Assembly (NCBI RefSeq): GCF_030291075.1
Contig: NZ_CP127407.1
Span: 2,664,001 to 2,728,000, forward strand
Source of the DNA: Stenotrophomonas sp. 57
Lineage (GTDB): Bacteria; Pseudomonadota; Gammaproteobacteria; Xanthomonadales; Xanthomonadaceae
DNA: 64,000 nt
Direction: 5' to 3'
The notes under the pieces were generated by a model that was given only the letters and a program-made list of their open reading frames with translations, made no database searches and had not been told where the DNA came from. This document shows, piece by piece, positions 1-64,000 of this stretch (its first letter is position 1; every line of letters begins with the position of its first letter). The translations under genes and the position numbers were made by a program.

Positions 1-540
1 TTCCTCGAACAGCATCATCCTGGTCAGCACCTGGCCCGCGTTGCGCATCAGGTACTCCAGCAGCTTGAATTCGGTCGGCAGCAGGCTCAGGCTGCGGCCG
101 CCACGATGCGCCGTGCGTGCCAGCAGGTCCAGCTGCAGGTCGCCCACGCACAGCAGGGTCTCGTTGCTGGCCGGGCGCTGACGGCGGCGCAGCAGCACCT
201 CCACCCGCGCGGCCATCTCGTCGGAGGCGAATGGCTTGGTCAGGTAGTCATCGCCACCGGCACGCAGCCCGCGTACCCGCTCGTCCACGTCCGACAGCGC
301 GCTGAGCATCAGCACCGGCGTGTCGATGCCGATCCGTCGCAGCGTGGTGACGATGGCCAGACCATCCAGCCCGGGCAACATACGGTCCAGCGTGATCGCG
401 TCGTAGTCGCCACTGGCCGCGCGCACCAAGCCTTCGCGGCCGTCGGCCACCCAGTCCACCTGCAGTCCATGGCTGCCCAGTTCCGCCACGATTTCCTGAG
501 CGGTAATGGCGTCATCCTCGATGGTCAATACGCGCGACAT
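1..540 (-). CDS. OmpR-family response regulator, 3' part outside window
   Basis: The frame opens with MSRVLTIEDDAITAQEI at 540 and stays open for 180 codons to the window edge, so the C-terminus is missing. The receiver domain is complete: acidic pair D9/D10, phospho-acceptor D52 in TLDRMLPG, and the KPF switch lysine after DDYL. A winged-helix output domain follows (LLPTEFKLLEYLMRNAGQ), which marks the OmpR/PhoB class of DNA-binding regulators. It lies 96 bases downstream of the diguanylate cyclase gene on the same strand; a partner kinase is probably to the left of the window. Family certain, target unknown. Confidence 0.9.
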   Translation of the reverse strand, partial: MSRVLTIEDDAITAQEIVAELGSHGLQVDWVADGREGLVRAASGDYDAITLDRMLPGLDGLAIVTTLRRIGIDTPVLMLSALSDVDERVRGLRAGGDDYLTKPFASDEMAARVEVLLRRRQRPASNETLLCVGDLQLDLLARTAHRGGRSLSLLPTEFKLLEYLMRNAGQVLTRMMLFEE

Positions 541-636
541 GGGCACTTCGGAAGTCCAGGCTGGCCCATGCTCGCCAAATCGGCCGACGCGGGCAAATGA
601 AACATCCTTCATCCGCGCCCGCGGGTGCGGGCCGGT

Positions 637-2820
637 TCAGGCCGGCTCGCCGTCGTCGGTCGGTAGTTCGGACAGCTCGCCCTGCACCTGCACGTTGTTG
701 CGGCCCATCGCCTTGGCCCGGTAGCACTGGGCATCGGCTGCGGCCACCGCCTGGTCCACGCTCATGCCGCCGGCCAGCGGCGCGATGCCGATGCTGGCGC
801 CGACCCGCAGCCGGCCCTGGTCCCACGGAATCGACAGCGCAGCCAGGGTGTTCAGCAGCTCGCCACCGATGCGGGCGGCGCGGCGTGGCGTGCAGCCCGA
901 CAGGATTACCGCGAACTCATCGCCGCCCAGCCGCGCCACCACATCCGAATCGCGCACGCCGTGACGCAGCACACTGGCCACCGCCCACAGCACGGCGTCG
1001 CCGGCCAGATGGCCCCAGGTATCGTTGATGGGCTTGAAACGGTCCAGGTCGATGAACATCAGCGATGCAGCCTGGCCGGTGCGTTCCACACGGGTGATCG
1101 CCTGCTGCAGATGCGCCTCGAAGCCACGGCGGTTGCTCAGTTCGGTCAGCGGATCGATCTCGGCCAGGTGCCGCGCCTCGCGTTGGCGTGCGCGCTGCTG
1201 GGTATCGTCGCGCAGCACCCATACCGCGCCGCGCACGTGGCCTTCGTCATCGCGCAACCAGGCGCGGGTCAGATCCACCGGCACCGTGGCGGTGCCCAGC
1301 CGCAGCAGCAGATCGGCATGCAGGTCCACTGCATTGCTTTCCGGGTCGAGCAGCACCGACACGTCCAGCACCGAACCTGGCGCGTACTCGGTGGTCAGCG
1401 CCAGCACGTCCTGCACTTTGTGCCCGGCCAGCGACAACGCGCCATCACCGGCCAGCGTGCGTACCGCTGCAGCATTGGCGTAGTCGATGCGGCCGTCCAG
1501 GCTGACACTGAGCACCAGGTCGGCCACCGCATCCAGCGTGATGCGGCTGCGCTGTTCGCTCTCGAACAGGCGCTGCTCACTGCTGCGCTGGGCGGTGATG
1601 TCCTGGATCTGCGAGACGAAATGCAGCGGTTCGCCATGCTCGTTGCGCACCAGCGAGACCGACAGGCGCGCCCAGATGATGCGGCCATCGCGGTCCAGGT
1701 AGCGCTTTTCCAGATGGTAGTGGCTGCGCCGGCCCGCCAGCAGGTCCTGTACCAGGGCCAGATCGGCCTGCAGGTCATCGGCGTGGGTCAGACGCTGGAA
1801 ATCGACCTGCAGCAGTTCCTCGCGCGGATAACCAAGGATCCGGCACAGCGCGTCGTTGACGTCCAGCCAGCGCCCCTCCAGCGACACCAGCGCCATGCCC
1901 AGCGCAGCCGACGTGAATGCACCGGCGAACTTCTCCGCCGACAGGCGTGCCTCGGCGCGCGCCTGCAGGATCTCGGTGATGTCGATGGCCATGCCGACAT
2001 AGCCGATGCGCGCCCCATCGGCACCGTCCATGCGGCTGATCGACAAGCGTACCTGGCGTGGCTGGCGGTCCTTGCGCAGCAAGGTCCACTGCCGCGAATA
2101 GGTCTGGCCGTCGGCACGCGCACTGAGCGCCTCGAACACGCCTGGCAGATGGCCATCGGCATCGGCCAGCGGTCGCAGCCAGGCATTGAGTTCCTGTGGG
2201 TCGTGGAAGGCATCGAGCCTGCGCTGCCCGACCACCTCGGCCGCGCTGTAGCCCAGCAGGCGCTGCGCGCCGGTATTGAACAGGGTGATGGTGCCATCGG
2301 TATCGGTGGCGATCACCGCCACCTCATCGGACGCATCGACCACCGCCTGCAGGCGTTGACGGGTCTCGGCCGCATCGTGGCGGGCCTGCTGCAGCTCGGT
2401 CACATCGGCATGCGCACCGGCCATCCACAGCGGACGGCCCTGGCCATCCCACTCGAAGACCCGGCCACGGTCCTGGATCCAGATCCACTGGCCGTTCTTG
2501 TGGCGCATCCGCAGCAGGCAGGCGTAGTTGTCGGTGCGCCCGTCGAAATGTTCATCCAGTGCCGCATCGGACACTGCGATGTCGTCGGGATGGACCAGCT
2601 TCAGGAAGGTCTTCTGGCAGACCGGCTCCAGTTCGTCCAGGCGATAGCCGACAATTTCGGCCCAACGCGCATTGACCCGCATCTGGCCGGTCTGCACGTT
2701 CCATTCCCAGGTGCCGGCGGCGGTGCCGTCGATGATCATCGCCAGCCGGCGGCGCTCTTCGGCCAGCTCCTGCAGGCGCCGTTCAAGCAGACCGTTGCCG
2801 TTGTTTCCCTGGCCCGCCAT
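637..2820 (-). CDS. Diguanylate cyclase with four PAS domains
   Basis: A 727-residue soluble sensor that should make cyclic di-GMP from two GTP. Four PAS/PAC units follow one another; recognisable cores are TAAGTWEWNVQTGQ, EVAVIATDTDGTITLFN, ALGMALVSLEGRWLDVN and DLVLSVSLDGRIDYAN. The C-terminal GGDEF domain has the intact motif RLGGDEFAV, and RDSD five residues before it is a product-binding inhibitory (I) site, so feedback control is likely. No EAL domain or membrane segment is visible. ATG 2820 is chosen because a GGAG lies just upstream and the first PAS begins soon after; the frame stays open 186 bases further upstream but that part looks non-coding. The ligand is unknown. Confidence 0.93.
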   Translation of the reverse strand: MAGQGNNGNGLLERRLQELAEERRRLAMIIDGTAAGTWEWNVQTGQMRVNARWAEIVGYRLDELEPVCQKTFLKLVHPDDIAVSDAALDEHFDGRTDNYACLLRMRHKNGQWIWIQDRGRVFEWDGQGRPLWMAGAHADVTELQQARHDAAETRQRLQAVVDASDEVAVIATDTDGTITLFNTGAQRLLGYSAAEVVGQRRLDAFHDPQELNAWLRPLADADGHLPGVFEALSARADGQTYSRQWTLLRKDRQPRQVRLSISRMDGADGARIGYVGMAIDITEILQARAEARLSAEKFAGAFTSAALGMALVSLEGRWLDVNDALCRILGYPREELLQVDFQRLTHADDLQADLALVQDLLAGRRSHYHLEKRYLDRDGRIIWARLSVSLVRNEHGEPLHFVSQIQDITAQRSSEQRLFESEQRSRITLDAVADLVLSVSLDGRIDYANAAAVRTLAGDGALSLAGHKVQDVLALTTEYAPGSVLDVSVLLDPESNAVDLHADLLLRLGTATVPVDLTRAWLRDDEGHVRGAVWVLRDDTQQRARQREARHLAEIDPLTELSNRRGFEAHLQQAITRVERTGQAASLMFIDLDRFKPINDTWGHLAGDAVLWAVASVLRHGVRDSDVVARLGGDEFAVILSGCTPRRAARIGGELLNTLAALSIPWDQGRLRVGASIGIAPLAGGMSVDQAVAAADAQCYRAKAMGRNNVQVQGELSELPTDDGEPA

Positions 2821-3027
2821 CACTCCGGTCCCCTGCCGGCACGGGCAGGCGCCGACCGCAGCGAAGCGCTGCAGCCTGCGACGAAGACGGCGGGTCGTGC
2901 TGGCGTCATGGCCCTCCCCAGCGACAGCGGGGAGGCCGAACGCCCCCCTCAGGCGCAAGTGTGCGCAATCACGGGGAAAACCGACAAGTCCCCCGCTACG
3001 GATCAACCGTGACGGGGGGCACGATCC

Positions 3028-5415
<2,388 letters not shown>

Positions 5416-5621
5416 TGCTTCAGGTCTGTGCCGCGTTACGGGAAGACCCCATTCTGGCAATCCACGACGGAGCCGGACAAGGCATTGACACGGGGCGAGG
5501 TTCAGCGGCGGCGGCCGGATTGGACGCCGGCATCCTGGCGGATAGGCTCGGACTGGCCCGCGGCTGGGATGCCGGCGCGGGCGCGCGATGGTGGAGCGCG
5601 CCCTGCCGCGTGTTGCGAAGG

Positions 5622-5837
5622 TCAGCGGTAGTGGCGGGCGGCGCGCTGCATGACGATGTCGTCACGCATGCCTTCCAGGGCCATCAGGCGAACCTTGCCG
5701 ACACCCTGCAGTTCCATGAACCGCTCCGTGTAGAACTCCGGCCCCAGCGCGGTGTCGGCGCGGGATTTGCTGAAGCCGTAGGGCACCACGCCCTTCTCGC
5801 CATCCTTGCTACCACCGACATAAAGAACGATTGCCAT
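5622..5837 (-). CDS. Small conserved-looking hypothetical protein (71 aa)
   Basis: The product starts [20 protein letters not shown] and ends in a basic tail. It has no signal peptide or membrane segment. A strong ribosome-binding site (GGAGGA, about 8 bases before the ATG) and balanced coding composition support it as a real gene. The family is not recognised. It stands alone between tex and a repeat-rich stretch of about 600 bases. Confidence 0.7.
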
Positions 5838-6115
5838 GTGATGTCTTCCTCCAAATTGCTACTGCGTACTGCACTCGATGAGCGATGCTGCGAGCTCATC
5901 GGGGGAGAGCTTACCGCGTCGAACCTGACTGGAACGTCACGAAGGCTAATGACGATCGGTTGCGTGCAGATGACTGCGGGATCGCAGCAGAATGCTTACG
6001 GATCCTTAACTTCCAGCTAACGAATCGTGGCGATTCCAGCCGACGGCGGAGCCGCTCGTGGGTGGACTGGCTGGTCGCGAAAAGCCGGTTTCCTGTGGGC
6101 TGGCTGCTTTCTGTT
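5838..6115. other. Non-coding stretch upstream of the 71-aa gene
   Basis: No convincing gene on either strand. It should contain the promoter of the 71-aa gene. The sequence around 5890-6010 is less GC-rich than its neighbours. Together with the repeats to 6364 this makes a gene-free stretch of about 600 bases. Confidence 0.5.
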
Positions 6116-6183
6116 GTGGAGCCGAGCCTGCGCTGGGCTTCGCGGACTGGCCTGAAAGCAGCCGAGCGTGGGCTCGGCTCTAC
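6116..6183. repeat. SMAG (GTAG-type REP) pair
   Basis: Two stem-loops face each other about 20 bases apart. The right one reads, on the minus strand, GTAGAGCCGAGCCCACGCTC followed by GGCT, the GTAG head plus stem typical of SMAG elements of S. maltophilia. The left one (GGAGCCGAGCctgcGCTGGG region) is more degraded. Such paired elements lie between genes and may form one larger hairpin in RNA. Confidence 0.8.
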
Positions 6184-6268
6184 ACGAGCAAGCGCAGCGC
6201 GCGACCCGCTTCTGCTGTTCTGTTTCTTTTCCGTGGGTGGTACAGGTCTCAGCCATCTGTCAGAGGGC

Positions 6269-6364
6269 GGTCGGGGTGGGTTCGCGGGGGTGTCCGCGGC
6301 ATGGATGCCGCGGCCAAGCCCCCATGGACGGGTTCACGGCGTCCCCCGCGAACCCACCCCGACC
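6269..6364. repeat. Large nested inverted repeat, 22-bp perfect arms
   Basis: Arms at 6269-6290 and 6343-6364 are perfect reverse complements (GGTCGGGGTGGGTTCGCGGG plus GG). Inside them, 6294-6302 and 6305-6313 (CCGCGGCAT/ATGCCGCGG) form a second perfect 9-bp stem with a 2-base loop. The whole could fold as a branched cruciform of about 96 bases. No transposase gene is near. I read it as a family repeat of this genus, not an insertion sequence. Confidence 0.8.
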
Positions 6365-6436
6365 GACCAGCGCGAGGGTTTTGCATTTGGCGACCAGGCA
6401 TCACCACCCACGAGGGGCTGCGGCGTTGGCTGGAAA

Positions 6437-6889
6437 CTACGGCCACCAGCCGTGCCCGAACCGGGCGTAATGATCCGCCGCGCGCTCGAATGGATTCCGC
6501 GCACTCACCCCGCCACACAGCAGGTACACCGGCAGGTACAGCGGCCCCAGCACCATGTACTGGTAGATGTGTGCGCGTTCGTGATCATCCAGCCGGATCA
6601 GCGGCTCCACGCCCCACCCCGCCTGATGCGCATAGGTCCGGCACGAAATGCCCAGATCGTGACCGGTATGCAGGATCACATTGCCCAGCGTGATCGCCCC
6701 ACCCGGCCCCCACGGCCAGCGATCGAACACCAATGCGCAATCACGGCCGCTCCAGCGCAATGTCGCGCCGCCGAGCATGCCGGCCAAGCCGCCGACCACG
6801 CCGATCAGGGAATTGGGTGACGTCCACACCGCGCCCAGCACCTGCAGCGCGCGCAGCCAGATCGGCGAGGGCGTCAAGGCAGTCTTCAA
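6437..6889 (-). CDS. Hypothetical protein with HERAH motif, translationally coupled to the PspC gene
   Basis: The frame is open from an overlap with the upstream PspC gene: its TTG start (6889-6887) overlaps the PspC stop TGA (6888-6886). The 150-residue product has a glycine-rich hydrophobic segment (LIGVVGGLAGMLGGATL) and later DDHERAHIYQYMVLGPLYLP, where HERAH recalls a metal-binding helix. The far in-frame ATG at 7114 is rejected because that region is the PspC gene in another frame. The function is not recognised; the overlap suggests co-expression with PspC. Confidence 0.65.
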   Translation of the reverse strand: MKTALTPSPIWLRALQVLGAVWTSPNSLIGVVGGLAGMLGGATLRWSGRDCALVFDRWPWGPGGAITLGNVILHTGHDLGISCRTYAHQAGWGVEPLIRLDDHERAHIYQYMVLGPLYLPVYLLCGGVSARNPFERAADHYARFGHGWWP

Positions 6890-7089
6890 TCGGCCTCGTT
6901 CGGCATCAGCAGCCACAGGATCAGGTAGACCAGAATGCCCGGGAAGGCGGCCGAACCGATCGATACCAGCACGAACACGATTCGCACCAGGGCGGCATTC
7001 CAGCCGAAGCGATGGGCGATGCCCCCCATCACGCCGGCGATCATGCGGTCGTTCAGCGAACGCGACAGCGTCTTGGGCGTGGTGTTCAT
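6886..7089 (-). CDS. PspC-domain small membrane protein
   Basis: The 67-residue product has the PspC layout: basic N-terminus (TLSRSLNDRMIAGVMGGIAH), then FGWNAALVRIVFVLVSIG and a hydrophobic helix ending in LWLLMPNE. PspC proteins sit in the inner membrane and are linked to envelope-stress signalling, although the stand-alone domain is common and often uncharacterised. A ribosome-binding site (AGGAG) lies 9 bases before ATG 7089. The gene overlaps the next one by 4 bases. Confidence 0.88.
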   Translation of the reverse strand: MNTTPKTLSRSLNDRMIAGVMGGIAHRFGWNAALVRIVFVLVSIGSAAFPGILVYLILWLLMPNEAD

Positions 7090-7118
7090 GGCGGTGTCTC
7101 CTGGGAATGCGCAAAGGC

Positions 7119-7141
7119 GGTCGAGCGTGGCTCGACTCTAC
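7119..7141. repeat. SMAG element
   Basis: On the minus strand the sequence is GTAGAGTCGAGCCACGCTCG followed by ACC, a GTAG head and a short stem. It lies between the DUF5329 gene (ending at 7155) and the PspC gene start. Confidence 0.75.
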
Positions 7142-7154
7142 ACCGGGCTCGTGT

Positions 7155-7523
7155 CTACGGCGTGCGTTGGCGCAGCGCCTTCAGGCGTGCGCCGAACCAG
7201 GTGGCAGCAGTCTGTTCAGGCTGCCCCGGGCACTGGATACGGTACGGCTTGCCGCTCATGCTGCTCTGGCTGGCAGCGCGCTCGATGAACTGCTCGGCGC
7301 TGTCCACCATGTCCTTCTTCAGCAGGTAGTCGTACTTGCGCTGCAGGTGCGCGCGCGCGTCGCTGCCGTCGTACCAGCTGCCATTGCGCTGAAACCGGCA
7401 CTGCGAACCGTCCAGGCTGGCAATCAACTGGGCAATCTCGCGCTGTGCCTGCGGACCGGGGGCGGCGTGGGCGAGCGGCGCGGTCAGCAGCGCGGCAAAG
7501 ATGAGCAGATTTCGTCGGAACAT
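7155..7523 (-). CDS. DUF5329 family periplasmic protein
   Basis: The 122-residue product has a clear signal peptide (MFRRNLLIFAALLTAPLAHA, cleavage near residue 20) followed by AQREIAQLIASL, CRFQRNGSWYDG and LQRKYDYLLKK. These fit DUF5329, a small secreted family of unknown function. Two cysteines (in SQCRF and IQCPG) could form a disulfide. The gene is flanked by two SMAG elements and lies downstream of phaC on the same strand. Confidence 0.8.
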   Translation of the reverse strand: MFRRNLLIFAALLTAPLAHAAPGPQAQREIAQLIASLDGSQCRFQRNGSWYDGSDARAHLQRKYDYLLKKDMVDSAEQFIERAASQSSMSGKPYRIQCPGQPEQTAATWFGARLKALRQRTP

Positions 7524-7535
7524 CGGAGCGTCCGT

Positions 7536-7560
7536 GTAGTCGAGCGTGGCTCGACTCTAC
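7536..7560. repeat. SMAG element whose GTAG supplies the phaC stop codon
   Basis: GTAGTCGAGCGTGGCTCGAC plus TCTAC is near-symmetric, with GTAG at both ends. The minus-strand TAG of the right-hand GTAG (7559-7557) is the stop codon of phaC, so the repeat is inserted at, or has replaced, the end of that gene. Confidence 0.8.
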
Positions 7561-8624
7561 ACGTCGCGTGCCTTCAGCCAGCCATCGATCGTGGCCGGCA
7601 CTTCGCGCTGCGCGCGCCCGGACACGTAAATGCCGATGTGGCCGCCACGGAAACTGGACTCGGTGTAGTCCTCCGTACCCAGCCGCCCGCGCATCGCGCG
7701 CGAGGCATCCGGCGGTACCAGATGGTCCTGCTCGGCATAGATGTTCAGCACCGGCAGGGTCACCTGCGACAGGTCCACCGCTTCTTCACCGATCCGCACC
7801 GTGCCCTTCATCAGCCCGTTGCCTTGGTAGAACTGCTTGATGAAGTCACGGAACGCCTCGCCCGCCAGATCCGGCGAATCGAAGATCCATTTCTCCATGC
7901 GCAGGAAATCCTCCAGCGCGGCCTTGTCATCCAGGATGTCGAGCAGGCCGACGTACTTCTGCACGTTCAGCCGGAACGGCTTGAGCATCAGGTAGCTGGC
8001 ATTCATCAGATCGGCCGGGATGTTGCCCAGCGTGTCCACCAGCAGATCCACATCCACCTGCCGTGCCCAGTGCGAGAGCATGTTATCGGCGGTCTGGAAA
8101 TCAACCGGCGTGACCATGGTGATCAGCTTGCCCAGCTTCTGCCGGCGCAGTGCCGCATAGCACAGCGCGAACACACCGCCCTGGCAGATGCCCAGCAGGT
8201 CCACCGGGCCACCACTGCGCGCGCGCAGCGCATCCACCGCGCCATCGATGTAGCGCAGCAGGTAATCTTCCAGGGTCTGGAAGCGCTCGGAGCGGTCCGG
8301 GTAGCCCCAGTCCAGCACGTAGACGTCCTGGCCCAGCGCCAGCAGCTTCTGCACCAGCGAACGGTCAGCCTGCAGGTCGACCATGTACGGCCGGTTGACC
8401 AGCGCGTAGACGATCAGCAATGGCGTGCGCCGGGTCGGGGCCTGCTCGCCGACGAAGCGGTACAGCACCACCTTGCCGTCGCGCCAGACTTCCTCGCGGG
8501 CGGTCACGCCATAGTCCACGTCTTCCACCTGCGGCAGCAGCTTCAGCCCTTCCATCAGCTTGCGCTGCATGGCGAGGGTTTCCTGCATCAGGTCATCGGC
8601 GTTGAAGCCCAGCGGTCCTTTCAT
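7557..8624 (-). CDS. phaC: Class III poly(3-hydroxyalkanoate) synthase, subunit PhaC
   Basis: A 355-residue alpha/beta hydrolase-fold polymerase that joins hydroxyacyl-CoA units into storage polyester, acting with PhaE on the granule surface. The lipase-like box LLGICQGG holds catalytic C147; D300 (YAEQDHLVPP) and H329 (FRGGHIGIYV) complete the triad. Length and partner fit class III (PhaC about 355 aa plus PhaE) rather than the longer class I or II enzymes. The start overlaps the phaE stop by 4 bases (ATGA), so the two are translationally coupled. The stop codon lies inside a SMAG repeat. Confidence 0.95.
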   Translation of the reverse strand: MKGPLGFNADDLMQETLAMQRKLMEGLKLLPQVEDVDYGVTAREEVWRDGKVVLYRFVGEQAPTRRTPLLIVYALVNRPYMVDLQADRSLVQKLLALGQDVYVLDWGYPDRSERFQTLEDYLLRYIDGAVDALRARSGGPVDLLGICQGGVFALCYAALRRQKLGKLITMVTPVDFQTADNMLSHWARQVDVDLLVDTLGNIPADLMNASYLMLKPFRLNVQKYVGLLDILDDKAALEDFLRMEKWIFDSPDLAGEAFRDFIKQFYQGNGLMKGTVRIGEEAVDLSQVTLPVLNIYAEQDHLVPPDASRAMRGRLGTEDYTESSFRGGHIGIYVSGRAQREVPATIDGWLKARDV

Positions 8625-9685
8625 CGGTCACGCGCCCGTGGGGTGGTGGGGGCGGCGGCTTTCTTCGCCGGTGCCTTCTTCGCCGCCGGTTTCTTCACCG
8701 GCGCAGCCTTCTTCGCAGCTTTGCGCGCTGCCGGCTTCACCTTCGCCGGTGCCGGCTGTGACACCGGATCCACCGCAGCAGTGCCCGCCAGCACCGCCAC
8801 CTGCGCCTGCAGGCGGCGCAGGCTGCGCTCCAGCTCGGCGATGCGTCGGTGTGCGGCGTCCATCTCGCTGCGCGTCGGCAGGCCGATGCGTTCGCTCATC
8901 TGTTCCACCTCGCGCTGCAGGCCGGCACGCAGGCGCATCTGTGCGTTGCCCAGCGAGGCATACACCTGCTGGAACGGCTCGGACATGGCGACCTTGGCGT
9001 AGGCCTCCTCGGCCACTTCGATCCACAGGTCGAACATCGCGCGGGCGCTGGTCAGCTGGCTGCCGGGCTGCTCGTGCTGGGCCAGGCGCTGCTCGAACAG
9101 CGCGAAGGCTTCGTCCAGCGCCTGCTTGATCTGCTCGACGTAGGCGCGCGAATGTTGCTGGTAGTCCTCCTGCGCGCGCAGCAGGGCCTGCCAGCGCGCC
9201 TGATGCTCACGGCCGGGCCCGAACGCCGGGCTCTGCAGCCAGGGGCCGGCCTGCAGCTGGAACTGTTGCAGCCAGGCGGCGAACTCGGGCACGGCGGCGC
9301 CGGCGTGGGTGCTGCCCCGCGCGCCCTGCAGCATCCACTGCACCATGCCGTCGCCCTGCCTCTGCACCGCCTCTCGCCAGGCCTGTGCGACTTCGGCGCT
9401 GCTGGCGTCGCGGCCAGCGAAACGTGCGGCCACCTCCTGCATCGTGCCGTACCAGCTGCCCGCCTGTTCGCGGAACCGGCGCACGGCATCTTCCGGCGCG
9501 CCCTGCCCCTGTTCGGGCAGCAGTTGGCCCCACCAGTCGAACAGCCGTTGCCAGCTGCCGGGGGCGTCACCGGCCGGTGCACCCGGCGTGGATGCATGGC
9601 GCAGGGCATCTCCCCAGGCACCGAAGTACTGCCGGGCCAGGGCTTCGAAATCGCTGCTGCCGGCGTCGTGGGCCGAGCTGGTCAT
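8621..9685 (-). CDS. phaE: Class III PHA synthase subunit PhaE with Lys/Ala-rich tail
   Basis: The 354-residue product has the PhaE features: a helical Q/W-rich body (FEALARQYFGAWGDALRHAS, IEVAEEAYAKVAMSEPFQQV) and a late coiled-coil segment (RIAELERSLRRLQAQVAVL). PhaE activates PhaC and forms the active heteromer. The last 45 or so residues are an alanine/lysine/proline repeat (KKAAPVKKPAAKKAPAKKAA), like histone H1-type or phasin tails, which may bind DNA or granule-associated nucleoid. It is the first gene of the phaE-phaC pair. Confidence 0.93.
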   Translation of the reverse strand: MTSSAHDAGSSDFEALARQYFGAWGDALRHASTPGAPAGDAPGSWQRLFDWWGQLLPEQGQGAPEDAVRRFREQAGSWYGTMQEVAARFAGRDASSAEVAQAWREAVQRQGDGMVQWMLQGARGSTHAGAAVPEFAAWLQQFQLQAGPWLQSPAFGPGREHQARWQALLRAQEDYQQHSRAYVEQIKQALDEAFALFEQRLAQHEQPGSQLTSARAMFDLWIEVAEEAYAKVAMSEPFQQVYASLGNAQMRLRAGLQREVEQMSERIGLPTRSEMDAAHRRIAELERSLRRLQAQVAVLAGTAAVDPVSQPAPAKVKPAARKAAKKAAPVKKPAAKKAPAKKAAAPTTPRARDR

Positions 9686-9707
9686 CGCAGGTCTCCGCTG
9701 GGCTGGC

Positions 9708-10322
9708 TCATGGCTTGGGGATGCGCAGGGTCTTGCTGATCATCAGTGATCCGGACAACGCGAACAGCAGCACCATCGGATGCAGCTGCCAGGGACCGAT
9801 CTGCCACTGGCCGAACCAGATGTTCTGGCCGATGGCATCGGTGCCGGCGGCGATCGCCAGCACGATCACCAGCACCAGGCTGGTCGGGATCGGAGTGCCC
9901 TCGAAGTACTTGACCTTACCCTCGTCGCCGGCCAGCGCCTCGGCGGTGACGTTGTAGCGGGCCAGGCGGCTGACGCCGCAGCAGACGAAGTAGCTCAGCA
10001 CCAGCCAGTCCCAGCCGCCCTGCATGCCGCAGGCGTAGGCCAGCGCCGCCGGGGCCACGCCGAAGGAGATCACGTCGGACAGCGAATCCAGCTCGCGGCC
10101 CAGGGTGGAGCTGGACTTGCGCCAGCGCGCGATGCGCCCGTCGAGGGCATCGAAAATGAAGGCGAGCGGGATCAGCGCCATGCCGAACAGCAGGTAGCCA
10201 CGTTCGCCGTCCTGCAGGAAGCGCATCGCGGCAAAGACCGCACCGGTGCCGCAGAACGCATTGGCCAGGGTGAACCAGTCGGCCAGCTGGAATTCGCGCA
10301 GCATCGAGAAGTGACGTTTCAT
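9708..10322 (-). CDS. pssA: CDP-diacylglycerol-serine O-phosphatidyltransferase
   Basis: A 204-residue integral membrane enzyme that makes phosphatidylserine, the precursor of phosphatidylethanolamine. The CDP-alcohol phosphotransferase motif DxxDGxxARx8GxxxDxxxD is complete: D58, D61, G62, A65, R66, then G75, D79, D83 (FDALDGRIAR, LGRELDSLSD). Several hydrophobic helices follow (LYACGMQ region, TSLVLVIVLAIAAG). It lies just upstream of phaE on the same strand but with a 22-base gap, so it may be co-transcribed. This is the type II PssA of the CDP-alcohol family, not the PLD-type enzyme of E. coli. Confidence 0.95.
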   Translation of the reverse strand: MKRHFSMLREFQLADWFTLANAFCGTGAVFAAMRFLQDGERGYLLFGMALIPLAFIFDALDGRIARWRKSSSTLGRELDSLSDVISFGVAPAALAYACGMQGGWDWLVLSYFVCCGVSRLARYNVTAEALAGDEGKVKYFEGTPIPTSLVLVIVLAIAAGTDAIGQNIWFGQWQIGPWQLHPMVLLFALSGSLMISKTLRIPKP

Positions 10323-10483
10323 GGGGTCTCACGGAGCATCAAGGCCCACAGGTTACCGCGAGCGCTGCCGTGGGTGACAGCGCCGGCCGAGACGATTCTT
10401 CACCGCTCCCTCACCTGTCCTCACCAGCGGTGAATTTTTCGCCACCCATCTTGACAGCCTAGGGGGATGGCGCCTGTCGCGGC

Positions 10484-10529
10484 TTATCCACAAAGTTGCC
10501 CACGCGTAATCCACACCCCCTGTGGACAA
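10484..10529. promoter_or_regulatory. Cluster of three DnaA-box-like 9-mers in a 340-bp divergent intergenic region
   Basis: TTATCCACA (10484-10492) is an exact DnaA box. TAATCCACA (10507-10515) and TGTGGACAA (10521-10529, inverse of TTGTCCACA) differ by one base from the TTATNCACA consensus. They lie between the divergent genes pssA and a methyltransferase. The rest of the gap (10323-10665) holds a TTCACCGCT/AGCGGTGAA inverted repeat (10399-10407 and 10426-10434) but no gene. The boxes may control either neighbour or titrate DnaA; no dnaA or dnaN is in the window. Confidence 0.5.
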
Positions 10530-10665
10530 CCAGATCTCACCGACTGCGACGCTGGACATTTCCTCATCACCCCGCAGCGGGGTTTCCCTACTTCCCAAGC
10601 CACCAGGTCGGCGCTATGGTCACCGGCGGACCCGCCGCCGCCACGTCCGAATTTTTCCACGGACG

Positions 10666-11316
10666 ATGACGATGCTGGATGCTTCCACCCTGGCCGCGCA
10701 GCTGCGGCAGCCCCATGGCGAGGCCGCGCTGGCCGTGGCCGACTCGATGAACCGCAGCAACGGCGCCCTGAACCTGGCCGCGATCGGGCTGCTGGCGGTG
10801 AGGGCCGGCGAAGGGATTCTGGAGATCGGCCCCGGCAATGCGGCGTTCGCGCCCGAACTTCTGCGGGCCGCGGGCAGCCACTACCTCGGCATCGAGCTGT
10901 CCCCTGCCATGGTTGAAGCCGGCAACCGGCGGCTGGCCGGCGCTGGCGTGTCCGACCGTGCCGTGATGCGCCACGGCGATGCCCACGCCCTGCCCGTCGG
11001 CGATGCCTCGATGGATGCAGCGTTGGCGGTCAACACCCTGTACTTCTGGCCGAACCTGGCCCCGGTGCTGGATGAACTGGGACGCGTGCTGCGCCGCGGT
11101 GGCCGCCTGTGCTTGGCCTTTGGCGATGCGGCCTTCATGCGCAGCCTGCCCTTTGCCGCCGATTTCCAGCTGCATGAACTGGACGCCGTGGAGCTGGCGC
11201 TGCGTCTATCCGGGTTCAGCCTCTCGGCCTGGCGCAGCCATCGGGAAACCGCGCCCGGCAATGATGGGCAGGCGCGGGAGAAGCATTTCCATCTATTGCT
11301 GGCGCATCGGCGTTGA
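10666..11316 (+). CDS. Class I SAM-dependent methyltransferase
   Basis: A 216-residue protein with a Rossmann methyltransferase fold of the UbiE/Methyltransf_11 type. Motif I is ILEIGPGNAAFAPEL; motif II acidic residue lies in YLGIELSPAM; DAHALPVGDASMDAAL and LGRVLRRGGRLCLAF are the later motifs. ATG 10666 (MTMLDAS) is chosen because sequence upstream of it in the same frame overlaps the DnaA-box region and looks non-coding. The substrate is not predictable. It is divergent from pssA and convergent with the MATE gene. Confidence 0.85.
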   Translation: MTMLDASTLAAQLRQPHGEAALAVADSMNRSNGALNLAAIGLLAVRAGEGILEIGPGNAAFAPELLRAAGSHYLGIELSPAMVEAGNRRLAGAGVSDRAVMRHGDAHALPVGDASMDAALAVNTLYFWPNLAPVLDELGRVLRRGGRLCLAFGDAAFMRSLPFAADFQLHELDAVELALRLSGFSLSAWRSHRETAPGNDGQAREKHFHLLLAHRR

Positions 11317-11388
11317 TTTTCGCCGGACGCGATCCAACCGATCGGTAGCGTCGGCCGCTGGCCGGCTGCCCCGGCAATGGCGCCGCGG

Positions 11389-12756
11389 TCAGGCCGCCGC
11401 CGGCAACCGGCTGCGCCACCTGGCGAAACACATCATCTGCAACAGCAGCATCGCCACCAGTCCCAGCGGCCAGGCCCACCACAGGCCAGTCAGTCCGTGC
11501 CGCGCCTGCAGCCACATCGCCAGCGGCAGCTCCAGCAGCAACACGGCCGCCATGCCCAGCAAGGCCGGCAGCAGCACGGTACCGCTGCCACGCATCACCC
11601 CGACCAGCACCGCGGTGCCTCCCATTGCCAGCACGCCCCACGCCACCGTGCGCAGCTGCAATGCGGCCAGTTCACGCACCTCCGGCGCCGCCAGGATCAG
11701 GCCGGTCAGCCATGGCGCCAGCGCCAACACCAGCAGCACCACGACCGTCAGCATCGCCAGACCCAGCATCACGCCGGTGCGGGCAATGGCGGGCAATCGT
11801 GCCGCACGCCCTGCCCCCATCGCATGCGCGGCGAGGATGGTGGCGGTGATGCCCAACGACATCGCGGGCAACTGAACCCAGCTCATCAACTGGTTGACCG
11901 CACCGTAGGCCGCCGTGGCGGTATAGCCGTAGCGGTTGATCCAGCCGAGCAACACGATCTCGGCAATGGCCAGGCTGAGCATCTGCAGCGAGGACGGCAC
12001 ACCGATGCGCAGCATCGAACGAATGATCGCGCCATCGAAACGGATGGCCCGCAGCAGCTCATGGCCCGGTGCCAGCGGATGCCCCAGCCGATGCCAGCGC
12101 CACAGCAACCAGAGCAGCGCCAGCAGCGAGGCAAATGCCGCCGACACCGCGGCACTGGTCGCGCCCAGCTGCGGCAGGCCGCCCCAGCCGAGGATCAGCA
12201 GCGGCGTGCACAGCAGGCCGACCACGGTCGCCAGCAGCAGTGCATGCAGCGGCGTCTTTGCGTCACCCACCGCGCGGCTTACGGCCGTCGCCAGCCACAG
12301 CAGGAAGAACGCCGGCGCACTCAACAGCAACACCCGCGCATAGACGATGGCCTCGCCGAGGACCGGCGCCGGCGTCCCCAGCGCCGCCAGCAGCTGAGGC
12401 GCGAACACCCCACCGACGCCCATCACCAGCAGCGACAGCAGCAGCGCGAGGGCCACGGCGCTGCCGGCCACGGCGCGCGCCTGCTGCGGTCGGCCCGCGC
12501 CCCAGGCCTGGCCGATCAACACCATCGCGCCCGTCGCCAGGCCCATTACCAAGGCCATCAGCAGGAAGAACACCGGAAAGAACGCGGCGGCGGCAGCCAC
12601 CGCCTGCGTGCCAAGCAGATGGCCCAGGTAGACGTTGTCCAGCGTGCCGGCGGCCAGCTGCAGTGCATTGGTCATCAGCATGGGCAGCAGCAGGGCCAGG
12701 TAGGTGCGCGACAGCGGCGGCGCAACCGGAGGTGTCGCGTGTGCGGAAAGGCTCAT
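11389..12756 (-). CDS. MATE family multidrug/toxin efflux transporter
   Basis: The 455-residue product has 12 hydrophobic segments and MATE signatures: LPMLMTNALQLAAGTLDNVYLG near the N-terminus, GLATGAMVLIGQAWGAGR at the end of the second helix, and GALAMGGTAVL-like segments late. Such pumps use a Na+ or H+ gradient to expel cationic drugs. ATG 12756 (MSLSAHATPP) is chosen; the 36 residues that could be added upstream are arginine-rich and look spurious. It stands alone between a methyltransferase (convergent) and a DUF2239 gene on the same strand. Confidence 0.92.
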   Translation of the reverse strand: MSLSAHATPPVAPPLSRTYLALLLPMLMTNALQLAAGTLDNVYLGHLLGTQAVAAAAAFFPVFFLLMALVMGLATGAMVLIGQAWGAGRPQQARAVAGSAVALALLLSLLVMGVGGVFAPQLLAALGTPAPVLGEAIVYARVLLLSAPAFFLLWLATAVSRAVGDAKTPLHALLLATVVGLLCTPLLILGWGGLPQLGATSAAVSAAFASLLALLWLLWRWHRLGHPLAPGHELLRAIRFDGAIIRSMLRIGVPSSLQMLSLAIAEIVLLGWINRYGYTATAAYGAVNQLMSWVQLPAMSLGITATILAAHAMGAGRAARLPAIARTGVMLGLAMLTVVVLLVLALAPWLTGLILAAPEVRELAALQLRTVAWGVLAMGGTAVLVGVMRGSGTVLLPALLGMAAVLLLELPLAMWLQARHGLTGLWWAWPLGLVAMLLLQMMCFARWRSRLPAAA

Positions 12757-12889
12757 GGGGTTTCTCTGGGCAAGGCGCTGCCCTGCCCGGCGTTTCCGCC
12801 AGCAAAGCAAGCACGTGGGAAGCGGGCAGTCGCCCGCGATCAAGCGGCGCCGTCGTTCATCCACGGCGCCCTGGGTCGGTCGTCAGTAC

Positions 12890-13516
12890 TTAAGCAGGTG
12901 GGATATAGAAGGCCAGCCGCAGGGCGTGATCGCGCACGTCCCCGGGCCAGCGGTGCAACGCCGCTTCCAAGCCCGCGCGGTCATGCGCGAACAGGAGGCG
13001 GATGGCTTCCTCGAAGCCGGGCAGATCACCCGCAATGGCCTGCAGGAAGTGATAGGCACGCTCCGTATCGCGGCGCTGCCGGTCCTTGTCGGCACCCGCA
13101 CGGCTGGCCGCTTCCACCAGCCTGCGCAGGACCACGGAGGCCCCGCCCGGCTGTTCGGCCAGCCACGCCCAATGGCGCGGCAGCAGCGTCACTTCGCGCG
13201 CAACCACGCCCAGCTTCGGGCGACCGCGGCCACGTGGGGGTGACGGTGCATCTTCGGTGTCATCGGCGTGGGTTTCAACATCCGTCTGCAGCGGCGCCGG
13301 AAACGCTTCGGCGACCCGCGCCAGCAGTTCCGCGTCGCTGCCTCGCGTATCGAAATCGCGGGTGCGGCCAGTGGCATTGTCGAATACCAGCAACGGACCT
13401 GCGGCGTTGTCGGCGCGCAGCTGTTTGAGCGCCAGCGCGGCCACTTCCGGCGTACCGGAAACGACCAGGCGATGGCCGTCGAAACAGCTGAAGGGGGGCA
13501 GTCGGAACGCAGGCAT
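12890..13516 (-). CDS. DUF2239 family protein
   Basis: The product is 208 residues from ATG 13516 (MPAFRLPPFS). An in-frame TTG at 13543 would add 9 residues; no clear ribosome-binding site decides between them. Visible segments are FDGHRLVVSGTPEVAALAL, a GRGRPKLGVVAREVTLLPRH motif resembling a basic DNA-contact arm, and WLAEQPGGASVVLRRLVEAA. These fit DUF2239, a proteobacterial family of unknown function. The GRGRPKLG stretch resembles an AT-hook-like basic patch. The upstream region carries a doubled CCCGGG operator-like motif. Confidence 0.75.
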   Translation of the reverse strand: MPAFRLPPFSCFDGHRLVVSGTPEVAALALKQLRADNAAGPLLVFDNATGRTRDFDTRGSDAELLARVAEAFPAPLQTDVETHADDTEDAPSPPRGRGRPKLGVVAREVTLLPRHWAWLAEQPGGASVVLRRLVEAASRAGADKDRQRRDTERAYHFLQAIAGDLPGFEEAIRLLFAHDRAGLEAALHRWPGDVRDHALRLAFYIPPA

Positions 13517-13542
13517 GGCATCGGCATCGGGGGCGATGTGCA

Positions 13543-13590
13543 AATATTGCCCGGGTAATTTGCGCTCGTCAATATCACCCGGGTATTAAT
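13543..13590. promoter_or_regulatory. Two direct copies of AATATnnCCCGGGTA(A/T)T upstream of the DUF2239 gene
   Basis: Copy 1, AATATTGCCCGGGTAATT, starts at 13543; copy 2, AATATCACCCGGGTATTAAT, starts at 13571. Their CCCGGG cores (13550-13555 and 13578-13583) are 28 bases apart, close to three helical turns, as expected for cooperative regulator binding. Each is partly palindromic. Copy 1 touches the candidate TTG start of the DUF2239 gene. The binding protein is unknown. Confidence 0.45.
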
Positions 13591-13603
13591 TGACCGGGAG
13601 AGC

Positions 13604-13623
13604 GTGCCAACCAAGGTTGGCAC
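13604..13623. repeat. REP-like palindrome
   Basis: GTGCCAACCAAGGTTGGCAC is a perfect hairpin of the same style as the SMAG stems but without the GTAG head; a partial second copy (GGTTGGCACCC) follows at about 13634. It lies between the DUF2239 operator region and the end of the Nudix gene. Confidence 0.6.
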
Positions 13624-13659
13624 CCACCGGAATGGTTGGCACCCATCCGATTCGTCGGG

Positions 13660-14148
13660 TCACAGCCGGCTGTAGGACCAGCTCACCATGCGCCCGTCCT
13701 TGTACGGCATCACCCCATGGAACGGGCGCGGGTCGGCGTCGAACACCAGCGGCAGGAAGTTGCGGTCGCCCTCCCACATCGGCAGCGTGTCCAGCTTGTC
13801 CAGGTCCACCCACTCCAGCGTGCCTTCGTGGTTGCCACCGTGCGGGGTGCCTTCGAAGGTATCGATGACGAACACGAAGCCCAGCCAGTCCTCGCCGTGC
13901 TTGCCGAAACCCGGCCAGCTCAGGGTGCCGCGCAGGCGCATGGCAGTGCAGTTGATGCCGGCCTCTTCCTGGATCTCGCGGCGCATGCTGGCGGCCACGT
14001 CCTCGTCCGCTTCGATCTTGCCGCCCAGTCCGTTGTACTTGCCCAGGTGATGGTCACCGGGGCGGGTATTGCGATGGATCATCAGCACCTGGCGACGATC
14101 AGGCGACAGCACGTAGCCCAGGGTGGCGACGATCGGGGTATACGGCAT
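13660..14148 (-). CDS. Nudix hydrolase
   Basis: The 162-residue product has a full Nudix box: GGKIEADEDVAASMRREIQE followed by EAGI. The start MPYTPIVATLGYVLSPDRRQ and LMIHRNTRPGDHHLGKYNGL resemble MutT/8-oxo-dGTP or general nucleoside-diphosphate hydrolases that sanitise the nucleotide pool. The substrate cannot be told from sequence. It lies 42 bases downstream of the DUF1249 gene on the same strand, a pairing that recalls the nudF-yqiB neighbourhood of enterobacteria. Confidence 0.9.
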   Translation of the reverse strand: MPYTPIVATLGYVLSPDRRQVLMIHRNTRPGDHHLGKYNGLGGKIEADEDVAASMRREIQEEAGINCTAMRLRGTLSWPGFGKHGEDWLGFVFVIDTFEGTPHGGNHEGTLEWVDLDKLDTLPMWEGDRNFLPLVFDADPRPFHGVMPYKDGRMVSWSYSRL

Positions 14149-14190
14149 GGGGCAGCATCCAGCGGCAGGTCAGCCATGGATTATGGCCGA

Positions 14191-14700
14191 TCAGCGCACC
14201 AGCGACAGGCGGCGTTCGGCAGGCGCGACGGCACCCTCAGGGGCGCGGCGCAGGGTGGCGACACCGTGGCCGCGCTCGGCCAGGTATTCCAGCCACTTGC
14301 CGAGGAAGGTGTTCATCCGCATGCGGTGGCTGATCAGCTCCGCCGGCGGCGGGTACAGGCCCATGGTGTCCTGCCAGCGGCGGCCGACGTAGCAATGGGT
14401 GGTCTCGGCCTGGCGCGCGTCACGGTAGAGGCGCACATAGGCCGACGGATCCGGTTCGCCGGTGACCGGGTCGGCCAGGTCGTAGGTCAGGCGCAGTTCC
14501 ACCGTGTAGCGGTGGCATTCGATCACGTCCAGGCGCACATCCAGGCCGTCGCCGATCGAGGAAATGTAGCTGCCCGCCACCAGTCCGGCCGGCTCGAACA
14601 GGCGTACCAGATGGCGATAGTTCTCCGCGTACAGACCCATCAGCCAGCTCAGCCGGCTCAGTCTGGGAATGCGTTCGGTACGGGGCAAGGCTCGGGCCAT
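14191..14700 (-). CDS. DUF1249 (YqiB-like) family protein
   Basis: The 169-residue product matches DUF1249: LSRLSWLMGLYAENYRHLVR near the N-terminus, then VECHRYTVELRLTYDL-like central strand (IECHRYTVELRLTYDLAD) and YVRLYRDARQAET. In E. coli the homologue YqiB is encoded next to nudF and cpdA; here the neighbour is also a Nudix gene. The function is unknown. The C-terminal 25 residues are basic and less conserved in style. Confidence 0.85.
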   Translation of the reverse strand: MARALPRTERIPRLSRLSWLMGLYAENYRHLVRLFEPAGLVAGSYISSIGDGLDVRLDVIECHRYTVELRLTYDLADPVTGEPDPSAYVRLYRDARQAETTHCYVGRRWQDTMGLYPPPAELISHRMRMNTFLGKWLEYLAERGHGVATLRRAPEGAVAPAERRLSLVR

Positions 14701-14781
14701 GGGTCGATCCTACACGTTGGTGCTTCAACGTGGGGGCGGTCCGCGCCACAGCCAACCCACCGACTGTGATCCCCCTGTTGC

Positions 14782-14848
14782 GCCGAGCCCATGCTCGGCT
14801 GGGCCACCGGGTTCTGGCCGAAGAGCAGCCGAGCGTGGGCTCGGCTCT
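14782..14848. repeat. SMAG-type pair
   Basis: Two stems, GCCGAGCCCATGCTCGGCT (14782-14800) and AGCCGAGCGTGGGCTCGGCT (from 14827), are inversely oriented about 26 bases apart. The GTAG head is degraded to TTTAG on the right copy. Confidence 0.7.
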
Positions 14849-14868
14849 AAAGGGCGCAGCATCCACGG

Positions 14869-14891
14869 GTAGCGCCGGGCGATGCCCGGCG
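14869..14891. repeat. SMAG element
   Basis: GTAGCGCCGGGCGATGCCCG followed by GCG: a GTAG head plus a CGCCGGGC/GCCCGGCG stem. It lies 15 bases beyond the stop codon of ppsR, where it may act as an mRNA 3' end. Confidence 0.8.
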
Positions 14892-14906
14892 TACGTGGCG
14901 CGCGCC

Positions 14907-15728
14907 TCAATACAGCTCGCGCTGCAGCCCCAGCGTGGCCAGCACTTTGCTGGAGATCTCCTCGATCGAGGTATGGGTGGTGCTCAGGGTCGGGATGCGC
15001 TCCATCTGGAACATCACCTCGGCCGCGGCCACCTCGCGCTTGCAGGTATCCAGGTTGGCGTAGCGCGAGTTCGGGCGGCGCTCCTGGCGGATCTGCTGCA
15101 GGCGGTCGGGATCGATGGTCAGGCCGAACAGCTTGCGCCGGTAGTTGCGCAGGCGCGGCGGCAGGCGGTCGCTTTCCAGGTCTTCGTCAGTCAACGGGTA
15201 ATTGGCTGCGCGCACCCCGTAATGCAGGGCCAGGTAGATGCAGGTCGGCGTCTTGCCGGCGCGTGACACCGCCACCAGGATCACGTCGGCGTCGTCGTAG
15301 TTCACTGCGATGCCGTCATCGTGGGTCAAGGCGAAGTTCATCGCGTTGATGCGGCGGTGGTAGGTGTCGAAATCAACCATGCCGTGGGCCTGGCCGACCC
15401 GGGCCAGGCGCGGGCTGGCCAGTTCACGCTCCAGCGGCTCGATGAACGGCGCAAACACATCCAGCATCAGCGCGCCGCTGTCGGCCAGGATCAGGCTCAG
15501 GCTCTGGTCCACGCAGGAGTTCACCACGATCGGCCGGACCTGGTACCGCTCCCCCGCCGCCTGGATCCGGGCACAGGCTTCACGCGCTTTTTCGGGGTCG
15601 TCGACAAACGACATCCGGTCGGTAATGAAGCTGAACCCGGAGAACTGGGTCAACAGGCTATGCCCAATGGTTTCAGCGGTGATACCGGTTCCATCGGAAA
15701 CGTAGAACACCGGACGGATGGTCGACAT
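14907..15728 (-). CDS. ppsR: Phosphoenolpyruvate synthase regulatory protein (bifunctional kinase/pyrophosphorylase)
   Basis: The 273-residue product is a DUF299 (Kinase-PPPase) protein. It opens with [20 protein letters not shown] and has a P-loop-like [20 protein letters not shown]. Family members use ADP to phosphorylate and inactivate PEP synthase at a threonine near its catalytic histidine, and Pi to reactivate it. The target gene ppsA is directly divergent, 144 bases away, which settles the substrate assignment (PEP synthase rather than PPDK). A SMAG repeat follows the stop codon. Confidence 0.95.
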
Positions 15729-15767
15729 GCGCGCTTTTACCCCCTACGAAGCTTAAAAAGGCCGCCA

Positions 15768-15781
15768 GCACAAGCTTGTGC
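15768..15781. promoter_or_regulatory. Perfect 14-bp palindrome in the ppsR-ppsA intergenic region
   Basis: GCACAAGCTTGTGC is a perfect palindrome 40 bases before ppsR and about 90 before ppsA. Its position between two divergent, functionally linked genes suggests an operator, but no regulator is encoded nearby. Confidence 0.4.
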
Positions 15782-15872
15782 CGACGGTGCTCTGCCCGGC
15801 ATCATATCGGCTTCTTCCTACGGACGCGGCCACTCAGCCCGCCTCGGGCGATGGCCAAACGGAGCATCGCGC

Positions 15873-18251
<2,379 letters not shown>

Positions 18252-18314
18252 TGCAGTGAAGGCCGCGGGCTGACGTCGTGTTCATCGGCGTCTGCCCATA
18301 CTGCTGCTGCACGC

Positions 18315-18336
18315 AAGCCCCGCCGCTGCGGGGCTT
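18315..18336 (+). terminator. Rho-independent-type hairpin after ppsA
   Basis: AAGCCCCGC-CGCT-GCGGGGCTT forms a 9-bp stem with a 4-base loop, followed by TCGTGTTTCT. It lies about 65 bases after the ppsA stop and 52 before the mscS start. Confidence 0.75.
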
Positions 18337-18388
18337 CGTGTTTCTGGCGTCCAAGGACGCTCTGCCCTTCGCAGCAAAGGATGTCCGC

Positions 18389-19285
18389 ATGATCGTCGCC
18401 GCAGCACCCGCCACTCCCGCCGCACCCCCCTGGTTCCACTCACTCGACTGGGAACGCCTGCTGGAAACCTACGGCCTCCCGTTGCTGGCCGCGGTCGTCG
18501 TACTGCTGATCGGCCTGTGGATCGCTCGCCGCATTTCCAACGCAATGCCGCGTGCAACCTCGCGCATGGGCGTGGATCCGATGCTGGGCAGTTTCCTTCG
18601 CAACGTGGTCTACGCCGCGGCCCTGGTGATCGTGGTGGTGCTGGCGATCGCCACGCTTGGCGTGCCGATCTCGCCGCTGCTGGCTGTACTCGGCACCGCT
18701 GGCCTCGCTGTTGGCCTGGCCCTGAAGGATTCGCTGTCCAACATCGCCTCGGGCGTGATGCTGGTGACGCTGCGTCCATTCCGTGTCGGCGACGTGGTCA
18801 CCATCGCCGGGCAGACCGGCACGGTGCGTGAAGTCCGCATCTTCCAGACGGTGCTTACCGGCGCCGACAACCAGCACACTACCCTTCCCAACACGCTGAT
18901 CACCGCCGCGCCGATCATCAACCTGACCGCCGAACCGACGCGCCGCGTCGAGCTGGTGATCGGCATCGGCTACGAGGACAACATCCAGCTGGCACGCGAT
19001 ACCGCACTGGCGCTGATGAAGGCCGACCCGCGCGTGCTGCAGACGCCAGCACCGGACGTGGTGGTGTACGAACTCGGCGCGCATGCGATCAACCTCGGCA
19101 TCCGCTGCTACGTGAAGTCGGCCGACTGGTTCGGCACCAAGGTGACGCTGCTGGAGCAGCTGAAGCTGGGCTACGACAAGGCCGGTATCAACATTCCGTA
19201 TCCGCAGCAGGACATGCACCTGTACCTGCACGGCAAGGATGGTGGCGTGGTCGAAGCCGACGCGCTGGTGCGCGACAAGCCCTGA
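18389..19285 (+). CDS. Small-conductance mechanosensitive channel, MscS family
   Basis: The 298-residue inner-membrane protein has three predicted transmembrane segments (LPLLAAVVVLLIGLWIARR, VVYAAALVIVVVLAIATLG, then the pore helix LAVLGTAGLAVGLALKDSLS) followed by the MscS beta domain (RPFRVGDVVTIAGQTGTVRE) and a cytoplasmic C-domain. It relieves turgor on hypo-osmotic shock. The length is close to E. coli MscS (286 aa). ATG 18389 follows AAAGGA; the frame extends upstream through the ppsA terminator, which argues against an earlier start. Confidence 0.93.
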   Translation: MIVAAAPATPAAPPWFHSLDWERLLETYGLPLLAAVVVLLIGLWIARRISNAMPRATSRMGVDPMLGSFLRNVVYAAALVIVVVLAIATLGVPISPLLAVLGTAGLAVGLALKDSLSNIASGVMLVTLRPFRVGDVVTIAGQTGTVREVRIFQTVLTGADNQHTTLPNTLITAAPIINLTAEPTRRVELVIGIGYEDNIQLARDTALALMKADPRVLQTPAPDVVVYELGAHAINLGIRCYVKSADWFGTKVTLLEQLKLGYDKAGINIPYPQQDMHLYLHGKDGGVVEADALVRDKP

Positions 19286-19294
19286 TCCATCCCG

Positions 19295-19318
19295 GTAGTG
19301 CCGACCAACGGTCGGCAC
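19295..19318. repeat. SMAG element
   Basis: GTAGTGCCGACCAACGGTCG followed by GCAC: GTAG head and a GTGCCGACC/GGTCGGCAC stem, between the convergent mscS and alkene-reductase genes. Confidence 0.85.
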
Positions 19319-19331
19319 CCACCGAGGGGCA

Positions 19332-20456
19332 TCAGGCCTCGACAGCCTCTTCCAGCGCCGGGTAATCGGTGAAACCCTCGGCACCACCACCGAAAAATGT
19401 GGCGCGATCCGGCGGATTCAGCGCTGCACCCGTGCGCAGGCGCTCAGGCAGATCCGGGTTTGCGATGAACGGCCGGCCGAACCCGATCAGGTCGGCCCAA
19501 CCTTCAGCCAACGCCTGCCCGGCGCGCTCGGCGGTATACTTGCCCGCGTAGATCAGCGTGCCCGGGTAGACCATGCGCAGCGCTTGCTTGAAGGCCACCG
19601 GCATCAGCGGCGCATCATCCCAATCGGCCTCGGCAATGTGCAGGTAGCCCACACCCAGCTCACCGAGCAGGTGTGCAGCCGCCAGATAGGTCGCCTGCGG
19701 CGTATCGTCCACCGCGCCCTGCAGCGTGGTCAGCGGCGCCAGGCGCACGCCAACGCGATCACCGCCGGCCACTGCCACTACCGCCTGTACCACCTCGCGC
19801 AGGAAGCGCAGCCGGTTCTGCAGCGAACCGCCATAGCCATCGGTACGCTGGTTGGCCTGCGAGTCGATGAACTGGTTGATCAGGTAGCCATTGGCACCAT
19901 GCAGTTCAACGCCGTCGAAGCCCGCCGCCAGCGCATTGCGGGCGGCCTGCGCGTAATCGGCGACGATGCCCGGAATCTCGTCCTCGCGCAGCGCGCGCGG
20001 CATCGAATGCTGGATCATTTCGCCCACTCCGGCTTCGGGACCTGCCCCGGTCGGGTCGACGAATACCTTCACGCCTTCCGCCAACAACGCCGACGACGAC
20101 ACCGGCGCCGCACCACCCGGCTGCAGCGCCACATGCGAGACCCGGCCGACATGCCACAGCTGGGCGTAGATGCGACCACCGGCGGCGTGCACCGCATCGG
20201 TCACCTGGCGCCAGCCCTTTACCTGTTCCGGGCTGTGGATGCCCGGGGTCCAGGCATAGCCCTGGCCCTGCGGGCTGATCTGGGTACCTTCGCTGACGAT
20301 CAGGCCCGCGCTGGCGCGCTGCGCGTAGTAGGCGGCCATCTCCGCGGTGGCGACGTTGCCATCGGCGGCACGCGAGCGGGTCATCGGTGGCATCACGATG
20401 CGGTTGGGCAGGGTCAGCGGGCCCAGACGGTGGGAGGTGAACAACATGGCGGACAT
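19332..20456 (-). CDS. Old yellow enzyme family alkene reductase (NemA/XenA-like)
   Basis: A 374-residue FMN-dependent oxidoreductase that reduces activated C=C bonds such as N-ethylmaleimide and enones with NADPH. Signatures: LTLPNRIVMPPMTRSRA at the N-terminus (FMN site), QLWHVGRVSH, VELHGANGYLINQFIDSQAN (substrate-binding H-x-x-N), RTDGYGGS and late IYAGKYTAERA, LIGFGRPFIANPDLPERL. ATG 20456 (MSAMLFTSHRLG) is chosen; 64 residues that could be added upstream lie over an intergenic palindrome. No regulator gene (NemR type) is adjacent. Confidence 0.93.
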   Translation of the reverse strand: MSAMLFTSHRLGPLTLPNRIVMPPMTRSRAADGNVATAEMAAYYAQRASAGLIVSEGTQISPQGQGYAWTPGIHSPEQVKGWRQVTDAVHAAGGRIYAQLWHVGRVSHVALQPGGAAPVSSSALLAEGVKVFVDPTGAGPEAGVGEMIQHSMPRALREDEIPGIVADYAQAARNALAAGFDGVELHGANGYLINQFIDSQANQRTDGYGGSLQNRLRFLREVVQAVVAVAGGDRVGVRLAPLTTLQGAVDDTPQATYLAAAHLLGELGVGYLHIAEADWDDAPLMPVAFKQALRMVYPGTLIYAGKYTAERAGQALAEGWADLIGFGRPFIANPDLPERLRTGAALNPPDRATFFGGGAEGFTDYPALEEAVEA

Positions 20457-20608
20457 CTCTTGCGGGGGGAGTACCTGCAAGGATGGGGACCGCCTGCGAA
20501 AGGCAACAGGCGTGCCGTGGCAAAACAGTTGTGCCCGGCAGGCAAGGATGGCGTGGCCAAGGGCCAGAGCCCCTTCATCCGGAACGGGATGCGACACCGC
20601 GCGCTGCC

Positions 20609-20646
20609 GGGTCGGATCCCTTTGCAATGCAAAGGGCTCTGACCCC
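20609..20646. repeat. Imperfect inverted repeat, terminator-like
   Basis: GGGTCGGATCCCTTTGCA and TGCAAAGGGCTCTGACCCC face each other almost without a loop, giving a long imperfect stem. It lies 9 bases beyond the stop of the EcsC gene (which reads leftward and starts at 21527, so the repeat is downstream of it) and upstream of the alkene reductase. It may end transcription of the EcsC gene. Confidence 0.6.
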
Positions 20647-20654
20647 AAACCCGG

Positions 20655-21527
20655 TTACAGCGTCGGCTCGATCAATACCCCGCCATGCGCCACCCGGTCA
20701 TAGCAGGTGCGCACCACATCTTCCCCGTACTTCAACTCCAGCCGGCGCACGATGAAGTGGCCACGCGCCATGTCCTGGTAGTAGTCGGTGAACATGGTAT
20801 TGAGCGTTGCACCGGCAGCGGCACCGACAATCGGCACCGCCTGCGCGGCGAACTTCTCGGTAACCACCACGCCGAACCGCGCCGCCACCTTCTCCACCAT
20901 CTTCGCCAGCAGCTTGCCGGCCTCCTTCGGCGCCACGCCCAGGGTCAGGTCACGGCCGGTCACCACGCGCCCGGCCAGTTCGGCCGACAGGTGGCGCATC
21001 ACATCGGTGGTGAAACCGCGGGCCAGGTAGTAGCCGGTCTCGCTGGCGTCATCACGGGGCGAATTGCCGCCCAGCGCGAACACTTCCAGGCAAGCCTGGC
21101 GGGTGCTGAACTCGGACAGGTCGAAGCCCTCGCTGCGGGCCACGTCGGCCACGGCGCGCATCATGATGGTGGTCGATACCGGGAGCTCGATGAACAAGGC
21201 CGCAAAGCCGAACGCCCCACCGACCGCGCCGGAGGTGGCCGCCGCCAGCTTGTGCCAACGGGTGGAGGCGCCTTTGCCCGGGGTGTTGTCCATGCTCCAT
21301 AGCGCGGCCTGCGCGGACTTGGACAGTGCCGCCTGCACGGCGCCATGGATGCGATTGGAGACCGAGCTGGGCAGCGCCTTCACCGCGAACTCCAGCGGCG
21401 TGCCGACCAGGTTGGCCATGCGCGCGGTCAGGGTCGGCGCTTCCAGCAGGGCCACCGCCCGCTGCAGGTCGGACCAGTCGCGGGCGTCGTGGGCGATGTC
21501 GCGGGGGAGCAGGATGGGCTCGTTCAT
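20655..21527 (-). CDS. EcsC family protein
   Basis: The 290-residue product has EcsC-family segments: SNRIHGAVQAALSKSAQAAL, a glycine/alanine-rich amphipathic centre (AATSGAVGGAFGFAALFIEL) and IVGAAAGATLNTMFTDYYQDM with VRRLELKYGEDVV near the end. EcsC proteins are linked to ABC-transporter operons in Bacillus, but their function is unclear and here no transporter is adjacent. ATG 21527 (MNEPILLPRD) is chosen; the frame continues upstream into orn where it is a shadow. Confidence 0.85.
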   Translation of the reverse strand: MNEPILLPRDIAHDARDWSDLQRAVALLEAPTLTARMANLVGTPLEFAVKALPSSVSNRIHGAVQAALSKSAQAALWSMDNTPGKGASTRWHKLAAATSGAVGGAFGFAALFIELPVSTTIMMRAVADVARSEGFDLSEFSTRQACLEVFALGGNSPRDDASETGYYLARGFTTDVMRHLSAELAGRVVTGRDLTLGVAPKEAGKLLAKMVEKVAARFGVVVTEKFAAQAVPIVGAAAGATLNTMFTDYYQDMARGHFIVRRLELKYGEDVVRTCYDRVAHGGVLIEPTL

Positions 21528-21562
21528 GGCGCCGATCTTAGCGCCCGGGAGTTGAACGGAGG

Positions 21563-21585
21563 GTAGCGCCGGTCCATGCCCGGCG
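21563..21585. repeat. SMAG element
   Basis: GTAGCGCCGGTCCATGCCCG followed by GCG: GTAG head and a CGCCGG...CCGGCG-type stem, between the stop of orn and the start of the EcsC gene. To the right I noticed no further SMAG until 63836. Confidence 0.75.
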
Positions 21586-21592
21586 GCGGCGT

Positions 21593-22165
21593 TCAAGCAG
21601 CCGGCAACCCCGACAACGCCCCCATGAACTGGCGGTAATGGCGCAGCTCGGCGATCGAATCGTGCACGTCGCTGAGGGCAGTATGGTTGCTGTTCTTGCC
21701 GACACCGGCAGCCACAGTCGGCGCCCAGCGCTTGGCCAGTTCCTTCACCGTGGACACGTCCAGGTTGCGGTAGTGGAAGTACTTCTCCAGCCGCGGCATC
21801 TGGCGGTGCAGGAAGCGACGATCCTGGCAGATCGAGTTGCCGCACATCGGCGACAGGCCGGCCGGAATCCACTGGGCCAGGAAGTTCACTGTCTGCGCCT
21901 CGGCCTGGCCGAGCGTCGTGGTGCTGTCCACCACGCGCTGCCACAGGCCCGAGCGGCGGTGCTGGTTGCGGTTCCACTCATCCATCGCCTCCAGCGTTTC
22001 CAGCGGATGGTGGATGGCGAATTCCGGACCTTCGGCCAGCACGTTGAGCTGGGCGTCGGTGACCACGGTCGCGATCTCGATGATCGAATCGTTGTCGGTG
22101 TCCAACCCGGTCATCTCCAGGTCGATCCAGATCAGTCGCTCGTTGGCCGCGCCGGTGTCCGCCAT
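21593..22165 (-). CDS. orn: Oligoribonuclease
   Basis: The 190-residue 3'-5' exonuclease finishes RNA decay by hydrolysing two-to-few-base RNA, including pGpG from cyclic di-GMP breakdown. It has the DEDDh catalytic pattern: [16 protein letters not shown] (D15, E17), ...[14 protein letters not shown] (third acidic residue) and [20 protein letters not shown] (His and final Asp). Length matches the family (about 180). It lies upstream of the EcsC gene on the same strand with a SMAG between them. It connects functionally with the diguanylate cyclase at the left of the window. Confidence 0.96.
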
Positions 22166-22240
22166 TGTGTCGCCTCGTTGCTGGGCAGGCGCGCGGCCTA
22201 CCGGTGAAGGAAAGAGGCGCCCATCATACCCGTTCGCCCC

Positions 22241-22765
22241 TCAGCCCTCGCCGACGTGGTCTTCCAGCAGCAGCGGCGGCTTGCCGCGCTTGGCGCGGAA
22301 GTAATTGGTCAGGCGCGTGCTGGCTTCCTTGGCCAGCACTCCGCCGTGGATCTCGACCCGGTGGTTGTGGCGGGCATCACCGAGCAGGTCGAACACACTG
22401 CCGCACGCTCCGGTCTTTGGATCACTGGCGCCGTAGACCAAGCGCGATACCCGTGCATGCACGACCGCCATCGCACACATCGCGCACGGTTCCAGCGTCA
22501 CGTACAGGGTGCTGCCCAGCAGGCGATGGTTGGCCAGCAGCTTACCCCCAGCCCGCATGGCCACGATCTCGGCATGCGCGCTGGGATCATGCGAGGCAAT
22601 GTTGAGGTTCCAGCCTTCGCCCAGCAGCTGGCCGTCGGCGCTAACCAGCACGGCCCCGACCGGAATCTCGTCGAACTCACGCTGTGCGCGCTCGGCCAAG
22701 GCCAGCGCATGGCGCATCCAGTGTTCATCGGCGTCGTGCACCGGTACACCCAGGACATCGGTCAT
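22241..22765 (-). CDS. tadA: tRNA-specific adenosine deaminase
   Basis: The 174-residue zinc enzyme converts A34 to inosine in tRNA-Arg(ACG). The zinc site is clear: H64-A-E66 (SAHAEIVAM) with the proton-shuttling Glu, and PCAMC (C94, C97). The N-terminal half (EIPVGAVLVSADGQLLGEGW) is typical. The C-terminus ends in an acidic tail DHVGEG. It is probably an essential stand-alone gene, divergent from the following GNAT gene. Confidence 0.95.
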   Translation of the reverse strand: MTDVLGVPVHDADEHWMRHALALAERAQREFDEIPVGAVLVSADGQLLGEGWNLNIASHDPSAHAEIVAMRAGGKLLANHRLLGSTLYVTLEPCAMCAMAVVHARVSRLVYGASDPKTGACGSVFDLLGDARHNHRVEIHGGVLAKEASTRLTNYFRAKRGKPPLLLEDHVGEG

Positions 22766-22963
22766 GGCGGTTCTCGCGTTTCAACTGGGCCAGGATGGCC
22801 GCCGGGGTCGCATTGTACGCCCCGCGTCGTGCAGGCGGCGCCAGCGTGCGTCGAAGCGCTCGCGGGCCGCGTCCTGCAACCGCGACGCGGGATGAATCTT
22901 CGCCTGCAGGCGTTACCGGAAAGCCTCATACTTCGTGTTCTTCCGAAGCACCTTGGTGAACCC

Positions 22964-23401
22964 ATGACCACCCTGCGCCCCTCGCGCGCCGACGACGGCG
23001 CCGCCCTCGTCGACCTCTGGCGTCGCGCCGTCGACGCCACCCACGATTTCCTCAGTGCCGAAGACCGCCAGGCCATCGATGCCGAAGTGGCTGGTTTCCT
23101 GCCGCAGGCGCAGATGACCGTTGCCGTCGATGCGCAGGATCGGCCCGTAGGCTTCATGCTGATCGACGGCACCCACATGGAAGCACTGTTCATCGATCCG
23201 GACGTGCGTGGCACCGGGGTTGGTCGCCAGCTGTTGCAGCACGCGTTGACCCTGTCCCCACAGCTGAGCACCGACGTCAACGCACAGAACGCGCAGGCGG
23301 TTGGTTTCTACCTGCGCATGGGTTTCGTCGAAACCGGTCGCTCACCGCTCGATTCGCAGGGGCGTCCGTATCCGCTGATCCATCTTCGGCATAACGGCTG
23401 A
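22964..23401 (+). CDS. GNAT N-acetyltransferase (YjaB-like)
   Basis: The 145-residue product has the GNAT fold: TLRPSRADDGAALVDLWRR at the N-terminus, MEALFIDPDVRGTGVGRQLL carrying the acetyl-CoA-binding Q/RxxGxG/A pattern (RGTGVG) and NAQAVGFYLRMGFVETGR at the end. The arrangement, with LWRRAVDATHDFL near the start, resembles E. coli YjaB. The acceptor substrate is unknown. ATG 22964 is chosen because the open frame upstream overlaps tadA on the other strand. Confidence 0.85.
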   Translation: MTTLRPSRADDGAALVDLWRRAVDATHDFLSAEDRQAIDAEVAGFLPQAQMTVAVDAQDRPVGFMLIDGTHMEALFIDPDVRGTGVGRQLLQHALTLSPQLSTDVNAQNAQAVGFYLRMGFVETGRSPLDSQGRPYPLIHLRHNG

Positions 23402-23450
23402 CATCTGTCGGGTCTGACGCGCGCCCTGACGGGCACGCGCTCGCCGTGGA

Positions 23451-23957
23451 TCAGGCCGTCGCCTCGAAGGCCGGCGAGTACTGCACCTCGCCCTGCGCCA
23501 GCGGAGGCTGCAGGCAGAGCGCCTGGAAGTACTCCGCAGGCACACCCGGCAGCACCAGGCCTGGCTCGGCACGGAAGCCGAAGCGGCCGTAATACGCCGG
23601 CTCGCCCAGCAGCACGCAACCCTGTGCGCCCAGTCCACGCAGCGCGTCGAGTGCCGCGCCCATCAGCGCCACGCCAGTACCCTGCCCCTGCCACGCGGGC
23701 AGCACCGAGATCGGGCCAAGGCCGAACCAGCCTGTGCTTCCATCGCTGATGGTGACCGGCGACAGCGCAATGTGGCCCACCACCTGGCCCTGAGCTTCGG
23801 CGACCAGCGAAATGCTCAGTTCCCCACGCGAACGCAGCGCATCGACGATGAACTGCTCGGTGTGGCTGCTGTGCGGGGCTTCGCGGAAGGCGGCTTCAGT
23901 GAGCGCATGAATCACGGCGTGATCGGCAGCGGATTCGGGGCGGATCGTGTAGTTCAT
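23451..23957 (-). CDS. GNAT N-acetyltransferase (YhbS-like)
   Basis: The 168-residue product has YhbS-family features: YTIRPESAADHAVIHALTEA, then GLGPISVLPAWQGQGTGVAL containing the acetyl-CoA site QGQGTG, and GCVLLGEPAYYGRFGFRAEP. It is convergent with the preceding GNAT gene. ATG 23957 is used; the ORF continues upstream for 57 residues with no support. The substrate is unknown. Upstream, 23958-24216 holds no gene. Confidence 0.85.
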   Translation of the reverse strand: MNYTIRPESAADHAVIHALTEAAFREAPHSSHTEQFIVDALRSRGELSISLVAEAQGQVVGHIALSPVTISDGSTGWFGLGPISVLPAWQGQGTGVALMGAALDALRGLGAQGCVLLGEPAYYGRFGFRAEPGLVLPGVPAEYFQALCLQPPLAQGEVQYSPAFEATA

Positions 23958-24216
23958 GGTGGAAGACTTCGCCTGGTGATGATCGCGTGAATTAATGATC
24001 GATGTCACAGAACGACAGCAGAATGTCGAAGGCGGTACGCGGTCGTTCCGATGCCGGCAGATCGACTGTGCCGCAAGCGCTTCCGCGACACCACCCAATC
24101 CTGAATGCGTCAAATTTCTGGCACTCATGCCCGCTCTCGGGTGGCGCCGGGTTTCCCGGGCACCCCATAATCGGGAAACCTGTCACCAGGGAAGGATATA
24201 TGGACATGGATGCACG

Positions 24217-24891
24217 ATGCAGGAACACGCCTTGAGCACGGCAACGCCATCGCGCACTGCACGATGCTGGCTGCCGGCGACCCTGTTGTTGCTGGCACTG
24301 GCGGCGTGCTCGCCTTACGCAGACGCAGAGCGCGATGTCGCCGCGGGCGGACGCGGCCTGGCCAAGCTCAATCCCGCACCGAAGCAGGCCTATGAGCTGG
24401 TGCTCACACTGAAGGACGCGCCGGGCCCGTTCGTAGTTGCGGAGGGTGTCGCGCAGTACGACGTCAGCAATCATGAAAGCTGTGGCCGAATCCTGTCCGC
24501 GACCGGCACTGCAGGGCGCATCACCAGCCAGGAACCCGTCGAGCTACGCAAGGTCGGTGAGAACGAATACCGCGGCACGTTCTACCTCGACCGCATGCAG
24601 GACGAGGACTACTACGGGCGTGGCGCCTGCCATTGGACGCTAACGGGTGTCGGTGCGATGTTGCGCGCTACGAACGGCGAGGCAGATACGAGATTCCTGA
24701 CGTACCTCAAAAAGGAACGCGTGAACGCTGGATCGCCATTGACTCTCTACTACCCGAAGATTGCCTATCCTCGCGCAGAACTTGCTGCCAACTATCCTGC
24801 AAGTGGCAAAGAAGATCCTTCAGGTTACAAAGAAGATCTACGCGACGCGCTGTTCTCAACCACCACCACTGTGCAGAAGCTCGCGCCATGA
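24217..24891 (+). CDS. Lipoprotein, candidate immunity protein of the lipase effector (copy 1)
   Basis: The 224-residue product has a signal peptide ending in the lipobox LALAAC and is probably anchored in an envelope membrane facing the periplasm. A TTG at 24232, with AGGA 8 bases upstream, is a good alternative start that gives a more typical signal peptide. It is strongly similar to the next gene (shared GGRGLAKLNP, EGVAQYDV, RITSQEPVELR, YLDRM.DEDYYGRG, ALFS). Both precede a lipase effector that overlaps the second copy. By analogy with X-T4SS effector-immunity pairs I infer an immunity role; the family itself is not recognised. Confidence 0.72.
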   Translation: MQEHALSTATPSRTARCWLPATLLLLALAACSPYADAERDVAAGGRGLAKLNPAPKQAYELVLTLKDAPGPFVVAEGVAQYDVSNHESCGRILSATGTAGRITSQEPVELRKVGENEYRGTFYLDRMQDEDYYGRGACHWTLTGVGAMLRATNGEADTRFLTYLKKERVNAGSPLTLYYPKIAYPRAELAANYPASGKEDPSGYKEDLRDALFSTTTTVQKLAP

Positions 24892-24934
24892 ACTGCCAGG
24901 GTCATATTCACCTCTACCCCCAAGGAGGCCGACA

Positions 24935-25588
24935 TTGCGCCACAAGATGATCCCGTGCCTTGCTCTGCTTCTATTGACCGCCTGCAACCCGGAGACCGCC
25001 ATGAACCAGGAACGTGCCGCTGCCGAAGCCGATGTCGCCCAGGGTGGGCGCGGCCTCGCCAAGCTAAACCCCAGCCCGCGCAAGGCTTATGAACTGGTAT
25101 TGCGCCTGAAGGACGCTCCCGGCGATTTCGCGGTGGTCGAAGGCGTGGCGCAGTACGACGTCACCAACGAGGATCAGTGCGGCCACATCGAGCCGGCAAC
25201 CGGCACCGCCGCCCGCATCACAAGCCAGGAACCTGTGGAGCTGCGCAGGGTCGCTGAGGGCGAGTATCGCGGCACCGTGTACCTCGACCGGATGCTGGAT
25301 GAGGACTACTACGGTCGTGGCGTCTGCAAATGGGCATTCAGCGGCGCCGGCGCGATGTTGAAAGCCACCGGCGCCGAGGGTGAGACCCGCTTCCTGTCGT
25401 TCATTGAGGCAGCGCCCTTCGTCAAAGGCGAGACCGAGACTCGCCACTATCCTCGCGCAGACTATCCGCGCGTGAATGAGATTCCTGATTACGGCGCAAG
25501 CGGCCAGGAAGATCCCACCAAGTTCCGCCCTGAACTGCGGAATGCGCTGTTCTCCGCTTCGCTTGAAGCCAGCGAGGTCCGCCAATGA
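24935..25588 (+). CDS. Lipoprotein, candidate immunity protein of the lipase effector (copy 2)
   Basis: The 217-residue product begins at TTG 24935 (MRHKMIPCLALLLLTAC), placed 6 bases after a perfect AAGGAGG; the lipobox is LLLTAC. It is a paralogue of the preceding lipoprotein, from DVAQGGRGLAKLNPSPRKAY to LRNALFSASLEA. Its stop codon overlaps the start of the lipase effector gene (ATGA), so the two are co-translated, as expected for an immunity-effector pair. The duplication may widen protection against variants of the lipase. Function is inferred from context. Confidence 0.78.
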   Translation: MRHKMIPCLALLLLTACNPETAMNQERAAAEADVAQGGRGLAKLNPSPRKAYELVLRLKDAPGDFAVVEGVAQYDVTNEDQCGHIEPATGTAARITSQEPVELRRVAEGEYRGTVYLDRMLDEDYYGRGVCKWAFSGAGAMLKATGAEGETRFLSFIEAAPFVKGETETRHYPRADYPRVNEIPDYGASGQEDPTKFRPELRNALFSASLEASEVRQ

Positions 25589-26913
25589 GCCTCAACAGCC
25601 AAGACTATGCTGCGCTATCCGAAGATGCATACAAGGATTATGCAGTCGGTCGTCGTGCACCTGGCCAAGAAGAAATCGTCCCGATCAACGGGCACAAATA
25701 CAAGATTCTCGAGCACGTTGATAATCGACTGAACGGTTATCAGGGAACGATCTACCAGCGAGTCGACACCAATGAAATTGTCGTCGCACATCGCGGAACC
25801 GAACAAATCGCACGCGATGCGATTCTGACCGATGGCGGCATGGTCGTTGCCCGCACCAATGTGCAGGCTCCAGACGCCATCGCGCTGACTCAACGCGCCA
25901 TCGCTTACGCCAAGAAGGAGGGGCAGGATCTCGGGCAGCGTCCACCCGAAGTCACCGTCACTGGCCACTCCCTCGGCGGCGCCCTCGCCCAGATCACCTC
26001 GCACCATTTCAACGTCAAGGGCGAGACCTTCAATGCCTATGGCGCGGTCAGCCTCAGCTACCGCATCCCGGAAGGCGGCAACACCATGATCAACCACGTC
26101 ATGGCCTCCGATCCGGTCAGCGCCGCGTCGCCGCATTTCGGCCAGGTGCGCATCTATGCGAAGCCGGATGAAATCAAGACACTCGCCGCAAACGGCTTCA
26201 GCAACCATCCGATGCGCGCCCTGATCCCGGACAGCCCGCTCATTGCAGCAGGCAGCTCGTTCGGTGCGCACAAACTGGGCAACTTCCTCGGCGACGGCTC
26301 GGCACTCAAGCACCCGGAAACGCAGACGCTGGCCAAAGACAACGCCAAGATGATCGAGGAGTACCGCGACGACGTAGAGTCACTGCGCCGTGGCGTTACC
26401 CGTGCAGCGCGAGGCATCCCGGGCGGCGCCATCGATCTGTACGACCACATCCGCGGCCCGCTGCAGCCCGGTGAGCCGGCACGCCGCGAGGCGGAGAAGA
26501 ACGGCCATCACACCAGCATGCTGCGCATGGACGATGCCAACCACCTGGGCAACCCATTGTTCAACGACGCGATCCGCGGCGTGCATGCGCAGGACGTGCG
26601 GGTCGGGCGCGTGCCGGACGTGATGAGTACGCAGCTGGCCGGCAGCCTGGCGGCCGAAATGCATGCCGCAGGTGGCAAGCGCATCGACGAAGTCGTGATG
26701 AATGCCGATGCATCGCGCAGCTTCGCGGTGCAGGGCCAGGGCGGCGACCCGGCACACCTGCGCGTGTCGGTGGATACCGCGGTGGCGATGAACACGCCGC
26801 TGGAGCAGAGCAGCCAGCGCATCGACCAGCAGGCCGCCGGTCAGCGCCTTGCGCTGGAGCGCGACCAGCAACTGGAACAGCAGCAGAACCAGACCCGCAG
26901 CATGCAGGCCTGA
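25585..26913 (+). CDS. Class 3 lipase-like antibacterial effector with XVIPCD-type C-terminal tail
   Basis: The 442-residue product has no signal peptide. The N-terminal half is an alpha/beta hydrolase of lipase class 3: VVAHRGTEQIARD (oxyanion region), VTVTGHSLGGALAQITS (nucleophile S129), VMASDPVSA (D176) and a later His (H229 or H208). From about residue 305 the tail fits the XVIPCD that VirD4 recognises in X-T4SS effectors: HLGNPLFNDAIRGVHAQDV, KRIDEVVMNADASRSFAVQG, then a Q-rich end (LERDQQLEQQQNQTRS). It should attack target-cell phospholipids. Two lipoproteins lie immediately upstream. I did not check its identity to known X-Tfe. Confidence 0.85.
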   Translation: MSLNSQDYAALSEDAYKDYAVGRRAPGQEEIVPINGHKYKILEHVDNRLNGYQGTIYQRVDTNEIVVAHRGTEQIARDAILTDGGMVVARTNVQAPDAIALTQRAIAYAKKEGQDLGQRPPEVTVTGHSLGGALAQITSHHFNVKGETFNAYGAVSLSYRIPEGGNTMINHVMASDPVSAASPHFGQVRIYAKPDEIKTLAANGFSNHPMRALIPDSPLIAAGSSFGAHKLGNFLGDGSALKHPETQTLAKDNAKMIEEYRDDVESLRRGVTRAARGIPGGAIDLYDHIRGPLQPGEPARREAEKNGHHTSMLRMDDANHLGNPLFNDAIRGVHAQDVRVGRVPDVMSTQLAGSLAAEMHAAGGKRIDEVVMNADASRSFAVQGQGGDPAHLRVSVDTAVAMNTPLEQSSQRIDQQAAGQRLALERDQQLEQQQNQTRSMQA

Positions 26914-26921
26914 TGGATGGC

Positions 26922-26948
26922 GCGGGAGCCGGTCATCCCGGCTCCCGC
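26922..26948. terminator. Bidirectional hairpin between convergent genes
   Basis: GCGGGAGCCGG-TCATC-CCGGCTCCCGC is a perfect 11-bp stem with a 5-base loop, 9 bases after the lipase effector stop and 20 before the end of the oppositely oriented gene. Confidence 0.75.
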
Positions 26949-26967
26949 TGCACGTCGGCACTCCCGC

Positions 26968-28224
26968 TCAGGGACCGGAGGCAGCCATCGGCGCGGAGGT
27001 ACCGGCCGTCACAAACAGATCCGGGCCGGAATCCGGGAAGCCGCCGCAGGCCCGATCTCCCGGTGCCACCGGGTCGCAGGGCCACTGGCTGCGCGGGATC
27101 TTCTCGCGCAGCTCGAAGCGATCACCGGTCCAGACCAGGAAGGCGAGGTGCTCGCGGTTCCAGTCACTGAACGCACGCGGGCCACCCTTCTGGGCGGTTT
27201 CCGGGTACTGCACGAACCAGCGCATGGCCGGGCCGAACTGCAGCTTGCTGTGATCCAGCGTGATCCTGCCTTCGCGAGCCAGCTGGCGCGCACGATCGGC
27301 TTCCGTCAACGGTGGCATGGCCGGCATGATCTCGGCCGTTACCTCCCTCGGTGCAGCATCGCCGCGCACCTGGTATACGCGCTGGGCGATGTAAGCCTCG
27401 CGGCACTCACCGGCCGGCACGCGCACCGGCTCCTGCGCCTGCACCGTGGTCCCGGCCGCCGGATTGCTGCAGAGGAAAGGCGCCGACACCAGATAGAACG
27501 TGCTTTCGGCGTCACGGCCCTCCAGCGAACGCACCCAGACATCCCCCATCCGCGCAATGAAGTCCGGACGCTGGCCAAAGCCCGGTACCGCCTTGAACCA
27601 CACCTTCTGGCGCACCTCACGCTCGCGCCAGCTGCGCGGCAGGTGAATGTCCTGCTCAGGCAGTGCGACCAGCACGGCCGCCAGGTGCGCCGGCATCTGC
27701 CCCTCACAGGCACCGATCAGCAAATCACCCTGTGCGGCCAGACGTCCGGCCAGATCAACCGGGCAGCGGGCGCCCAGCGCGCGCTCGGTGGCCTGTTCCG
27801 GCGGCAACGGCACGATGGCGAGTGCAGGAGGCGGCGGCGGATTGGGGGCGCCCACCACGGAGGGTGATTCGGACGCCGCAGACGGCGCGGACGTGGGCGC
27901 TGCCGCTTGGGTCTGGGTTGGCTCGGATGCAGGGGCCGGGTCTTGCGCCGCAGCGGATGCAGGAGAGCGCATCGCCGACGCCTGAGCCACCGGAGCCGGT
28001 GCATCCGGCACTCCGGTGGCATCAACCACCGTCGGCGCGGCCAATGCAGGCGCGGCTGCCAGCTCGGTCACCGGCGGAGCCTCCGGCAGCGGTGGTGGCG
28101 CGTCCTGGGCCTGCGCCAATGAGGCCGCCAGACTCAATGACAGGAGCCAGACCGGTGACGGGCTCGGCCGGACAGGCGTGAAGCTGGCAACGGCGTGCCG
28201 GAACACTGGAAGTACGGTTCGCAT
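26968..28224 (-). CDS. Secreted/periplasmic protein with Pro/Ala-rich linker, function unknown
   Basis: The 418-residue product has an N-terminal signal peptide (WLLSLSLAASLAQA region), a long Pro/Ala/Ser-rich linker of about 110 residues and a C-terminal folded part with six or more cysteines (ARCPVDLAG, IGACEGQ, FLCSNPA, GECREAY, WPCDPV, ACGGFPD) and many tryptophans. A ribosome-binding site AAGGA lies 7 bases before ATG 28224. It directly follows the lysozyme-like effector on the same strand, so a role as periplasmic immunity protein or effector partner is possible but not shown. The family is not recognised. Confidence 0.7.
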   Translation of the reverse strand: MRTVLPVFRHAVASFTPVRPSPSPVWLLSLSLAASLAQAQDAPPPLPEAPPVTELAAAPALAAPTVVDATGVPDAPAPVAQASAMRSPASAAAQDPAPASEPTQTQAAAPTSAPSAASESPSVVGAPNPPPPPALAIVPLPPEQATERALGARCPVDLAGRLAAQGDLLIGACEGQMPAHLAAVLVALPEQDIHLPRSWREREVRQKVWFKAVPGFGQRPDFIARMGDVWVRSLEGRDAESTFYLVSAPFLCSNPAAGTTVQAQEPVRVPAGECREAYIAQRVYQVRGDAAPREVTAEIMPAMPPLTEADRARQLAREGRITLDHSKLQFGPAMRWFVQYPETAQKGGPRAFSDWNREHLAFLVWTGDRFELREKIPRSQWPCDPVAPGDRACGGFPDSGPDLFVTAGTSAPMAASGP

Positions 28225-28324
28225 GTGGTGTCCTTACGTTGGGTTTCCCTATCGGCGCCGATAAGCGCCACGCGTCGTGCGTCCAGCGCCTGCGGGCCTC
28301 CACCCCGCAAGCGCCCCCCTTGAA

Positions 28325-29332
28325 TCATATTGAGCGCGAGCGCTGCTCCTGCTCACGGGCAACCGAAGCTGCCTGATCCTGTTGCGAAACACTGGCCGCC
28401 ATCTGCTGGCTGCTTTGCGCCAACGGCTGCTGGGCGGCCTGTTCCCTGTCTATGGACGCGCGCAGCATCGCCGGATCACCCAACGCGCCCTGCACCGCAA
28501 ACAACGTGCGTCCGTCGTTGCCCGCCAGCAGATGGTCAATGCGCGACATCCCGGCCTTCTGTGCGCTCAGCGCCAGTGCGCCGGCCGCATTGTCCAGTTC
28601 CTGCGCACTGCGCAGCCCGCTCTGCGGCCCCATCTGCTGCAGGTGCTGGCGTGCGTTCTGGAACAGGACGTGTCCCGGCTCGCCCGGCTGCGACATGTCC
28701 CGTGCACCGGCCTGCTGCGCCGGCGCCCCGACTTCGCCTCTATCCAGCCGCACCATCACGTCCGGCGTCAGCTTCTGCTGCCAGACCTCGAAGCGCTGCT
28801 GCCGGGCCTCGATGCCGTTGAGCGCGCCATTGATCGCACGCGTGGCCTCGCGCACATCCTCGCGCGCCGCCTCCGGCACGCGTGTCTGCCATTGCCAGAC
28901 CGCGATGCGGCCGGCGTGCTCGGGCTGCGCAGCCAGTTCCGGATGGTTCACCAGGTCCAGGTCCAGCGCCTTGCCGGCACGCTCGTAATTCTCCTTGCCA
29001 ACCAGCGGCAGGTAGCCGCGGCCGTGATACTTCAAAGCGTCGCCCGGCGCGTCATTGCCCATCCGCCCGCCGTACATCAGCTCGGCCAGGTTCTCCGGCC
29101 GGCCACGCAGCGCCTCCTGGCGGGCGCTCTCCAGCGCACCATTGCCATTACGCCACGCGGCCTCGACCGGGATCTGCGAGATGCCCCGGGTGAAGTTGAA
29201 GCTTTCATTGAGCCGGCTCAGGCCACGCGACTCGTGTCCGGCCTGCGCCATGAAGTTGGCCAGTTCCCGGGACGAGGTGATGCCGGCCTCCGTGGCCTGT
29301 CGCAACAACTGCGACTCTCTATCCTGCGACAC
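28325..29332 (-). CDS. GH19 lysozyme-like antibacterial effector with XVIPCD-type tail
   Basis: The 335-residue product starts at GTG 29332, 7 bases after AGGAG; a TTG two codons earlier would put that site too close. The N-terminal domain resembles GH19 chitinase/endolysin: ANFMAQAGHESRGLSRLNES, with catalytic Glu in GHES and a second Glu in NESFNF, and YHGRGYLPLVGKENYERAG, where the usual Q-L-T is P-L-V. The tail from about residue 210 fits an XVIPCD (GHVLFQNARQHLQQMG, MSRIDHLLAGNDGRTLFAVQ) and ends in Q-rich repeats. It resembles the Xanthomonas Xac2609 class, a peptidoglycan-degrading X-T4SS effector. No signal peptide is present. Confidence 0.85.
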   Translation of the reverse strand: MSQDRESQLLRQATEAGITSSRELANFMAQAGHESRGLSRLNESFNFTRGISQIPVEAAWRNGNGALESARQEALRGRPENLAELMYGGRMGNDAPGDALKYHGRGYLPLVGKENYERAGKALDLDLVNHPELAAQPEHAGRIAVWQWQTRVPEAAREDVREATRAINGALNGIEARQQRFEVWQQKLTPDVMVRLDRGEVGAPAQQAGARDMSQPGEPGHVLFQNARQHLQQMGPQSGLRSAQELDNAAGALALSAQKAGMSRIDHLLAGNDGRTLFAVQGALGDPAMLRASIDREQAAQQPLAQSSQQMAASVSQQDQAASVAREQEQRSRSI

Positions 29333-29389
29333 GGTCAAACTCCTGCTCGATCATCGTGGGGTCCTCCTGCCTCCTCACAGGCGCGGCAC

Positions 29390-29926
29390 TCAAGGCAAGC
29401 TCACGTCGGCAACCACGGACGGATCGAAGTCCTCAAACCGCACCCTGCCCAGTTCGGCCACCGAGAAGTCACGGGTGTGGGTTGCCTCGGTCTCGGTGTC
29501 GACCACCCGTCGCTGCACGCCATGGACCCAACAGACCTGCTCGGACGGCGCGTAGCGGAACGTATAGGTGCTGCTCCAGCGCTCGCGGCTGCCGCCGTTG
29601 GTGATCACGCTGAAAGCGCCATCCTCGATCGTCACGTAGGCGAAGGGATCACCGGCAATGCCGCCGCGGGTAGAGCACGGCACCAGCTTGTCGTTGCGCG
29701 CCGCCAGCTGCCATTGTCCCGCGGCATCGCCCAGCAGCAGCAACAGCACCCGGTTGGGACCGTGCTCTCCGGGCACCAGGCCATCGGGGGCGGGCTGATC
29801 GATGACCAGCAACTGGTCGTCGATGCCATTGCCGGTCAGATCACCGCGCACGGCTTCCAGCAGGTTCGCGCCGGACGGCACGAACGCCAGGGCATTGTCC
29901 ATGTTCGTGCCGCTCCCCTTCTGCAT
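29390..29926 (-). CDS. Candidate immunity protein for the lysozyme-like effector
   Basis: The 178-residue product starts at ATG 29926 with AAGGAG 9 bases upstream. It has an EF-hand-like acidic loop (RGDLTGNGIDDQLLVIDQP) and NRVLLLLLGDAAGQWQLAAR, then cysteine-containing segments (KLVPCSTRG, SEQVCWVHG). It lies 57 bases upstream of the effector on the same strand, the position that Xac2610 (a calcium-binding periplasmic inhibitor) holds relative to Xac2609. Unlike that protein, no signal peptide or lipobox is visible at this start, and upstream in-frame sequence does not supply one. Immunity function is inferred; the N-terminus may have been lost. Confidence 0.62.
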   Translation of the reverse strand: MQKGSGTNMDNALAFVPSGANLLEAVRGDLTGNGIDDQLLVIDQPAPDGLVPGEHGPNRVLLLLLGDAAGQWQLAARNDKLVPCSTRGGIAGDPFAYVTIEDGAFSVITNGGSRERWSSTYTFRYAPSEQVCWVHGVQRRVVDTETEATHTRDFSVAELGRVRFEDFDPSVVADVSLP

Positions 29927-30123
29927 CCGCTGCCACTCCTTCAATCCCGTCCTGCCAGTACGCGTGCGCCGGCCGGGATACCGCGCAATGCGCCGCAGGC
30001 CCCGGTGTCCGCCAGAGCGGATGATAGCCCCGGCCCTGCGGTGGTGGTGTTTTGGGTGTGCGTCACCCGCACCGCGGGTCGTCAGCGTCCTCATGGACGG
30101 GAAAGCTCCTGCGTTCGATGGCA

Positions 30124-30226
30124 CCGATGCGCCGGAATTTTGACGCGCACGCAGCTTACTTCGAGGAGGCTTCAGTCGTCGAAGGGGGAACGCAGCGAAA
30201 AGCGGACTTGATCACATAAAAGCGGG
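30124..30226. repeat. About 100-bp duplicated segment, copy 1
   Basis: This stretch matches 32124-32226 over about 100 bases, with blocks such as CGATGCGCCGGA, CGCGCACGCAGCTTACT, GTCGTCGAAGGGG and CGGACTTGATCA in the same order. On the minus strand it could begin a short frame at GTG or ATG (IKSAFR / IKSVFR), but both copies soon diverge into stops or another frame, so it looks like a decayed gene start or a recombination footprint. Confidence 0.7.
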
Positions 30227-30229
30227 AGT

Positions 30230-30273
30230 GGCGCTGATGGATCCCGGTTCGGGATGCACCATCCGTCAGCGCC
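30230..30273. terminator. Long imperfect hairpin
   Basis: GGCGCTGATGGAT (30230-30242) and ATCCGTCAGCGCC (30261-30273) pair with one mismatch across an 18-base loop. It stands between the cargo genes and could terminate the long leftward virB transcript before the candidate immunity gene. Confidence 0.45.
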
Positions 30274-30382
30274 CGGCAATTGTTCGTGCGGACCCGGCGA
30301 GGTGGGTCACGGCTCGGCGCACGCTACCATCGCCGCATGGGCTCCTGGCAGCCCACCCACTGTAGGACCCAAAGCGCGAGCC
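30274..30382. other. No gene recognised
   Basis: Between the hairpin and the small ORF nothing convincing is seen. On the minus strand, beyond the stop of the small ORF, the next frame stays open for about 30 codons (ARALGPTVGGLPGAHAAM), which could be the frameshifted rest of a decayed small gene. Confidence 0.3.
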
Positions 30383-30475
30383 TCACCCCTCCCAACGCGA
30401 CTGTGCGGAACTGACACCGCAAACAAACCCGGCGGCAGCAGCAACCAACACCCCGGCCAGACCGCATTTCATCAT
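30383..30475 (-). CDS. 30-aa signal-peptide-like ORF, possibly a truncated secreted protein
   Basis: MMKCGLAGVLVAAAAGFVCG followed by VSSAQSRWEG and stop. A strong AGGAGG lies 5 to 8 bases before the double ATG. The sequence is almost entirely a signal peptide with an SSA-type cleavage site, so it is either a very small exported peptide or the 5' remnant of a secreted protein lost by rearrangement. It follows the first DUF4189 gene by 42 bases on the same strand. Short length keeps confidence moderate. Confidence 0.4.
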   Translation of the reverse strand: MMKCGLAGVLVAAAAGFVCGVSSAQSRWEG

Positions 30476-30517
30476 CCCAGCCTCCTGATTCAGTGGCACA
30501 GCGGAGAGGCCGCAGCA

Positions 30518-31051
30518 TCAATACGCCTTGAAGATCGGCTTTGTGCAATCCGAGTAGAAAACCTCGCATGCCCCTGCTTGATCATTCGTGCAGCCTTTCT
30601 GAGCTTCGCGCTCTGCCACGTCGAGTGTCGGCCCTCGTCCAATGCCAGAGCCACCCTGACCTGTCCGGCCGCTGGGAACTACCCATGCCGCACACTGATT
30701 GAAGTAGGCAAGCACAACCTCGCAATCGTTCGCACCCGCGGAAGAACATTTGCCAAGGGCTTCCTGCTCCGCTCCACTCTTCCTTCGCTGCCCTGTCGAC
30801 ACACCTGCATCCGAAGTTCGCTTGGATGTGGCAATTGCACCCCAGGTGGTGATCCATTCTCCAGACGGTTGTGGCGACGAAACGGGAGCGGTCATCCCGC
30901 CATTGTTTGCTCCCGGGATAGGCGCACAGCCCTGTACTCCCTGTCCTCCGATCGGATACATACCAGGGGGGCAGTTGCCCTCCGCGCTTGCGGACGAGAA
31001 TGCCAGCCAGAGCATTGCTGCTACGACCACTTGAATCAAACGACTAGTCAT
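30518..31051 (-). CDS. Secreted DUF4189 protein, copy A
   Basis: The 177-residue product starts at ATG 31051 (a GTG at 31057 is an alternative). A signal peptide (LIQVVVAAMLWLAFSSASA) is followed by the motif EGNCPPGMYPIGGQGVQGCA shared with copies B and C, then the DUF4189 core WITTWGAIATSKRTSDAGVS, KCSSAGANDCEVVLAYFNQC and a C-terminal CEVFYSDCTKPIFKAY. It is probably exported and disulfide-bonded. Function unknown. Its place at the cargo end of an X-T4SS, and its multiplication, suggest an immunity or secretion-accessory role (inference). Confidence 0.82.
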   Translation of the reverse strand: MTSRLIQVVVAAMLWLAFSSASAEGNCPPGMYPIGGQGVQGCAPIPGANNGGMTAPVSSPQPSGEWITTWGAIATSKRTSDAGVSTGQRRKSGAEQEALGKCSSAGANDCEVVLAYFNQCAAWVVPSGRTGQGGSGIGRGPTLDVAEREAQKGCTNDQAGACEVFYSDCTKPIFKAY

Positions 31052-31079
31052 TGTCACTCACTCGCGTCCGATACAATTT

Positions 31080-31130
31080 CCAACCATCTGCGAACATGCA
31101 TGAAGTCTCCGGGGCACGCTGGAAAAAGCC
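31080..31130 (-). pseudogene. Decayed remnant of the virB6 3' region
   Basis: The plus-strand sequence ACCATCTGCGAACATGC followed by ATGAAG, then GGGcaCgCTGGAAaAA, aligns with the virB6 copies at about 32008 and 33392 (ACCTATCTGCGAACATGCC ... GGGTGCCCTGGAAGAA), with indels. The minus-strand peptide LHACSQMVGN recalls FMACSQIGGS of the better-preserved fragment. It lies just upstream of DUF4189 copy A, the same relation as in the other two units. The match is short, so confidence is limited. Confidence 0.45.
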
Positions 31131-31218
31131 CAAGTCATATCAGACGCTGTCACGCATAGTGCCCCCCTTCCGACGCGGCATGCATGTCTGCTGACAGCCA
31201 TCATGCAGAACCTGGCGA

Positions 31219-31767
31219 TCAACGATACGCCCTGAACTCCGACATACTGCAGGCCGAGTAGGCCACTTCGCACGCGCCTCCACCATTCACAGAGGCGCAT
31301 TCCTTCATCGCGAGCGATTGAGCTTCGTCAAGTGTTTCAGCGCTGGCAACGATTGAATTTCCGGCAGCCTCTCCGCCCGAGCGGGGCGACGGATCGGCGA
31401 TCGCGGCGCATTGATCGTGATAGCTCAGACGAATCTCACACTTGCTCCCTCCTCGCCGGACACATCCGTCGATCGCCGCCGCTTCCGCAGCTCGCTTCGA
31501 TTTCTGGGATACGGAAACACCAGTTGCCATCAAGCCACCAGTTGCTGGTTTTTTGTCCTCAGCGATGGCTCCCCAGCGCGTCTCCCATTTCCCGGCCGGA
31601 ACCGGCGCAGAAGATCCAGTGGAGGGAGAGCTGCTTCCGCCAGGAATAGGCGCACACCCGCCGACGCCCTGCCCTCCAACAGGGTACTGCCCAGGGGGAC
31701 ATCTCCCCTCCGCCAGAGCGGAAAAAGGGGCTATCAGCAGCGCGGCCGCAAGAAAGAACTTGATCAT
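31219..31767 (-). CDS. Secreted DUF4189 protein, copy B
   Basis: The 182-residue product starts at ATG 31767 after GGAG. Signal peptide MIKFFLAAALLIAPFSALAE, then RCPPGQYPVGGQGVGGCAPI, a Ser/Gly linker, and the DUF4189 core KWETRWGAIAEDKKPATGGL, SKCEIRLSYHDQCAAIADP and GACEVAYSACSMSEFRAY. It shares layout and cysteine spacing with copies A and C but differs in many core positions, so the duplications are not recent or the proteins diverge fast. Upstream lies a well-preserved virB6 3' fragment. Confidence 0.85.
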   Translation of the reverse strand: MIKFFLAAALLIAPFSALAEGRCPPGQYPVGGQGVGGCAPIPGGSSSPSTGSSAPVPAGKWETRWGAIAEDKKPATGGLMATGVSVSQKSKRAAEAAAIDGCVRRGGSKCEIRLSYHDQCAAIADPSPRSGGEAAGNSIVASAETLDEAQSLAMKECASVNGGGACEVAYSACSMSEFRAYR

Positions 31768-31811
31768 AGTGTTTACTCCAATCCCTGAATCATGCGCTGA
31801 TCAAGCCTCAA

Positions 31812-32115
31812 CTAACTTCCAGCAGCCTTGCCATGCGTACCAGGCCCAAGACTTCCGCTAGACCCGCCTTCACCTATAGACCTTCCACTGGTTGCATAGG
31901 TTACTGGTGGTGAAACATGCTTCTCCGCATTAGAAGTCTGAGGCGGCATGTAACTACCCGGCGGCTGGCCGTTTGAGCTGGGCGCCTGCGCTACCGGGCT
32001 ACCACCTATCTGCGAACATGCCATGAAGGTACCCAGGGTGCCCTGGAAGAACATCGCGGCCATTGGGGGCGCAGTCAGGATCAGTGTCGTCAGGATCAGG
32101 CCCATGCCGCCCTGC
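31812..32115 (-). pseudogene. virB6 3'-end fragment
   Basis: On the minus strand the frame reads QQGGMGLILTTLILTAPPMA then AMFFQGTLGTFMACSQIGGS, nearly identical to the last part of intact VirB6, and goes on for about 65 divergent residues to a stop (NGQPPGSYMPPQTSN retained). At DNA level about 105 bases (32012-32115 against 33396-33501) are almost identical. The upstream side breaks abruptly at 32116 into the 100-bp repeat. It lacks a plausible start and all but one membrane segment, so it is most likely a by-product of tandem duplication. Confidence 0.85.
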
Positions 32116-32123
32116 TGCCAATG

Positions 32124-32226
32124 GCCCCGATGCGCCGGACTTCTTTCGCGCACGCAGCTTACTGCGTGGAGATTTCGGTCGTCGAAGGGGTCTAGAGCGA
32201 AAAACGGACTTGATCATACAAAAAGC
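32124..32226. repeat. About 100-bp duplicated segment, copy 2
   Basis: Partner of 30124-30226. Here it abuts the broken end of the virB6 fragment; the short GCAGCAGGGCGG-like junction suggests recombination through microhomology. The minus-strand frame starting ATG 32217 (MIKSVFRSRPLRRPKSPRSK) runs through the junction into the wrong frame of virB6 and is not considered a gene. Confidence 0.7.
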
Positions 32227-32400
32227 ACGGTTATCGTGAATGATTGCTTAGTCGTTCGCGTGAGCATTCGCTACGGACACCTTGTACAGCGTGGCTATCC
32301 TGGTTCGCATGCCGAACACCCAGCTGAAGCATCGATGGATCAGCACCTTCTAAACATTGAACAGAGGCTCAGTGCAATCTGCGTAAGATGCTGTACGTGC
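32227..32400. other. Gene-free stretch, lower GC
   Basis: No supported gene on either strand. Base composition is clearly less GC-rich than the flanking virB genes, consistent with foreign or decaying DNA. Confidence 0.4.
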
Positions 32401-32607
32401 TCACGACGGTTGGTTCCAGCACCTCCCTTGAGGCGCCCCCGTAGCCTCCGCCTGCGCCAGACCGTATCCATGCCGGACAGGGACTATGTACTTCCCCCGC
32501 TCAGGGTGATCCAGAAAGCGCACCAACTGAAGGAAGTCATGCCGCCCCTGATCACGCGCCCAAAAGGCGGCGCACGCTTGCACAGCTTCCCGTTCTGCGC
32601 CGTTGAC
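32401..32607 (-). pseudogene. Orphan gene remnant, unknown family
   Basis: An open frame without a convincing start or ribosome-binding site reads AFWARDQGRHDFLQLVRFLD, then HPERGKYIVPVRHGYGLAQA and ends CWNQPS. The composition (aromatic, charged, few rare residues) looks like true protein, unlike ordinary shadow frames. It lies immediately beyond DUF4189 copy C. It may be the C-terminus of a lost cargo gene; GTG 32583 could start a 60-residue product. Family not recognised. Confidence 0.35.
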
Positions 32608-32622
32608 CTATCCGAAGTCTTA

Positions 32623-33150
32623 TCAGTACTTCCGGAAGACGGGCAAGGAGCATTCGGAATAGACGACGGCGCACTTTCCGCCTCCGGTATCCCGACAATG
32701 ACCAATTGCATTTCCAGCGACGGTCTCTGCATCTACCGCCGTATCCAAGGAGCCCTGCCCCTTTCCTGAGGACGGTACAGCGAATGCAACGCATTGGTTG
32801 TAATAGGTGACCGAAGACTTGCAGTCCTTTGCACCCTCTGCGGCGCACTTCTTGATCGCCACATCCACCGCACGCCGCTCGCTGGACTCATTGGCTGCGG
32901 TGCCGACGAGATTTGACGTAGGCGATTCAGCCACGGCTCCCCATCTCGTCAACCACTCCCCCAACGGCTGAGCAGGAGCGGGAGCAGAGGGCGATGCCGT
33001 TCCACCAACTGCACCAGGAATTGGCGCGCAACCCTGGACACCCTGCCCACCAATCGGATACGACCCTGGGGGGCACCCACCTTCTCCTGATGCGGAGTGT
33101 ACGCATAACAACAATACAACGAGAACTATGTAGGTCAAAGTCGTTCGCAT
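32623..33150 (-). CDS. Secreted DUF4189 protein, copy C
   Basis: The 175-residue product starts at ATG 33150, 5 bases after GGAGG (the ATG one codon earlier would be too close). Signal peptide MRTTLTYIVLVVLLLCVHSA, then GEGGCPPGSYPIGGQGVQGC, and the core WLTRWGAVAESPTSNLVGTA, KDCKSSVTYYNQCVAFAVPS, ending KCAVVYSECSLPVFRKY. It directly follows intact virB6 (23-base gap), so it is probably the ancestral position of the family in this locus and part of the virB operon. Confidence 0.85.
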   Translation of the reverse strand: MRTTLTYIVLVVLLLCVHSASGEGGCPPGSYPIGGQGVQGCAPIPGAVGGTASPSAPAPAQPLGEWLTRWGAVAESPTSNLVGTAANESSERRAVDVAIKKCAAEGAKDCKSSVTYYNQCVAFAVPSSGKGQGSLDTAVDAETVAGNAIGHCRDTGGGKCAVVYSECSLPVFRKY

Positions 33151-33173
33151 CATGGCCTCCAATTCCCGAAGAG

Positions 33174-34328
33174 TTACGAATTCATTGTTCCAGCATTGCC
33201 GCGCTGCCCACTCTGAATCGGAGATTCAGTGGTCGCGCCTCCAAATCTAGGCATCGTATCTTGAACCGGAACCTGACTTGAGGCCCTCGAATTGGTGGGA
33301 ACAGGAGGCATGTACATTCCTCCGCCCGACCCACTAGAACCCGGCGGCTGCCCATTCGGACCCGGCGACGTCGGCACCGCGCTACCGCCTATCTGCGAAT
33401 ATGCCATGAAGGTACCCAGGGTGCCCTGGAAGAACATCGCGGCCATTGGGGGCGCAGTCAGGATCAGTGTCGTCAGGATCAGGCCCATGCCGCCCTGCTG
33501 CAGCGCCATGCTGCTCATGCCCTCGGTCAGGTTCGACCCCAGCAGTGCACCCAGCGCGGATGCGCCCCAGAACGAAGCCGCCACGCGTGCCACCATTTCC
33601 ATGGCAATGCCGGTCATCGCCGCCAGCACCGCCATCGAGAACATGGTGCCGATGCCATAGAACAACCATCGTTGGAACAGCGACTTTGTCTGCTCGAACA
33701 GCAGGCACAGGATGAACAGTGGTCCGAATCCGATGAACAGCGCCAGCGCGATCTGGTACAGCAGCAGCATCGCACCCGCAGTCACGGCGGGACCGCCCGT
33801 TCCCAGGCCGATGAACCACATCGCGCGGGTCTTGGCACTATCCAGCGCCACGTCGCCGGCCACATCCAGCACGCTTACCGACGTGAGTGCCAGCTGCATG
33901 TAGCCCAGGTTCTTGTCGATCAGCTCCTCCGCGGTCGACTTCTTGCCGGTCACAATGTAGGTGATCTGGTCCTGCACATCGCCGGTCAGGAAGTTCTGCA
34001 GCTTGGTTCCGAACATCGCCATCGACGTCGCGACGGTAACGATCAGGGCGGCGCGCGCCATGTTCGTCATCAGCGCAGCCATCGAGTCACGGCTCCGTCC
34101 GGTCACGATGCGGAAGCCTTGGATGAGCACCCACAGCGTCATCAGCACCAACGCCATCGTGCCGACCCAGGTCATCATCCGGCTCAGGATACCGTTACCG
34201 AAGTTGGTGATCTCGTCGCGCAGATAATCCAGGATCAGCCGGAAGAAGACGAAGTCGCCCACCGACGCGAACAACGTGCCGTGCAACAGATCATTGAACA
34301 CCATACCGTGCATCATTCCCTGACTCAT
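33174..34328 (-). CDS. virB6: VirB6, polytopic inner-membrane T4SS component
   Basis: The 384-residue product has several hydrophobic helices (MMTWVGTMALVLMTLWVLIQ, LLYQIALALFIGFGPLFILC, GMGLILTTLILTAPPMAAMF) and the TrbL/VirB6 layout, with a polar Gly/Pro/Asn-rich C-terminal tail of about 85 residues. It forms part of the inner-membrane complex and substrate path. ATG 34328 is used; GTG 34331 directly before it is possible. Its 3' end has been copied at least once, probably twice, downstream (31812-32115 and near 31080). Confidence 0.92.
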   Translation of the reverse strand: MSQGMMHGMVFNDLLHGTLFASVGDFVFFRLILDYLRDEITNFGNGILSRMMTWVGTMALVLMTLWVLIQGFRIVTGRSRDSMAALMTNMARAALIVTVATSMAMFGTKLQNFLTGDVQDQITYIVTGKKSTAEELIDKNLGYMQLALTSVSVLDVAGDVALDSAKTRAMWFIGLGTGGPAVTAGAMLLLYQIALALFIGFGPLFILCLLFEQTKSLFQRWLFYGIGTMFSMAVLAAMTGIAMEMVARVAASFWGASALGALLGSNLTEGMSSMALQQGGMGLILTTLILTAPPMAAMFFQGTLGTFMAYSQIGGSAVPTSPGPNGQPPGSSGSGGGMYMPPVPTNSRASSQVPVQDTMPRFGGATTESPIQSGQRGNAGTMNS

Positions 34329-34380
34329 CACATCACCCGCCCCGCATCGGGGCCCTGCTGGAGTGCGTTGCGCACGTGAT

Positions 34381-35169
34381 TCACTTCGAAAGCGCGGCCT
34401 TCAGCGCGCCGGCCTTGATGACGCTGCCAATCGGATTGCGCTCGCCACGCAACGCGCGCTCGGCCAGGTTCTTCTGCCGCCCCTGAAGGGCAAGAATCTG
34501 CTGATCGTAGACCTTGACGGTGGTTTCCCACTTCTTGAATGCCTTATCGAGTTCGACCGCGGTTGCCGTGTTGTTGGAGATATCCTCCTGCAGCGCGCCT
34601 TCGTTCTTGAACGCATTGCGGATCCGGCGCAGCTGCTGCAGCATCTGCTCCATTGCCGGCATGGACATCTGCACGACCTCGACGGTCTCGTTGTACTTCT
34701 TGTTCTCAAGCACCTGGATGTACGAGCAGATCGCACGCTGCTGCGCGCCGATATCGCCACCCGGGCTCATGTTCAGCACCGCCATCAGGCCGCTCATGCT
34801 GATCATGGAATCGCCACCGCACTTTTCGGCCACGTTCCAGTTTTCGGGAATCTTGGTCAGTGTGGGCGTCGGCGGCATCAGCGGCGAAGCAATGATCTGG
34901 GTCCAGTTCTGCAGCTTGGACAGCCAGTTGTCGATGGTCTTGCCGTACTGCTCTGCCGTCTGGCTCCAGCGCGCGGCCGTCTCGAAGTACTCCTTGCCGG
35001 CCTTCATCTCCTGCAGGAAGTTCATGACCCAGTTGAACGGGTCATAGACGGTCATCGCCTGCGCCGGGCTGGTGCCGGTGCTCACGGTCAGGCCCAGCGT
35101 CAGTACGGCGGCCATCAGGGGCGCCATGCGACGCCGGCGAATGGGCTTGCGTTGGGTTTCGGTCGTCAT
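34381..35169 (-). CDS. virB5: VirB5-like minor pilus component
   Basis: The 262-residue product begins at ATG 35169, 8 bases after AAGGAAA. A basic N-terminus and a signal peptide (APLMAAVLTLGLTVSTGTSP region, cleavage after PAQA) precede a helical body (VYDPFNWVMNFLQEMKAGKE, NAFKNEGALQEDISNNTATA) typical of VirB5/TrbJ. It lies between virB4 and virB6, as in X-T4SS loci. Two cysteines (EKCGGDS, AICSYIQ) may form a disulfide. Confidence 0.88.
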   Translation of the reverse strand: MTTETQRKPIRRRRMAPLMAAVLTLGLTVSTGTSPAQAMTVYDPFNWVMNFLQEMKAGKEYFETAARWSQTAEQYGKTIDNWLSKLQNWTQIIASPLMPPTPTLTKIPENWNVAEKCGGDSMISMSGLMAVLNMSPGGDIGAQQRAICSYIQVLENKKYNETVEVVQMSMPAMEQMLQQLRRIRNAFKNEGALQEDISNNTATAVELDKAFKKWETTVKVYDQQILALQGRQKNLAERALRGERNPIGSVIKAGALKAALSK

Positions 35170-35201
35170 GGCAGTTTCCTTGTTCGTTTGAGTGGGCAGG
35201 T

Positions 35202-37649
35202 TCATGCCGTCTCCTCCTGATCCTGTTCGGCCCGCTTGCCCGAGCCCTTTCGATTCTTGTAGAACGCGTCCAGCCACTGATCCGGGGTCAGCTCGTCCAC
35301 CGTCACACGGTTGCGGACCGCTGCCGTCTGCAGCACGCGATGCATGATGTCGATGTTGTCGGTCGAGGCCGAGATCACCGACAGGATGTCGTCCATGCCG
35401 CGCAGGTTGAGCTGGCAGACGCTCGAGGCATGACCCTGCTTGACCAGGAAGCAGCGCGAACGCTCGTCCAGCGCGGTAACCACCTTGAACTCGGCCTCGG
35501 TCAGCTTCAGGCCATCCATGTAGTCGCTCTTGCTGGCGTTCGGGTTCGGCAGCAGGATCAGCGTGGCGGTCTGTTCGATCAGCGCCGCGGAGATGTCGCT
35601 CTTCAGCGCATCCTCCGGGCTCTGCGTAGCGAAGATGCCCAGACCGTTCTGCTTACGGATGGTCTTCTGCTTGTTCTTCGCGAACTCCTTCAGGCCACCC
35701 TCGCCGTCCAGGATCTTCCAGAATTCGTCCATCACATAGATCAGCGGACGGCCGTCGATCAGTGACTCCAGGCGGTGCAGCAGGTAATTGATGACCGGCA
35801 CGCGCACTTCAGGGTTGTCGATGATGTCGGTGTAGTCGAACCCGATGATGTTGGCCTTGCTGAGATCAACGGTATCGACCGGGTTGTCGAACACCCAGCC
35901 CAGCGAGTTGCCCGAGGTCCAGCGGCGCATCCGCGCGTAGAGACCGTCATCGCCCATGTTGGGCAGGCTCTTCTGGAAGTTGGTCATGCTGCGCAGGTGC
36001 ATCGGCGTATCGAGCATGCTCTCCACCGCGCGGTAGATGTCCTCTTCCTCACGGGCGCTGTACTCGCGCTTGCCGGCCAGCACCTTGATCAGGTCGGCCA
36101 GGAACTGCACGTTCGACTCGTTGTTCTCGCACTGGAACGGGTTGAAGCCGGTCGGCGCACCGTTCTCCAGCGCGAGGTAGTTGCCACCGCAGGCGCGCAC
36201 GAAGATCTCCGCGCCGCGGTCCTTGTCGAAGAAGAAGATGGTCGGTGACGGCTCGTACTTCTGGACCTGGCTGAGCAGGAAGTTGATCAGCGCGGTCTTG
36301 CCGGTACCGGATTTGCCGATCACCATGGTGTTGGCGATGGCCTTCTCGCCCAGCGAGTTCTCCGACGGATGGGTCGCGTGGAAGTTGAAGTAATACGGCT
36401 GGCCGTTGGTGGTCTGCAGCGTGGTGACGCAGTCACCCCAGGGGTTGTTGTGCTGCTTGCCGGTGGCAAAGTTGTGCAGCGGCGACAGGCCCAGGAAATT
36501 CAGCGAGCTGACATTGGCCAGGCGCGTACGGTAGCGCCAGTTGCCCGGCAGCTGCGAATAGAACGACGAGGTAACCGCGAGGTCTTCCTTGGTCGACACG
36601 AACCCGGCATTGGACAGCTCGGCGCGGGTCGAGGCCACGTTCTGCGAGAGCTTGGCCTGGGTATCGCCGTAGACCGCCATGATGAAGTGGTACTCGCCCA
36701 GCACGAAGTTGCCGGACGACAACTGATCCATGGCCTGGTCCAGCTCGACGATCTGGCTGACCGCCTTGTCGCCGGAGGAGATCATCATGCCCTTGGTGCG
36801 GTCGAGCACCTTCAGCGCGTCCTGGCGCCCCATCGGGCTGAACGAATGGGTGATGACATACTCGTAGTCCAGGTACTTCAGGCCGTTGAGAATGCCCGGG
36901 TAGGTGCCCTCGGCATACTCCTTGATGTTGAGGATGGCACCGAAGTGGTTGGCACCATTCGGGGTGTTGATGACAAAGTCGCCGGTCTTGGCCGAGAACA
37001 TGTGCCGGCTGACCGGCAGGTAATCCTTGATCGGCGCCGGCAGCACCGGAACCGGCTCGTCGATGCGGTTGATCAGGTAGCCGAACAACTCCAGCGTCTC
37101 GGAGAACACCACGCCATTCTTTGCCTCATACATGCCCAGGCGATACGGCGCGTAATCACGGATCACTGCCTCGACGTTGCCGGCCAGCTCCATCAGCTTC
37201 TCGATGGCCTGTTCCTGCTCGGCACGCAGGCGATCGACGTTCGCCGACTTCTCCACGAAGCGCTTACCCGATACCACCGGGCGATAGATCATGGTCAGGT
37301 ACAGCTCGTTCTGCATGATGCGCTGCGAGGACAGCATGCCCATGTACTGATCGGACACGTCCTGGTTGAAGCGCTGCCGGTAGGTGCTCTTGCCTTTCAA
37401 CGTGCGACGGCGCCGGATGTCGTGCACCCAGAAAGCCACGTTGACGAAGTCCGGCGCGCGCAGCGTCTGCAGCAGGCGATTGAAGGTGTTGTGCCGATGC
37501 TCGAGTTCCCATTCCTCACGTCCGACGAACGGCAGCCCCTCCAGGTACCAGGTCAACAGGTAGTCACCGCCCGTGGTCTTGACCACGTTCGGGGCGACAT
37601 GCGTCGACAGGGGAATGAACTCACTGATGGAGGTATCTGGGCTGAACAT
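35202..37649 (-). CDS. virB4: VirB4 T4SS ATPase
   Basis: The 815-residue ATPase energises pilus or channel assembly. The N-terminal CagE/TrbE-type domain (PNVVKTTGGDYLLTWYLEGL) is followed by a RecA-like motor with Walker A VIGKSGTGKTALINFLLS near residue 445 and Walker B-type RPLIYVMDEFWKILDGEG; IFATQSPEDALKSD follows. Length and motifs fit VirB4. It starts 82 bases after virB3 and ends 32 before the virB5 start. Confidence 0.96.
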   Translation of the reverse strand: MFSPDTSISEFIPLSTHVAPNVVKTTGGDYLLTWYLEGLPFVGREEWELEHRHNTFNRLLQTLRAPDFVNVAFWVHDIRRRRTLKGKSTYRQRFNQDVSDQYMGMLSSQRIMQNELYLTMIYRPVVSGKRFVEKSANVDRLRAEQEQAIEKLMELAGNVEAVIRDYAPYRLGMYEAKNGVVFSETLELFGYLINRIDEPVPVLPAPIKDYLPVSRHMFSAKTGDFVINTPNGANHFGAILNIKEYAEGTYPGILNGLKYLDYEYVITHSFSPMGRQDALKVLDRTKGMMISSGDKAVSQIVELDQAMDQLSSGNFVLGEYHFIMAVYGDTQAKLSQNVASTRAELSNAGFVSTKEDLAVTSSFYSQLPGNWRYRTRLANVSSLNFLGLSPLHNFATGKQHNNPWGDCVTTLQTTNGQPYYFNFHATHPSENSLGEKAIANTMVIGKSGTGKTALINFLLSQVQKYEPSPTIFFFDKDRGAEIFVRACGGNYLALENGAPTGFNPFQCENNESNVQFLADLIKVLAGKREYSAREEEDIYRAVESMLDTPMHLRSMTNFQKSLPNMGDDGLYARMRRWTSGNSLGWVFDNPVDTVDLSKANIIGFDYTDIIDNPEVRVPVINYLLHRLESLIDGRPLIYVMDEFWKILDGEGGLKEFAKNKQKTIRKQNGLGIFATQSPEDALKSDISAALIEQTATLILLPNPNASKSDYMDGLKLTEAEFKVVTALDERSRCFLVKQGHASSVCQLNLRGMDDILSVISASTDNIDIMHRVLQTAAVRNRVTVDELTPDQWLDAFYKNRKGSGKRAEQDQEETA

Positions 37650-37731
37650 ACGACTGCTTCCAAAGAGTTGCTGCCAGGGAACTTCGAGGTGGCCTGGCGG
37701 GCAGCACGCGCCCGCCAGGCCATTCCGGACC

Positions 37732-38040
37732 TCAATCCATTCGGGCCGGCTTGTTGCGGTAATGATTCGGGTTGAATACCCACATGCCGTCGTGCTGCTG
37801 CACGTTGCGCACCCGCAGCTTGAACATCAGGCGCAGGCCCATCAGACGAAAGATCATCTCGTCACGTTTGGCCATCTGCCGCATGATGAAGATTGCTACC
37901 GGAATGGTGAGCAGGAACCAGAAATTGGTGTAGACGCTCAGCAGCAGCAACCCACCTGCCACCATGAAGAATGGCAGGTAGGGAACGCCCAGGAACATTG
38001 CCGGGCGAGTGCAACCGCGGAAGACGACGTTCTTATGCAC
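37732..38040 (-). CDS. virB3: VirB3 inner-membrane component
   Basis: The 102-residue product has two hydrophobic helices (FLGVPYLPFFMVAGGLLLLS and FWFLLTIPVAIFIMRQM) and the conserved FRGCTRPAMF start seen in VirB3. Its start overlaps the end of virB2 by 8 bases. It acts with VirB4 at the inner membrane. Confidence 0.92.
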   Translation of the reverse strand: MHKNVVFRGCTRPAMFLGVPYLPFFMVAGGLLLLSVYTNFWFLLTIPVAIFIMRQMAKRDEMIFRLMGLRLMFKLRVRNVQQHDGMWVFNPNHYRNKPARMD

Positions 38041-38437
38041 TGTAGTAGAGCACTGCCTGCTGGATCAGCATGCCGGTCTTGCCTTCGCAGGTGCCGTACT
38101 CGTCACCCAGCAGCATGCGGGCGATCTGGCCGGCGGCACCGATCAGGACGCCACCGATCAGGATCGGCGAGACCTCGCTGATTCGCTTGTGCGCGAAGGC
38201 AATCTGATAGCCGGCGAAGATGACCGCGATGGTGACGACGGCAATCGAGGCCATGTTCAGCAGGCCATTGATGTTGGAGAAGAAGCCGCAGACCTTGCCG
38301 TCGGTACCGCCGTAGTTGGTGGCGCCGTTGGTGGCGAACACCTGCGGGGCGAACAATGCGCCGACGAAGATCGTTGCCATCAGCAGGGTCTTCAGCGTGC
38401 GCTGGGCCTGGACGAGGTCGAGATTGGATCGCTTCAT
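38033..38437 (-). CDS. virB2: VirB2 major pilin
   Basis: The 134-residue prepilin starts at ATG 38437 after AGGAAATC. It has a long leader ending in APQVFA, then a short mature part with two hydrophobic helices (LLNMASIAVVTIAVIFAGYQ and SPILIGGVLIGAAGQIARML) separated by the basic AHKRISE loop, the TrbC/VirB2 pattern. Two cysteines (KVCGFF, GTCEGK) may pair. It assembles the T4SS pilus or channel lining. Confidence 0.93.
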   Translation of the reverse strand: MKRSNLDLVQAQRTLKTLLMATIFVGALFAPQVFATNGATNYGGTDGKVCGFFSNINGLLNMASIAVVTIAVIFAGYQIAFAHKRISEVSPILIGGVLIGAAGQIARMLLGDEYGTCEGKTGMLIQQAVLYYSA

Positions 38438-38510
38438 GGATTGATTTCCTTGTTGATGGACTAACACAACTGAATCGACCAGCCGGGGGACTGGCCGCAC
38501 CACGACTTCG

Positions 38511-39494
38511 TCAGAACACGAAGGCCGCATCCCCTGCGGGAATCTGCTGCACCGGCGCGCCCTGCGCCGGCGCGTTGTACGAATCTGCGCTTTCCGCCAC
38601 CGGCAGGTTGCGTTCGCTCCACGGACGCAGCATCACCGGGCCATTGTCGGTGCCGCCCACGGCACCAGGAAGCTGTTGCGGCATTGCCAAGCTGTTCTGG
38701 GACGGCAGGCGTTGGGCCATGCCCTGCGGGAACTGCGCCTGCTGCGGCTGTGCAGCCCCGCCCTGCTGACCTGCCTGCTGGGGCTGCATCATCCGGTCCA
38801 CCGACCCCAGGACGACCTTGGACAGCGCCTGATCGGCAATATTCAGCAGACTGCCGCGCGCCATCGCACCGGTGGACGGGTACACCACGTACGCACGTGC
38901 CGGATCATCCGAAGGTACGTACACCGGTCCGTTCGATTGGGCCACGATGCGCGCCTGTGCCGGCGACGCCAGCTGCGGGTGATGCTCGATCTTCACGCTG
39001 CGGCGCTCGCCACGGCTCACCACGTCAATCGGCGCAACGCCATTGCTGGCGACCTGCTGCCCACGGCGGATCGAGTCGTAGACCTTCTGCACATAGCCGT
39101 GACGGAAGCCCGTTTCGAAATTGCCCGAGTAGTAGCAGCTGAACGACTTGCCCCAATCGCCACCCGAGCGCTTGTAACACTCGGCGAGGATGCGGGATCC
39201 GGCCTGCAGGTTCGGGCACTGCTGGAACGCTTTCTCGTACGAATCCAGCCCGTACTTGCCCAGGTTGTAGCGGTTGACCTGGGCCAGGCCGATGGAGAAG
39301 TTGTAGCCCTTCTCTTCCAGCATGCGCACGGTGGCCAATGCCTCGTCCAGCGCCTTGGGCTGGCGCACCAGCGCTCCACCCACCACGCCTATCGCGTAGG
39401 GATTGCGCGACGATTCGACATTGATGACGTGCTGCATCACGTCCATCGACACGGCCATCTCCGGGCACGCCATCATTTCAAGTCCTGGCAGCAT
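38511..39494 (-). CDS. virB1: VirB1 lytic transglycosylase
   Basis: The 327-residue product has an SLT-type lysozyme domain: MQHVINVESSRNPYAIGVVG (catalytic Glu), NFSIGLAQVNRYNLGKYGLD and RILAECYKRSGGDWGKSFSC. It opens local gaps in the cell wall for channel assembly. A C-terminal tail of about 130 residues is Q/P-rich (MMQPQQAGQQGGAAQPQQAQ). No classical signal peptide is evident at this start. It begins 3 bases after virB11 ends. Confidence 0.93.
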   Translation of the reverse strand: MLPGLEMMACPEMAVSMDVMQHVINVESSRNPYAIGVVGGALVRQPKALDEALATVRMLEEKGYNFSIGLAQVNRYNLGKYGLDSYEKAFQQCPNLQAGSRILAECYKRSGGDWGKSFSCYYSGNFETGFRHGYVQKVYDSIRRGQQVASNGVAPIDVVSRGERRSVKIEHHPQLASPAQARIVAQSNGPVYVPSDDPARAYVVYPSTGAMARGSLLNIADQALSKVVLGSVDRMMQPQQAGQQGGAAQPQQAQFPQGMAQRLPSQNSLAMPQQLPGAVGGTDNGPVMLRPWSERNLPVAESADSYNAPAQGAPVQQIPAGDAAFVF

Positions 39495-39497
39495 CCC

Positions 39498-40541
39498 TCA
39501 GCCCTCCTGCCCCTGGGCACGCCCAGGATTGAAGTCGATACCGGTGATGTAGCGCGAACCGGCATGCGCCTTGATGTGGACGACGATGTCGATGGTCATC
39601 ATCAGCAGGCGCTTGATCACGTTGAATTCCAGGCCCGAGCCTTCGCTGGAAGCCTTCACCATCAGTGCCAGCTGGTCCCAGGTCTGCTCCGGGCTGCCGG
39701 CGTGGCAGCTGGTGATCGAGCCGGGATGGCCGGATGCGCAGTTGCGGATGAAGTAGAACGCTTCATCGCCTCGCAGCTCGGCGAGGATGATGCGTTCGGG
39801 CTTCATGCGCAGGCAGGCCTCCATGCAGCTCTTGGCAGTGACATTGCTGGCGCTCTGTCCACCCTTCGAATACAGCAGGTGGACCACGTTGGGCTGGGTC
39901 AGAAACAGTTCGCGGGCGTCCTCGATCGTGACCAGGCGCTCGCTGTCGGGAATGTGATTGACCAGCGCCTTCATGAAGGTGGTCTTGCCGCTACCGGTTG
40001 CACCCGATACCACGATGTTCTTGCGGTACATCACCGCACGCCGGAAGAACTCGGCGTATTCGCGTGAATGGCGCAGCTCGAGCAGCTCGCGGTCATGCTC
40101 GCTGATGCTGCCGTCGCTTTCCAGGATCTGGTTGAAGAATCCATCCTCGTGGTACTGCGTGAGCGACTTGGTGTGCTTGGACGGCAGGCGGATGGTGATC
40201 GACACTTTGCCCGCATCACAGGCCGGTGGAATCACGAACTGCGCACGCTGACCGGTCGGGAACGTGAGCGAGACCACCGGATCGGCATCGGTGATGCGCT
40301 GCCCGGTGTTGCTCTCGTTCACCACCGCCGTGCAGAACTGCCGGGCCCGCTCGAAGGTCAGGCTCGGCACCTCCACCCGCTGCCACCCGGCCCGGGTTTC
40401 CAGGTACAGCTCGCCGGGACGGTTGATGCAGATTTCCGTCACTTCCGGCGAAGTCATGTACTCGGCGATGCCCAGCACTTCGTACTGATAGCGCAGGAAG
40501 TCGCTGGAGACGAGGGCGAGGGGTGACACTTCAGCGTCCAT
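39498..40541 (-). CDS. virB11: VirB11 hexameric ATPase
   Basis: The 347-residue secretion ATPase has an N-terminal domain (VTEICINRPGELYLETRAGW) and a RecA-like C-terminal domain with Walker A VVSGATGSGKTTFMKALV near residue 178, Asp box RLVTIEDARELF, Walker B-type PERIILAELRGDEAFYFIRN and His box SGHPGSITSCHAGSPEQ. It powers assembly and substrate passage together with VirB4 and VirD4. It follows virB10 by 14 bases. Confidence 0.96.
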   Translation of the reverse strand: MDAEVSPLALVSSDFLRYQYEVLGIAEYMTSPEVTEICINRPGELYLETRAGWQRVEVPSLTFERARQFCTAVVNESNTGQRITDADPVVSLTFPTGQRAQFVIPPACDAGKVSITIRLPSKHTKSLTQYHEDGFFNQILESDGSISEHDRELLELRHSREYAEFFRRAVMYRKNIVVSGATGSGKTTFMKALVNHIPDSERLVTIEDARELFLTQPNVVHLLYSKGGQSASNVTAKSCMEACLRMKPERIILAELRGDEAFYFIRNCASGHPGSITSCHAGSPEQTWDQLALMVKASSEGSGLEFNVIKRLLMMTIDIVVHIKAHAGSRYITGIDFNPGRAQGQEG

Positions 40542-40555
40542 GGTCGTTCGTTGGG

Positions 40556-41809
40556 TTACCGGCGGGGATGCAGCACGTTGGTGAAATCGACGTCCTTGGC
40601 GACGTAGACATTCACCACGGTGCCCTGGTTGATGGTGACGGTGGGCGGACGGCGACTGCTGCCGAGAGCTTCGTTGGCCAGGCGCTCCATGGTGCGTGCG
40701 GTGGCGCTTTCATAGGGCGACTGGATGGTCATGCCGTTGTTGGCCACGGTCGTGGTCTCCGGACCGTGCTCGGCAGCGGCGTACTTGAACGCGTCGGCCA
40801 GCAGGCTGATCATCAACGCCGAGGCGATACGGCTGCCCCAATGCGCGCTGTACTGGCCTGGATGGCCGGCGCCGCCCAGGCCATCGGTACCGGGGCTGGA
40901 CATGGCCACGTCGATGCCATTGGGGGTGGTGATGCGATCCCAGATGACTTCCACGCGCTTTCCGGTGGGACCACCACCGTAGGCGCCATAGATCTTGGAG
41001 CCCTTCGGCAGCAGCAGGTTGCGGCCATTGATCGAGTACACCGGCTCCGTCAGCAGGCACGAGGTGTAGCCAGCGATGTCGGTGATGATGCGGGTCTCCA
41101 GCACGCAGCGCAGGTACGTGCCCCGCACCAGCAGTGCATCCGGACTGCGGATGTAGGTGGCACTGGAGACATCCTCCACATCCGGTCCACGGCGCACCTT
41201 CTGCGGCTGCGCTTGCGGATTGGCCGCCGCCTGCATGGCCGCGATCATCGCCTGGTTGTAGTCGGAGCCGCTCTGGCCGTTGGCGGCGCCGCCCGCCTCG
41301 CTTCCGCCCACGCCGGAGCCGCTGCCCATGCGACGGTCCATCAGCGTCGGTCCGCGATCATGATCCGCCTTGGCCTCGTTGCCCATCGGGAAGCCCGGCA
41401 TTGGCACTTCCTGCTGCGGCGGAGGCGGCAGCATCGGGATCGGATCGGCAACCGCGATCGGGGGCGCCGGCTCGGTCGCCCCGACAACGCTCGGAAGCTG
41501 CGGCGTGGTGGCGCGTGCTTCTTCCTGCGGTTTCTTCTGCTCGGCTGCATCGTCCTGCCCCTTTCGGAACAGCAGGAAACCCATTGCCATCAGCAGCAGC
41601 ACGATACCGCCCAGGAACAGCAACGCCTTGCGGTTCAGGCGCTGTTCCTCCGCCGAGCGCAGCTGCGGGGCTCCTGCATCAAGATCAGGCGCGGCCTGCT
41701 GTTCGGTTGCGTTGCCGAAGTAAGGATTGGACGGCGGCTCCTGGCCTGCGGCGCCTTGAGAATAGGGAGACGGGTTCGCGTCGTTGCCCGGGGTGTTCTG
41801 CTGACTCAT
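40556..41809 (-). CDS. virB10: VirB10 core-complex protein
   Basis: The 417-residue protein spans both membranes: cytoplasmic Pro/Gln-rich N-terminus, one transmembrane helix (ALLFLGGIVLLLMAMGFLLF, about residues 63-83), a Pro-rich periplasmic linker and the TrbI/VirB10 beta-barrel domain (YLRCVLETRIITDIAGYTSC, LLPKGSKIYGAYGG, HPGQYSAHWGSRIASALMIS with the antenna region). Its start overlaps the virB9 stop region by 4 bases with virB9 upstream. Confidence 0.96.
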   Translation of the reverse strand: MSQQNTPGNDANPSPYSQGAAGQEPPSNPYFGNATEQQAAPDLDAGAPQLRSAEEQRLNRKALLFLGGIVLLLMAMGFLLFRKGQDDAAEQKKPQEEARATTPQLPSVVGATEPAPPIAVADPIPMLPPPPQQEVPMPGFPMGNEAKADHDRGPTLMDRRMGSGSGVGGSEAGGAANGQSGSDYNQAMIAAMQAAANPQAQPQKVRRGPDVEDVSSATYIRSPDALLVRGTYLRCVLETRIITDIAGYTSCLLTEPVYSINGRNLLLPKGSKIYGAYGGGPTGKRVEVIWDRITTPNGIDVAMSSPGTDGLGGAGHPGQYSAHWGSRIASALMISLLADAFKYAAAEHGPETTTVANNGMTIQSPYESATARTMERLANEALGSSRRPPTVTINQGTVVNVYVAKDVDFTNVLHPRR

Positions 41810-42585
41810 TTCTTCACGTTCCTTCGCAGGCCGACGACGAAGTCGCCGTGGCGGATGACCAGGTACGGGTAGGTCCCGTGCACGATCAGCGTGTTGCCTT
41901 CAACCGTGGTGTTGACCACGAAGTCTTCACCGTATTCCGTTTCACGACCGAAAACGGCCGGGAAGATGCCGGTCTTGTATTCGGGCGAGTTCGGCAGCTT
42001 CAGATAGGTGAAACGGCTATCGTCATAGGCGTTGACCGGGATCAGCCAGCCCATCTTCTTCGCCTTGCTGGTCGAGTAGGAGTAGTTGAAGTTGTACTGG
42101 CGATCCTTGGCCAGTTCAGCGCTCAGCAACGGCTTGGCTTCTTCCTCGACCGCTTCCTGGGCGACGCCGAACACGGTGTCATTCGGATAGACGAAGGCGA
42201 TCTTGTACTGCACGCCGGCACGACGCGCCTGCTCCAGCTGACGCCAGTCGGTCGCCACCACCTTCAGTTCGAAGATGTAGGAGTGGGTTTCGGTGCGCAC
42301 CATCATGTTGGTGTCCACGTCGACGTTCTTCGGCTTGAGGTAGAACACGTTCTCGCGGCGCGTCAGCTCCCAGCCGCTGCTGAAGCCGGTACTGTAGTCG
42401 AGGATCTTCTCGTTCGGGCTCAGCTCGATCTGGGTTGTCAGTCCCAGGCCGGTGCGAACCGGATAGATGCGGTCCTTCTCGTATTCGTAGTGGTCCACCG
42501 CCTGCGCCATCGCTGCTGCAGAAAACAACAGCGACAACATCGACAGCAGCGCCAGCGCGCGTCCCCTGATCTTTCGACTACTCAT
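41806..42585 (-). CDS. virB9: VirB9 core-complex protein
   Basis: The 259-residue periplasmic protein has a signal peptide (LALLSMLSLLFSAAAMAQA) and the VirB9/CagX pattern: IYPVRTGLGLTTQIELSPNE, ENVFYLKPKNVDVDTNMMVR and a C-terminal domain (YLVIRHGDFVVGLRRNVKK) that contacts VirB7 and VirB10 in the outer-membrane core. It overlaps both virB8 and virB10 by 4 bases, so translation of the three is coupled. Confidence 0.95.
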   Translation of the reverse strand: MSSRKIRGRALALLSMLSLLFSAAAMAQAVDHYEYEKDRIYPVRTGLGLTTQIELSPNEKILDYSTGFSSGWELTRRENVFYLKPKNVDVDTNMMVRTETHSYIFELKVVATDWRQLEQARRAGVQYKIAFVYPNDTVFGVAQEAVEEEAKPLLSAELAKDRQYNFNYSYSTSKAKKMGWLIPVNAYDDSRFTYLKLPNSPEYKTGIFPAVFGRETEYGEDFVVNTTVEGNTLIVHGTYPYLVIRHGDFVVGLRRNVKK

Positions 42586-43631
42586 CGGTTGCTTGCTCCA
42601 TCAGCAGTTCCGGTGGAATTGTTCTGCACCGGCCTCATGGCCGGCTGTCCGGGCATGGCCTGCCCCGGCATTGCTTGCCCCTGCACGGGCTGTCCCGGCA
42701 CAGGCTGGCCTGGCATCGGCTGGCCCGGGACCTGGCCGTTGGCCGGCACCGGTGCGGCGACCGGCTGGCCGGTGACCGGGTCGATCATGGTGGCGGCGGC
42801 CGGATTGTTCGGGTCGTACACGCCTTGCGCCTGCTGCGCTGCCTGCTGTGCCGCCTGCTGGGCCTGCGCCTGCATGGCGCCGTCGTCCGGCACCGGAACG
42901 CCACGCGAGTAGTCGTTGTCGACGCGATACTCGGTGACCTGGAAGGCCAGCGGATTGAGGATGCGATCCTGCTCGGACAGCGCCAGGTTCTGGTTGTACT
43001 CGAAGCGCATCGTCACCAGCTGGTTGTCAAGGTACGTGGACGCACCGGTGCGCTTGTCCAGCAGGCTGCGCTGGATGCGTACCGAGGCGCCGCGGAAGCT
43101 GCCATTGGGCTCTGCGCCCAGCGGCGTGATGCTGAGGATCTTGACCCGGATGGCCTTCTCCCGGCCGTACATCACGAACGGGTTCTGCGGGTTGTTGCCG
43201 GCATATCGCTGCCGCATCGACTGCGACACCGGGCCGTTGGACATCACGAACACCAGTTCCCAGTCACGCAGGCCCATCACCGCCGAGTCGTACGATTCGC
43301 GCGCCAGCACGTACTGGGCGACGTTGCTGCGGTTGATGGCTTCGTTGGCGGTGATGGTCTCGCCCTGGAACGTGCCACGCAGTCGCGCCACGGTAGCGGT
43401 ACCCGTATAGGCATCGGCCATCACCAGGAACGGCACTTTCTCCTTCAGCGGCAGCATGTAGTAGTAGCCGCCAGCCAGTGCGAGCGACATCAGCAATGAG
43501 CCGGTGGCCACCCACCAGGCACGGCGCTCACTGCGACGCGCCATATCGGCCACGGTGATCTCGTAGCTGACCGCCTTGGCGACCGACTGCTCGACCTTGG
43601 GACTATTGCCGGGATCCTTCTTGCGGAACAT
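42582..43631 (-). CDS. virB8: VirB8 with long Pro-Gly-Gln repeat tail
   Basis: The 349-residue inner-membrane protein has a short cytoplasmic part, one transmembrane helix (WVATGSLLMSLALAGGYYYM) and the periplasmic NTF2-like VirB8 domain (RESYDSAVMGLRDWELVFVM, QNPFVMYGREKAIRVKILSI). The usual family length is about 230-250. Here roughly 95 extra residues follow: an A/Q stretch (MQAQAQQAAQQAAQQAQGVY) and then PGQ-type repeats (PGQPMPGQPVPGQPVQGQAM). The repeat DNA is prone to copy-number change. The gene lies 89 bases after virB7. Confidence 0.94.
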   Translation of the reverse strand: MFRKKDPGNSPKVEQSVAKAVSYEITVADMARRSERRAWWVATGSLLMSLALAGGYYYMLPLKEKVPFLVMADAYTGTATVARLRGTFQGETITANEAINRSNVAQYVLARESYDSAVMGLRDWELVFVMSNGPVSQSMRQRYAGNNPQNPFVMYGREKAIRVKILSITPLGAEPNGSFRGASVRIQRSLLDKRTGASTYLDNQLVTMRFEYNQNLALSEQDRILNPLAFQVTEYRVDNDYSRGVPVPDDGAMQAQAQQAAQQAAQQAQGVYDPNNPAAATMIDPVTGQPVAAPVPANGQVPGQPMPGQPVPGQPVQGQAMPGQAMPGQPAMRPVQNNSTGTADGASNR

Positions 43632-43720
43632 GGATTCTTCCGTACTGCTGAAACATCAATGGGCGTGGAGCCCCTGCGACAGGCGCGGGGAGCGGCACGT
43701 TCGATGATTTCTATGTGGAC

Positions 43721-44167
43721 TCAGGTGCCGCTGTTGGAATCAGCGCCCTGCGCCGACGCGGTGGGCGTCGAGCCAGCGCTCTGCACAACGATCTGGTTGC
43801 CGACGATGGAGACGGAGATGCCTTGCGCCGCATACGCTGCGGTGAGGTCGATCACGGCCTGCTGCGCGTTGGTGGTGTCGATGTTCGAAACCGCGCCATA
43901 CAGGGTGAAGTCCGAGCTGAGGCGATAGTCCAGCGTGCGTCCGGAATCCTTCGCCCAACGCTCGAGCATGGCTTTGAGCGTGCCATCCATCGGCGAGGCC
44001 TGGTAGACGTAGCTGGAATACAGCGGAATTTCGGTCGTGGCCGCGGCGAAGCGGTTGACCGGCTTCCAACGGCCTCCAAAATCGGGGGCGGACTTGGTGG
44101 CACAGCCTGCCACCATCAGCGCCGCGACTGCGGCGATGGACATTTTCGCGATAAACGCCTGATTCAT
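43721..44167 (-). CDS. virB7: VirB7 lipoprotein with N0-like domain, X-T4SS type
   Basis: The 148-residue lipoprotein has a lipobox (AALMVAGC), then a VirB9-binding stretch (DFGGRWKPVNRF) and a folded domain (MDGTLKAMLERWAKDSGRTL, LTAAYAAQGISVSIVGNQIV) that matches the N0 domain known from Xanthomonas citri VirB7. This extra domain is a hallmark of bacteria-killing X-T4SS and is absent in the 50-odd-residue VirB7 of conjugation systems. ATG 44167 is chosen by the signal peptide; the frame stays open further upstream without support. Confidence 0.93.
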   Translation of the reverse strand: MNQAFIAKMSIAAVAALMVAGCATKSAPDFGGRWKPVNRFAAATTEIPLYSSYVYQASPMDGTLKAMLERWAKDSGRTLDYRLSSDFTLYGAVSNIDTTNAQQAVIDLTAAYAAQGISVSIVGNQIVVQSAGSTPTASAQGADSNSGT

Positions 44168-44594
44168 ACGGGCTTCACTTTGACGTACGAAAAAGCAGTC
44201 CCGAGCGTTGGCTCCCTGGTCGTCCGGCGCTGCATGGCGCACGCCGGAATCGGGGAGGCGCGCTGGCATGCAGCACACCTGCCCCGGCTCCCCTGCAGCC
44301 CGAAAGCTGCCAACCAAGTCGCGGGGCCGCCAGACACTGTCGACGACACACCCGCATACCCTCACCAACGTCGAAACCATCCTTGTTTCCATGGCACAAA
44401 CTCCTGGCCACCCTGCGTTACAACTTTTGCCATCCAACACGCACTTCTGGATGACGCACACAGAGTTACACACCCACGCGTCAATTCCATGTCAGACAAG
44501 TCTGAAAATCTATGAACAGATGCCCAATTTTTGACTCAGCTCACGTTTTCATGTCGATGAATATGAATCCATGTCACATATTTAGCGACGTGAA
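44168..44594 (-). promoter_or_regulatory. 427-bp upstream region of the virB7-virB6 operon, with inverted repeat at 44492-44505
   Basis: No supported gene lies between virD4 and virB7. The right half (about 44430-44594) is AT-rich compared with its surroundings, as expected for a promoter region of the leftward operon. TCAGAC-AA-GTCTGA (44492-44505) is a 6+6 inverted repeat and a candidate operator. No -10/-35 pair is convincing enough to name. Confidence 0.5.
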
Positions 44595-46274
44595 TTAGAC
44601 GTTAAGCATGGGAACATCGACTTTCGGCAGCAGCCGCGAAGTGAAGTAGCGGTCCTTGTAATAGCGGATCTTGTCGCATTTCACCGGATGCGGTATGCCC
44701 TCGTAGAGGAACACTTCCTTGTCCGGCCCCATCGCCTTCAGCTCCTGCGGGAGCATCAGCGCACGGCGCTCCTCGGTGAAGTTGTGGGTCTTCTCACGGG
44801 CGTGGGTAACGTTCTTCTTTCGGATGGTGGTGTAGCCCAGCATGTCCGAATAGTCGTTGGCGTCCTGCTGCTCGCGCGGCGCGTACAGGATCTGCAGCGC
44901 GTGGTTGGTGATGATCGTTCGCGAGACTTCCCGGCCATAGGTGGCATCGAGCTGGGACATGCTCTGGATGATCGGCAGCAGGCGAATGTTGTAGCCGGCC
45001 ATGTAGGACACTGCCGAGGCGATGATCTCCACCTTGCCGATCGAAGTGAACTCGTCCATCAGCAGCAGGCACTGGTACTTCAGGTCCGGATTGGACTTGG
45101 GCAGTTCCTTGGTATTGAGGTTGATCAGCTGGCTGAAGAACAGGTTGATGATCAGCCGGCTCTCGGCCAGCTTGTTCGGCTGGATGCCGATGTAGATGGT
45201 CATCTTCTTCCTGCGGACGTCGGTCAGCAGGAAGTCGTTGCTGCTGGTGGCCTTGTCCAGCACCGGATTGATCCAGGGATTGAGCGGTTCCTTGAAGGTG
45301 CCCAGGATCGAGGCGAAGGTCTCATCGGCCTGGGACAGCATGTTGGCGAACGCCGAGCGCGCGTTGGCGCTGAGGAACGGCCGCTCCGACAAGGCCTTGA
45401 GGTACTTCTTCAACTCGGTGCCGTCACCCGATGACAACCGGTAGACAGCGCCCAGCGTGGGCGTGCCCGAGCCGCCCGGGAAACCACTGCTGCGCTCGTC
45501 GTCCCAGTTCTCGAACAGATACAGGGTGAAGGCCATGAACGCGTTGCGCGCCTGGCTGACCCAGAACTTCTGGTCCTCGGCGCCGTCGGGATACAGCATC
45601 GCGGCAATGCTCATCAGGTCCGAAACCCGGAACGCCGGGTCATCGGACACGTAACTGAGCGGGTTCCAGCGGTGCGTACGGCGATCTTCTGCGAAGGGAT
45701 TGAACAGGTAGATCTCCTGGCCCTGGCTGGCGCGCCAGCCGCTGGTCAGGTCGAAGTTCTCCTGCTTGATGTCCAGCACCACCAGCGATTCGCCATACTC
45801 CAGCAGGTTCGGGATGACGACGCCCACGCCCTTGCCCGAGCGGGTCGGCGCGGCCAGGATCACGAACTGCTGGCCGTCCAGCCGCACCAGCTTTCCGCTG
45901 TGGCTGCCAACCACGATGCTCTGCCCGGTCTTCTTGAACATGCCATGCTTGGCCAGGTCGGCGCCGGTGGCAAAGCGTGCATCGCCGTGCAGCGAACGCT
46001 TGTCCTTCTTCAGCAGCAGCACCAGGCCAGTGACCAGCAGCACCAGCAGCGGCAGGCCGAAGCCCACGTAGCCAGCCCATTTGATCTTGCCCACGAACGG
46101 CGCGACCTGCGGCTGGCCGATGGCGTGGTAGTACTGGTAGTACGTGTTCCAGGTGAACAGCTTGGTGTCCAGCCCCAGGAACAGCAGGGTCAGGTAGCCG
46201 GAAAACACGAAACCAAGCAGCAGGGTCGCCAGCGTGATGATGGCGATGATCGAATACTTCTTACTGGGCAACAC
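44595..46274 (-). CDS. virD4: VirD4 coupling ATPase
   Basis: The 559-residue coupling protein recruits XVIPCD-tailed effectors to the channel. Two N-terminal membrane helices (IAIITLATLLLGFVFSGYLT and GYVGFGLPLLVLLVTGLVLL) precede the motor domain with Walker A LAAPTRSGKGVGVVIPNLLE near residue 140 and Walker B LLLMDEFTSIGKVEI. The start is GTG 46274, 6 bases after GGAGG. It is followed by the virB7 promoter region and preceded by an 85-residue gene 36 bases away, probably in one operon. Confidence 0.96.
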   Translation of the reverse strand: MLPSKKYSIIAIITLATLLLGFVFSGYLTLLFLGLDTKLFTWNTYYQYYHAIGQPQVAPFVGKIKWAGYVGFGLPLLVLLVTGLVLLLKKDKRSLHGDARFATGADLAKHGMFKKTGQSIVVGSHSGKLVRLDGQQFVILAAPTRSGKGVGVVIPNLLEYGESLVVLDIKQENFDLTSGWRASQGQEIYLFNPFAEDRRTHRWNPLSYVSDDPAFRVSDLMSIAAMLYPDGAEDQKFWVSQARNAFMAFTLYLFENWDDERSSGFPGGSGTPTLGAVYRLSSGDGTELKKYLKALSERPFLSANARSAFANMLSQADETFASILGTFKEPLNPWINPVLDKATSSNDFLLTDVRRKKMTIYIGIQPNKLAESRLIINLFFSQLINLNTKELPKSNPDLKYQCLLLMDEFTSIGKVEIIASAVSYMAGYNIRLLPIIQSMSQLDATYGREVSRTIITNHALQILYAPREQQDANDYSDMLGYTTIRKKNVTHAREKTHNFTEERRALMLPQELKAMGPDKEVFLYEGIPHPVKCDKIRYYKDRYFTSRLLPKVDVPMLNV

Positions 46275-46310
46275 CCGGATCCTCCATGATGCGCACGAGG
46301 GCGCGACGGC

Positions 46311-46568
46311 CTAGCGGCGGCGCCAGCGCGACGCCTTCTTCCGCAGGTTGTTTTCGTTCTCCAGCCCGGGCTCTTCGCCCTCTTCACGCACCCGCTGCAA
46401 CAGCAGTTGGCGCGCTTCGGCCAGTGATACCAGGTCGGTCAGACGATCCCCATCGTCGGCGACGACCGCATGGCCGACCACATCGCCCGGAGCGTACACC
46501 GGCTCGTAGGACACTGCTACCAGCTGATAGCGGCCGCGGGTTTCCAGCACATGCCTGAATTCCTGCAT
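46311..46568 (-). CDS. Small hypothetical protein ahead of virD4 (85 aa)
   Basis: The product begins MQEFRHVLETRGRYQLVAVS and ends in a strongly basic KKASRWRRR tail; it has no signal peptide or membrane helix. AAGGAGGA lies 5 bases before the start, the best ribosome-binding site of the locus. It is the first gene of the leftward transcript and 36 bases before virD4. Xanthomonas loci also carry small genes here, so it may be a cytosolic accessory or regulator of the system. Family not recognised. Confidence 0.7.
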   Translation of the reverse strand: MQEFRHVLETRGRYQLVAVSYEPVYAPGDVVGHAVVADDGDRLTDLVSLAEARQLLLQRVREEGEEPGLENENNLRKKASRWRRR

Positions 46569-46698
46569 CGCATTCCTCCTTGTCGGGTCAACACTGCGCC
46601 CCCTGCCCCGCCATCATGCCCGTCGCAGTGTCATCGGCGTATGCACAACCGCTGCGGTTTCTGCGCGAAACTGTCTGCGGACATCCAAGGAGACTGCA

Positions 46699-47118
46699 AT
46701 GGACTGGGTAGCACTTGCACGCACACTGGCCACCGAGGCCCACACGGGCCAGATGGACAAGGCCGGCCAGCCTTACATCTGCCATGTGGCGCGGGTGGCG
46801 GCCGCAGTGCGCGGCGACGATGACGCCGAAGTGGTGGCCTGGCTGCATGACGTAGCCGAAGACTGCCCGGCGTTTGCCGCCCGGATCGAGGCATTTCCCG
46901 CACCGCTGCGCGAGGCGGTGCAACTGCTCAACCGCGACGCGGCGCCCGACGCGGACAGCTACTACGCGCGCATTGCCGCCCACCCGCTGGCACTGAAAGT
47001 GAAGCAGGCCGATCTGAATGACAACGCCGATCCGCAGCGCCTGGCAATGCTCGACGCGGCGACGGCCGGGCGCCTGCGCGGCAAGTATGCGCACGCCCGG
47101 GCCGCGCTGGGCATCTGA
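46699..47118 (+). CDS. HD-domain phosphohydrolase, (p)ppGpp hydrolase-like
   Basis: The 139-residue product resembles small RelA/SpoT-type hydrolases: WVALARTLATEAHTGQMDKA, GQPYICHVARVAAAV (first His), VAWLHDVAEDC (HD motif, here H-D-V-A-E-D) and VKQADLNDNADPQRLAML (late Asp/Asn). These enzymes can cleave 3' pyrophosphate from alarmones, but substrate is not shown. AAGGAGA lies 6 bases before ATG 46699. It is divergent from the T4SS operon across 130 bases. Confidence 0.85.
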   Translation: MDWVALARTLATEAHTGQMDKAGQPYICHVARVAAAVRGDDDAEVVAWLHDVAEDCPAFAARIEAFPAPLREAVQLLNRDAAPDADSYYARIAAHPLALKVKQADLNDNADPQRLAMLDAATAGRLRGKYAHARAALGI

Positions 47119-47245
47119 TCGCGCAGCACGGTGGCGGGGTGGGCGAACATGCCACCGATCAAACGCTGATTTACCCTGACTGCGGCTGCCCTTGCTGCGA
47201 TGCAGCAGTACAATGGCCGGCTCCCCGCCCCCATCGCGCCCCCGC

Positions 47246-48457
47246 ATGAGCCCCAACTCTTCCCTGGCTGCGCGGCTGACGCCCCGTCAGCGCACCCTGA
47301 TCATCCTCGCCCTGTCACTGGGCGGCTTTGCCATCGGCACCAGCGAGTTCGCCAGCATGGGCCTGATGCTGGAGATCAGCCGTGGCCTGTCGATCTCCGA
47401 GACCCAGGTCGGCCACCTGATCAGCGCCTATGCCATCGGCGTGGTTGTCGGTGCGCCCATCCTCGCCTTCGTCGGCGCCAGCTTCCCGCGCCGCAAGCTG
47501 CTGCTGGCGCTGATGGGCTTCTACGCCATCGGCAACCTCGCCAGTGCACTGGCACCGAACTACGGCACGATGCTGGTGGCGCGCTTTGTGGCCGGCCTGC
47601 CGCACGGCGCTTACTTCGGGGTGGCAATGCTGGTGGCGGCGGCGATCAGCCCGGCCGGCCAGCGTGGCCAGGCGATGTCGCGCGTGCTGCTGGGCCTGTC
47701 GATCGCGATCCTGATCGGCAACCCACTGACCACCTGGCTGGGCCAGCAGCTGAGCTGGCGCACCGCCTTTGCCCTGGTCAGCGTGCTGGCCATCGCCACC
47801 GTGGGGATGATCGCGCGCTTCCTGCTGCCAGACCCGGACGAAGTGCGTACCTCGCCGATGCGCGAACTGCGTGCCTTCAATACCACTCAGGTGTGGCTGG
47901 CGCTGGCGATCGGCGCGGTTGGCTTCGCCGGCATGTTCTGCGTGTTCACCTACCTGGCGCCGACCCTGGTGCAGGTCACGGGCGTGGCTGAATCGTGGAT
48001 GCCACTGGCAGTGGGCGTGTTCGGTATCGGCGCGATCATCGGCAACATCGCCGGTGGCTGGCTGGTCGACAGGTTCCACTTCAAGGCCGCCGCCGTGGTG
48101 CTGCTCTGGTCCATCGTGATGCTGCTGCTGTATCCGCTGGCCGCGCAGTCAGCGTGGACGATCGGCCCGGTGATCATCACCGTCGGCACCATGGGTGCGC
48201 TGGCCGCGGTGCTGCAGACCCGCCTGATGGACGTGGCCGGCGAGGCGCAGACGCTGGCCGCCGCCTCCAACCATGCCGCCTTCAATACCGCCAATGCGCT
48301 CGGTCCGTGGCTGGGCGGCATGGCGATCAGCGCTGGCTTCAGCCCCGCCAGCACCGGCTACGTCGGGGCCGCCACCGCCATTGGCGGCCTGCTGTTGTGG
48401 GGCGTGGCGGTGATGCTGGACAGGAAGCGCAACGGCGCCGTCGCCGGCAGCCGCTGA
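47246..48457 (+). CDS. MFS exporter (AraJ/sugar-efflux type)
   Basis: The 403-residue product has 12 predicted membrane helices. LSLGGFAIGTSEFASMGLML at the start and GAPILAFVGASFPRRKLLLA after the second helix are typical of the arabinose/purine efflux (AraJ, PbuE) branch of the major facilitator family. PSPAGQRGQAMSRV-like loop and a repeated half-structure are visible. ATG 47246 (MSPNSSLAARLT) is chosen. Substrate unknown. Confidence 0.9.
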   Translation: MSPNSSLAARLTPRQRTLIILALSLGGFAIGTSEFASMGLMLEISRGLSISETQVGHLISAYAIGVVVGAPILAFVGASFPRRKLLLALMGFYAIGNLASALAPNYGTMLVARFVAGLPHGAYFGVAMLVAAAISPAGQRGQAMSRVLLGLSIAILIGNPLTTWLGQQLSWRTAFALVSVLAIATVGMIARFLLPDPDEVRTSPMRELRAFNTTQVWLALAIGAVGFAGMFCVFTYLAPTLVQVTGVAESWMPLAVGVFGIGAIIGNIAGGWLVDRFHFKAAAVVLLWSIVMLLLYPLAAQSAWTIGPVIITVGTMGALAAVLQTRLMDVAGEAQTLAAASNHAAFNTANALGPWLGGMAISAGFSPASTGYVGAATAIGGLLLWGVAVMLDRKRNGAVAGSR

Positions 48458-48609
48458 TCACCGCGACGGGGCTTCAGCCGCTGTCGGTACGGCGGCGGCG
48501 TCCCGGGCGGATACTGAGCGGGCGGGCTTCTCATCACTGGAGCGATGCTCCACCATCTGCATGGCCGGCGGCAGTCCGTCGCCGGTCGCAGCATGCAGAA
48601 GGACTCGAC

Positions 48610-49086
48610 GTGGCAGCAGGACCGAACAGAAACCGCGAGAAGCTGCTCGATGACCTGCTCTCGCTGGGCCGCAACTGGGCGCTGGCCATCGCCATCGCCG
48701 GTGCCGGTGCCGCGGTCCATTACAGCGAGTCGGTGTACGAAGCAGGCATCTGGCGCGGCCTGTTGCCGACGCTCTGCTTCCTCGTCGCGATCATCTGGAT
48801 CGTGCTCAGCATCATCCGCTTCGACCTGACCATCCAGCAGCATTTCCAGCGGAAGCTGTCACGCTGGCTCAGCCGTCTGCTGTATCTCGTCCTGCTGGGC
48901 ACCGGCGTCACTGCCGTGTTCTTCGTCACTGAGCTGGCGGCCAACAACCACATCGCGCGGATGTGCGACTCGGTGGCCAACGAACCGGCCAGCCGCATCC
49001 ACCGATCCGCCGAATGCCATTGGTTGTACCAGCATCGGGCGGCCTACCGGCAGCGGCTGGAATCGGCCGAGGGCGAGTTCGACTGA
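48610..49086 (+). CDS. Small multi-pass membrane protein, unknown function
   Basis: The 158-residue product starts at GTG 48610, 7 bases after AGAAGGA (MAAGPNRNREKLLDDLLSLG). Three hydrophobic helices follow (WALAIAIAGAGAAVHY, LPTLCFLVAIIWIVLSIIRF, LLYLVLLGTGVTAVFFVTEL) and a soluble C-terminal part with two cysteines (ARMCDSV, AECHWLY) that may lie in the periplasm. Not recognised as a known family. Confidence 0.65.
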   Translation: MAAGPNRNREKLLDDLLSLGRNWALAIAIAGAGAAVHYSESVYEAGIWRGLLPTLCFLVAIIWIVLSIIRFDLTIQQHFQRKLSRWLSRLLYLVLLGTGVTAVFFVTELAANNHIARMCDSVANEPASRIHRSAECHWLYQHRAAYRQRLESAEGEFD

Positions 49087-49189
49087 GGCCTGCACCGGCT
49101 GCGCCACGCGCACGCGAAAAACACATGACGTGGATATGCGGTCGGGCACAGTACCTGCGCCGCCCTTCCACTCAACGAGCCCGGCCGAC

Positions 49190-49456
49190 ATGTACTCCCC
49201 CGCCCCTGCGCGCCACGATGCCATTGCCCTGCAGGCGGGCGTGCTCGGCAGCGTGCTGGGCGTGGCGCTGTTCAAGGCGATCGCGCTGTCGGCACTGGCA
49301 AGTGGATCACTGATGGCCATCGGGCTGTGGCTGCTGGCCTGCGCGCTGCTGGGTGCCTGGGCACTGGCCGCCTACCTGGCCTGCCTTGCACTGAGTCGGC
49401 GCGTATTCGTGTTGATGCTGGCGCTTTGCATGATCCTGGCGATCTGCGTCGCCTGA
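49190..49456 (+). CDS. Small membrane protein, unknown function
   Basis: The 88-residue product from ATG 49190 (MYSPAPARHDAIALQAGVLG) is mostly two hydrophobic hairpin helices (LWLLACALLGAWALAAYLAC, RRVFVLMLALCMILAICVA). An ATG 60 bases upstream is possible but lacks support. No family recognised. The following 207 bases hold no gene. Confidence 0.5.
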   Translation: MYSPAPARHDAIALQAGVLGSVLGVALFKAIALSALASGSLMAIGLWLLACALLGAWALAAYLACLALSRRVFVLMLALCMILAICVA

Positions 49457-49663
49457 TCGCCACATGGGCCGGGCTATCGCGCAATTGTTACGAGATAACA
49501 AGTGTGCTGGGGCGGATTGCCTGTCTGAGCGGCGGGAAAAGGCATCACTGAAACCCACGCTCCTGATTGCTGCGTCTGTCTTGATCACGCCCATGCATCC
49601 AGCTGACTGCTCCGTCACGGCCGACCCGCAACGATGCGCTTTCCTTATCCTCTAGAGACTCAA

Positions 49664-49912
49664 ATGCCGGAACCCTGCCACCCTGTCATCCGCGCCTTCG
49701 AGGCCGTGTTCGATCTGTCAGGCAGCGTGCAGCGCATCACCGCGCTTACTGTTACCTGCATGCATTGCTCGTCGACCAGCTCGGCCAGCGAACACAATCT
49801 GGTACAACTGCCGGGTGGAGCACTGTTCCGCTGCGATGGGTGCGGCTGCCACCAACCGGTCAGCCATGCCCGGCTGTCGGACTGGCAACCGGCATCGTTG
49901 CTGGGCATATGA
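49664..49912 (+). CDS. Small zinc-ribbon-like protein
   Basis: The 82-residue product contains two CxxC pairs, VTCMHCSS and FRCDGCGCHQ, about 23 residues apart, as in small zinc ribbons. ATG 49664 (MPEPCHPVIRAF) is chosen; an upstream in-frame ATG at 49634 is possible. It lies 77 bases before a histidine kinase gene on the same strand. Function unknown. Confidence 0.6.
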   Translation: MPEPCHPVIRAFEAVFDLSGSVQRITALTVTCMHCSSTSSASEHNLVQLPGGALFRCDGCGCHQPVSHARLSDWQPASLLGI

Positions 49913-49989
49913 GGCCGCTGCCCCTCGTGCCGCGGGTGTGCAGGGCTCCATGACACCCGCTCGGCTATGCTGCGCCCCCTCCTGTACCC

Positions 49990-51702
49990 ATGGCGGCCAT
50001 GCAACCTTTTCCCCTGCCTGTCTCTGCACCCGACCAGCTCGCCTACCGACTGCTGCAGGACAGTGACTGGGCCCGCTCGGCCACGGCCACCAGCGCGCCC
50101 TCCGAGCTTCGCACCTTGCTGGCCATGATCCTGGATTCGCCCGAACCCCTGTGGCTTGCCTGGGGCACCGAAGACAAGGCCTTCTTCTTCAATGATGCCT
50201 ACCTGCCGATGCTGGGGGGAAAGCTGCACGGCGCGATGGGCAACCGTCTGGAAGATGTCTGGGCCGACGTGTGGCCGGACGTGGTGCATGCCGTCAACGA
50301 CGCGTTTGCCGGCATCAGCCGGAGTTTCAAGAATCTGCCCTTGATGATGGATCGCGACGGAGTGCTGCGCGAAACATTCTGGACCTTCTCCTATTCGCCG
50401 CTGCGCGTCGGCTGCGGCAGCGTCGCCGGTATCCTGTGCGTGGTCAGCGAGCAGACCGAACGGGTGATCGAGCGGGACCGACACAGCCGCCAGGTGGCGG
50501 CGATCACCGAGCAGGCACGGGAGGCTCACCTGGAACTGGTGCGCGCCCGCGAGCAGCTGCGCCAGTCGCAGAAGCTGGAGGCGATCGGCCAGCTCACCGG
50601 CGGGGTGGCCCACGACTTCAACAATCTGCTGCAGGTCATCACCGGTTCGGTCGACATGCTCCTGCACACCTGGCCGACGGACGACAACCGGCGCCGGTAC
50701 ATCCAGGCCATTTCAACAGCGTCGGACCGCGCCACCAAGCTGACCGCGCAGCTGCTAGCGTTCTCCCGTCGCCAGAGCCTGTCGCCGGAGGTCTTCGATC
50801 TCTGCGAGAGCGTGCATGCGCTTTCGGACATCATCACCACGGTACTGGGTGCGCGCATCCAGGTCTCGTTGACCTTGCCCGGCACGCCGTTGCCGGTGCT
50901 GCTGGATCGGACGCAGCTGGACACTGCACTGATCAACATCGCAGTCAATGCCCGCGATGCGATCGAGGGACAGGGCAAGGTCACCATCGAGGTGGAGCGG
51001 GTAACCGCAGTGCCTTCAGTGCGCTTCGCCGCGCCGATGAAGGGCGATTTTGCCGCGATCAGCGTGACCGATACCGGCGCGGGAATCGACCCTGCCGTGG
51101 TCGACCGCATTTTCGAGCCCTTTTTCACCACCAAAAGCGTCGGCGCCGGGACTGGACTCGGTCTCAGCCAGGTGTTCGGCTTCGTCAAACAGTCAGAAGG
51201 CGAGGTGGACGTACAGAGCCGGGCCGGGACGGGTACCCGCTTTACGCTGTACCTGCCGCTGGCGCAGGAAAAAGGAACAATTGAGCGGCCAGCGATGCAA
51301 CCGGGTCTGCAGCATGGTCACGGCGTCTGCGTGCTGGTTGTGGAAGACAACGTCGACGTGGCCGAGTTTGCCGTCGGAGCCCTGCGCGAGTTGGATTACA
51401 GCGTGGTACTTGCGCGCAATGCCGACGAGGCCCTGAAGGAGCTGGAACATGATGCCGGCCGTTTCCATGTCGTGTTCAGCGACGTCGTGATGCCAGGCAT
51501 GAACGGCCTGGATCTGGCCCGCACCATCCGCAGTCGCCTGCCTGAGCTTCCCGTGATCCTCACCAGCGGCTACAGCGAGTTGCTGGCCCGGGATCCTGGC
51601 CATGGTTTCACGCTGCTGCGCAAGCCTTACTCACTGAAGCAGCTGGCCTCGGTGATGAGCGAAGCCGGGCGCCGCCCGCAGGCCGAGGTAGCAGCCCGCT
51701 AG
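49990..51702 (+). CDS. Hybrid sensor histidine kinase with PAS-like input and C-terminal receiver
   Basis: The 570-residue protein has no membrane helix. The N-terminal PAS-like domain (PLWLAWGTEDKAFFFNDAYL) is followed by a coiled linker, HisKA with H208 in TGGVAHDFNNLLQVITGSVD, an HATPase domain (INIAVNARDAIEGQGKV, DTGAGIDPAVVDRIFEPFFT with TGLGLSQV) and a receiver domain (VLVVEDNVDVAEFAVGAL, phospho-acceptor in VVFSDVVMPGMNGLD, KPYS switch). This layout is common among cytosolic light or redox sensors, but no flavin-binding Cys motif is seen. The partner regulator is unknown. Confidence 0.92.
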   Translation: MAAMQPFPLPVSAPDQLAYRLLQDSDWARSATATSAPSELRTLLAMILDSPEPLWLAWGTEDKAFFFNDAYLPMLGGKLHGAMGNRLEDVWADVWPDVVHAVNDAFAGISRSFKNLPLMMDRDGVLRETFWTFSYSPLRVGCGSVAGILCVVSEQTERVIERDRHSRQVAAITEQAREAHLELVRAREQLRQSQKLEAIGQLTGGVAHDFNNLLQVITGSVDMLLHTWPTDDNRRRYIQAISTASDRATKLTAQLLAFSRRQSLSPEVFDLCESVHALSDIITTVLGARIQVSLTLPGTPLPVLLDRTQLDTALINIAVNARDAIEGQGKVTIEVERVTAVPSVRFAAPMKGDFAAISVTDTGAGIDPAVVDRIFEPFFTTKSVGAGTGLGLSQVFGFVKQSEGEVDVQSRAGTGTRFTLYLPLAQEKGTIERPAMQPGLQHGHGVCVLVVEDNVDVAEFAVGALRELDYSVVLARNADEALKELEHDAGRFHVVFSDVVMPGMNGLDLARTIRSRLPELPVILTSGYSELLARDPGHGFTLLRKPYSLKQLASVMSEAGRRPQAEVAAR

Positions 51703-51710
51703 CGGGCCGG

Positions 51711-53234
51711 TCACCGCCGCACACCGAACCATCGCTCCAGCGAGGACTCCAGCCCCGATGCGTCGCCGCCCGCATCGCAGGCCCAGGCAACGATACCGTC
51801 AGGGCGCACCAGCACGGCGCCCAGTCCCAGGGCGCCGCGCGCCGCGGACATCACGCAGGGAAACGACCGGGACACGTGATCAATGATCGGGCCGAGCGAA
51901 ACACCGCTATCGAGTCCCAGCAGGAGGCCCTTCCCCGCACGCAGCAGCTCTCCCATGCGACGTCCATCGGCCAGACGGACGTCAGGCACGCTTCGGCCAA
52001 CCCACGGATGATCGCCATCGAACAGCGCTGGTTGTGCTACGCCCCACAATCGTTCGGCGAGATAGGTGGCGCCGTCGCGGGTCGCGGCCAGATCGGCGAC
52101 CACCGCCGCCAGCGCGCGCGAGCCGGGGCCCGGACGCATCAGCGCCACCTGGGCGCGCGACCAGTCCAGCACCCTGGCGCCGATCGGATGGCGCTCAGCC
52201 TGATAGCTGTCCAGCAGTGAATCAGCGGCCTGGCCTCGCACCACTGCGGCCAATTTCCAACCCAGGTTCATGGCATCGCCGATGCCGAGGTTCAGGCCCT
52301 GCCCTCCCAGCGGCGAATGCATGTGCGCGGCGTCTCCGGCCAACAGCACGCGGCCGCTGCGATAGGCCGTTGCCTGGCGCGCGGCATCCGTCCATGTCGT
52401 GGCCAGATGCAATGCGGTGATCGTTGCCTCGCGACCTGACACCCGCCGCAGCAGGGCCTGGGCGGTGCGCAGGTCCAGTGGCGTGCGATGACCTGCACCG
52501 CCATCGAAATCGGCCAGCGCCAGCGTGCCCGGCGGATTGAAATTGCACATGCCATGTTCGGTGAACTGACGCCCCGGAGTGAGCACCGTCGGGTCCGCCA
52601 GCTCCACTTGCAGCGTGTGTCCCGTGAACTCCGGCGGGCTGCCTGCGAACACGAAGCCCGACTGCTTGCGCACCGTGCTTCGGGCGCCATCGCAACCGAC
52701 CAACCAGCGTCCATGAACCGGTGCACCCGATGTCTCAATGGCCATCCCTGCTTCATCCGGGGATACAGCCAGCACTGCACAGCCACGCACGATGCGGACA
52801 CCCAGGGCGATCGCACGTTCGGCCAGGACCGCCTCCAGTGACTGCAACGCCACCGCCATCTGGTCAGGTACTGGCGTCGGCAGGCGGCGAGGCCAGCGCC
52901 CACTGTCCACGTCCTCCAAGGCGAACGGAATGCCGGCGAAGTGGCCGCCCAACGGCCGTGACTGTGCCAGCCAGTGCGCGGTGCCGGGCGGCGGCGGCCC
53001 TTTGTCGGGCCTCAGCACCTGCGTTGCGACCACCGCGTCCAGCAGGCCGCGTCGGTCCAGCGCCTCCAGGGTAGGCGCGTTCAAGCCACGCAGGCCGAAC
53101 GGCAAGCGCTTCAAGGGCGAATCAGGGGACCCGGCCTGTTCCAGCACAAGCACCGAACATCCGGCCTGGGCCAGTTCGCAGGATAGGAACAGACCCACCG
53201 GGCCCGCCCCGGCAATGACAACGTCGTACTGCAT
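51711..53234 (-). CDS. FAD-dependent aromatic monooxygenase (PheA/TfdB family)
   Basis: The 507-residue flavoprotein has the three family motifs: GxGxxG site VVIAGAGPVGLFLSCELAQA, the DG motif (RWLVGCDGARSTVRKQSGF) and the GD motif (VLLAGDAAHMHSPLGGQGLN). It should hydroxylate an aromatic substrate, possibly a xenobiotic or antibiotic, with NAD(P)H and O2. A thioredoxin-like C-terminal part follows. It is divergent from a TetR gene whose operator-like palindrome lies between them, so control by that repressor is likely. Confidence 0.92.
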   Translation of the reverse strand: MQYDVVIAGAGPVGLFLSCELAQAGCSVLVLEQAGSPDSPLKRLPFGLRGLNAPTLEALDRRGLLDAVVATQVLRPDKGPPPPGTAHWLAQSRPLGGHFAGIPFALEDVDSGRWPRRLPTPVPDQMAVALQSLEAVLAERAIALGVRIVRGCAVLAVSPDEAGMAIETSGAPVHGRWLVGCDGARSTVRKQSGFVFAGSPPEFTGHTLQVELADPTVLTPGRQFTEHGMCNFNPPGTLALADFDGGAGHRTPLDLRTAQALLRRVSGREATITALHLATTWTDAARQATAYRSGRVLLAGDAAHMHSPLGGQGLNLGIGDAMNLGWKLAAVVRGQAADSLLDSYQAERHPIGARVLDWSRAQVALMRPGPGSRALAAVVADLAATRDGATYLAERLWGVAQPALFDGDHPWVGRSVPDVRLADGRRMGELLRAGKGLLLGLDSGVSLGPIIDHVSRSFPCVMSAARGALGLGAVLVRPDGIVAWACDAGGDASGLESSLERWFGVRR

Positions 53235-53284
53235 GGGGGGGATTCCTCACGAGCGCCGGGCCGGCGCTCTGGCCAGTAGAAGGT

Positions 53285-53297
53285 TACACTCGGTGTA
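53285..53297. promoter_or_regulatory. Candidate TetR operator
   Basis: TACAC-TCG-GTGTA is a 5-3-5 inverted repeat in the 85-base gap between the divergent monooxygenase and TetR genes, the usual place for a TetR operator acting on both promoters. Confidence 0.6.
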
Positions 53298-53319
53298 CGT
53301 TTCCGCAAGTGAACCCCTC

Positions 53320-53964
53320 ATGATCCAGCCGCCTGGCCGCCGCGAGCAGCGAAAAGCCGAGACCCGCCAAACGATTTCCGACGTTGCCACCGGGCTGATC
53401 GTCGCGCGCGGCTTCGAGGCCGTGTCCATGGCCGAGATCGCCGAGGCCGCCGGGGTCTCGCGCAAGACGGTGTTCAACTACTTCGCCAGCAAGGAAGACC
53501 TCGTCTTCGACCGTGACGAAGAAGCGCGCGCACTGCTGCGCGAGGGCATGGCGGCGCGGCGCGGAATGACCCCGCTCGCGGCGTTCCAGTCGCTGGTGCG
53601 CGAGCTGCTCGATTCCGGCCATCCGTTGTTGCGGATCAATCCTGGCGCCGCCGCGTTCTGGTCCACAGTGGCCGACAGCCCGGTACTGGTCGCGCATGCC
53701 CGGCGCCTGCAGGCGCAACTGACCGACGACCTGGCCCAGTGGATGGCGGAGGCGATTGGGCGACCCGCCGGCGACGCGGAAGCGCGTCTGGGCGCTGCCA
53801 TGCTGGTGGCCTCGATGGTGGCCGCCTACGAAAAGGGCCTGGCCAGCCAGGCACTGGGCAAAGATCCCCGCGAGGCGATGGTGCAGATGATCGTGCGCGG
53901 CGCCACCGGAGTGCTGGTCGCCCTGGCTGGCACGCCCTACACAGACCCGGGTGCACATCCATAG
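53320..53964 (+). CDS. TetR family transcriptional repressor
   Basis: The 214-residue product has an N-terminal helix-turn-helix of the TetR type (GFEAVSMAEIAEAAGVSRKT then VFNYFASKEDLVF) and an all-helical ligand-binding part. It is divergent from the FAD monooxygenase and probably represses it until an aromatic ligand is bound. ATG 53320 is chosen because the open frame upstream overlaps the monooxygenase. Confidence 0.92.
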   Translation: MIQPPGRREQRKAETRQTISDVATGLIVARGFEAVSMAEIAEAAGVSRKTVFNYFASKEDLVFDRDEEARALLREGMAARRGMTPLAAFQSLVRELLDSGHPLLRINPGAAAFWSTVADSPVLVAHARRLQAQLTDDLAQWMAEAIGRPAGDAEARLGAAMLVASMVAAYEKGLASQALGKDPREAMVQMIVRGATGVLVALAGTPYTDPGAHP

Positions 53965-53990
53965 CGCATTCGGGGGATAGGTCACGAAGC

Positions 53991-54021
53991 ATTGCAAATG
54001 CTACTCTTTCTCATTTGCAAT
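53991..54021 (+). promoter_or_regulatory. Fur-box-like operator of the siderophore receptor
   Basis: ATTGCAAATG and CATTTGCAAT are perfect 10-bp arms around an 11-base centre (CTACTCTTTCT), 17 bases before the receptor start. Length, symmetry and place fit a Fur (iron-repressor) operator as found before TonB-dependent receptors in this family. Confidence 0.75.
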
Positions 54022-54037
54022 CACCGACACCTCTCCC

Positions 54038-56179
54038 ATGCCTACCGTTCTGTTCCGCCAGCGCGCCCTGCACCTCGCACTGACCTTACCCTTGGCAACC
54101 CTCGCCCACGCCGCGGAATCACCCCCTGCAACCGCGACGGCGCTGGACAAGGTCGAGGTCCGCGGCCGGGCACAGACCCTCTACCGGGTGGACGATGCCG
54201 CCGTGGGCACGCGCACCGACACTCCACTGGCGCTGGTACCGCAATCGATCCAGGTGGTTCCGCGCGAGCTGATCGACGATCAGGCGGCACGCCAGGTCAC
54301 CGACCTGTACCGCAGCATCAGTGGCATCAGCTTCTTCAGCTACGCCGGGGTCACCCTGCGCGGCTTCCGTCAGGAAAACGTGCTGTATGACGGCCTGCGT
54401 GGCGACCCGTACGCCGGCTTCTCGGTACCACAGCTGTTCAACATCGAACGGGTGGAGGTGCTGAAGGGCCCGGCGGGAGCACTGTATGGCGGCGGAGACG
54501 CCGGCGGCGTCATCAACTACGTGACACGCAAGCCGAAGGCCACCGCCGAGCGCCGCATCGAAGTGCAGATGGGCAACGAGGGCTTCCGTGCCGGCTCGGT
54601 CGAGGGCACCGGCCCACTGAACGCCACCGGCAGCATCCGCTATCGCGCCGGGCTGTACGGGGATACCGAGCGGGGCCTGCGCTGGAACGCAGACAGCGAA
54701 AGCGTGATCGGCGATGCCTCGCTGGCCTTCGACGTGGGCCAGACCGGCGAGCTGGTGCTGCAGTTCACCGACATCACCCAGAACCTGGGCGGCAACCGCC
54801 TGCGCGGCGTGCCGGTGGACGATGCCGGCAGCTTCATGACCAACCGCCGCTGGAACCACAACGAGGCCAGCGATTTCCTCGACATGCGCGCCAGGGTGGC
54901 GCTGGCGCAGTACCGCTTCGCCCCGCGGGACGATCTGGACGTGGACGTCGCCGCACGCTGGTTCAGCAACAACGAGCACCAGATGTACCACGAGCCGATG
55001 GGCCTGATCGACCGCGACCGCGATGGCGTGGCCGAATGGATGACCCGGCAGCTGCGCAACCAGATCCGCGACAATGAGGCGTTCACCGCCAATGCCAATG
55101 CGGTGTGGCGGATCGACACCGGCCGCATCGGACACAAGGTGCTGTTCGGTGCCGACGTGTACCAGCTCGACGCCGACTTCACCGCGCAGACGGCAAACAG
55201 TGCCGACCTGGCACGCGGGGCGGGCCCGGTGCGCGGCATCGACCTGTTCAACCCGGTGTACGGCGCCAGCACCTGGCACGACTACAACCTGGGCGCCCTG
55301 CCCTGGCGCAGCACGTCCACCCGCAGCAAACGCTATGGCGGTTACCTGCAGGATGAGCTGGCGCTGGGCCCGCGCTGGCATGTGCTGGCCGGGCTGCGCT
55401 GGGATGGTTTCAAGGATGAGGATCGCATCGCCGGCAGCGGTGTCGATGGCAACGATCTCAGCTGGCGGCTGGGCAGCACGTTTACCGTGCGCGATGGACT
55501 GAACGTCTACGCCAACGTGGCCAGCGGCTTCGTGCCGCAGAGTGCGGCAAACCAGAACCCGGCCGCCGGTGGCCCGTTCGATGCCGAGCGCAGCAAGCAG
55601 TGGGAGGTCGGGCTGAAATCACTGCTGGCCGAGCGCGTCAGCGTGAACATGGCGGCGTATCGCATCGATCGCAGCAACATCGTGCAGGCCACCGGCGCGG
55701 TGATCGGTGGCGTGAACCAGTTGGCCGCGCTGGGGCTGGTACGCAGCACCGGCATGGAATTGGACCTGCTGGCCGACGTCACCGAACGTTGGGTGGTGAA
55801 CCTGACCTACGCCTACAACGATGCGCGGGTGAAGGACGCGGGCCCGGGCGGCATCACCAATGCCTCCGGCGACCGTTTTGCCAATGCACCACGCAACACG
55901 CTGGGCCTGTGGACACGTTACGACCTGCCGGCGATCCATTCGGCCATTGGCTTCGGCGCGGACCACGTCGGCGAACGCGTCAGCCTGGATGGGCAGGCGG
56001 TGAAGGCCTATACCGTGTTCGACATGAGCTGGAAGACCACGTGGAAGCAATGGCAGTTCCAGGCCAACGTCAAGAACCTGTTCGACAAGGTGTATGCGGC
56101 CAGTGGCTTCATCGCCCGGAACGGGCATTTCCCGGGCGAGCCACGACGGGTCTATCTGCAGGCCGCCTATGCCTTCTGA
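54038..56179 (+). CDS. TonB-dependent siderophore receptor
   Basis: The 713-residue outer-membrane protein has a signal peptide (LHLALTLPLATLAHA), a plug domain (LALVPQSIQVVPRELIDDQA, NIERVEVLKGPAGALYGGGD, GGVINYVTRKP) and a 22-strand barrel ending in the usual aromatic residue (YLQAAYAF). The plug pattern marks the ferric-siderophore class (FhuA/FpvA/FoxA type). A Fur-like box just upstream indicates iron repression. No siderophore synthesis gene is adjacent, so it may take up a foreign siderophore. Confidence 0.94.
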   Translation: MPTVLFRQRALHLALTLPLATLAHAAESPPATATALDKVEVRGRAQTLYRVDDAAVGTRTDTPLALVPQSIQVVPRELIDDQAARQVTDLYRSISGISFFSYAGVTLRGFRQENVLYDGLRGDPYAGFSVPQLFNIERVEVLKGPAGALYGGGDAGGVINYVTRKPKATAERRIEVQMGNEGFRAGSVEGTGPLNATGSIRYRAGLYGDTERGLRWNADSESVIGDASLAFDVGQTGELVLQFTDITQNLGGNRLRGVPVDDAGSFMTNRRWNHNEASDFLDMRARVALAQYRFAPRDDLDVDVAARWFSNNEHQMYHEPMGLIDRDRDGVAEWMTRQLRNQIRDNEAFTANANAVWRIDTGRIGHKVLFGADVYQLDADFTAQTANSADLARGAGPVRGIDLFNPVYGASTWHDYNLGALPWRSTSTRSKRYGGYLQDELALGPRWHVLAGLRWDGFKDEDRIAGSGVDGNDLSWRLGSTFTVRDGLNVYANVASGFVPQSAANQNPAAGGPFDAERSKQWEVGLKSLLAERVSVNMAAYRIDRSNIVQATGAVIGGVNQLAALGLVRSTGMELDLLADVTERWVVNLTYAYNDARVKDAGPGGITNASGDRFANAPRNTLGLWTRYDLPAIHSAIGFGADHVGERVSLDGQAVKAYTVFDMSWKTTWKQWQFQANVKNLFDKVYAASGFIARNGHFPGEPRRVYLQAAYAF

Positions 56180-56380
56180 GTCGTCGCCCCTGCCCGCTGC
56201 TACGGGTTGGTCGAGGCATTGAATCGGGCGGCGCTGCATGCGCCCCCGATTCAGGTATGCTTTCGCGCGTTCAGCCACGCCAGCAGGCCACCGGTGGCAA
56301 CGCATGCGGTGCAGCACGGACGTTGCGGACAAGCACAAGACGCACCATGGATGTTTCAACGTAATCACAGGGGAAAATGG

Positions 56381-56947
56381 ATGAAGAAGTTCCTGTTCGC
56401 AGCGATCCTCGCTGCGTCGCTGGTGGGCTGCACCACCAATCCGCCGCTCAATTTCTCGGTGCCGAACGTCGGGGTCAGCAGCAAGAAGATCGACGGTGAA
56501 CTGAAGTCGCTGACGGTCACGCTGGCACGCCCGGACGAGGCCAAGGGCAAGATTCCGGCGCAGGCCCAGCATGAAGTGCCGCAGATGTGGCAGAACGCGC
56601 TGACCGAAGCACTGAACAAGATGGCGGTGTTCCGCGACGATGCGCCGGTGAAGCTGAGCCTGTCGGTGAAGATCCTGGCCATCGACATTCCCAGCTTCGG
56701 GGCATCGATGACGACCAAGACGATCGCCCGCTATGAACTGATCGATCGCGCCACCGGTAGCATCGTCTACACCCAGGACGTGAGCGCTTCGGGCGAGGTG
56801 CCGTTCAACTATGCCTTTGCCGGTGTCATCCGCGCCCGCGAATCGATCAGCCGCTCGGCGCAGAACAACATCGCCCAGTTCCTGCAGGCGCTGGAGACCG
56901 TGGACATCACCCGGCCGATGTTCCCGAACAAGCAGGAAGCGCCGTGA
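56381..56947 (+). CDS. Lipoprotein, unknown function
   Basis: The 188-residue product starts at ATG 56381 after AGGGGAAAA. It has a lipobox (ASLVGC) and then SSKKIDGELKSLTVTLARPD, TEALNKMAVFRDDAPVKLSL and ASMTTKTIARYELIDRATGS. It resembles small periplasm-facing lipoproteins of proteobacteria; no named family is certain. Its stop overlaps the GTG start of the next lipoprotein gene by 4 bases. Confidence 0.8.
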   Translation: MKKFLFAAILAASLVGCTTNPPLNFSVPNVGVSSKKIDGELKSLTVTLARPDEAKGKIPAQAQHEVPQMWQNALTEALNKMAVFRDDAPVKLSLSVKILAIDIPSFGASMTTKTIARYELIDRATGSIVYTQDVSASGEVPFNYAFAGVIRARESISRSAQNNIAQFLQALETVDITRPMFPNKQEAP

Positions 56948-57414
56948 AGGGCGTGCTGCTGACCGCTTCGGTGGCGGCAATGCTGATGGCCTGCGCACCC
57001 AACGTGCGCACGGACAGTTACTCCATCGGTTCAGTGGGACAGGTCAACCGTACGGTCAGCGGCACGGTCATCAGCGTTCGCGCGGTCAGTATCGACGGCT
57101 CGCAGGGAGGCGGTGCCGTTGCCGGCGCCGCCGCTGGCGGCGTGGCCGGCTCGACCATCGGTGGCAGCGACCAGGCTGCCGCCATCGGTGCCATCGGCGG
57201 CCTGGTGGTGGGCGCGATCGCCGGTGCAGCTTCCGAACGCGCACTTTCCCAGGCCAAGGGCCTCGAGTACGTGGTGCAGACGGAGAACGGCAACCTGATG
57301 ACCGTCGTGCAGGGCCCCGATCCGGTGTTCAGCACCGGCATGCGGGTCCTGGTGCTGTATGGATCACCCTCGCGGATCATCGCCGATCCGCGTCAACCGA
57401 AAGCAGCTCCGTAG
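56944..57414 (+). CDS. Glycine-zipper outer-membrane lipoprotein (SlyB/Pcp-like)
   Basis: The 156-residue product starts at GTG 56944, overlapping the previous stop. Lipobox AAMLMAC; then a glycine zipper (GGAVAGAAAGGVAGSTIGGS, AAIGAIGGLVVGAIAGAASE) typical of the 17-kDa/SlyB family of envelope-stabilising lipoproteins, followed by a small beta part (YVVQTENGNLMTVVQ). Coupled to the upstream lipoprotein. A strong terminator follows. Confidence 0.88.
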   Translation: MKGVLLTASVAAMLMACAPNVRTDSYSIGSVGQVNRTVSGTVISVRAVSIDGSQGGGAVAGAAAGGVAGSTIGGSDQAAAIGAIGGLVVGAIAGAASERALSQAKGLEYVVQTENGNLMTVVQGPDPVFSTGMRVLVLYGSPSRIIADPRQPKAAP

Positions 57415-57421
57415 AACCCGT

Positions 57422-57445
57422 GATGCCCCTCCTGCGAGGGGCATC
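57422..57445. terminator. Strong hairpin between convergent genes
   Basis: GATGCCCCTC-CTGC-GAGGGGCATC is a perfect 10-bp stem with a 4-base loop, 8 bases after the SlyB-like stop and just beyond the stop of the small minus-strand ORF, so it can serve both directions. Confidence 0.8.
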
Positions 57446-57448
57446 GCT

Positions 57449-57616
57449 CTATCCGCTACTGTCGGCCACGATCTGCTGCAGCGACTGAGCGACCGGGGTC
57501 TGCACCGCCACGTCGGTGGGCATCGAACCGCGCACGTGAGCGGGATCATTCATCGCGCCCGCCACCACGGGCACGTTGTGGCCGGCCGGGTGATCGGCGG
57601 TCCCGTCGCTCAGCAA
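57449..57616 (-). CDS. Possible 55-aa ORF coupled to the HxlR gene
   Basis: A TTG at 57616-57614 overlaps the HxlR stop codon (TTGCTGA) and opens a 55-codon frame (LSDGTADHPAGHNVPVVAGA, ending SLQQIVADSSG). The composition looks protein-like and the end coincides with the strong terminator, but no ribosome-binding site of its own is clear. Possibly a translationally coupled small protein, or the 3' remnant of a lost gene. Confidence 0.35.
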   Translation of the reverse strand: MLSDGTADHPAGHNVPVVAGAMNDPAHVRGSMPTDVAVQTPVAQSLQQIVADSSG

Positions 57617-57957
57617 CCGCTGTCCGTGCTTCCATGGCCGCGATAGGTTTCACCCCACTCGCGCATGGCCAGCAGCACCGGCACCAGCGTGCGGCCGAAT
57701 TCGGAAAGCTCGTACTCCACCTTGGGCGGCACCTCCGGATAGACATGGCGGATCACCACCCCGTCCGCCTCCAGTTCCCGCAGCTGGCTGGTGAGCATGG
57801 ACTGGGTGGCGTTGGGCACCCGCCGCGTCAGTTCCATGAAACGTCGCTTGCGGCTCATCAGGTGAAAAAGAATGATCGGCTTCCACACACCGCCGATCAC
57901 TGACAGCGTGACCTCCACCGCGCAACCGCTCTTGCCGTCCCAACGCCTGCTACGCAT
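57610..57957 (-). CDS. HxlR family transcriptional regulator
   Basis: The 115-residue product is a winged-helix regulator of the HxlR/MarR-like type: LSVIGGVWKPIILFHLMSRK, RFMELTRRVPNATQSMLTSQ, LRELEADGVVIRHVYPEVPP and a C-terminal WGETYRGHG. The first cysteine (SGCAVEV), at the position that senses electrophiles in YodB/HxlR-type proteins, is present. It is divergent from the AcuI-type oxidoreductase and most likely controls it in response to quinones or other electrophiles. Confidence 0.92.
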   Translation of the reverse strand: MRSRRWDGKSGCAVEVTLSVIGGVWKPIILFHLMSRKRRFMELTRRVPNATQSMLTSQLRELEADGVVIRHVYPEVPPKVEYELSEFGRTLVPVLLAMREWGETYRGHGSTDSGC

Positions 57958-57965
57958 GCATACTC

Positions 57966-57995
57966 CGGAAAACCATAGTACCTACGGAAAATCAT
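57966..57995. promoter_or_regulatory. Direct repeat in the HxlR-oxidoreductase promoter gap
   Basis: CGGAAAACCAT (57966-57976) and CGGAAAATCAT (57985-57995) recur 19 bases apart, with TAGTACCTA between. This spacing in the 102-base divergent gap fits binding of an HxlR dimer pair. Confidence 0.45.
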
Positions 57996-58059
57996 CGTTC
58001 TTGTTGCGATAGTGGTGCGAGCCTAGCATGGGGCCATCCACTGAACGTGAGGCCCCAAC

Positions 58060-59049
58060 ATGAGTTTCAAGGCGCTGCTGACCCGCAAGAGCGAGAACCG
58101 CGTTTCCACGGAGCTGGTCGATTTCGAAGAGGCCGACCTGATGGAGGGCGACGTGCTCGTGCAGGTCGAGTACTCCACGCTCAACTACAAGGATGCGCTT
58201 GCGCTCACCGGCAAGAGTCCGATCATCCGGACATTCCCGCTCATCCCCGGAATCGATCTGGCAGGCGTGGTGCTGGAATCCAGCAGGGCCGCTTTCAAGC
58301 CAGGCGACCGCGTCGTGCTCAATGGCTGGGACCTGAGCATGAGCCACCACGGCGGCCTCGCCCAACGCGCCCGTGTACGCGGCGAATGGCTCAACCGGAT
58401 TCCCGGCAGCCTGAGCACCCGCGACGCCATGGCCATCGGCACCGCGGGCTACACCGCCATGCTATGCGTGCTGGCCCTGGAACATGCCGGCGTGACGCCC
58501 GACAAAGGCGATGTGTTGGTGACCGGCGCCAACGGTGGCGTCGGCTCGATCGCGGTGGCAATCCTCTCGAAGCTGGGTTACCGCGTGGTGGCCGCTACCG
58601 GGCGCCCGGAGCATGCTGAGTATCTGCACAACCTGGGTGCGAGCGAAATCATCGACCGCGCGCAGCTTTCGGAACCGCGCAGCCGGCCCGTGAGCCCCGA
58701 ACGCTGGGCCGGCGTGGTGGATGTGGCCGGCGGCCCTACCCTGGTCAACGCCATCGCCGAGACAAAGTATCGCGGTGCCGTGGCCGCGTGCGGCCTGGCG
58801 CAGAGCGACGCTCTGTACGGCTCGGTATTGCCCTTCATCCTGCGCAACGTGACCCTGGCCGGCGTGGATTCGGTGAATGCTCCACAAGAGGTTCGCCAGC
58901 GCGCTTGGGATCGGCTTGCGTCCGACCTGGATCCGCAAAAGCTGGAAAGCACCGTGCAGCAGATCGGCCTCGCTGAGGTGCTGGATGTCTATGAGCAGAT
59001 CATCCCCGGCAAGGTGCGCGGCCGCATCGTCGTGGATGTGAACGCGTAA
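58060..59049 (+). CDS. MDR-family NADPH:quinone / acryloyl-CoA reductase (AcuI/YhdH type)
   Basis: The 329-residue product is a zinc-free medium-chain reductase: YSTLNYKDALALTGKSPIIR, TFPLIPGIDLAGVVLESSRA and the NADPH site VLVTGANGGVGSIAVAILSK. YhdH/AcuI members reduce acryloyl-CoA or quinone-like electrophiles. GTGAGG lies 8 bases before ATG 58060. The divergent HxlR regulator supports an electrophile-detoxifying role. Confidence 0.9.
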   Translation: MSFKALLTRKSENRVSTELVDFEEADLMEGDVLVQVEYSTLNYKDALALTGKSPIIRTFPLIPGIDLAGVVLESSRAAFKPGDRVVLNGWDLSMSHHGGLAQRARVRGEWLNRIPGSLSTRDAMAIGTAGYTAMLCVLALEHAGVTPDKGDVLVTGANGGVGSIAVAILSKLGYRVVAATGRPEHAEYLHNLGASEIIDRAQLSEPRSRPVSPERWAGVVDVAGGPTLVNAIAETKYRGAVAACGLAQSDALYGSVLPFILRNVTLAGVDSVNAPQEVRQRAWDRLASDLDPQKLESTVQQIGLAEVLDVYEQIIPGKVRGRIVVDVNA

Positions 59050-59210
59050 GCGGATCATCCGGATCAACGGCCGTTGATGCAGCTCCCATGCTGTGGCGAA
59101 TGGTGAACATGCCGTGCCCGCAGGCAAGGCCGCACGCATCGTCAGGGGCTCTTATCATGTGGGGCTGGGGGCGCTGTACGCCCCATTGACGCTTGCAGGG
59201 CAGTATCTGG

Positions 59211-61970
59211 ATGTCTATGGAATGGCGCCCCTCGCGCTGGGGCCGACGTGTGACCCGCTCGCCTGATTGGCGACTGCGGCTTGATGGCGAACACGTCGAG
59301 CTGGTGGTTTCCGGCCAGCAGCATCGGCGGCGCATGGCGGATGATCCACAGGTACAGATCATTCCAGGGGTCTTCTGGTCACGGATCGCGCTGCAGCTCG
59401 GCAATACCGACGGGCTGTGCGTGGACGGGCTGCCCAACGGACAAGCATCGCGGCTTGCCGCAGCCCTGCAACAGGTACGCCTTGCCCACACCGGGCGTGG
59501 GCGCAAGGCCTTGTTTGACGAAGTACTGCAGCAGATCCAGTCCTGGTTGTGCGCAGCAGATGACCTCATCGACCGGGGCACTACGGGCCGCCGCTGGATC
59601 ACCCACGAGCAGCAGCAGGCGCTGCTGGCCGAGCGCGCCGCCCTGCCCCTGCCGCCATCGGAGCTGGAGCGGCTGTTCCTCGATGAGGACGTGCGTGAAG
59701 ATCTGCACGGGCACAGCCATCGTGCGGCGCTGGACGCGCTGCGCGACTGGAATCTGGACTGGCCCGCTGCCTGGGCCGCCGCCAATGAAGCGATGACCCT
59801 GCGGGAACTGGCGTTGGCCAGGAGTTTCCTGGATCGGGTCGAGAGCAAACCACTGACCGAGGAACAGGCCCGCGCGGTCATCTGCTTCGACAACCGGGTT
59901 CAGGTGGTGGCCGCAGCCGGTTCGGGCAAGACCTCCACCCTGGTCGCCAAGGCCGCTTATGCCATTGATCGGGGCTTTGTCGAACCCGAGCGCATCGTGA
60001 TGCTCGCCTTCAACAAGGATGCCGCCAAGGAACTGGAGGCGCGTGCGCAGCAGTCATTCGAGCGACTTGGAATTGCCGGTGCCGCTGTGGAAGCGCAGAC
60101 CTTCCACGCGCTGGGCCTGGCCATCATCGCCAAGGCCACGGGGCGCAAGCCCGCTATCCCGGAATGGGCCACTGACGCCACGCAGGGGTTCAACAAGCTG
60201 GTCGAACTGGTCGACGATCTGAAGGACCGCTCGACCCACTTCCGCACCCAATGGGACATGTTCCGCCTCGTGTTCGGTCGCGACCTCCCATCCTTCGGCA
60301 CGGAAATGGAGGCTGACGGCTACGACCGCGATGGCAGGCCCTACATCCGCACACTGCAGGGCGAGCGGGTAAAGAGCCTGGAAGAGTGCGTGATCGCCAA
60401 CTGGCTGTTCTACAACGGCGTGGCGTATGACTACGAGCGGCGCTACGAGTTCGATACCGCGACGGATACCCATCGCCAGTATCGCCCGGACTTCTACTAT
60501 CCGGACGCCCGGCTCTGTCACGAGCACTTTGCGCTGGATGCCGATGGCCAGCCGCCGAAGCACTTTCCCAACTACAACGAAGGGATGCACTGGAAGCGGC
60601 CGCAGCATGCGGCACGCGGCACCGCAGTGGTCGAAACGACGTCGTTCGGCCTGCGCAGTGGACAGGCCCTGCAGGATCTGGCCGAGCGGCTGGGTGCGTC
60701 TGGTGTCGAACTCGACCCGAACCCGGATCGCGAGCTGCCTGACCAGAGCGCCAAGCCGATGCCCGACACGGATCTGATTGGCTTGATGCGAACCTTCATT
60801 GCCCATGCCAAGAGCAACTGCCTGACGCTGGACGATATGGCCGAGCGCCTGCGACAGATGCCCGAAGACCAGTTCAAGGAACGGCACCGGCGCTTCCTGG
60901 AAATCGCCAGCCCTGTTTTCCAGGCCTGGGACAACGCACTGGCTGACGAGCACGGCATCGATTTCGAAGACATGCTCAACATGGCGGCCGGACTGCTGGA
61001 ACAGGGCCGCTATGAATCACCCTATGAACTGGTGATGGCAGACGAGTTCCAGGACGCATCGCGCGCCCGCGCACGCCTCTGCCGCGCGCTGGTCAGCCGT
61101 CCCGGTCGCTACCTGTTCGCGGTGGGCGATGACTGGCAGTCGATCAACCGCTTCGCCGGTGCAGACGTTTCAGTGATGACCGGTTTCCGGCAATGGATGG
61201 GGCATGGTCAGGTACTGAAACTGGAGCAGACATTCCGCTGCCCGCAGGCACTCTGCGACGTGTCCGGCCGCTTCATCAGCCGCAATCCGGCGCAGATCGT
61301 CAAGGCGGTTCATTCTGCGACGCCGGCGGTGGGCCCGGTGCTGCAGGCGTTCCAGCTGGCCCGCCGTGAGGAAGTGCAGGATGGCATCCGCCAGTATCTT
61401 GCCAAGCTGCATCAGCAGTTGTTGTCCGGCGCGGTGCCGCAAGGCCACAACGGACGCGTGACGGTGTTCGTCCTGGGCCGCTACCGCGCCGATCACAGCG
61501 CGGTGCCCTCGGATTGGAAGACCGCATTCGGCCGCACGATGAACGTGGAGTTCCTCACGGCGCACCGGTCGAAGGGACGCGAGGCGGATTACGTGATCCT
61601 GCCGGGAATGGTCCACCGCGGCTTCCCGAGCCTGCGTGCGGATGATCCTGTGCTTTCCTTGGCGATGCCGGATGGGGATGCCTACCCATTGAGCGAAGAG
61701 CGGCGCCTGTTCTATGTCGCGCTCACGCGCGCGCGACGGTCGGTTGCAATGTTCACCCTGCAGGGGAAACGTTCGCCGTTCCTCGATGAACTGGTGGCGG
61801 AAGGGGCCGTGGAGGTGACCGCGATCTCAGGGGCGGTCATCCACGAAGAACGCTGCCCGGTGTGCAAGGTGGGCGTGTTCGTGGACAGGACCGGTCCGCA
61901 TGGGGCGTTCAGATCGTGCTCCAGCTATCCGTTGTGCCATAACAAGCCGAAGGGTGGGCGGCGGGGATGA
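59211..61970 (+). CDS. UvrD/HelD-like SF1 helicase with embedded nuclease-like segment and C-terminal zinc finger
   Basis: The 919-residue protein (ATG 59211; TTG 59193 is an alternative) has SF1 motifs: Walker A VVAAAGSGKTSTLVAKAAYA near residue 237, DEFQDASRARARLCRAL (Walker B), VGDDWQSINRFAGAD, LEQTFRCPQALC, FLTAHRSKGREADYVIL and VALTRARRSV. Between the helicase halves lies ECVIANWLFYNGVAYDYERR, then YRPDFYYPDARLCHEHFALD, a PD-(D/E)xK-like pattern also seen in HelD-type proteins. The end, CPVCKVGVFVDRTGPHGAFR plus CSSYPLCH, is a topoisomerase-type zinc finger. Probably in DNA repair or replication restart. Confidence 0.88.
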   Translation: MSMEWRPSRWGRRVTRSPDWRLRLDGEHVELVVSGQQHRRRMADDPQVQIIPGVFWSRIALQLGNTDGLCVDGLPNGQASRLAAALQQVRLAHTGRGRKALFDEVLQQIQSWLCAADDLIDRGTTGRRWITHEQQQALLAERAALPLPPSELERLFLDEDVREDLHGHSHRAALDALRDWNLDWPAAWAAANEAMTLRELALARSFLDRVESKPLTEEQARAVICFDNRVQVVAAAGSGKTSTLVAKAAYAIDRGFVEPERIVMLAFNKDAAKELEARAQQSFERLGIAGAAVEAQTFHALGLAIIAKATGRKPAIPEWATDATQGFNKLVELVDDLKDRSTHFRTQWDMFRLVFGRDLPSFGTEMEADGYDRDGRPYIRTLQGERVKSLEECVIANWLFYNGVAYDYERRYEFDTATDTHRQYRPDFYYPDARLCHEHFALDADGQPPKHFPNYNEGMHWKRPQHAARGTAVVETTSFGLRSGQALQDLAERLGASGVELDPNPDRELPDQSAKPMPDTDLIGLMRTFIAHAKSNCLTLDDMAERLRQMPEDQFKERHRRFLEIASPVFQAWDNALADEHGIDFEDMLNMAAGLLEQGRYESPYELVMADEFQDASRARARLCRALVSRPGRYLFAVGDDWQSINRFAGADVSVMTGFRQWMGHGQVLKLEQTFRCPQALCDVSGRFISRNPAQIVKAVHSATPAVGPVLQAFQLARREEVQDGIRQYLAKLHQQLLSGAVPQGHNGRVTVFVLGRYRADHSAVPSDWKTAFGRTMNVEFLTAHRSKGREADYVILPGMVHRGFPSLRADDPVLSLAMPDGDAYPLSEERRLFYVALTRARRSVAMFTLQGKRSPFLDELVAEGAVEVTAISGAVIHEERCPVCKVGVFVDRTGPHGAFRSCSSYPLCHNKPKGGRRG

Positions 61971-62047
61971 ATGTATCCCGCTCCATCCACGCACGCCTGC
62001 CCACAACAGGATGTCGCCTCTACGCCATGGCGTTCCCGGAAAAGAAG

Positions 62048-62070
62048 AAGCCCCGGCTGGGCCGAGGCTT
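62048..62070 (-). terminator. Terminator of the small Cys-rich gene
   Basis: On the minus strand AAGCCTCGGC-CCA-GCCGGGGCTT forms a 10-bp stem with one mismatch, followed by CTTCTTTTC. It lies about 55 bases after the small gene. Confidence 0.7.
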
Positions 62071-62124
62071 TGGTCTGGATACCAGCAGGCATCACAAGGA
62101 CCCTGCAAGCGCCCCGGTGTCCTG

Positions 62125-62328
62125 TTACGGGATGATGCAGCCGTTGGTGCGCAGGCATTGCATGTAGTTCCGGAAACAGATGCTCGCATCTGTACCTGAC
62201 GTCTCACATGCCACGTACTGAACCTCGCAGTAGGAGCACGGCCCGGGTGATTTCGCGGTCGCGCTGCTGATTCCAAAGGTCAACGCACAGGCCGCAACCG
62301 CAACAGCAAGCTTGAATCCAATCTTCAT
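62125..62328 (-). CDS. Small secreted cysteine-rich protein (67 aa)
   Basis: A signal peptide (KLAVAVAACALTFGISSATA) is followed by a mature part of about 42 residues with six cysteines: PCSYCEVQYVACETSG, ICFRNYMQCLRTNGCIIP. GGAG lies 8 bases before ATG 62328. The even cysteine number suggests three disulfides and export to periplasm or medium. No enzyme or immunity gene is adjacent and the family is not recognised; both a structural and an antimicrobial or signalling role are open. Confidence 0.7.
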   Translation of the reverse strand: MKIGFKLAVAVAACALTFGISSATAKSPGPCSYCEVQYVACETSGTDASICFRNYMQCLRTNGCIIP

Positions 62329-62491
62329 GCCATGACTCCGTTGGTCGCCCTCCTTGGGCGTCCGAAGCCTAGCGCGGGCATCCGGCACATTCAAATTGAC
62401 CGGCACCTACCTCAAGGTTTGTTTACCAGAAGCGCTTACCGGCATCGAACCCTGCGGGGCTTCTTTCGCTCGATGTTCTCCGCGAGCCACA

Positions 62492-62517
62492 TAAAAAAGC
62501 CGCCCAGTGGGCGGCTT
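62492..62517 (-). terminator. Terminator after tRNA-Ser
   Basis: AAGCCGCCC-AGT-GGGCGGCTT is a perfect 9-bp stem; on the minus strand it is followed by TTTTTATG, a Rho-independent signal just downstream of the tRNA. Confidence 0.85.
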
Positions 62518-62528
62518 CTTCATCTATC

Positions 62529-62618
62529 TGGCGGAGAGAGTGGGATTCGAACCCACGGAAGGTTTAACCCTTCGCCGGTTTTCAAGACCGGTGCCTTAAA
62601 CCGCTCGGCCATCTCTCC
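62529..62618 (-). tRNA. tRNA-Ser(UGA)
   Basis: On the minus strand the gene begins GGAGAGATGGCCGAGCGGTT and ends with the matching acceptor strand TCTCTCC-G and an encoded CCA. Anticodon arm: CCGGT-CTTGAAA-ACCGG, anticodon TGA, which reads UCA serine codons. A long variable arm (CGAAGGGTTAAACCTTCC region) is typical of class II tRNA-Ser. The T-arm has GGTTCGAATCC. No integrase or att duplication is visible beside it. Confidence 0.96.
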
Positions 62619-62647
62619 AATCGGGTCCCGGTCGCCCGGGCAGGGGC

Positions 62648-62678
62648 GTATTCTCGCACGTGAAGGCCATTTGCCCAA
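62648..62678 (-). promoter_or_regulatory. Weak candidate promoter of tRNA-Ser
   Basis: On the minus strand TTGGGC (62678-62673) and GAATAC (62653-62648) lie 19 bases apart, 30 bases before the tRNA. The spacing is longer than ideal, so the call is tentative. Confidence 0.3.
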
Positions 62679-62742
62679 GACCACCCTTGCCCCCGTCCCT
62701 CGCATCCGGCACGGTGGGGGCTCGACTGCATCCGGAGCCCCC

Positions 62743-63816
62743 ATGGCCCACCTCGACCTGGCCAACCTGCGCACCACCCTGCTGGACGACACCCAGCTGG
62801 CCGCAGTGGCCCTGCACCGCACCTTCGCCGGCCACCTGCCGGTCAGCAGCGGGCATCTGGTGGTCTGCGATCCGCTGGTCCAGGCCGAGGCACCGGCGCT
62901 GGCCGACTACACCGCCCCGCTAGGCAGCCATCCAGTGGAGATCATCGTGCACAGCGGACGCCCGGCGCTGGCCGTGGTCTGGTTCAAGCCGCGCCAGGCA
63001 CTCACCGCGTCCGCACTGCACTGGCAGATGGCGCGCTGGACCACGCAGGACCTGACCGGCCTGGATGAGGACAGCTTCATCGGCTATCCGGTCGACGCCG
63101 GCATCGGCTGTTTCATGGACACCGATACCCAGCAGGCACTGCTGGCCCTGATCGAACAGGCCGATGGTGACGAAGACAATGCGTGGCCGGATGCCCTGAT
63201 CGACCACGACGGCCTCGACGAAGGCGCCGAGTACGACCCTTGGGGCGAGGACTCGCCGCACGCCCTGGTCGTATTCACCAGCGGCTGGGGCGACGGTGTG
63301 TATCCGAGCTACTGGGCGCTGGATACCTCCGGCATTCCGGTAGCACTGGTCACCGATTTCCTGTGCATCCAGGGCGGTGACGGGCGCGACGAGCGCGAGA
63401 TCGCCGATCAGGCCTATCGCGACAACCGTCCACCGGAAGAAGCCGAAGCGCTGGCACGGCTGGTGGCCGCCGTGGACCGGGACGACACCGATGCGCTGCG
63501 CGACCTGCTGAAGGGTGCGCCGCAGCGCGCCAACCAGATCGAACCTGGATGCGGGGGCACCGCCGTGTTCGAGGCGATCCGGCTGGACCGCCCCGGGGCG
63601 TTGCGGGTGCTGCTGCAGGGCGGCGCACTGCCGGCGATGCCCGAGCGCCTGCACATGAGCAACGTAACCAGCTATCTGGACTATGCGCGCTTTCTGAAGA
63701 AGCCGCGCAGCGCGGCGCTGATGGCGGTGCTGGAGGCACCGGTCATTGCTACCCAGCCAGCGCCGCAGGCAGCCCCGCGACGCAGCTTCTGGGACAGATT
63801 GTTCGGGCGGAAGTGA
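62743..63816 (+). CDS. DUF4241 protein with C-terminal ankyrin-like repeat
   Basis: The 357-residue product starts at ATG 62743, 6 bases after GGAG. The body fits DUF4241: VSSGHLVVCDPLVQAEAPAL, GRPALAVVWFKPRQALT, then DAGIGCFMDTDTQQALLAL and HALVVFTSGWGDGVYPSYWA. From about residue 230 an acidic helical part resembles an ankyrin repeat (DTDALRDLLKGAPQRANQIE, GTAVFEAIRLDRPGALRVLL). No signal peptide. DUF4241 members are sometimes immunity proteins of polymorphic toxin systems, but no toxin is adjacent here. Function unknown. Confidence 0.85.
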   Translation: MAHLDLANLRTTLLDDTQLAAVALHRTFAGHLPVSSGHLVVCDPLVQAEAPALADYTAPLGSHPVEIIVHSGRPALAVVWFKPRQALTASALHWQMARWTTQDLTGLDEDSFIGYPVDAGIGCFMDTDTQQALLALIEQADGDEDNAWPDALIDHDGLDEGAEYDPWGEDSPHALVVFTSGWGDGVYPSYWALDTSGIPVALVTDFLCIQGGDGRDEREIADQAYRDNRPPEEAEALARLVAAVDRDDTDALRDLLKGAPQRANQIEPGCGGTAVFEAIRLDRPGALRVLLQGGALPAMPERLHMSNVTSYLDYARFLKKPRSAALMAVLEAPVIATQPAPQAAPRRSFWDRLFGRK

Positions 63817-63835
63817 TCGCCGCCGGATACAGCAA

Positions 63836-63858
63836 CGCCGGGCATGGCCCGGCGCTAC
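63836..63858. repeat. SMAG element
   Basis: On the minus strand GTAGCGCCGGGCCATGCCCG followed by GCG: GTAG head and perfect stem, between the stops of two convergent genes. Confidence 0.85.
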
Positions 63859-63870
63859 CGTTGATGTCCC

Positions 63871-64000
63871 TCAGCCGGCGTCCACCGCCAACGCGCCCAG
63901 CGCACTGGCCTTGATGCGCTCTTTGGCCTTCTCGCAGGCTCCATCGCAATGCAGGCGCGAGGCCTCCAGCTGCGGCGGCAGGTGCTCGGCCAGGAAATCG
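63871..64000 (-). CDS. C-terminal end of an unknown protein, cut by the window edge
   Basis: The minus-strand frame reads DFLAEHLPPQLEASRLHCDG then ACEKAKERIKASALGALAVD and stops at 63871. Only 43 residues are inside the window; start and family are not visible. The clean helical coding style and the stop beside a SMAG support a real gene end. Confidence 0.7.
   Translation of the reverse strand, partial: DFLAEHLPPQLEASRLHCDGACEKAKERIKASALGALAVDAG

What the first reader, a model, noticed from the sequence alone, without database searches (positions are those of the whole stretch)
30383..34328. Tandem amplification of a virB6-tail plus DUF4189 unit at the cargo end of an antibacterial T4SS
Intact virB6 is followed by DUF4189 copy C; then a well-preserved virB6 3' fragment precedes copy B; then a much decayed virB6 trace precedes copy A. 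The same order three times implies that the duplicated unit was 'virB6 3' end + DUF4189 gene', with age increasing leftward. All three proteins keep a signal peptide, the CPPGxYPxGGQGVxGCAPIPG motif and cysteine spacing, while the hitch-hiking virB6 pieces decay, which points to selection for several diverged DUF4189 copies. An immunity or secretion-accessory role is an inference.
Basis: partly seen in the sequence, partly recalled or inferred. Interest (0 to 1): 0.75.

Follow-up and report, generated by a model that had tools for sequence, protein, structure and literature searches.

The report
VirB6-linked DUF4189 orphan gene array
Next to the gun that these bacteria use to kill rivals lies a row of diverged small exported proteins, left behind as the end of the gun's channel gene was swapped again and again, and they may be the unknown shield that stops sister cells from shooting one another.

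Summary
Three intact DUF4189 genes follow virB6. A virB6 fragment (91% over 163 nt) precedes copy B, and a 44-nt trace precedes copy A (0 of 300 shuffles reach it). A decayed fourth copy and a repeated border element were missed.

"Tandem amplification" is not the main process. In 53 Stenotrophomonas loci, 27 of 155 copies have their nearest relative in the same array. 14 of 26 shared allele clusters are virB6-adjacent in one genome and orphan in another. Window copy C with its virB6 end sits displaced in a genome that appears to be S. maltophilia D457. This is serial displacement, as in CDI orphan modules.

DUF4189 follows virB6 in 66 of 68 judged X-T4SS loci, and by primer match XAC2611 of X. 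citri belongs here. Solo virB5-virB6-DUF4189 cassettes occur elsewhere in genomes.

Best explanation: DUF4189 is a self-protection (exclusion) protein keyed to VirB5/VirB6, a candidate for X. citri's uncharacterised anti-fratricide mechanism (PMC10933484). Architecture is shown; function is inferred (0.42).

The parts
33174..34331 (-). virB6, active copy (385 aa); its last ~45 codons (33174 to about 33320) are the hypervariable tail
   Evidence: Pfam TrbL/VirB6 95 bits; mean per-site entropy 2.2-3.2 bits in residues 346-385 against 0.2-1.8 elsewhere, 45 loci; DNA match to L038, L055 and L066 stops at window 33307-33322
32623..33162 (-). DUF4189 copy C, the virB6-adjacent copy
32359..32604 (-). 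decayed remnant of a fourth DUF4189 gene
   Evidence: tblastn of copy A residues 94-176, 28%, E 6e-4; nearby DNA matched in L055 and L066
32111..32227 (.). second copy of border element E, at the junction with the displaced virB6 fragment
   Evidence: 81% to 30108-30221; 98% in L038
31899..32118 (-). displaced virB6 3' fragment (VirB6 residues 278-357); the best-kept 163 nt are 31956-32118
   Evidence: 75% aa, 84 bits; 90.8% nt
31219..31767 (-). DUF4189 copy B (orphan)
   Evidence: Pfam 64.2 bits; 0.97 aa identity to the second copy of L075, omega 0.29
31086..31127 (-). virB6 trace before copy A
   Evidence: 77% over 44 nt, 0 of 300 shuffles
30518..31057 (-). DUF4189 copy A (orphan)
   Evidence: Pfam 72 bits; 0.99 to L038 copy 7 and 0.93 to L066 copy 10, omega 0.22 and 0.27
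30108..30225 (.). border element E, downstream edge of the array
   Evidence: hit just before the TfcB immunity gene in most loci mapped; no Rfam match
34381..35277 (-). virB5, hypervariable partner gene upstream of virB6
   Evidence: position before virB6 and virB5 profile (no Pfam family above cut-off); mean identity 0.36 across 48 loci against 0.91 for virB4
35202..37649 (-). virB4 (conserved reference gene)
   Evidence: CagE_TrbE_VirB 176.7 bits
28325..30124 (-). effector with GH19-like and XVIPCD domains (TfcB-like, 28325-29338) and the gene before it, its presumed immunity partner (29390-30124)
   Evidence: PF20410 96.9 bits and GH19 38.2 bits on 28325-29338; no Pfam hit on 29390-30124; pairing inferred from position

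Best explanation
The region is the cassette-exchange end of an antibacterial (X-type) T4SS. SHOWN by comparison: the last part of virB6 and the DUF4189 gene behind it often move between strains as one block. A newcomer takes the virB6 end, and the old virB6 3' piece with its DUF4189 gene is left downstream as an orphan. virB6 pieces rot while many DUF4189 genes stay whole. INFERRED: DUF4189 proteins are small exported, disulphide-bonded proteins that act in the cell under attack as exclusion (self-protection) factors. They recognise the VirB5/VirB6 tip-channel module of an attacking kin cell and stop delivery of the whole toxin cocktail. The virB6-adjacent copy protects against sister cells. 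Orphan copies protect against strains that carry modules the lineage used earlier or met in neighbours.
For: 1. DUF4189 directly after virB6: 66 of 68 judged loci among the best 80 of 294 VirB4 relatives (64 by the distance rule plus L178 and L237, where it overlaps virB6); 18 of 20 loci in other genera chosen by virB6. In 91 Stenotrophomonas genomes: 54 both, 2 virB6 only (one of them a 23% match), 1 DUF4189 only, 34 neither.
2. virB5-virB6-DUF4189 trios without virB4 in the stretch fetched in 11 of 20 further virB6 places (14 if a detected virB5 is not required; virB6 is split over two frames in L143 and L153). All 11 genomes have one full-length X-type VirB4 (81-83%) elsewhere.
3. Diversity peaks there: mean identity VirB4 0.91, VirB6 core 0.71, DUF4189 0.38, VirB6 tail 0.37, VirB5 0.36 (48 loci).
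4. The same allele type (>=0.70) is virB6-adjacent in one genome and orphan in another in 14 of 26 multi-locus clusters; 80 further types were seen in one locus only.
5. A distal orphan type: 9 full-length of 11 places, omega 0.13-0.46 at dS 0.10-0.93, always last of its array in 8 of 8, downstream flank fully shared in the 11 pairs compared.
6. Precedent: exclusion genes of conjugative T4SSs sit beside virB5/virB6-type genes, and for IncF, IncC and SXT the donor partner is the VirB6-like TraG (passages of PMC8923210, PMC11493245, PMC12624023).
7. Need: X. citri is spared by sister cells without its effector immunity proteins, by a 'still-to-be-characterized mechanism' (passages of PMC10933484). 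XAC2611 follows virB6 and is co-transcribed with the operon (passages of PMC7286519). Its published primers fit the DUF4189 gene of X. vasicola (L234; 0 and 2 mismatches; 1 of 80 loci).
Against: No function was tested. Only 1 of 35 virB6-negative Stenotrophomonas genomes keeps an array-type DUF4189; a pure shield should be useful there too. Co-variation with VirB6 is not specific: partial matrix correlation with the VirB6 core is 0.42 for the adjacent copy, 0.32-0.35 for random orphans and 0.31 for the last copy, and with the VirB6 tail the last copy scores higher (0.45) than the adjacent one (0.36) (39 loci). Co-inheritance of tail and DUF4189 is explained by linkage, since the downstream flank is shared as often (0.75 against 0.67, 47 pairs), and in 13 of 47 pairs of near-identical DUF4189 genes the upstream flank is hardly shared (coverage below 0.25). 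dN/dS does not separate orphan DUF4189 (0.20) from virB6 fragments (0.19). Known exclusion proteins are inner-membrane proteins or lipoproteins; by eye these copies have no lipobox. For RP4 TrbK no donor partner is known (PMC8923210). VirB6 C-termini are cytosolic in two model systems (PMC6536674), so the variable tail is an unlikely contact for a periplasmic protein. 56 of 169 later DUF4189 frames are partial, about 38 broken genes once close pieces are merged.
Confidence: 0.42

Rival explanations
1. DUF4189 is a periplasmic assembly or stalk partner of VirB5/VirB6 needed by the attacker; orphan copies are passive remnants or a reservoir for gene conversion.
For: Adjacency to virB6, virB5-virB6-DUF4189 trios, co-absence with the T4SS (34 of 91 genomes lack both, 1 keeps DUF4189 alone), broken orphans (56 of 169 later frames partial).
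Against: The distal orphan type has no virB6 fragment detected next to it, is not virB6-adjacent in 8 of 8 ordered loci, and still shows omega 0.13-0.46 with 9 of 11 places full-length. Two of 68 loci do without DUF4189.
Confidence: 0.3
2. DUF4189 proteins are exposed or tip-associated target-recognition factors; several copies widen the range of prey or dodge phages that use the pilus.
For: Diversity focused on virB5 (pilus tip), virB6 tail and DUF4189; constant N-terminal motif with a variable C-terminal domain.
Against: No pilin or adhesin match by Pfam, NCBIfam or fold search, which does not exclude one; orphan copies in the array lack a paired virB5.
Confidence: 0.17
3. DUF4189 copies are ordinary effector-specific immunity proteins (X-Tfi).
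For: They lie between virB6 and an effector-immunity pair.
Against: The XVIPCD effector next door has its own upstream gene; DUF4189 also follows virB6 where the next frames are an amylase-like gene, as in L112 and L113 (by eye), and in solo cassettes.
Confidence: 0.05
4. Neutral tandem duplication of an unimportant gene.
For: Repeats and decayed copies in the window; identity within arrays above that between arrays (0.435 against 0.350); 7 within-array pairs at 0.70 or more.
Against: Nearest relatives lie in other genomes for 128 of 155 copies; omega about 0.2; presence in 66 of 68 judged loci.
Confidence: 0.06

Closest known systems
Orphan cdiA-CT/cdiI modules of CDI and Rhs loci (PMC3150448, passages seen)
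   Same: A main weapon gene is followed by an array of 3' fragments of that gene, each with a small partner gene; a module can be main in one strain and orphan in another.
   Different: The fragment is of a channel gene (virB6), not of a toxin, so the partner cannot be a toxin-specific immunity protein in the CDI sense.
Entry exclusion of conjugative T4SSs (TrbK, Eex beside VirB5/VirB6-type genes; TraS/EexC with TraG)
   Same: Small exported or membrane protein encoded beside virB5/virB6-type genes; where the donor partner is known in IncF, IncC and SXT it is VirB6-like TraG.
   Different: No exclusion family matched in Pfam or NCBIfam; no lipobox by eye; here the cargo is a toxin cocktail, and copies occur in arrays.
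XAC2611 of Xanthomonas citri
   Same: Gene directly after virB6, co-transcribed with the virB operon (PMC7286519); its published qPCR primers (PMC3953393) fit the DUF4189 gene of X. vasicola.
   Different: Called hypothetical, no function in the passages seen; the X. citri sequence itself was not seen here.
Rv1813c (PDB 7nhz), solved structure of a DUF4189 protein
   Different: A mycobacterial protein reported to act on host mitochondria (PMC10269737, listing and one passage); matches only residues 67-172 of copy C, not its CPPGxYP part.

Membership tests
DUF4189 (PF13827) | score above Pfam's gathering cut-off over the full profile | tested here: met
   72, 64.2, 65.2 bits, cut-off 25, profile 1-97 of 97
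DUF4189 (PF13827) | two-lobed beta-beta-alpha-beta fold with disulphides as in Rv1813c | tested here: met
DUF4189 (PF13827) | WACN motif named for the Rv1813c family (PMC10269737) | tested here: inconclusive
   the cysteine is invariant, but the copies read NQCA, DQCA or NQCV
X-T4SS | virB genes with adjacent XVIPCD effectors | tested here: met
   PF20410 on 25585-26913 (89 bits) and 28325-29338 (96.9 bits); VirB4, VirB6, TrbI (VirB10), T2SSE (VirB11) and SLT (VirB1) matches
X-T4SS | enlarged VirB7 with N0 domain | not tested
   not examined
conjugative entry-exclusion proteins (Eex/TrbK/TraS) | gene beside virB5/virB6-type genes | tested here: met
   66 of 68 judged loci
conjugative entry-exclusion proteins (Eex/TrbK/TraS) | sequence relation to a known exclusion family | tested here: not met
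   only DUF4189 in Pfam up to E 0.1; no NCBIfam match better than E 0.21, neither an exclusion family; not filed as a member
conjugative entry-exclusion proteins (Eex/TrbK/TraS) | blocks transfer when present in the recipient | not testable with these tools
   needs a killing assay
CDI/Rhs orphan modules | 3' fragments of the main weapon gene, each followed by a small gene; same module main in one strain, orphan in another | tested here: met
   53 of 62 virB6 fragments in 73 loci are followed by DUF4189 within 600 nt; 14 of 26 clusters mixed
CDI/Rhs orphan modules | the fragment encodes a toxin neutralised by the small protein | tested here: not met
   the fragment is VirB6 membrane part and tail; works like, is not a member
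X-Tfi effector immunity proteins | paired with an adjacent XVIPCD effector | tested here: not met
   paired with virB6 instead, also in loci without an effector right behind

The most novel reading that the evidence does not exclude
X-type T4SSs carry an apparatus-level immunity system: an exported DUF4189 protein, encoded as the third gene of an exchangeable virB5-virB6-DUF4189 cassette, makes a cell refuse delivery from any attacker with the matching tip-channel module. Displaced cassettes leave intact DUF4189 genes that form a heritable record of past modules, that is, shields against several kin types at once.
Probability: 0.38. Interest if true: 0.9.

Novelty: new variant of a known kind. 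Interest (0 to 1): 0.77.

Why it matters
A 2024 paper reports that X. citri does not kill sister cells even when effector immunity proteins are missing, and calls the mechanism still to be characterised (PMC10933484, passages seen). This work points to one gene family, present after virB6 in 66 of 68 judged loci, that can be tested at once. It would also explain why virB5 and the end of virB6 are so variable beside a conserved virB4. Even if the function is different, DUF4189 should be added to the list of X-T4SS genes.

Tried and rejected
Matrix-correlation test for VirB6-DUF4189 co-variation: positive, but orphans give nearly the same, so inconclusive. dN/dS as proof of selection on orphans: no contrast with virB6 fragments, and looked only at full-length frames with aa identity >=0.75; only the distal orphan type is informative, and a recheck for broken members changed '8 of 8 intact' to 9 of 11. 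Tail-DUF4189 co-inheritance as proof of interaction: 11 of 11 pairs with DUF4189 >=0.86 share the tail at >=0.85, but only 61 of 85 units had a readable tail, the downstream flank is shared as often, 13 of 47 near-identical DUF4189 pairs hardly share the upstream flank, and one pair with tail 0.83 has DUF4189 0.33. DUF4189 as effector domain: two-domain DUF4189 proteins near some loci have a hydrophobic start and, by eye in L036 and L061, no effector tail (no family scan made). DUF4189 outside the family: 14 class genomes besides G000 and G006, of 369; in the ~3-kb loci held no virB4, virB5 or virB6 was matched; in 18 kb around one of them (L159) I recognised no T4SS gene by eye, without a profile search. 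Border element E: no Rfam family. Promoter and terminator scan: about as many sites as in shuffles. Single-sequence PDB search: no match. Fold-search rows other than Rv1813c are weak. Papers: DUF4189 with 'type IV secretion' 0 papers; DUF4189 3 papers (listing; one passage of PMC10269737); XAC2611 in 2 papers, passages seen, no function; in the rows listed (20 of 141; 10 of 15) no title or abstract start names such a gene. Rows dropped: 8 of 81 loci (no intact virB6 or no virB4); L063, L088, L089 for the tail split; 12 of 80, five of them with virB4 but no virB5 or virB6 found nearby, the others cut short.
Full report
OBSERVATION. The window is 64 kb of a single-contig 4.44-Mb genome (G000). 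On the minus strand, virB4, virB5 and virB6 are followed by DUF4189 copy C, a virB6 3' fragment, copy B, a virB6 trace, copy A, and then an effector with GH19-like and XVIPCD domains and its presumed immunity gene. Self-comparison gives the fragment at 90.8% over 163 nt and the trace at 77% over 44 nt; 0 of 300 dinucleotide shuffles of the spacer reach the trace's score, best shuffle 29.7 against 31.1 bits. Two things were not in the finding. A decayed fourth DUF4189 lies at about 32359-32604. A ~115-nt element E at 30108-30221 is repeated at 32111-32223 (81%), and its second copy abuts the virB6 fragment.

RELATED LOCI. I fetched 40 regions chosen by DUF4189 matches and 20 more of the genus, most chosen by virB6. 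Across 48 loci the mean pairwise identity is 0.91 for VirB4, 0.36 for VirB5, 0.71 for the VirB6 core, 0.37 for the VirB6 tail and 0.38 for the first DUF4189. Within VirB6, residues 346-385 have mean entropy 2.2-3.2 bits against 0.2-1.8 elsewhere (45 loci). 53 loci hold 165 full-length DUF4189 frames, up to 8 per locus. The first copy is full-length in 52 of 52 loci that have one; of 169 later frames 113 are full-length and 56 partial, the partial ones making about 38 broken genes once close pieces are merged. In all 73 loci with intact virB6 and virB4, 53 of 62 virB6 fragments have a DUF4189 frame within 600 nt downstream and 9 do not.

DISPLACEMENT, NOT SIMPLE AMPLIFICATION. If copies arose mainly by in-place duplication they should be closest to their array mates. 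Only 27 of 155 are. In-place duplication is not absent: mean identity is 0.435 within and 0.350 between arrays, and 7 within-array pairs reach 0.70, one 0.94. But most copies match copies elsewhere. Window C equals the first copy of L075 (1.00) and is 0.97 identical to the eighth copy of L066; B is 0.97 to the second of L075; A is 0.99 to the seventh of L038. In L066 (contig length and position as S. maltophilia D457) a 1211-nt piece 93.8% identical to window 32604-33814, that is, virB6 from about residue 173 plus copy C, sits as an orphan while that genome's virB6 has another end and another DUF4189. Against L038 and L055 the stretch from virB4 on is about 97% identical up to window 33307-33322, inside virB6, and then differs. 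14 of 26 clusters found in two or more loci (single linkage at 0.70) contain both a first copy and a later copy; 80 types were seen in one locus only. Among 61 units with a readable tail (of 85), all 11 pairs with DUF4189 identity >=0.86 have VirB6 tails agreeing at >=0.85. However, the downstream 300 nt are shared as often as the upstream 300 nt (0.75 and 0.67, 47 pairs), and in 13 of the 47 the upstream is hardly shared. So this shows block transfer, not interaction, and DUF4189 genes also move or survive without the virB6 piece. The second E copy beside the virB6 fragment is the kind of junction such an insertion would leave (inference).

SELECTION. Pooled omega between genomes: 0.14 for first-versus-later and 0.20 for later-versus-later full-length DUF4189 (21 and 43 pairs); 0.15 for active virB6 and 0.19 for virB6 fragments (66 and 29 pairs). 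The fragments cannot make whole VirB6, so low omega there reflects time before displacement, and the contrast does not prove selection on orphans. One orphan type is more telling. It was found at 11 places: 9 full-length (L037, L040, L058, L065, L068, L075, L079, L081, L091) and 2 broken (L046, L078). In the 8 with a known order it is the last copy of its array, 23-28 nt from E, not virB6-adjacent; omega is 0.13-0.46 with dS from 0.10 to 0.93 in 28 pairs, all full-length by choice; the downstream flank is fully shared in the 11 pairs compared. Its position therefore seems ancestral, and the gene seems to have been kept without a virB6 partner.

BEYOND THE GENUS. virB6 was matched in 131 of 297 family genomes. 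In 20 loci of other genera chosen by virB6, 18 have DUF4189 directly downstream (not L109, L111), and some (L097, L107, L114) show virB6-fragment-plus-DUF4189 units. A named scan by a Xanthomonas VirB4 gave the best 80 of 294 loci, some in the same genomes as above. 68 could be judged: 64 have DUF4189 by the distance rule, two more (L178, L237) have it in a frame overlapping virB6, and L227 and L235 lack it; 41 of 68 have more than one DUF4189 frame and 21 a virB6 fragment. The primers published for XAC2611 of X. citri (table in PMC3953393) match inside the DUF4189 gene after virB6 of X. vasicola with 0 and 2 mismatches, the only one of 80 loci within the limits I set. So XAC2611 very probably belongs to this family; its own sequence was not seen. 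Outside the family DUF4189 is rare (16 of 369 class genomes including two Stenotrophomonas).

SOLO CASSETTES. I chose 20 further virB6 places, mostly second copies. 18 of 20 have DUF4189 beside virB6, 16 of 20 show no virB4 in the stretch fetched, 14 of these 16 have DUF4189, and 11 are virB5-virB6-DUF4189 trios; in two of the 11 virB6 is split over two frames. All 11 genomes have one X-type VirB4 (81-83%) elsewhere; three also have weak VirB4-like matches of other systems. DUF4189 thus goes with virB5/virB6 as a three-gene module, much as VgrG islands accompany a distant T6SS (comparison from general knowledge).

MECHANISM. Facts to explain: adjacency to virB6, export, diversity shared with virB5 and the virB6 end, solo trios, and orphans kept without virB6. 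In conjugative T4SSs a small exclusion gene often sits beside virB5/virB6-type genes, and for IncF, IncC and SXT the donor partner is TraG, VirB6-like (passages of PMC8923210, PMC11493245, PMC12624023); for RP4 TrbK no donor partner is known. In X. citri, sister cells are spared even when effector immunity proteins are missing, by a mechanism said to be still uncharacterised (passages of PMC10933484), and the mutants described should still have XAC2611 (inference). An exclusion protein keyed to the VirB5/VirB6 module would explain all of this in one step. Which part is read is open: VirB6 C-termini are cytosolic in two model systems (PMC6536674, passage), so VirB5 or periplasmic loops are likelier contacts than the tail.

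AGAINST. Only 1 of 35 virB6-negative Stenotrophomonas genomes keeps an array-type DUF4189 (G043, L057; the tool scored at most 38 candidates per genome). Co-variation with the VirB6 core is only a little stronger for the adjacent copy (0.42) than for orphans (0.31-0.35), and with the tail it is weaker than for the last copy (0.36 against 0.45). The known exclusion proteins are membrane proteins or lipoproteins. An attacker-side assembly role remains possible (0.30) and a recognition role less so (0.17).

KNOWN OR NEW. Architecture and turnover match orphan cdiA-CT/cdiI modules (passages of PMC3150448), with a channel gene in place of the toxin gene. The searches, as far as their listings and the passages seen show, gave no paper that assigns a function to DUF4189 in a T4SS; subscription papers are mostly not held. 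Hence: new variant of known kinds, with a directly testable link to an open question.

Noticed in passing
L139-L145, L151-L153, L158: virB5-virB6-DUF4189 trios without virB4 nearby, in genera g42 and g33 (two records with matching contigs are Lysobacter and Xanthomonas); L139 and L152 have effector-like or lipase-like genes close by, judged by eye.
   Followed up: partly
G000 C1:1673937-1674242 (outside the window): A second, divergent DUF4189 place in the window's own genome (two partial matches in neighbouring stretches).
   Followed up: no
L036 8817-10085, L043 8931-10151, L052 918-2529, L061 606-2271, L073 2766-4160, L094 2921-4198: Longer DUF4189 proteins (two domains in L036, L043, L052, L061 and L073) on the opposite strand near X-T4SS genes; in L061 beside a virD4-like gene. 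They look like another T4SS-linked DUF4189 lineage.
   Followed up: partly
window 30108-30225 and 32111-32227: Border element E, matched upstream of the TfcB immunity gene in related genomes at 64-98%; no Rfam match; may be a promoter or leader region.
   Followed up: partly
L057 7219-7800 (G043): Array-type DUF4189 gene in a genome with no virB6 match.
   Followed up: partly
L035 11508-12101, L062 18283-18876: An isolated array-type DUF4189 gene between an RNase-T-like exonuclease gene and an EcsC-like gene (named by eye from their likeness to window 21593-22165 and 20655-21977), some kilobases from the T4SS.
   Followed up: no
L098 and L106: Tandem virB5 genes before virB6, as reported for Lysobacter in PMC6536674 (passage seen).
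   Followed up: no
window 28382-30211 (+): A 609-aa open frame antisense to the effector region, without a Pfam family above cut-off; probably a high-GC shadow frame.
   Followed up: no
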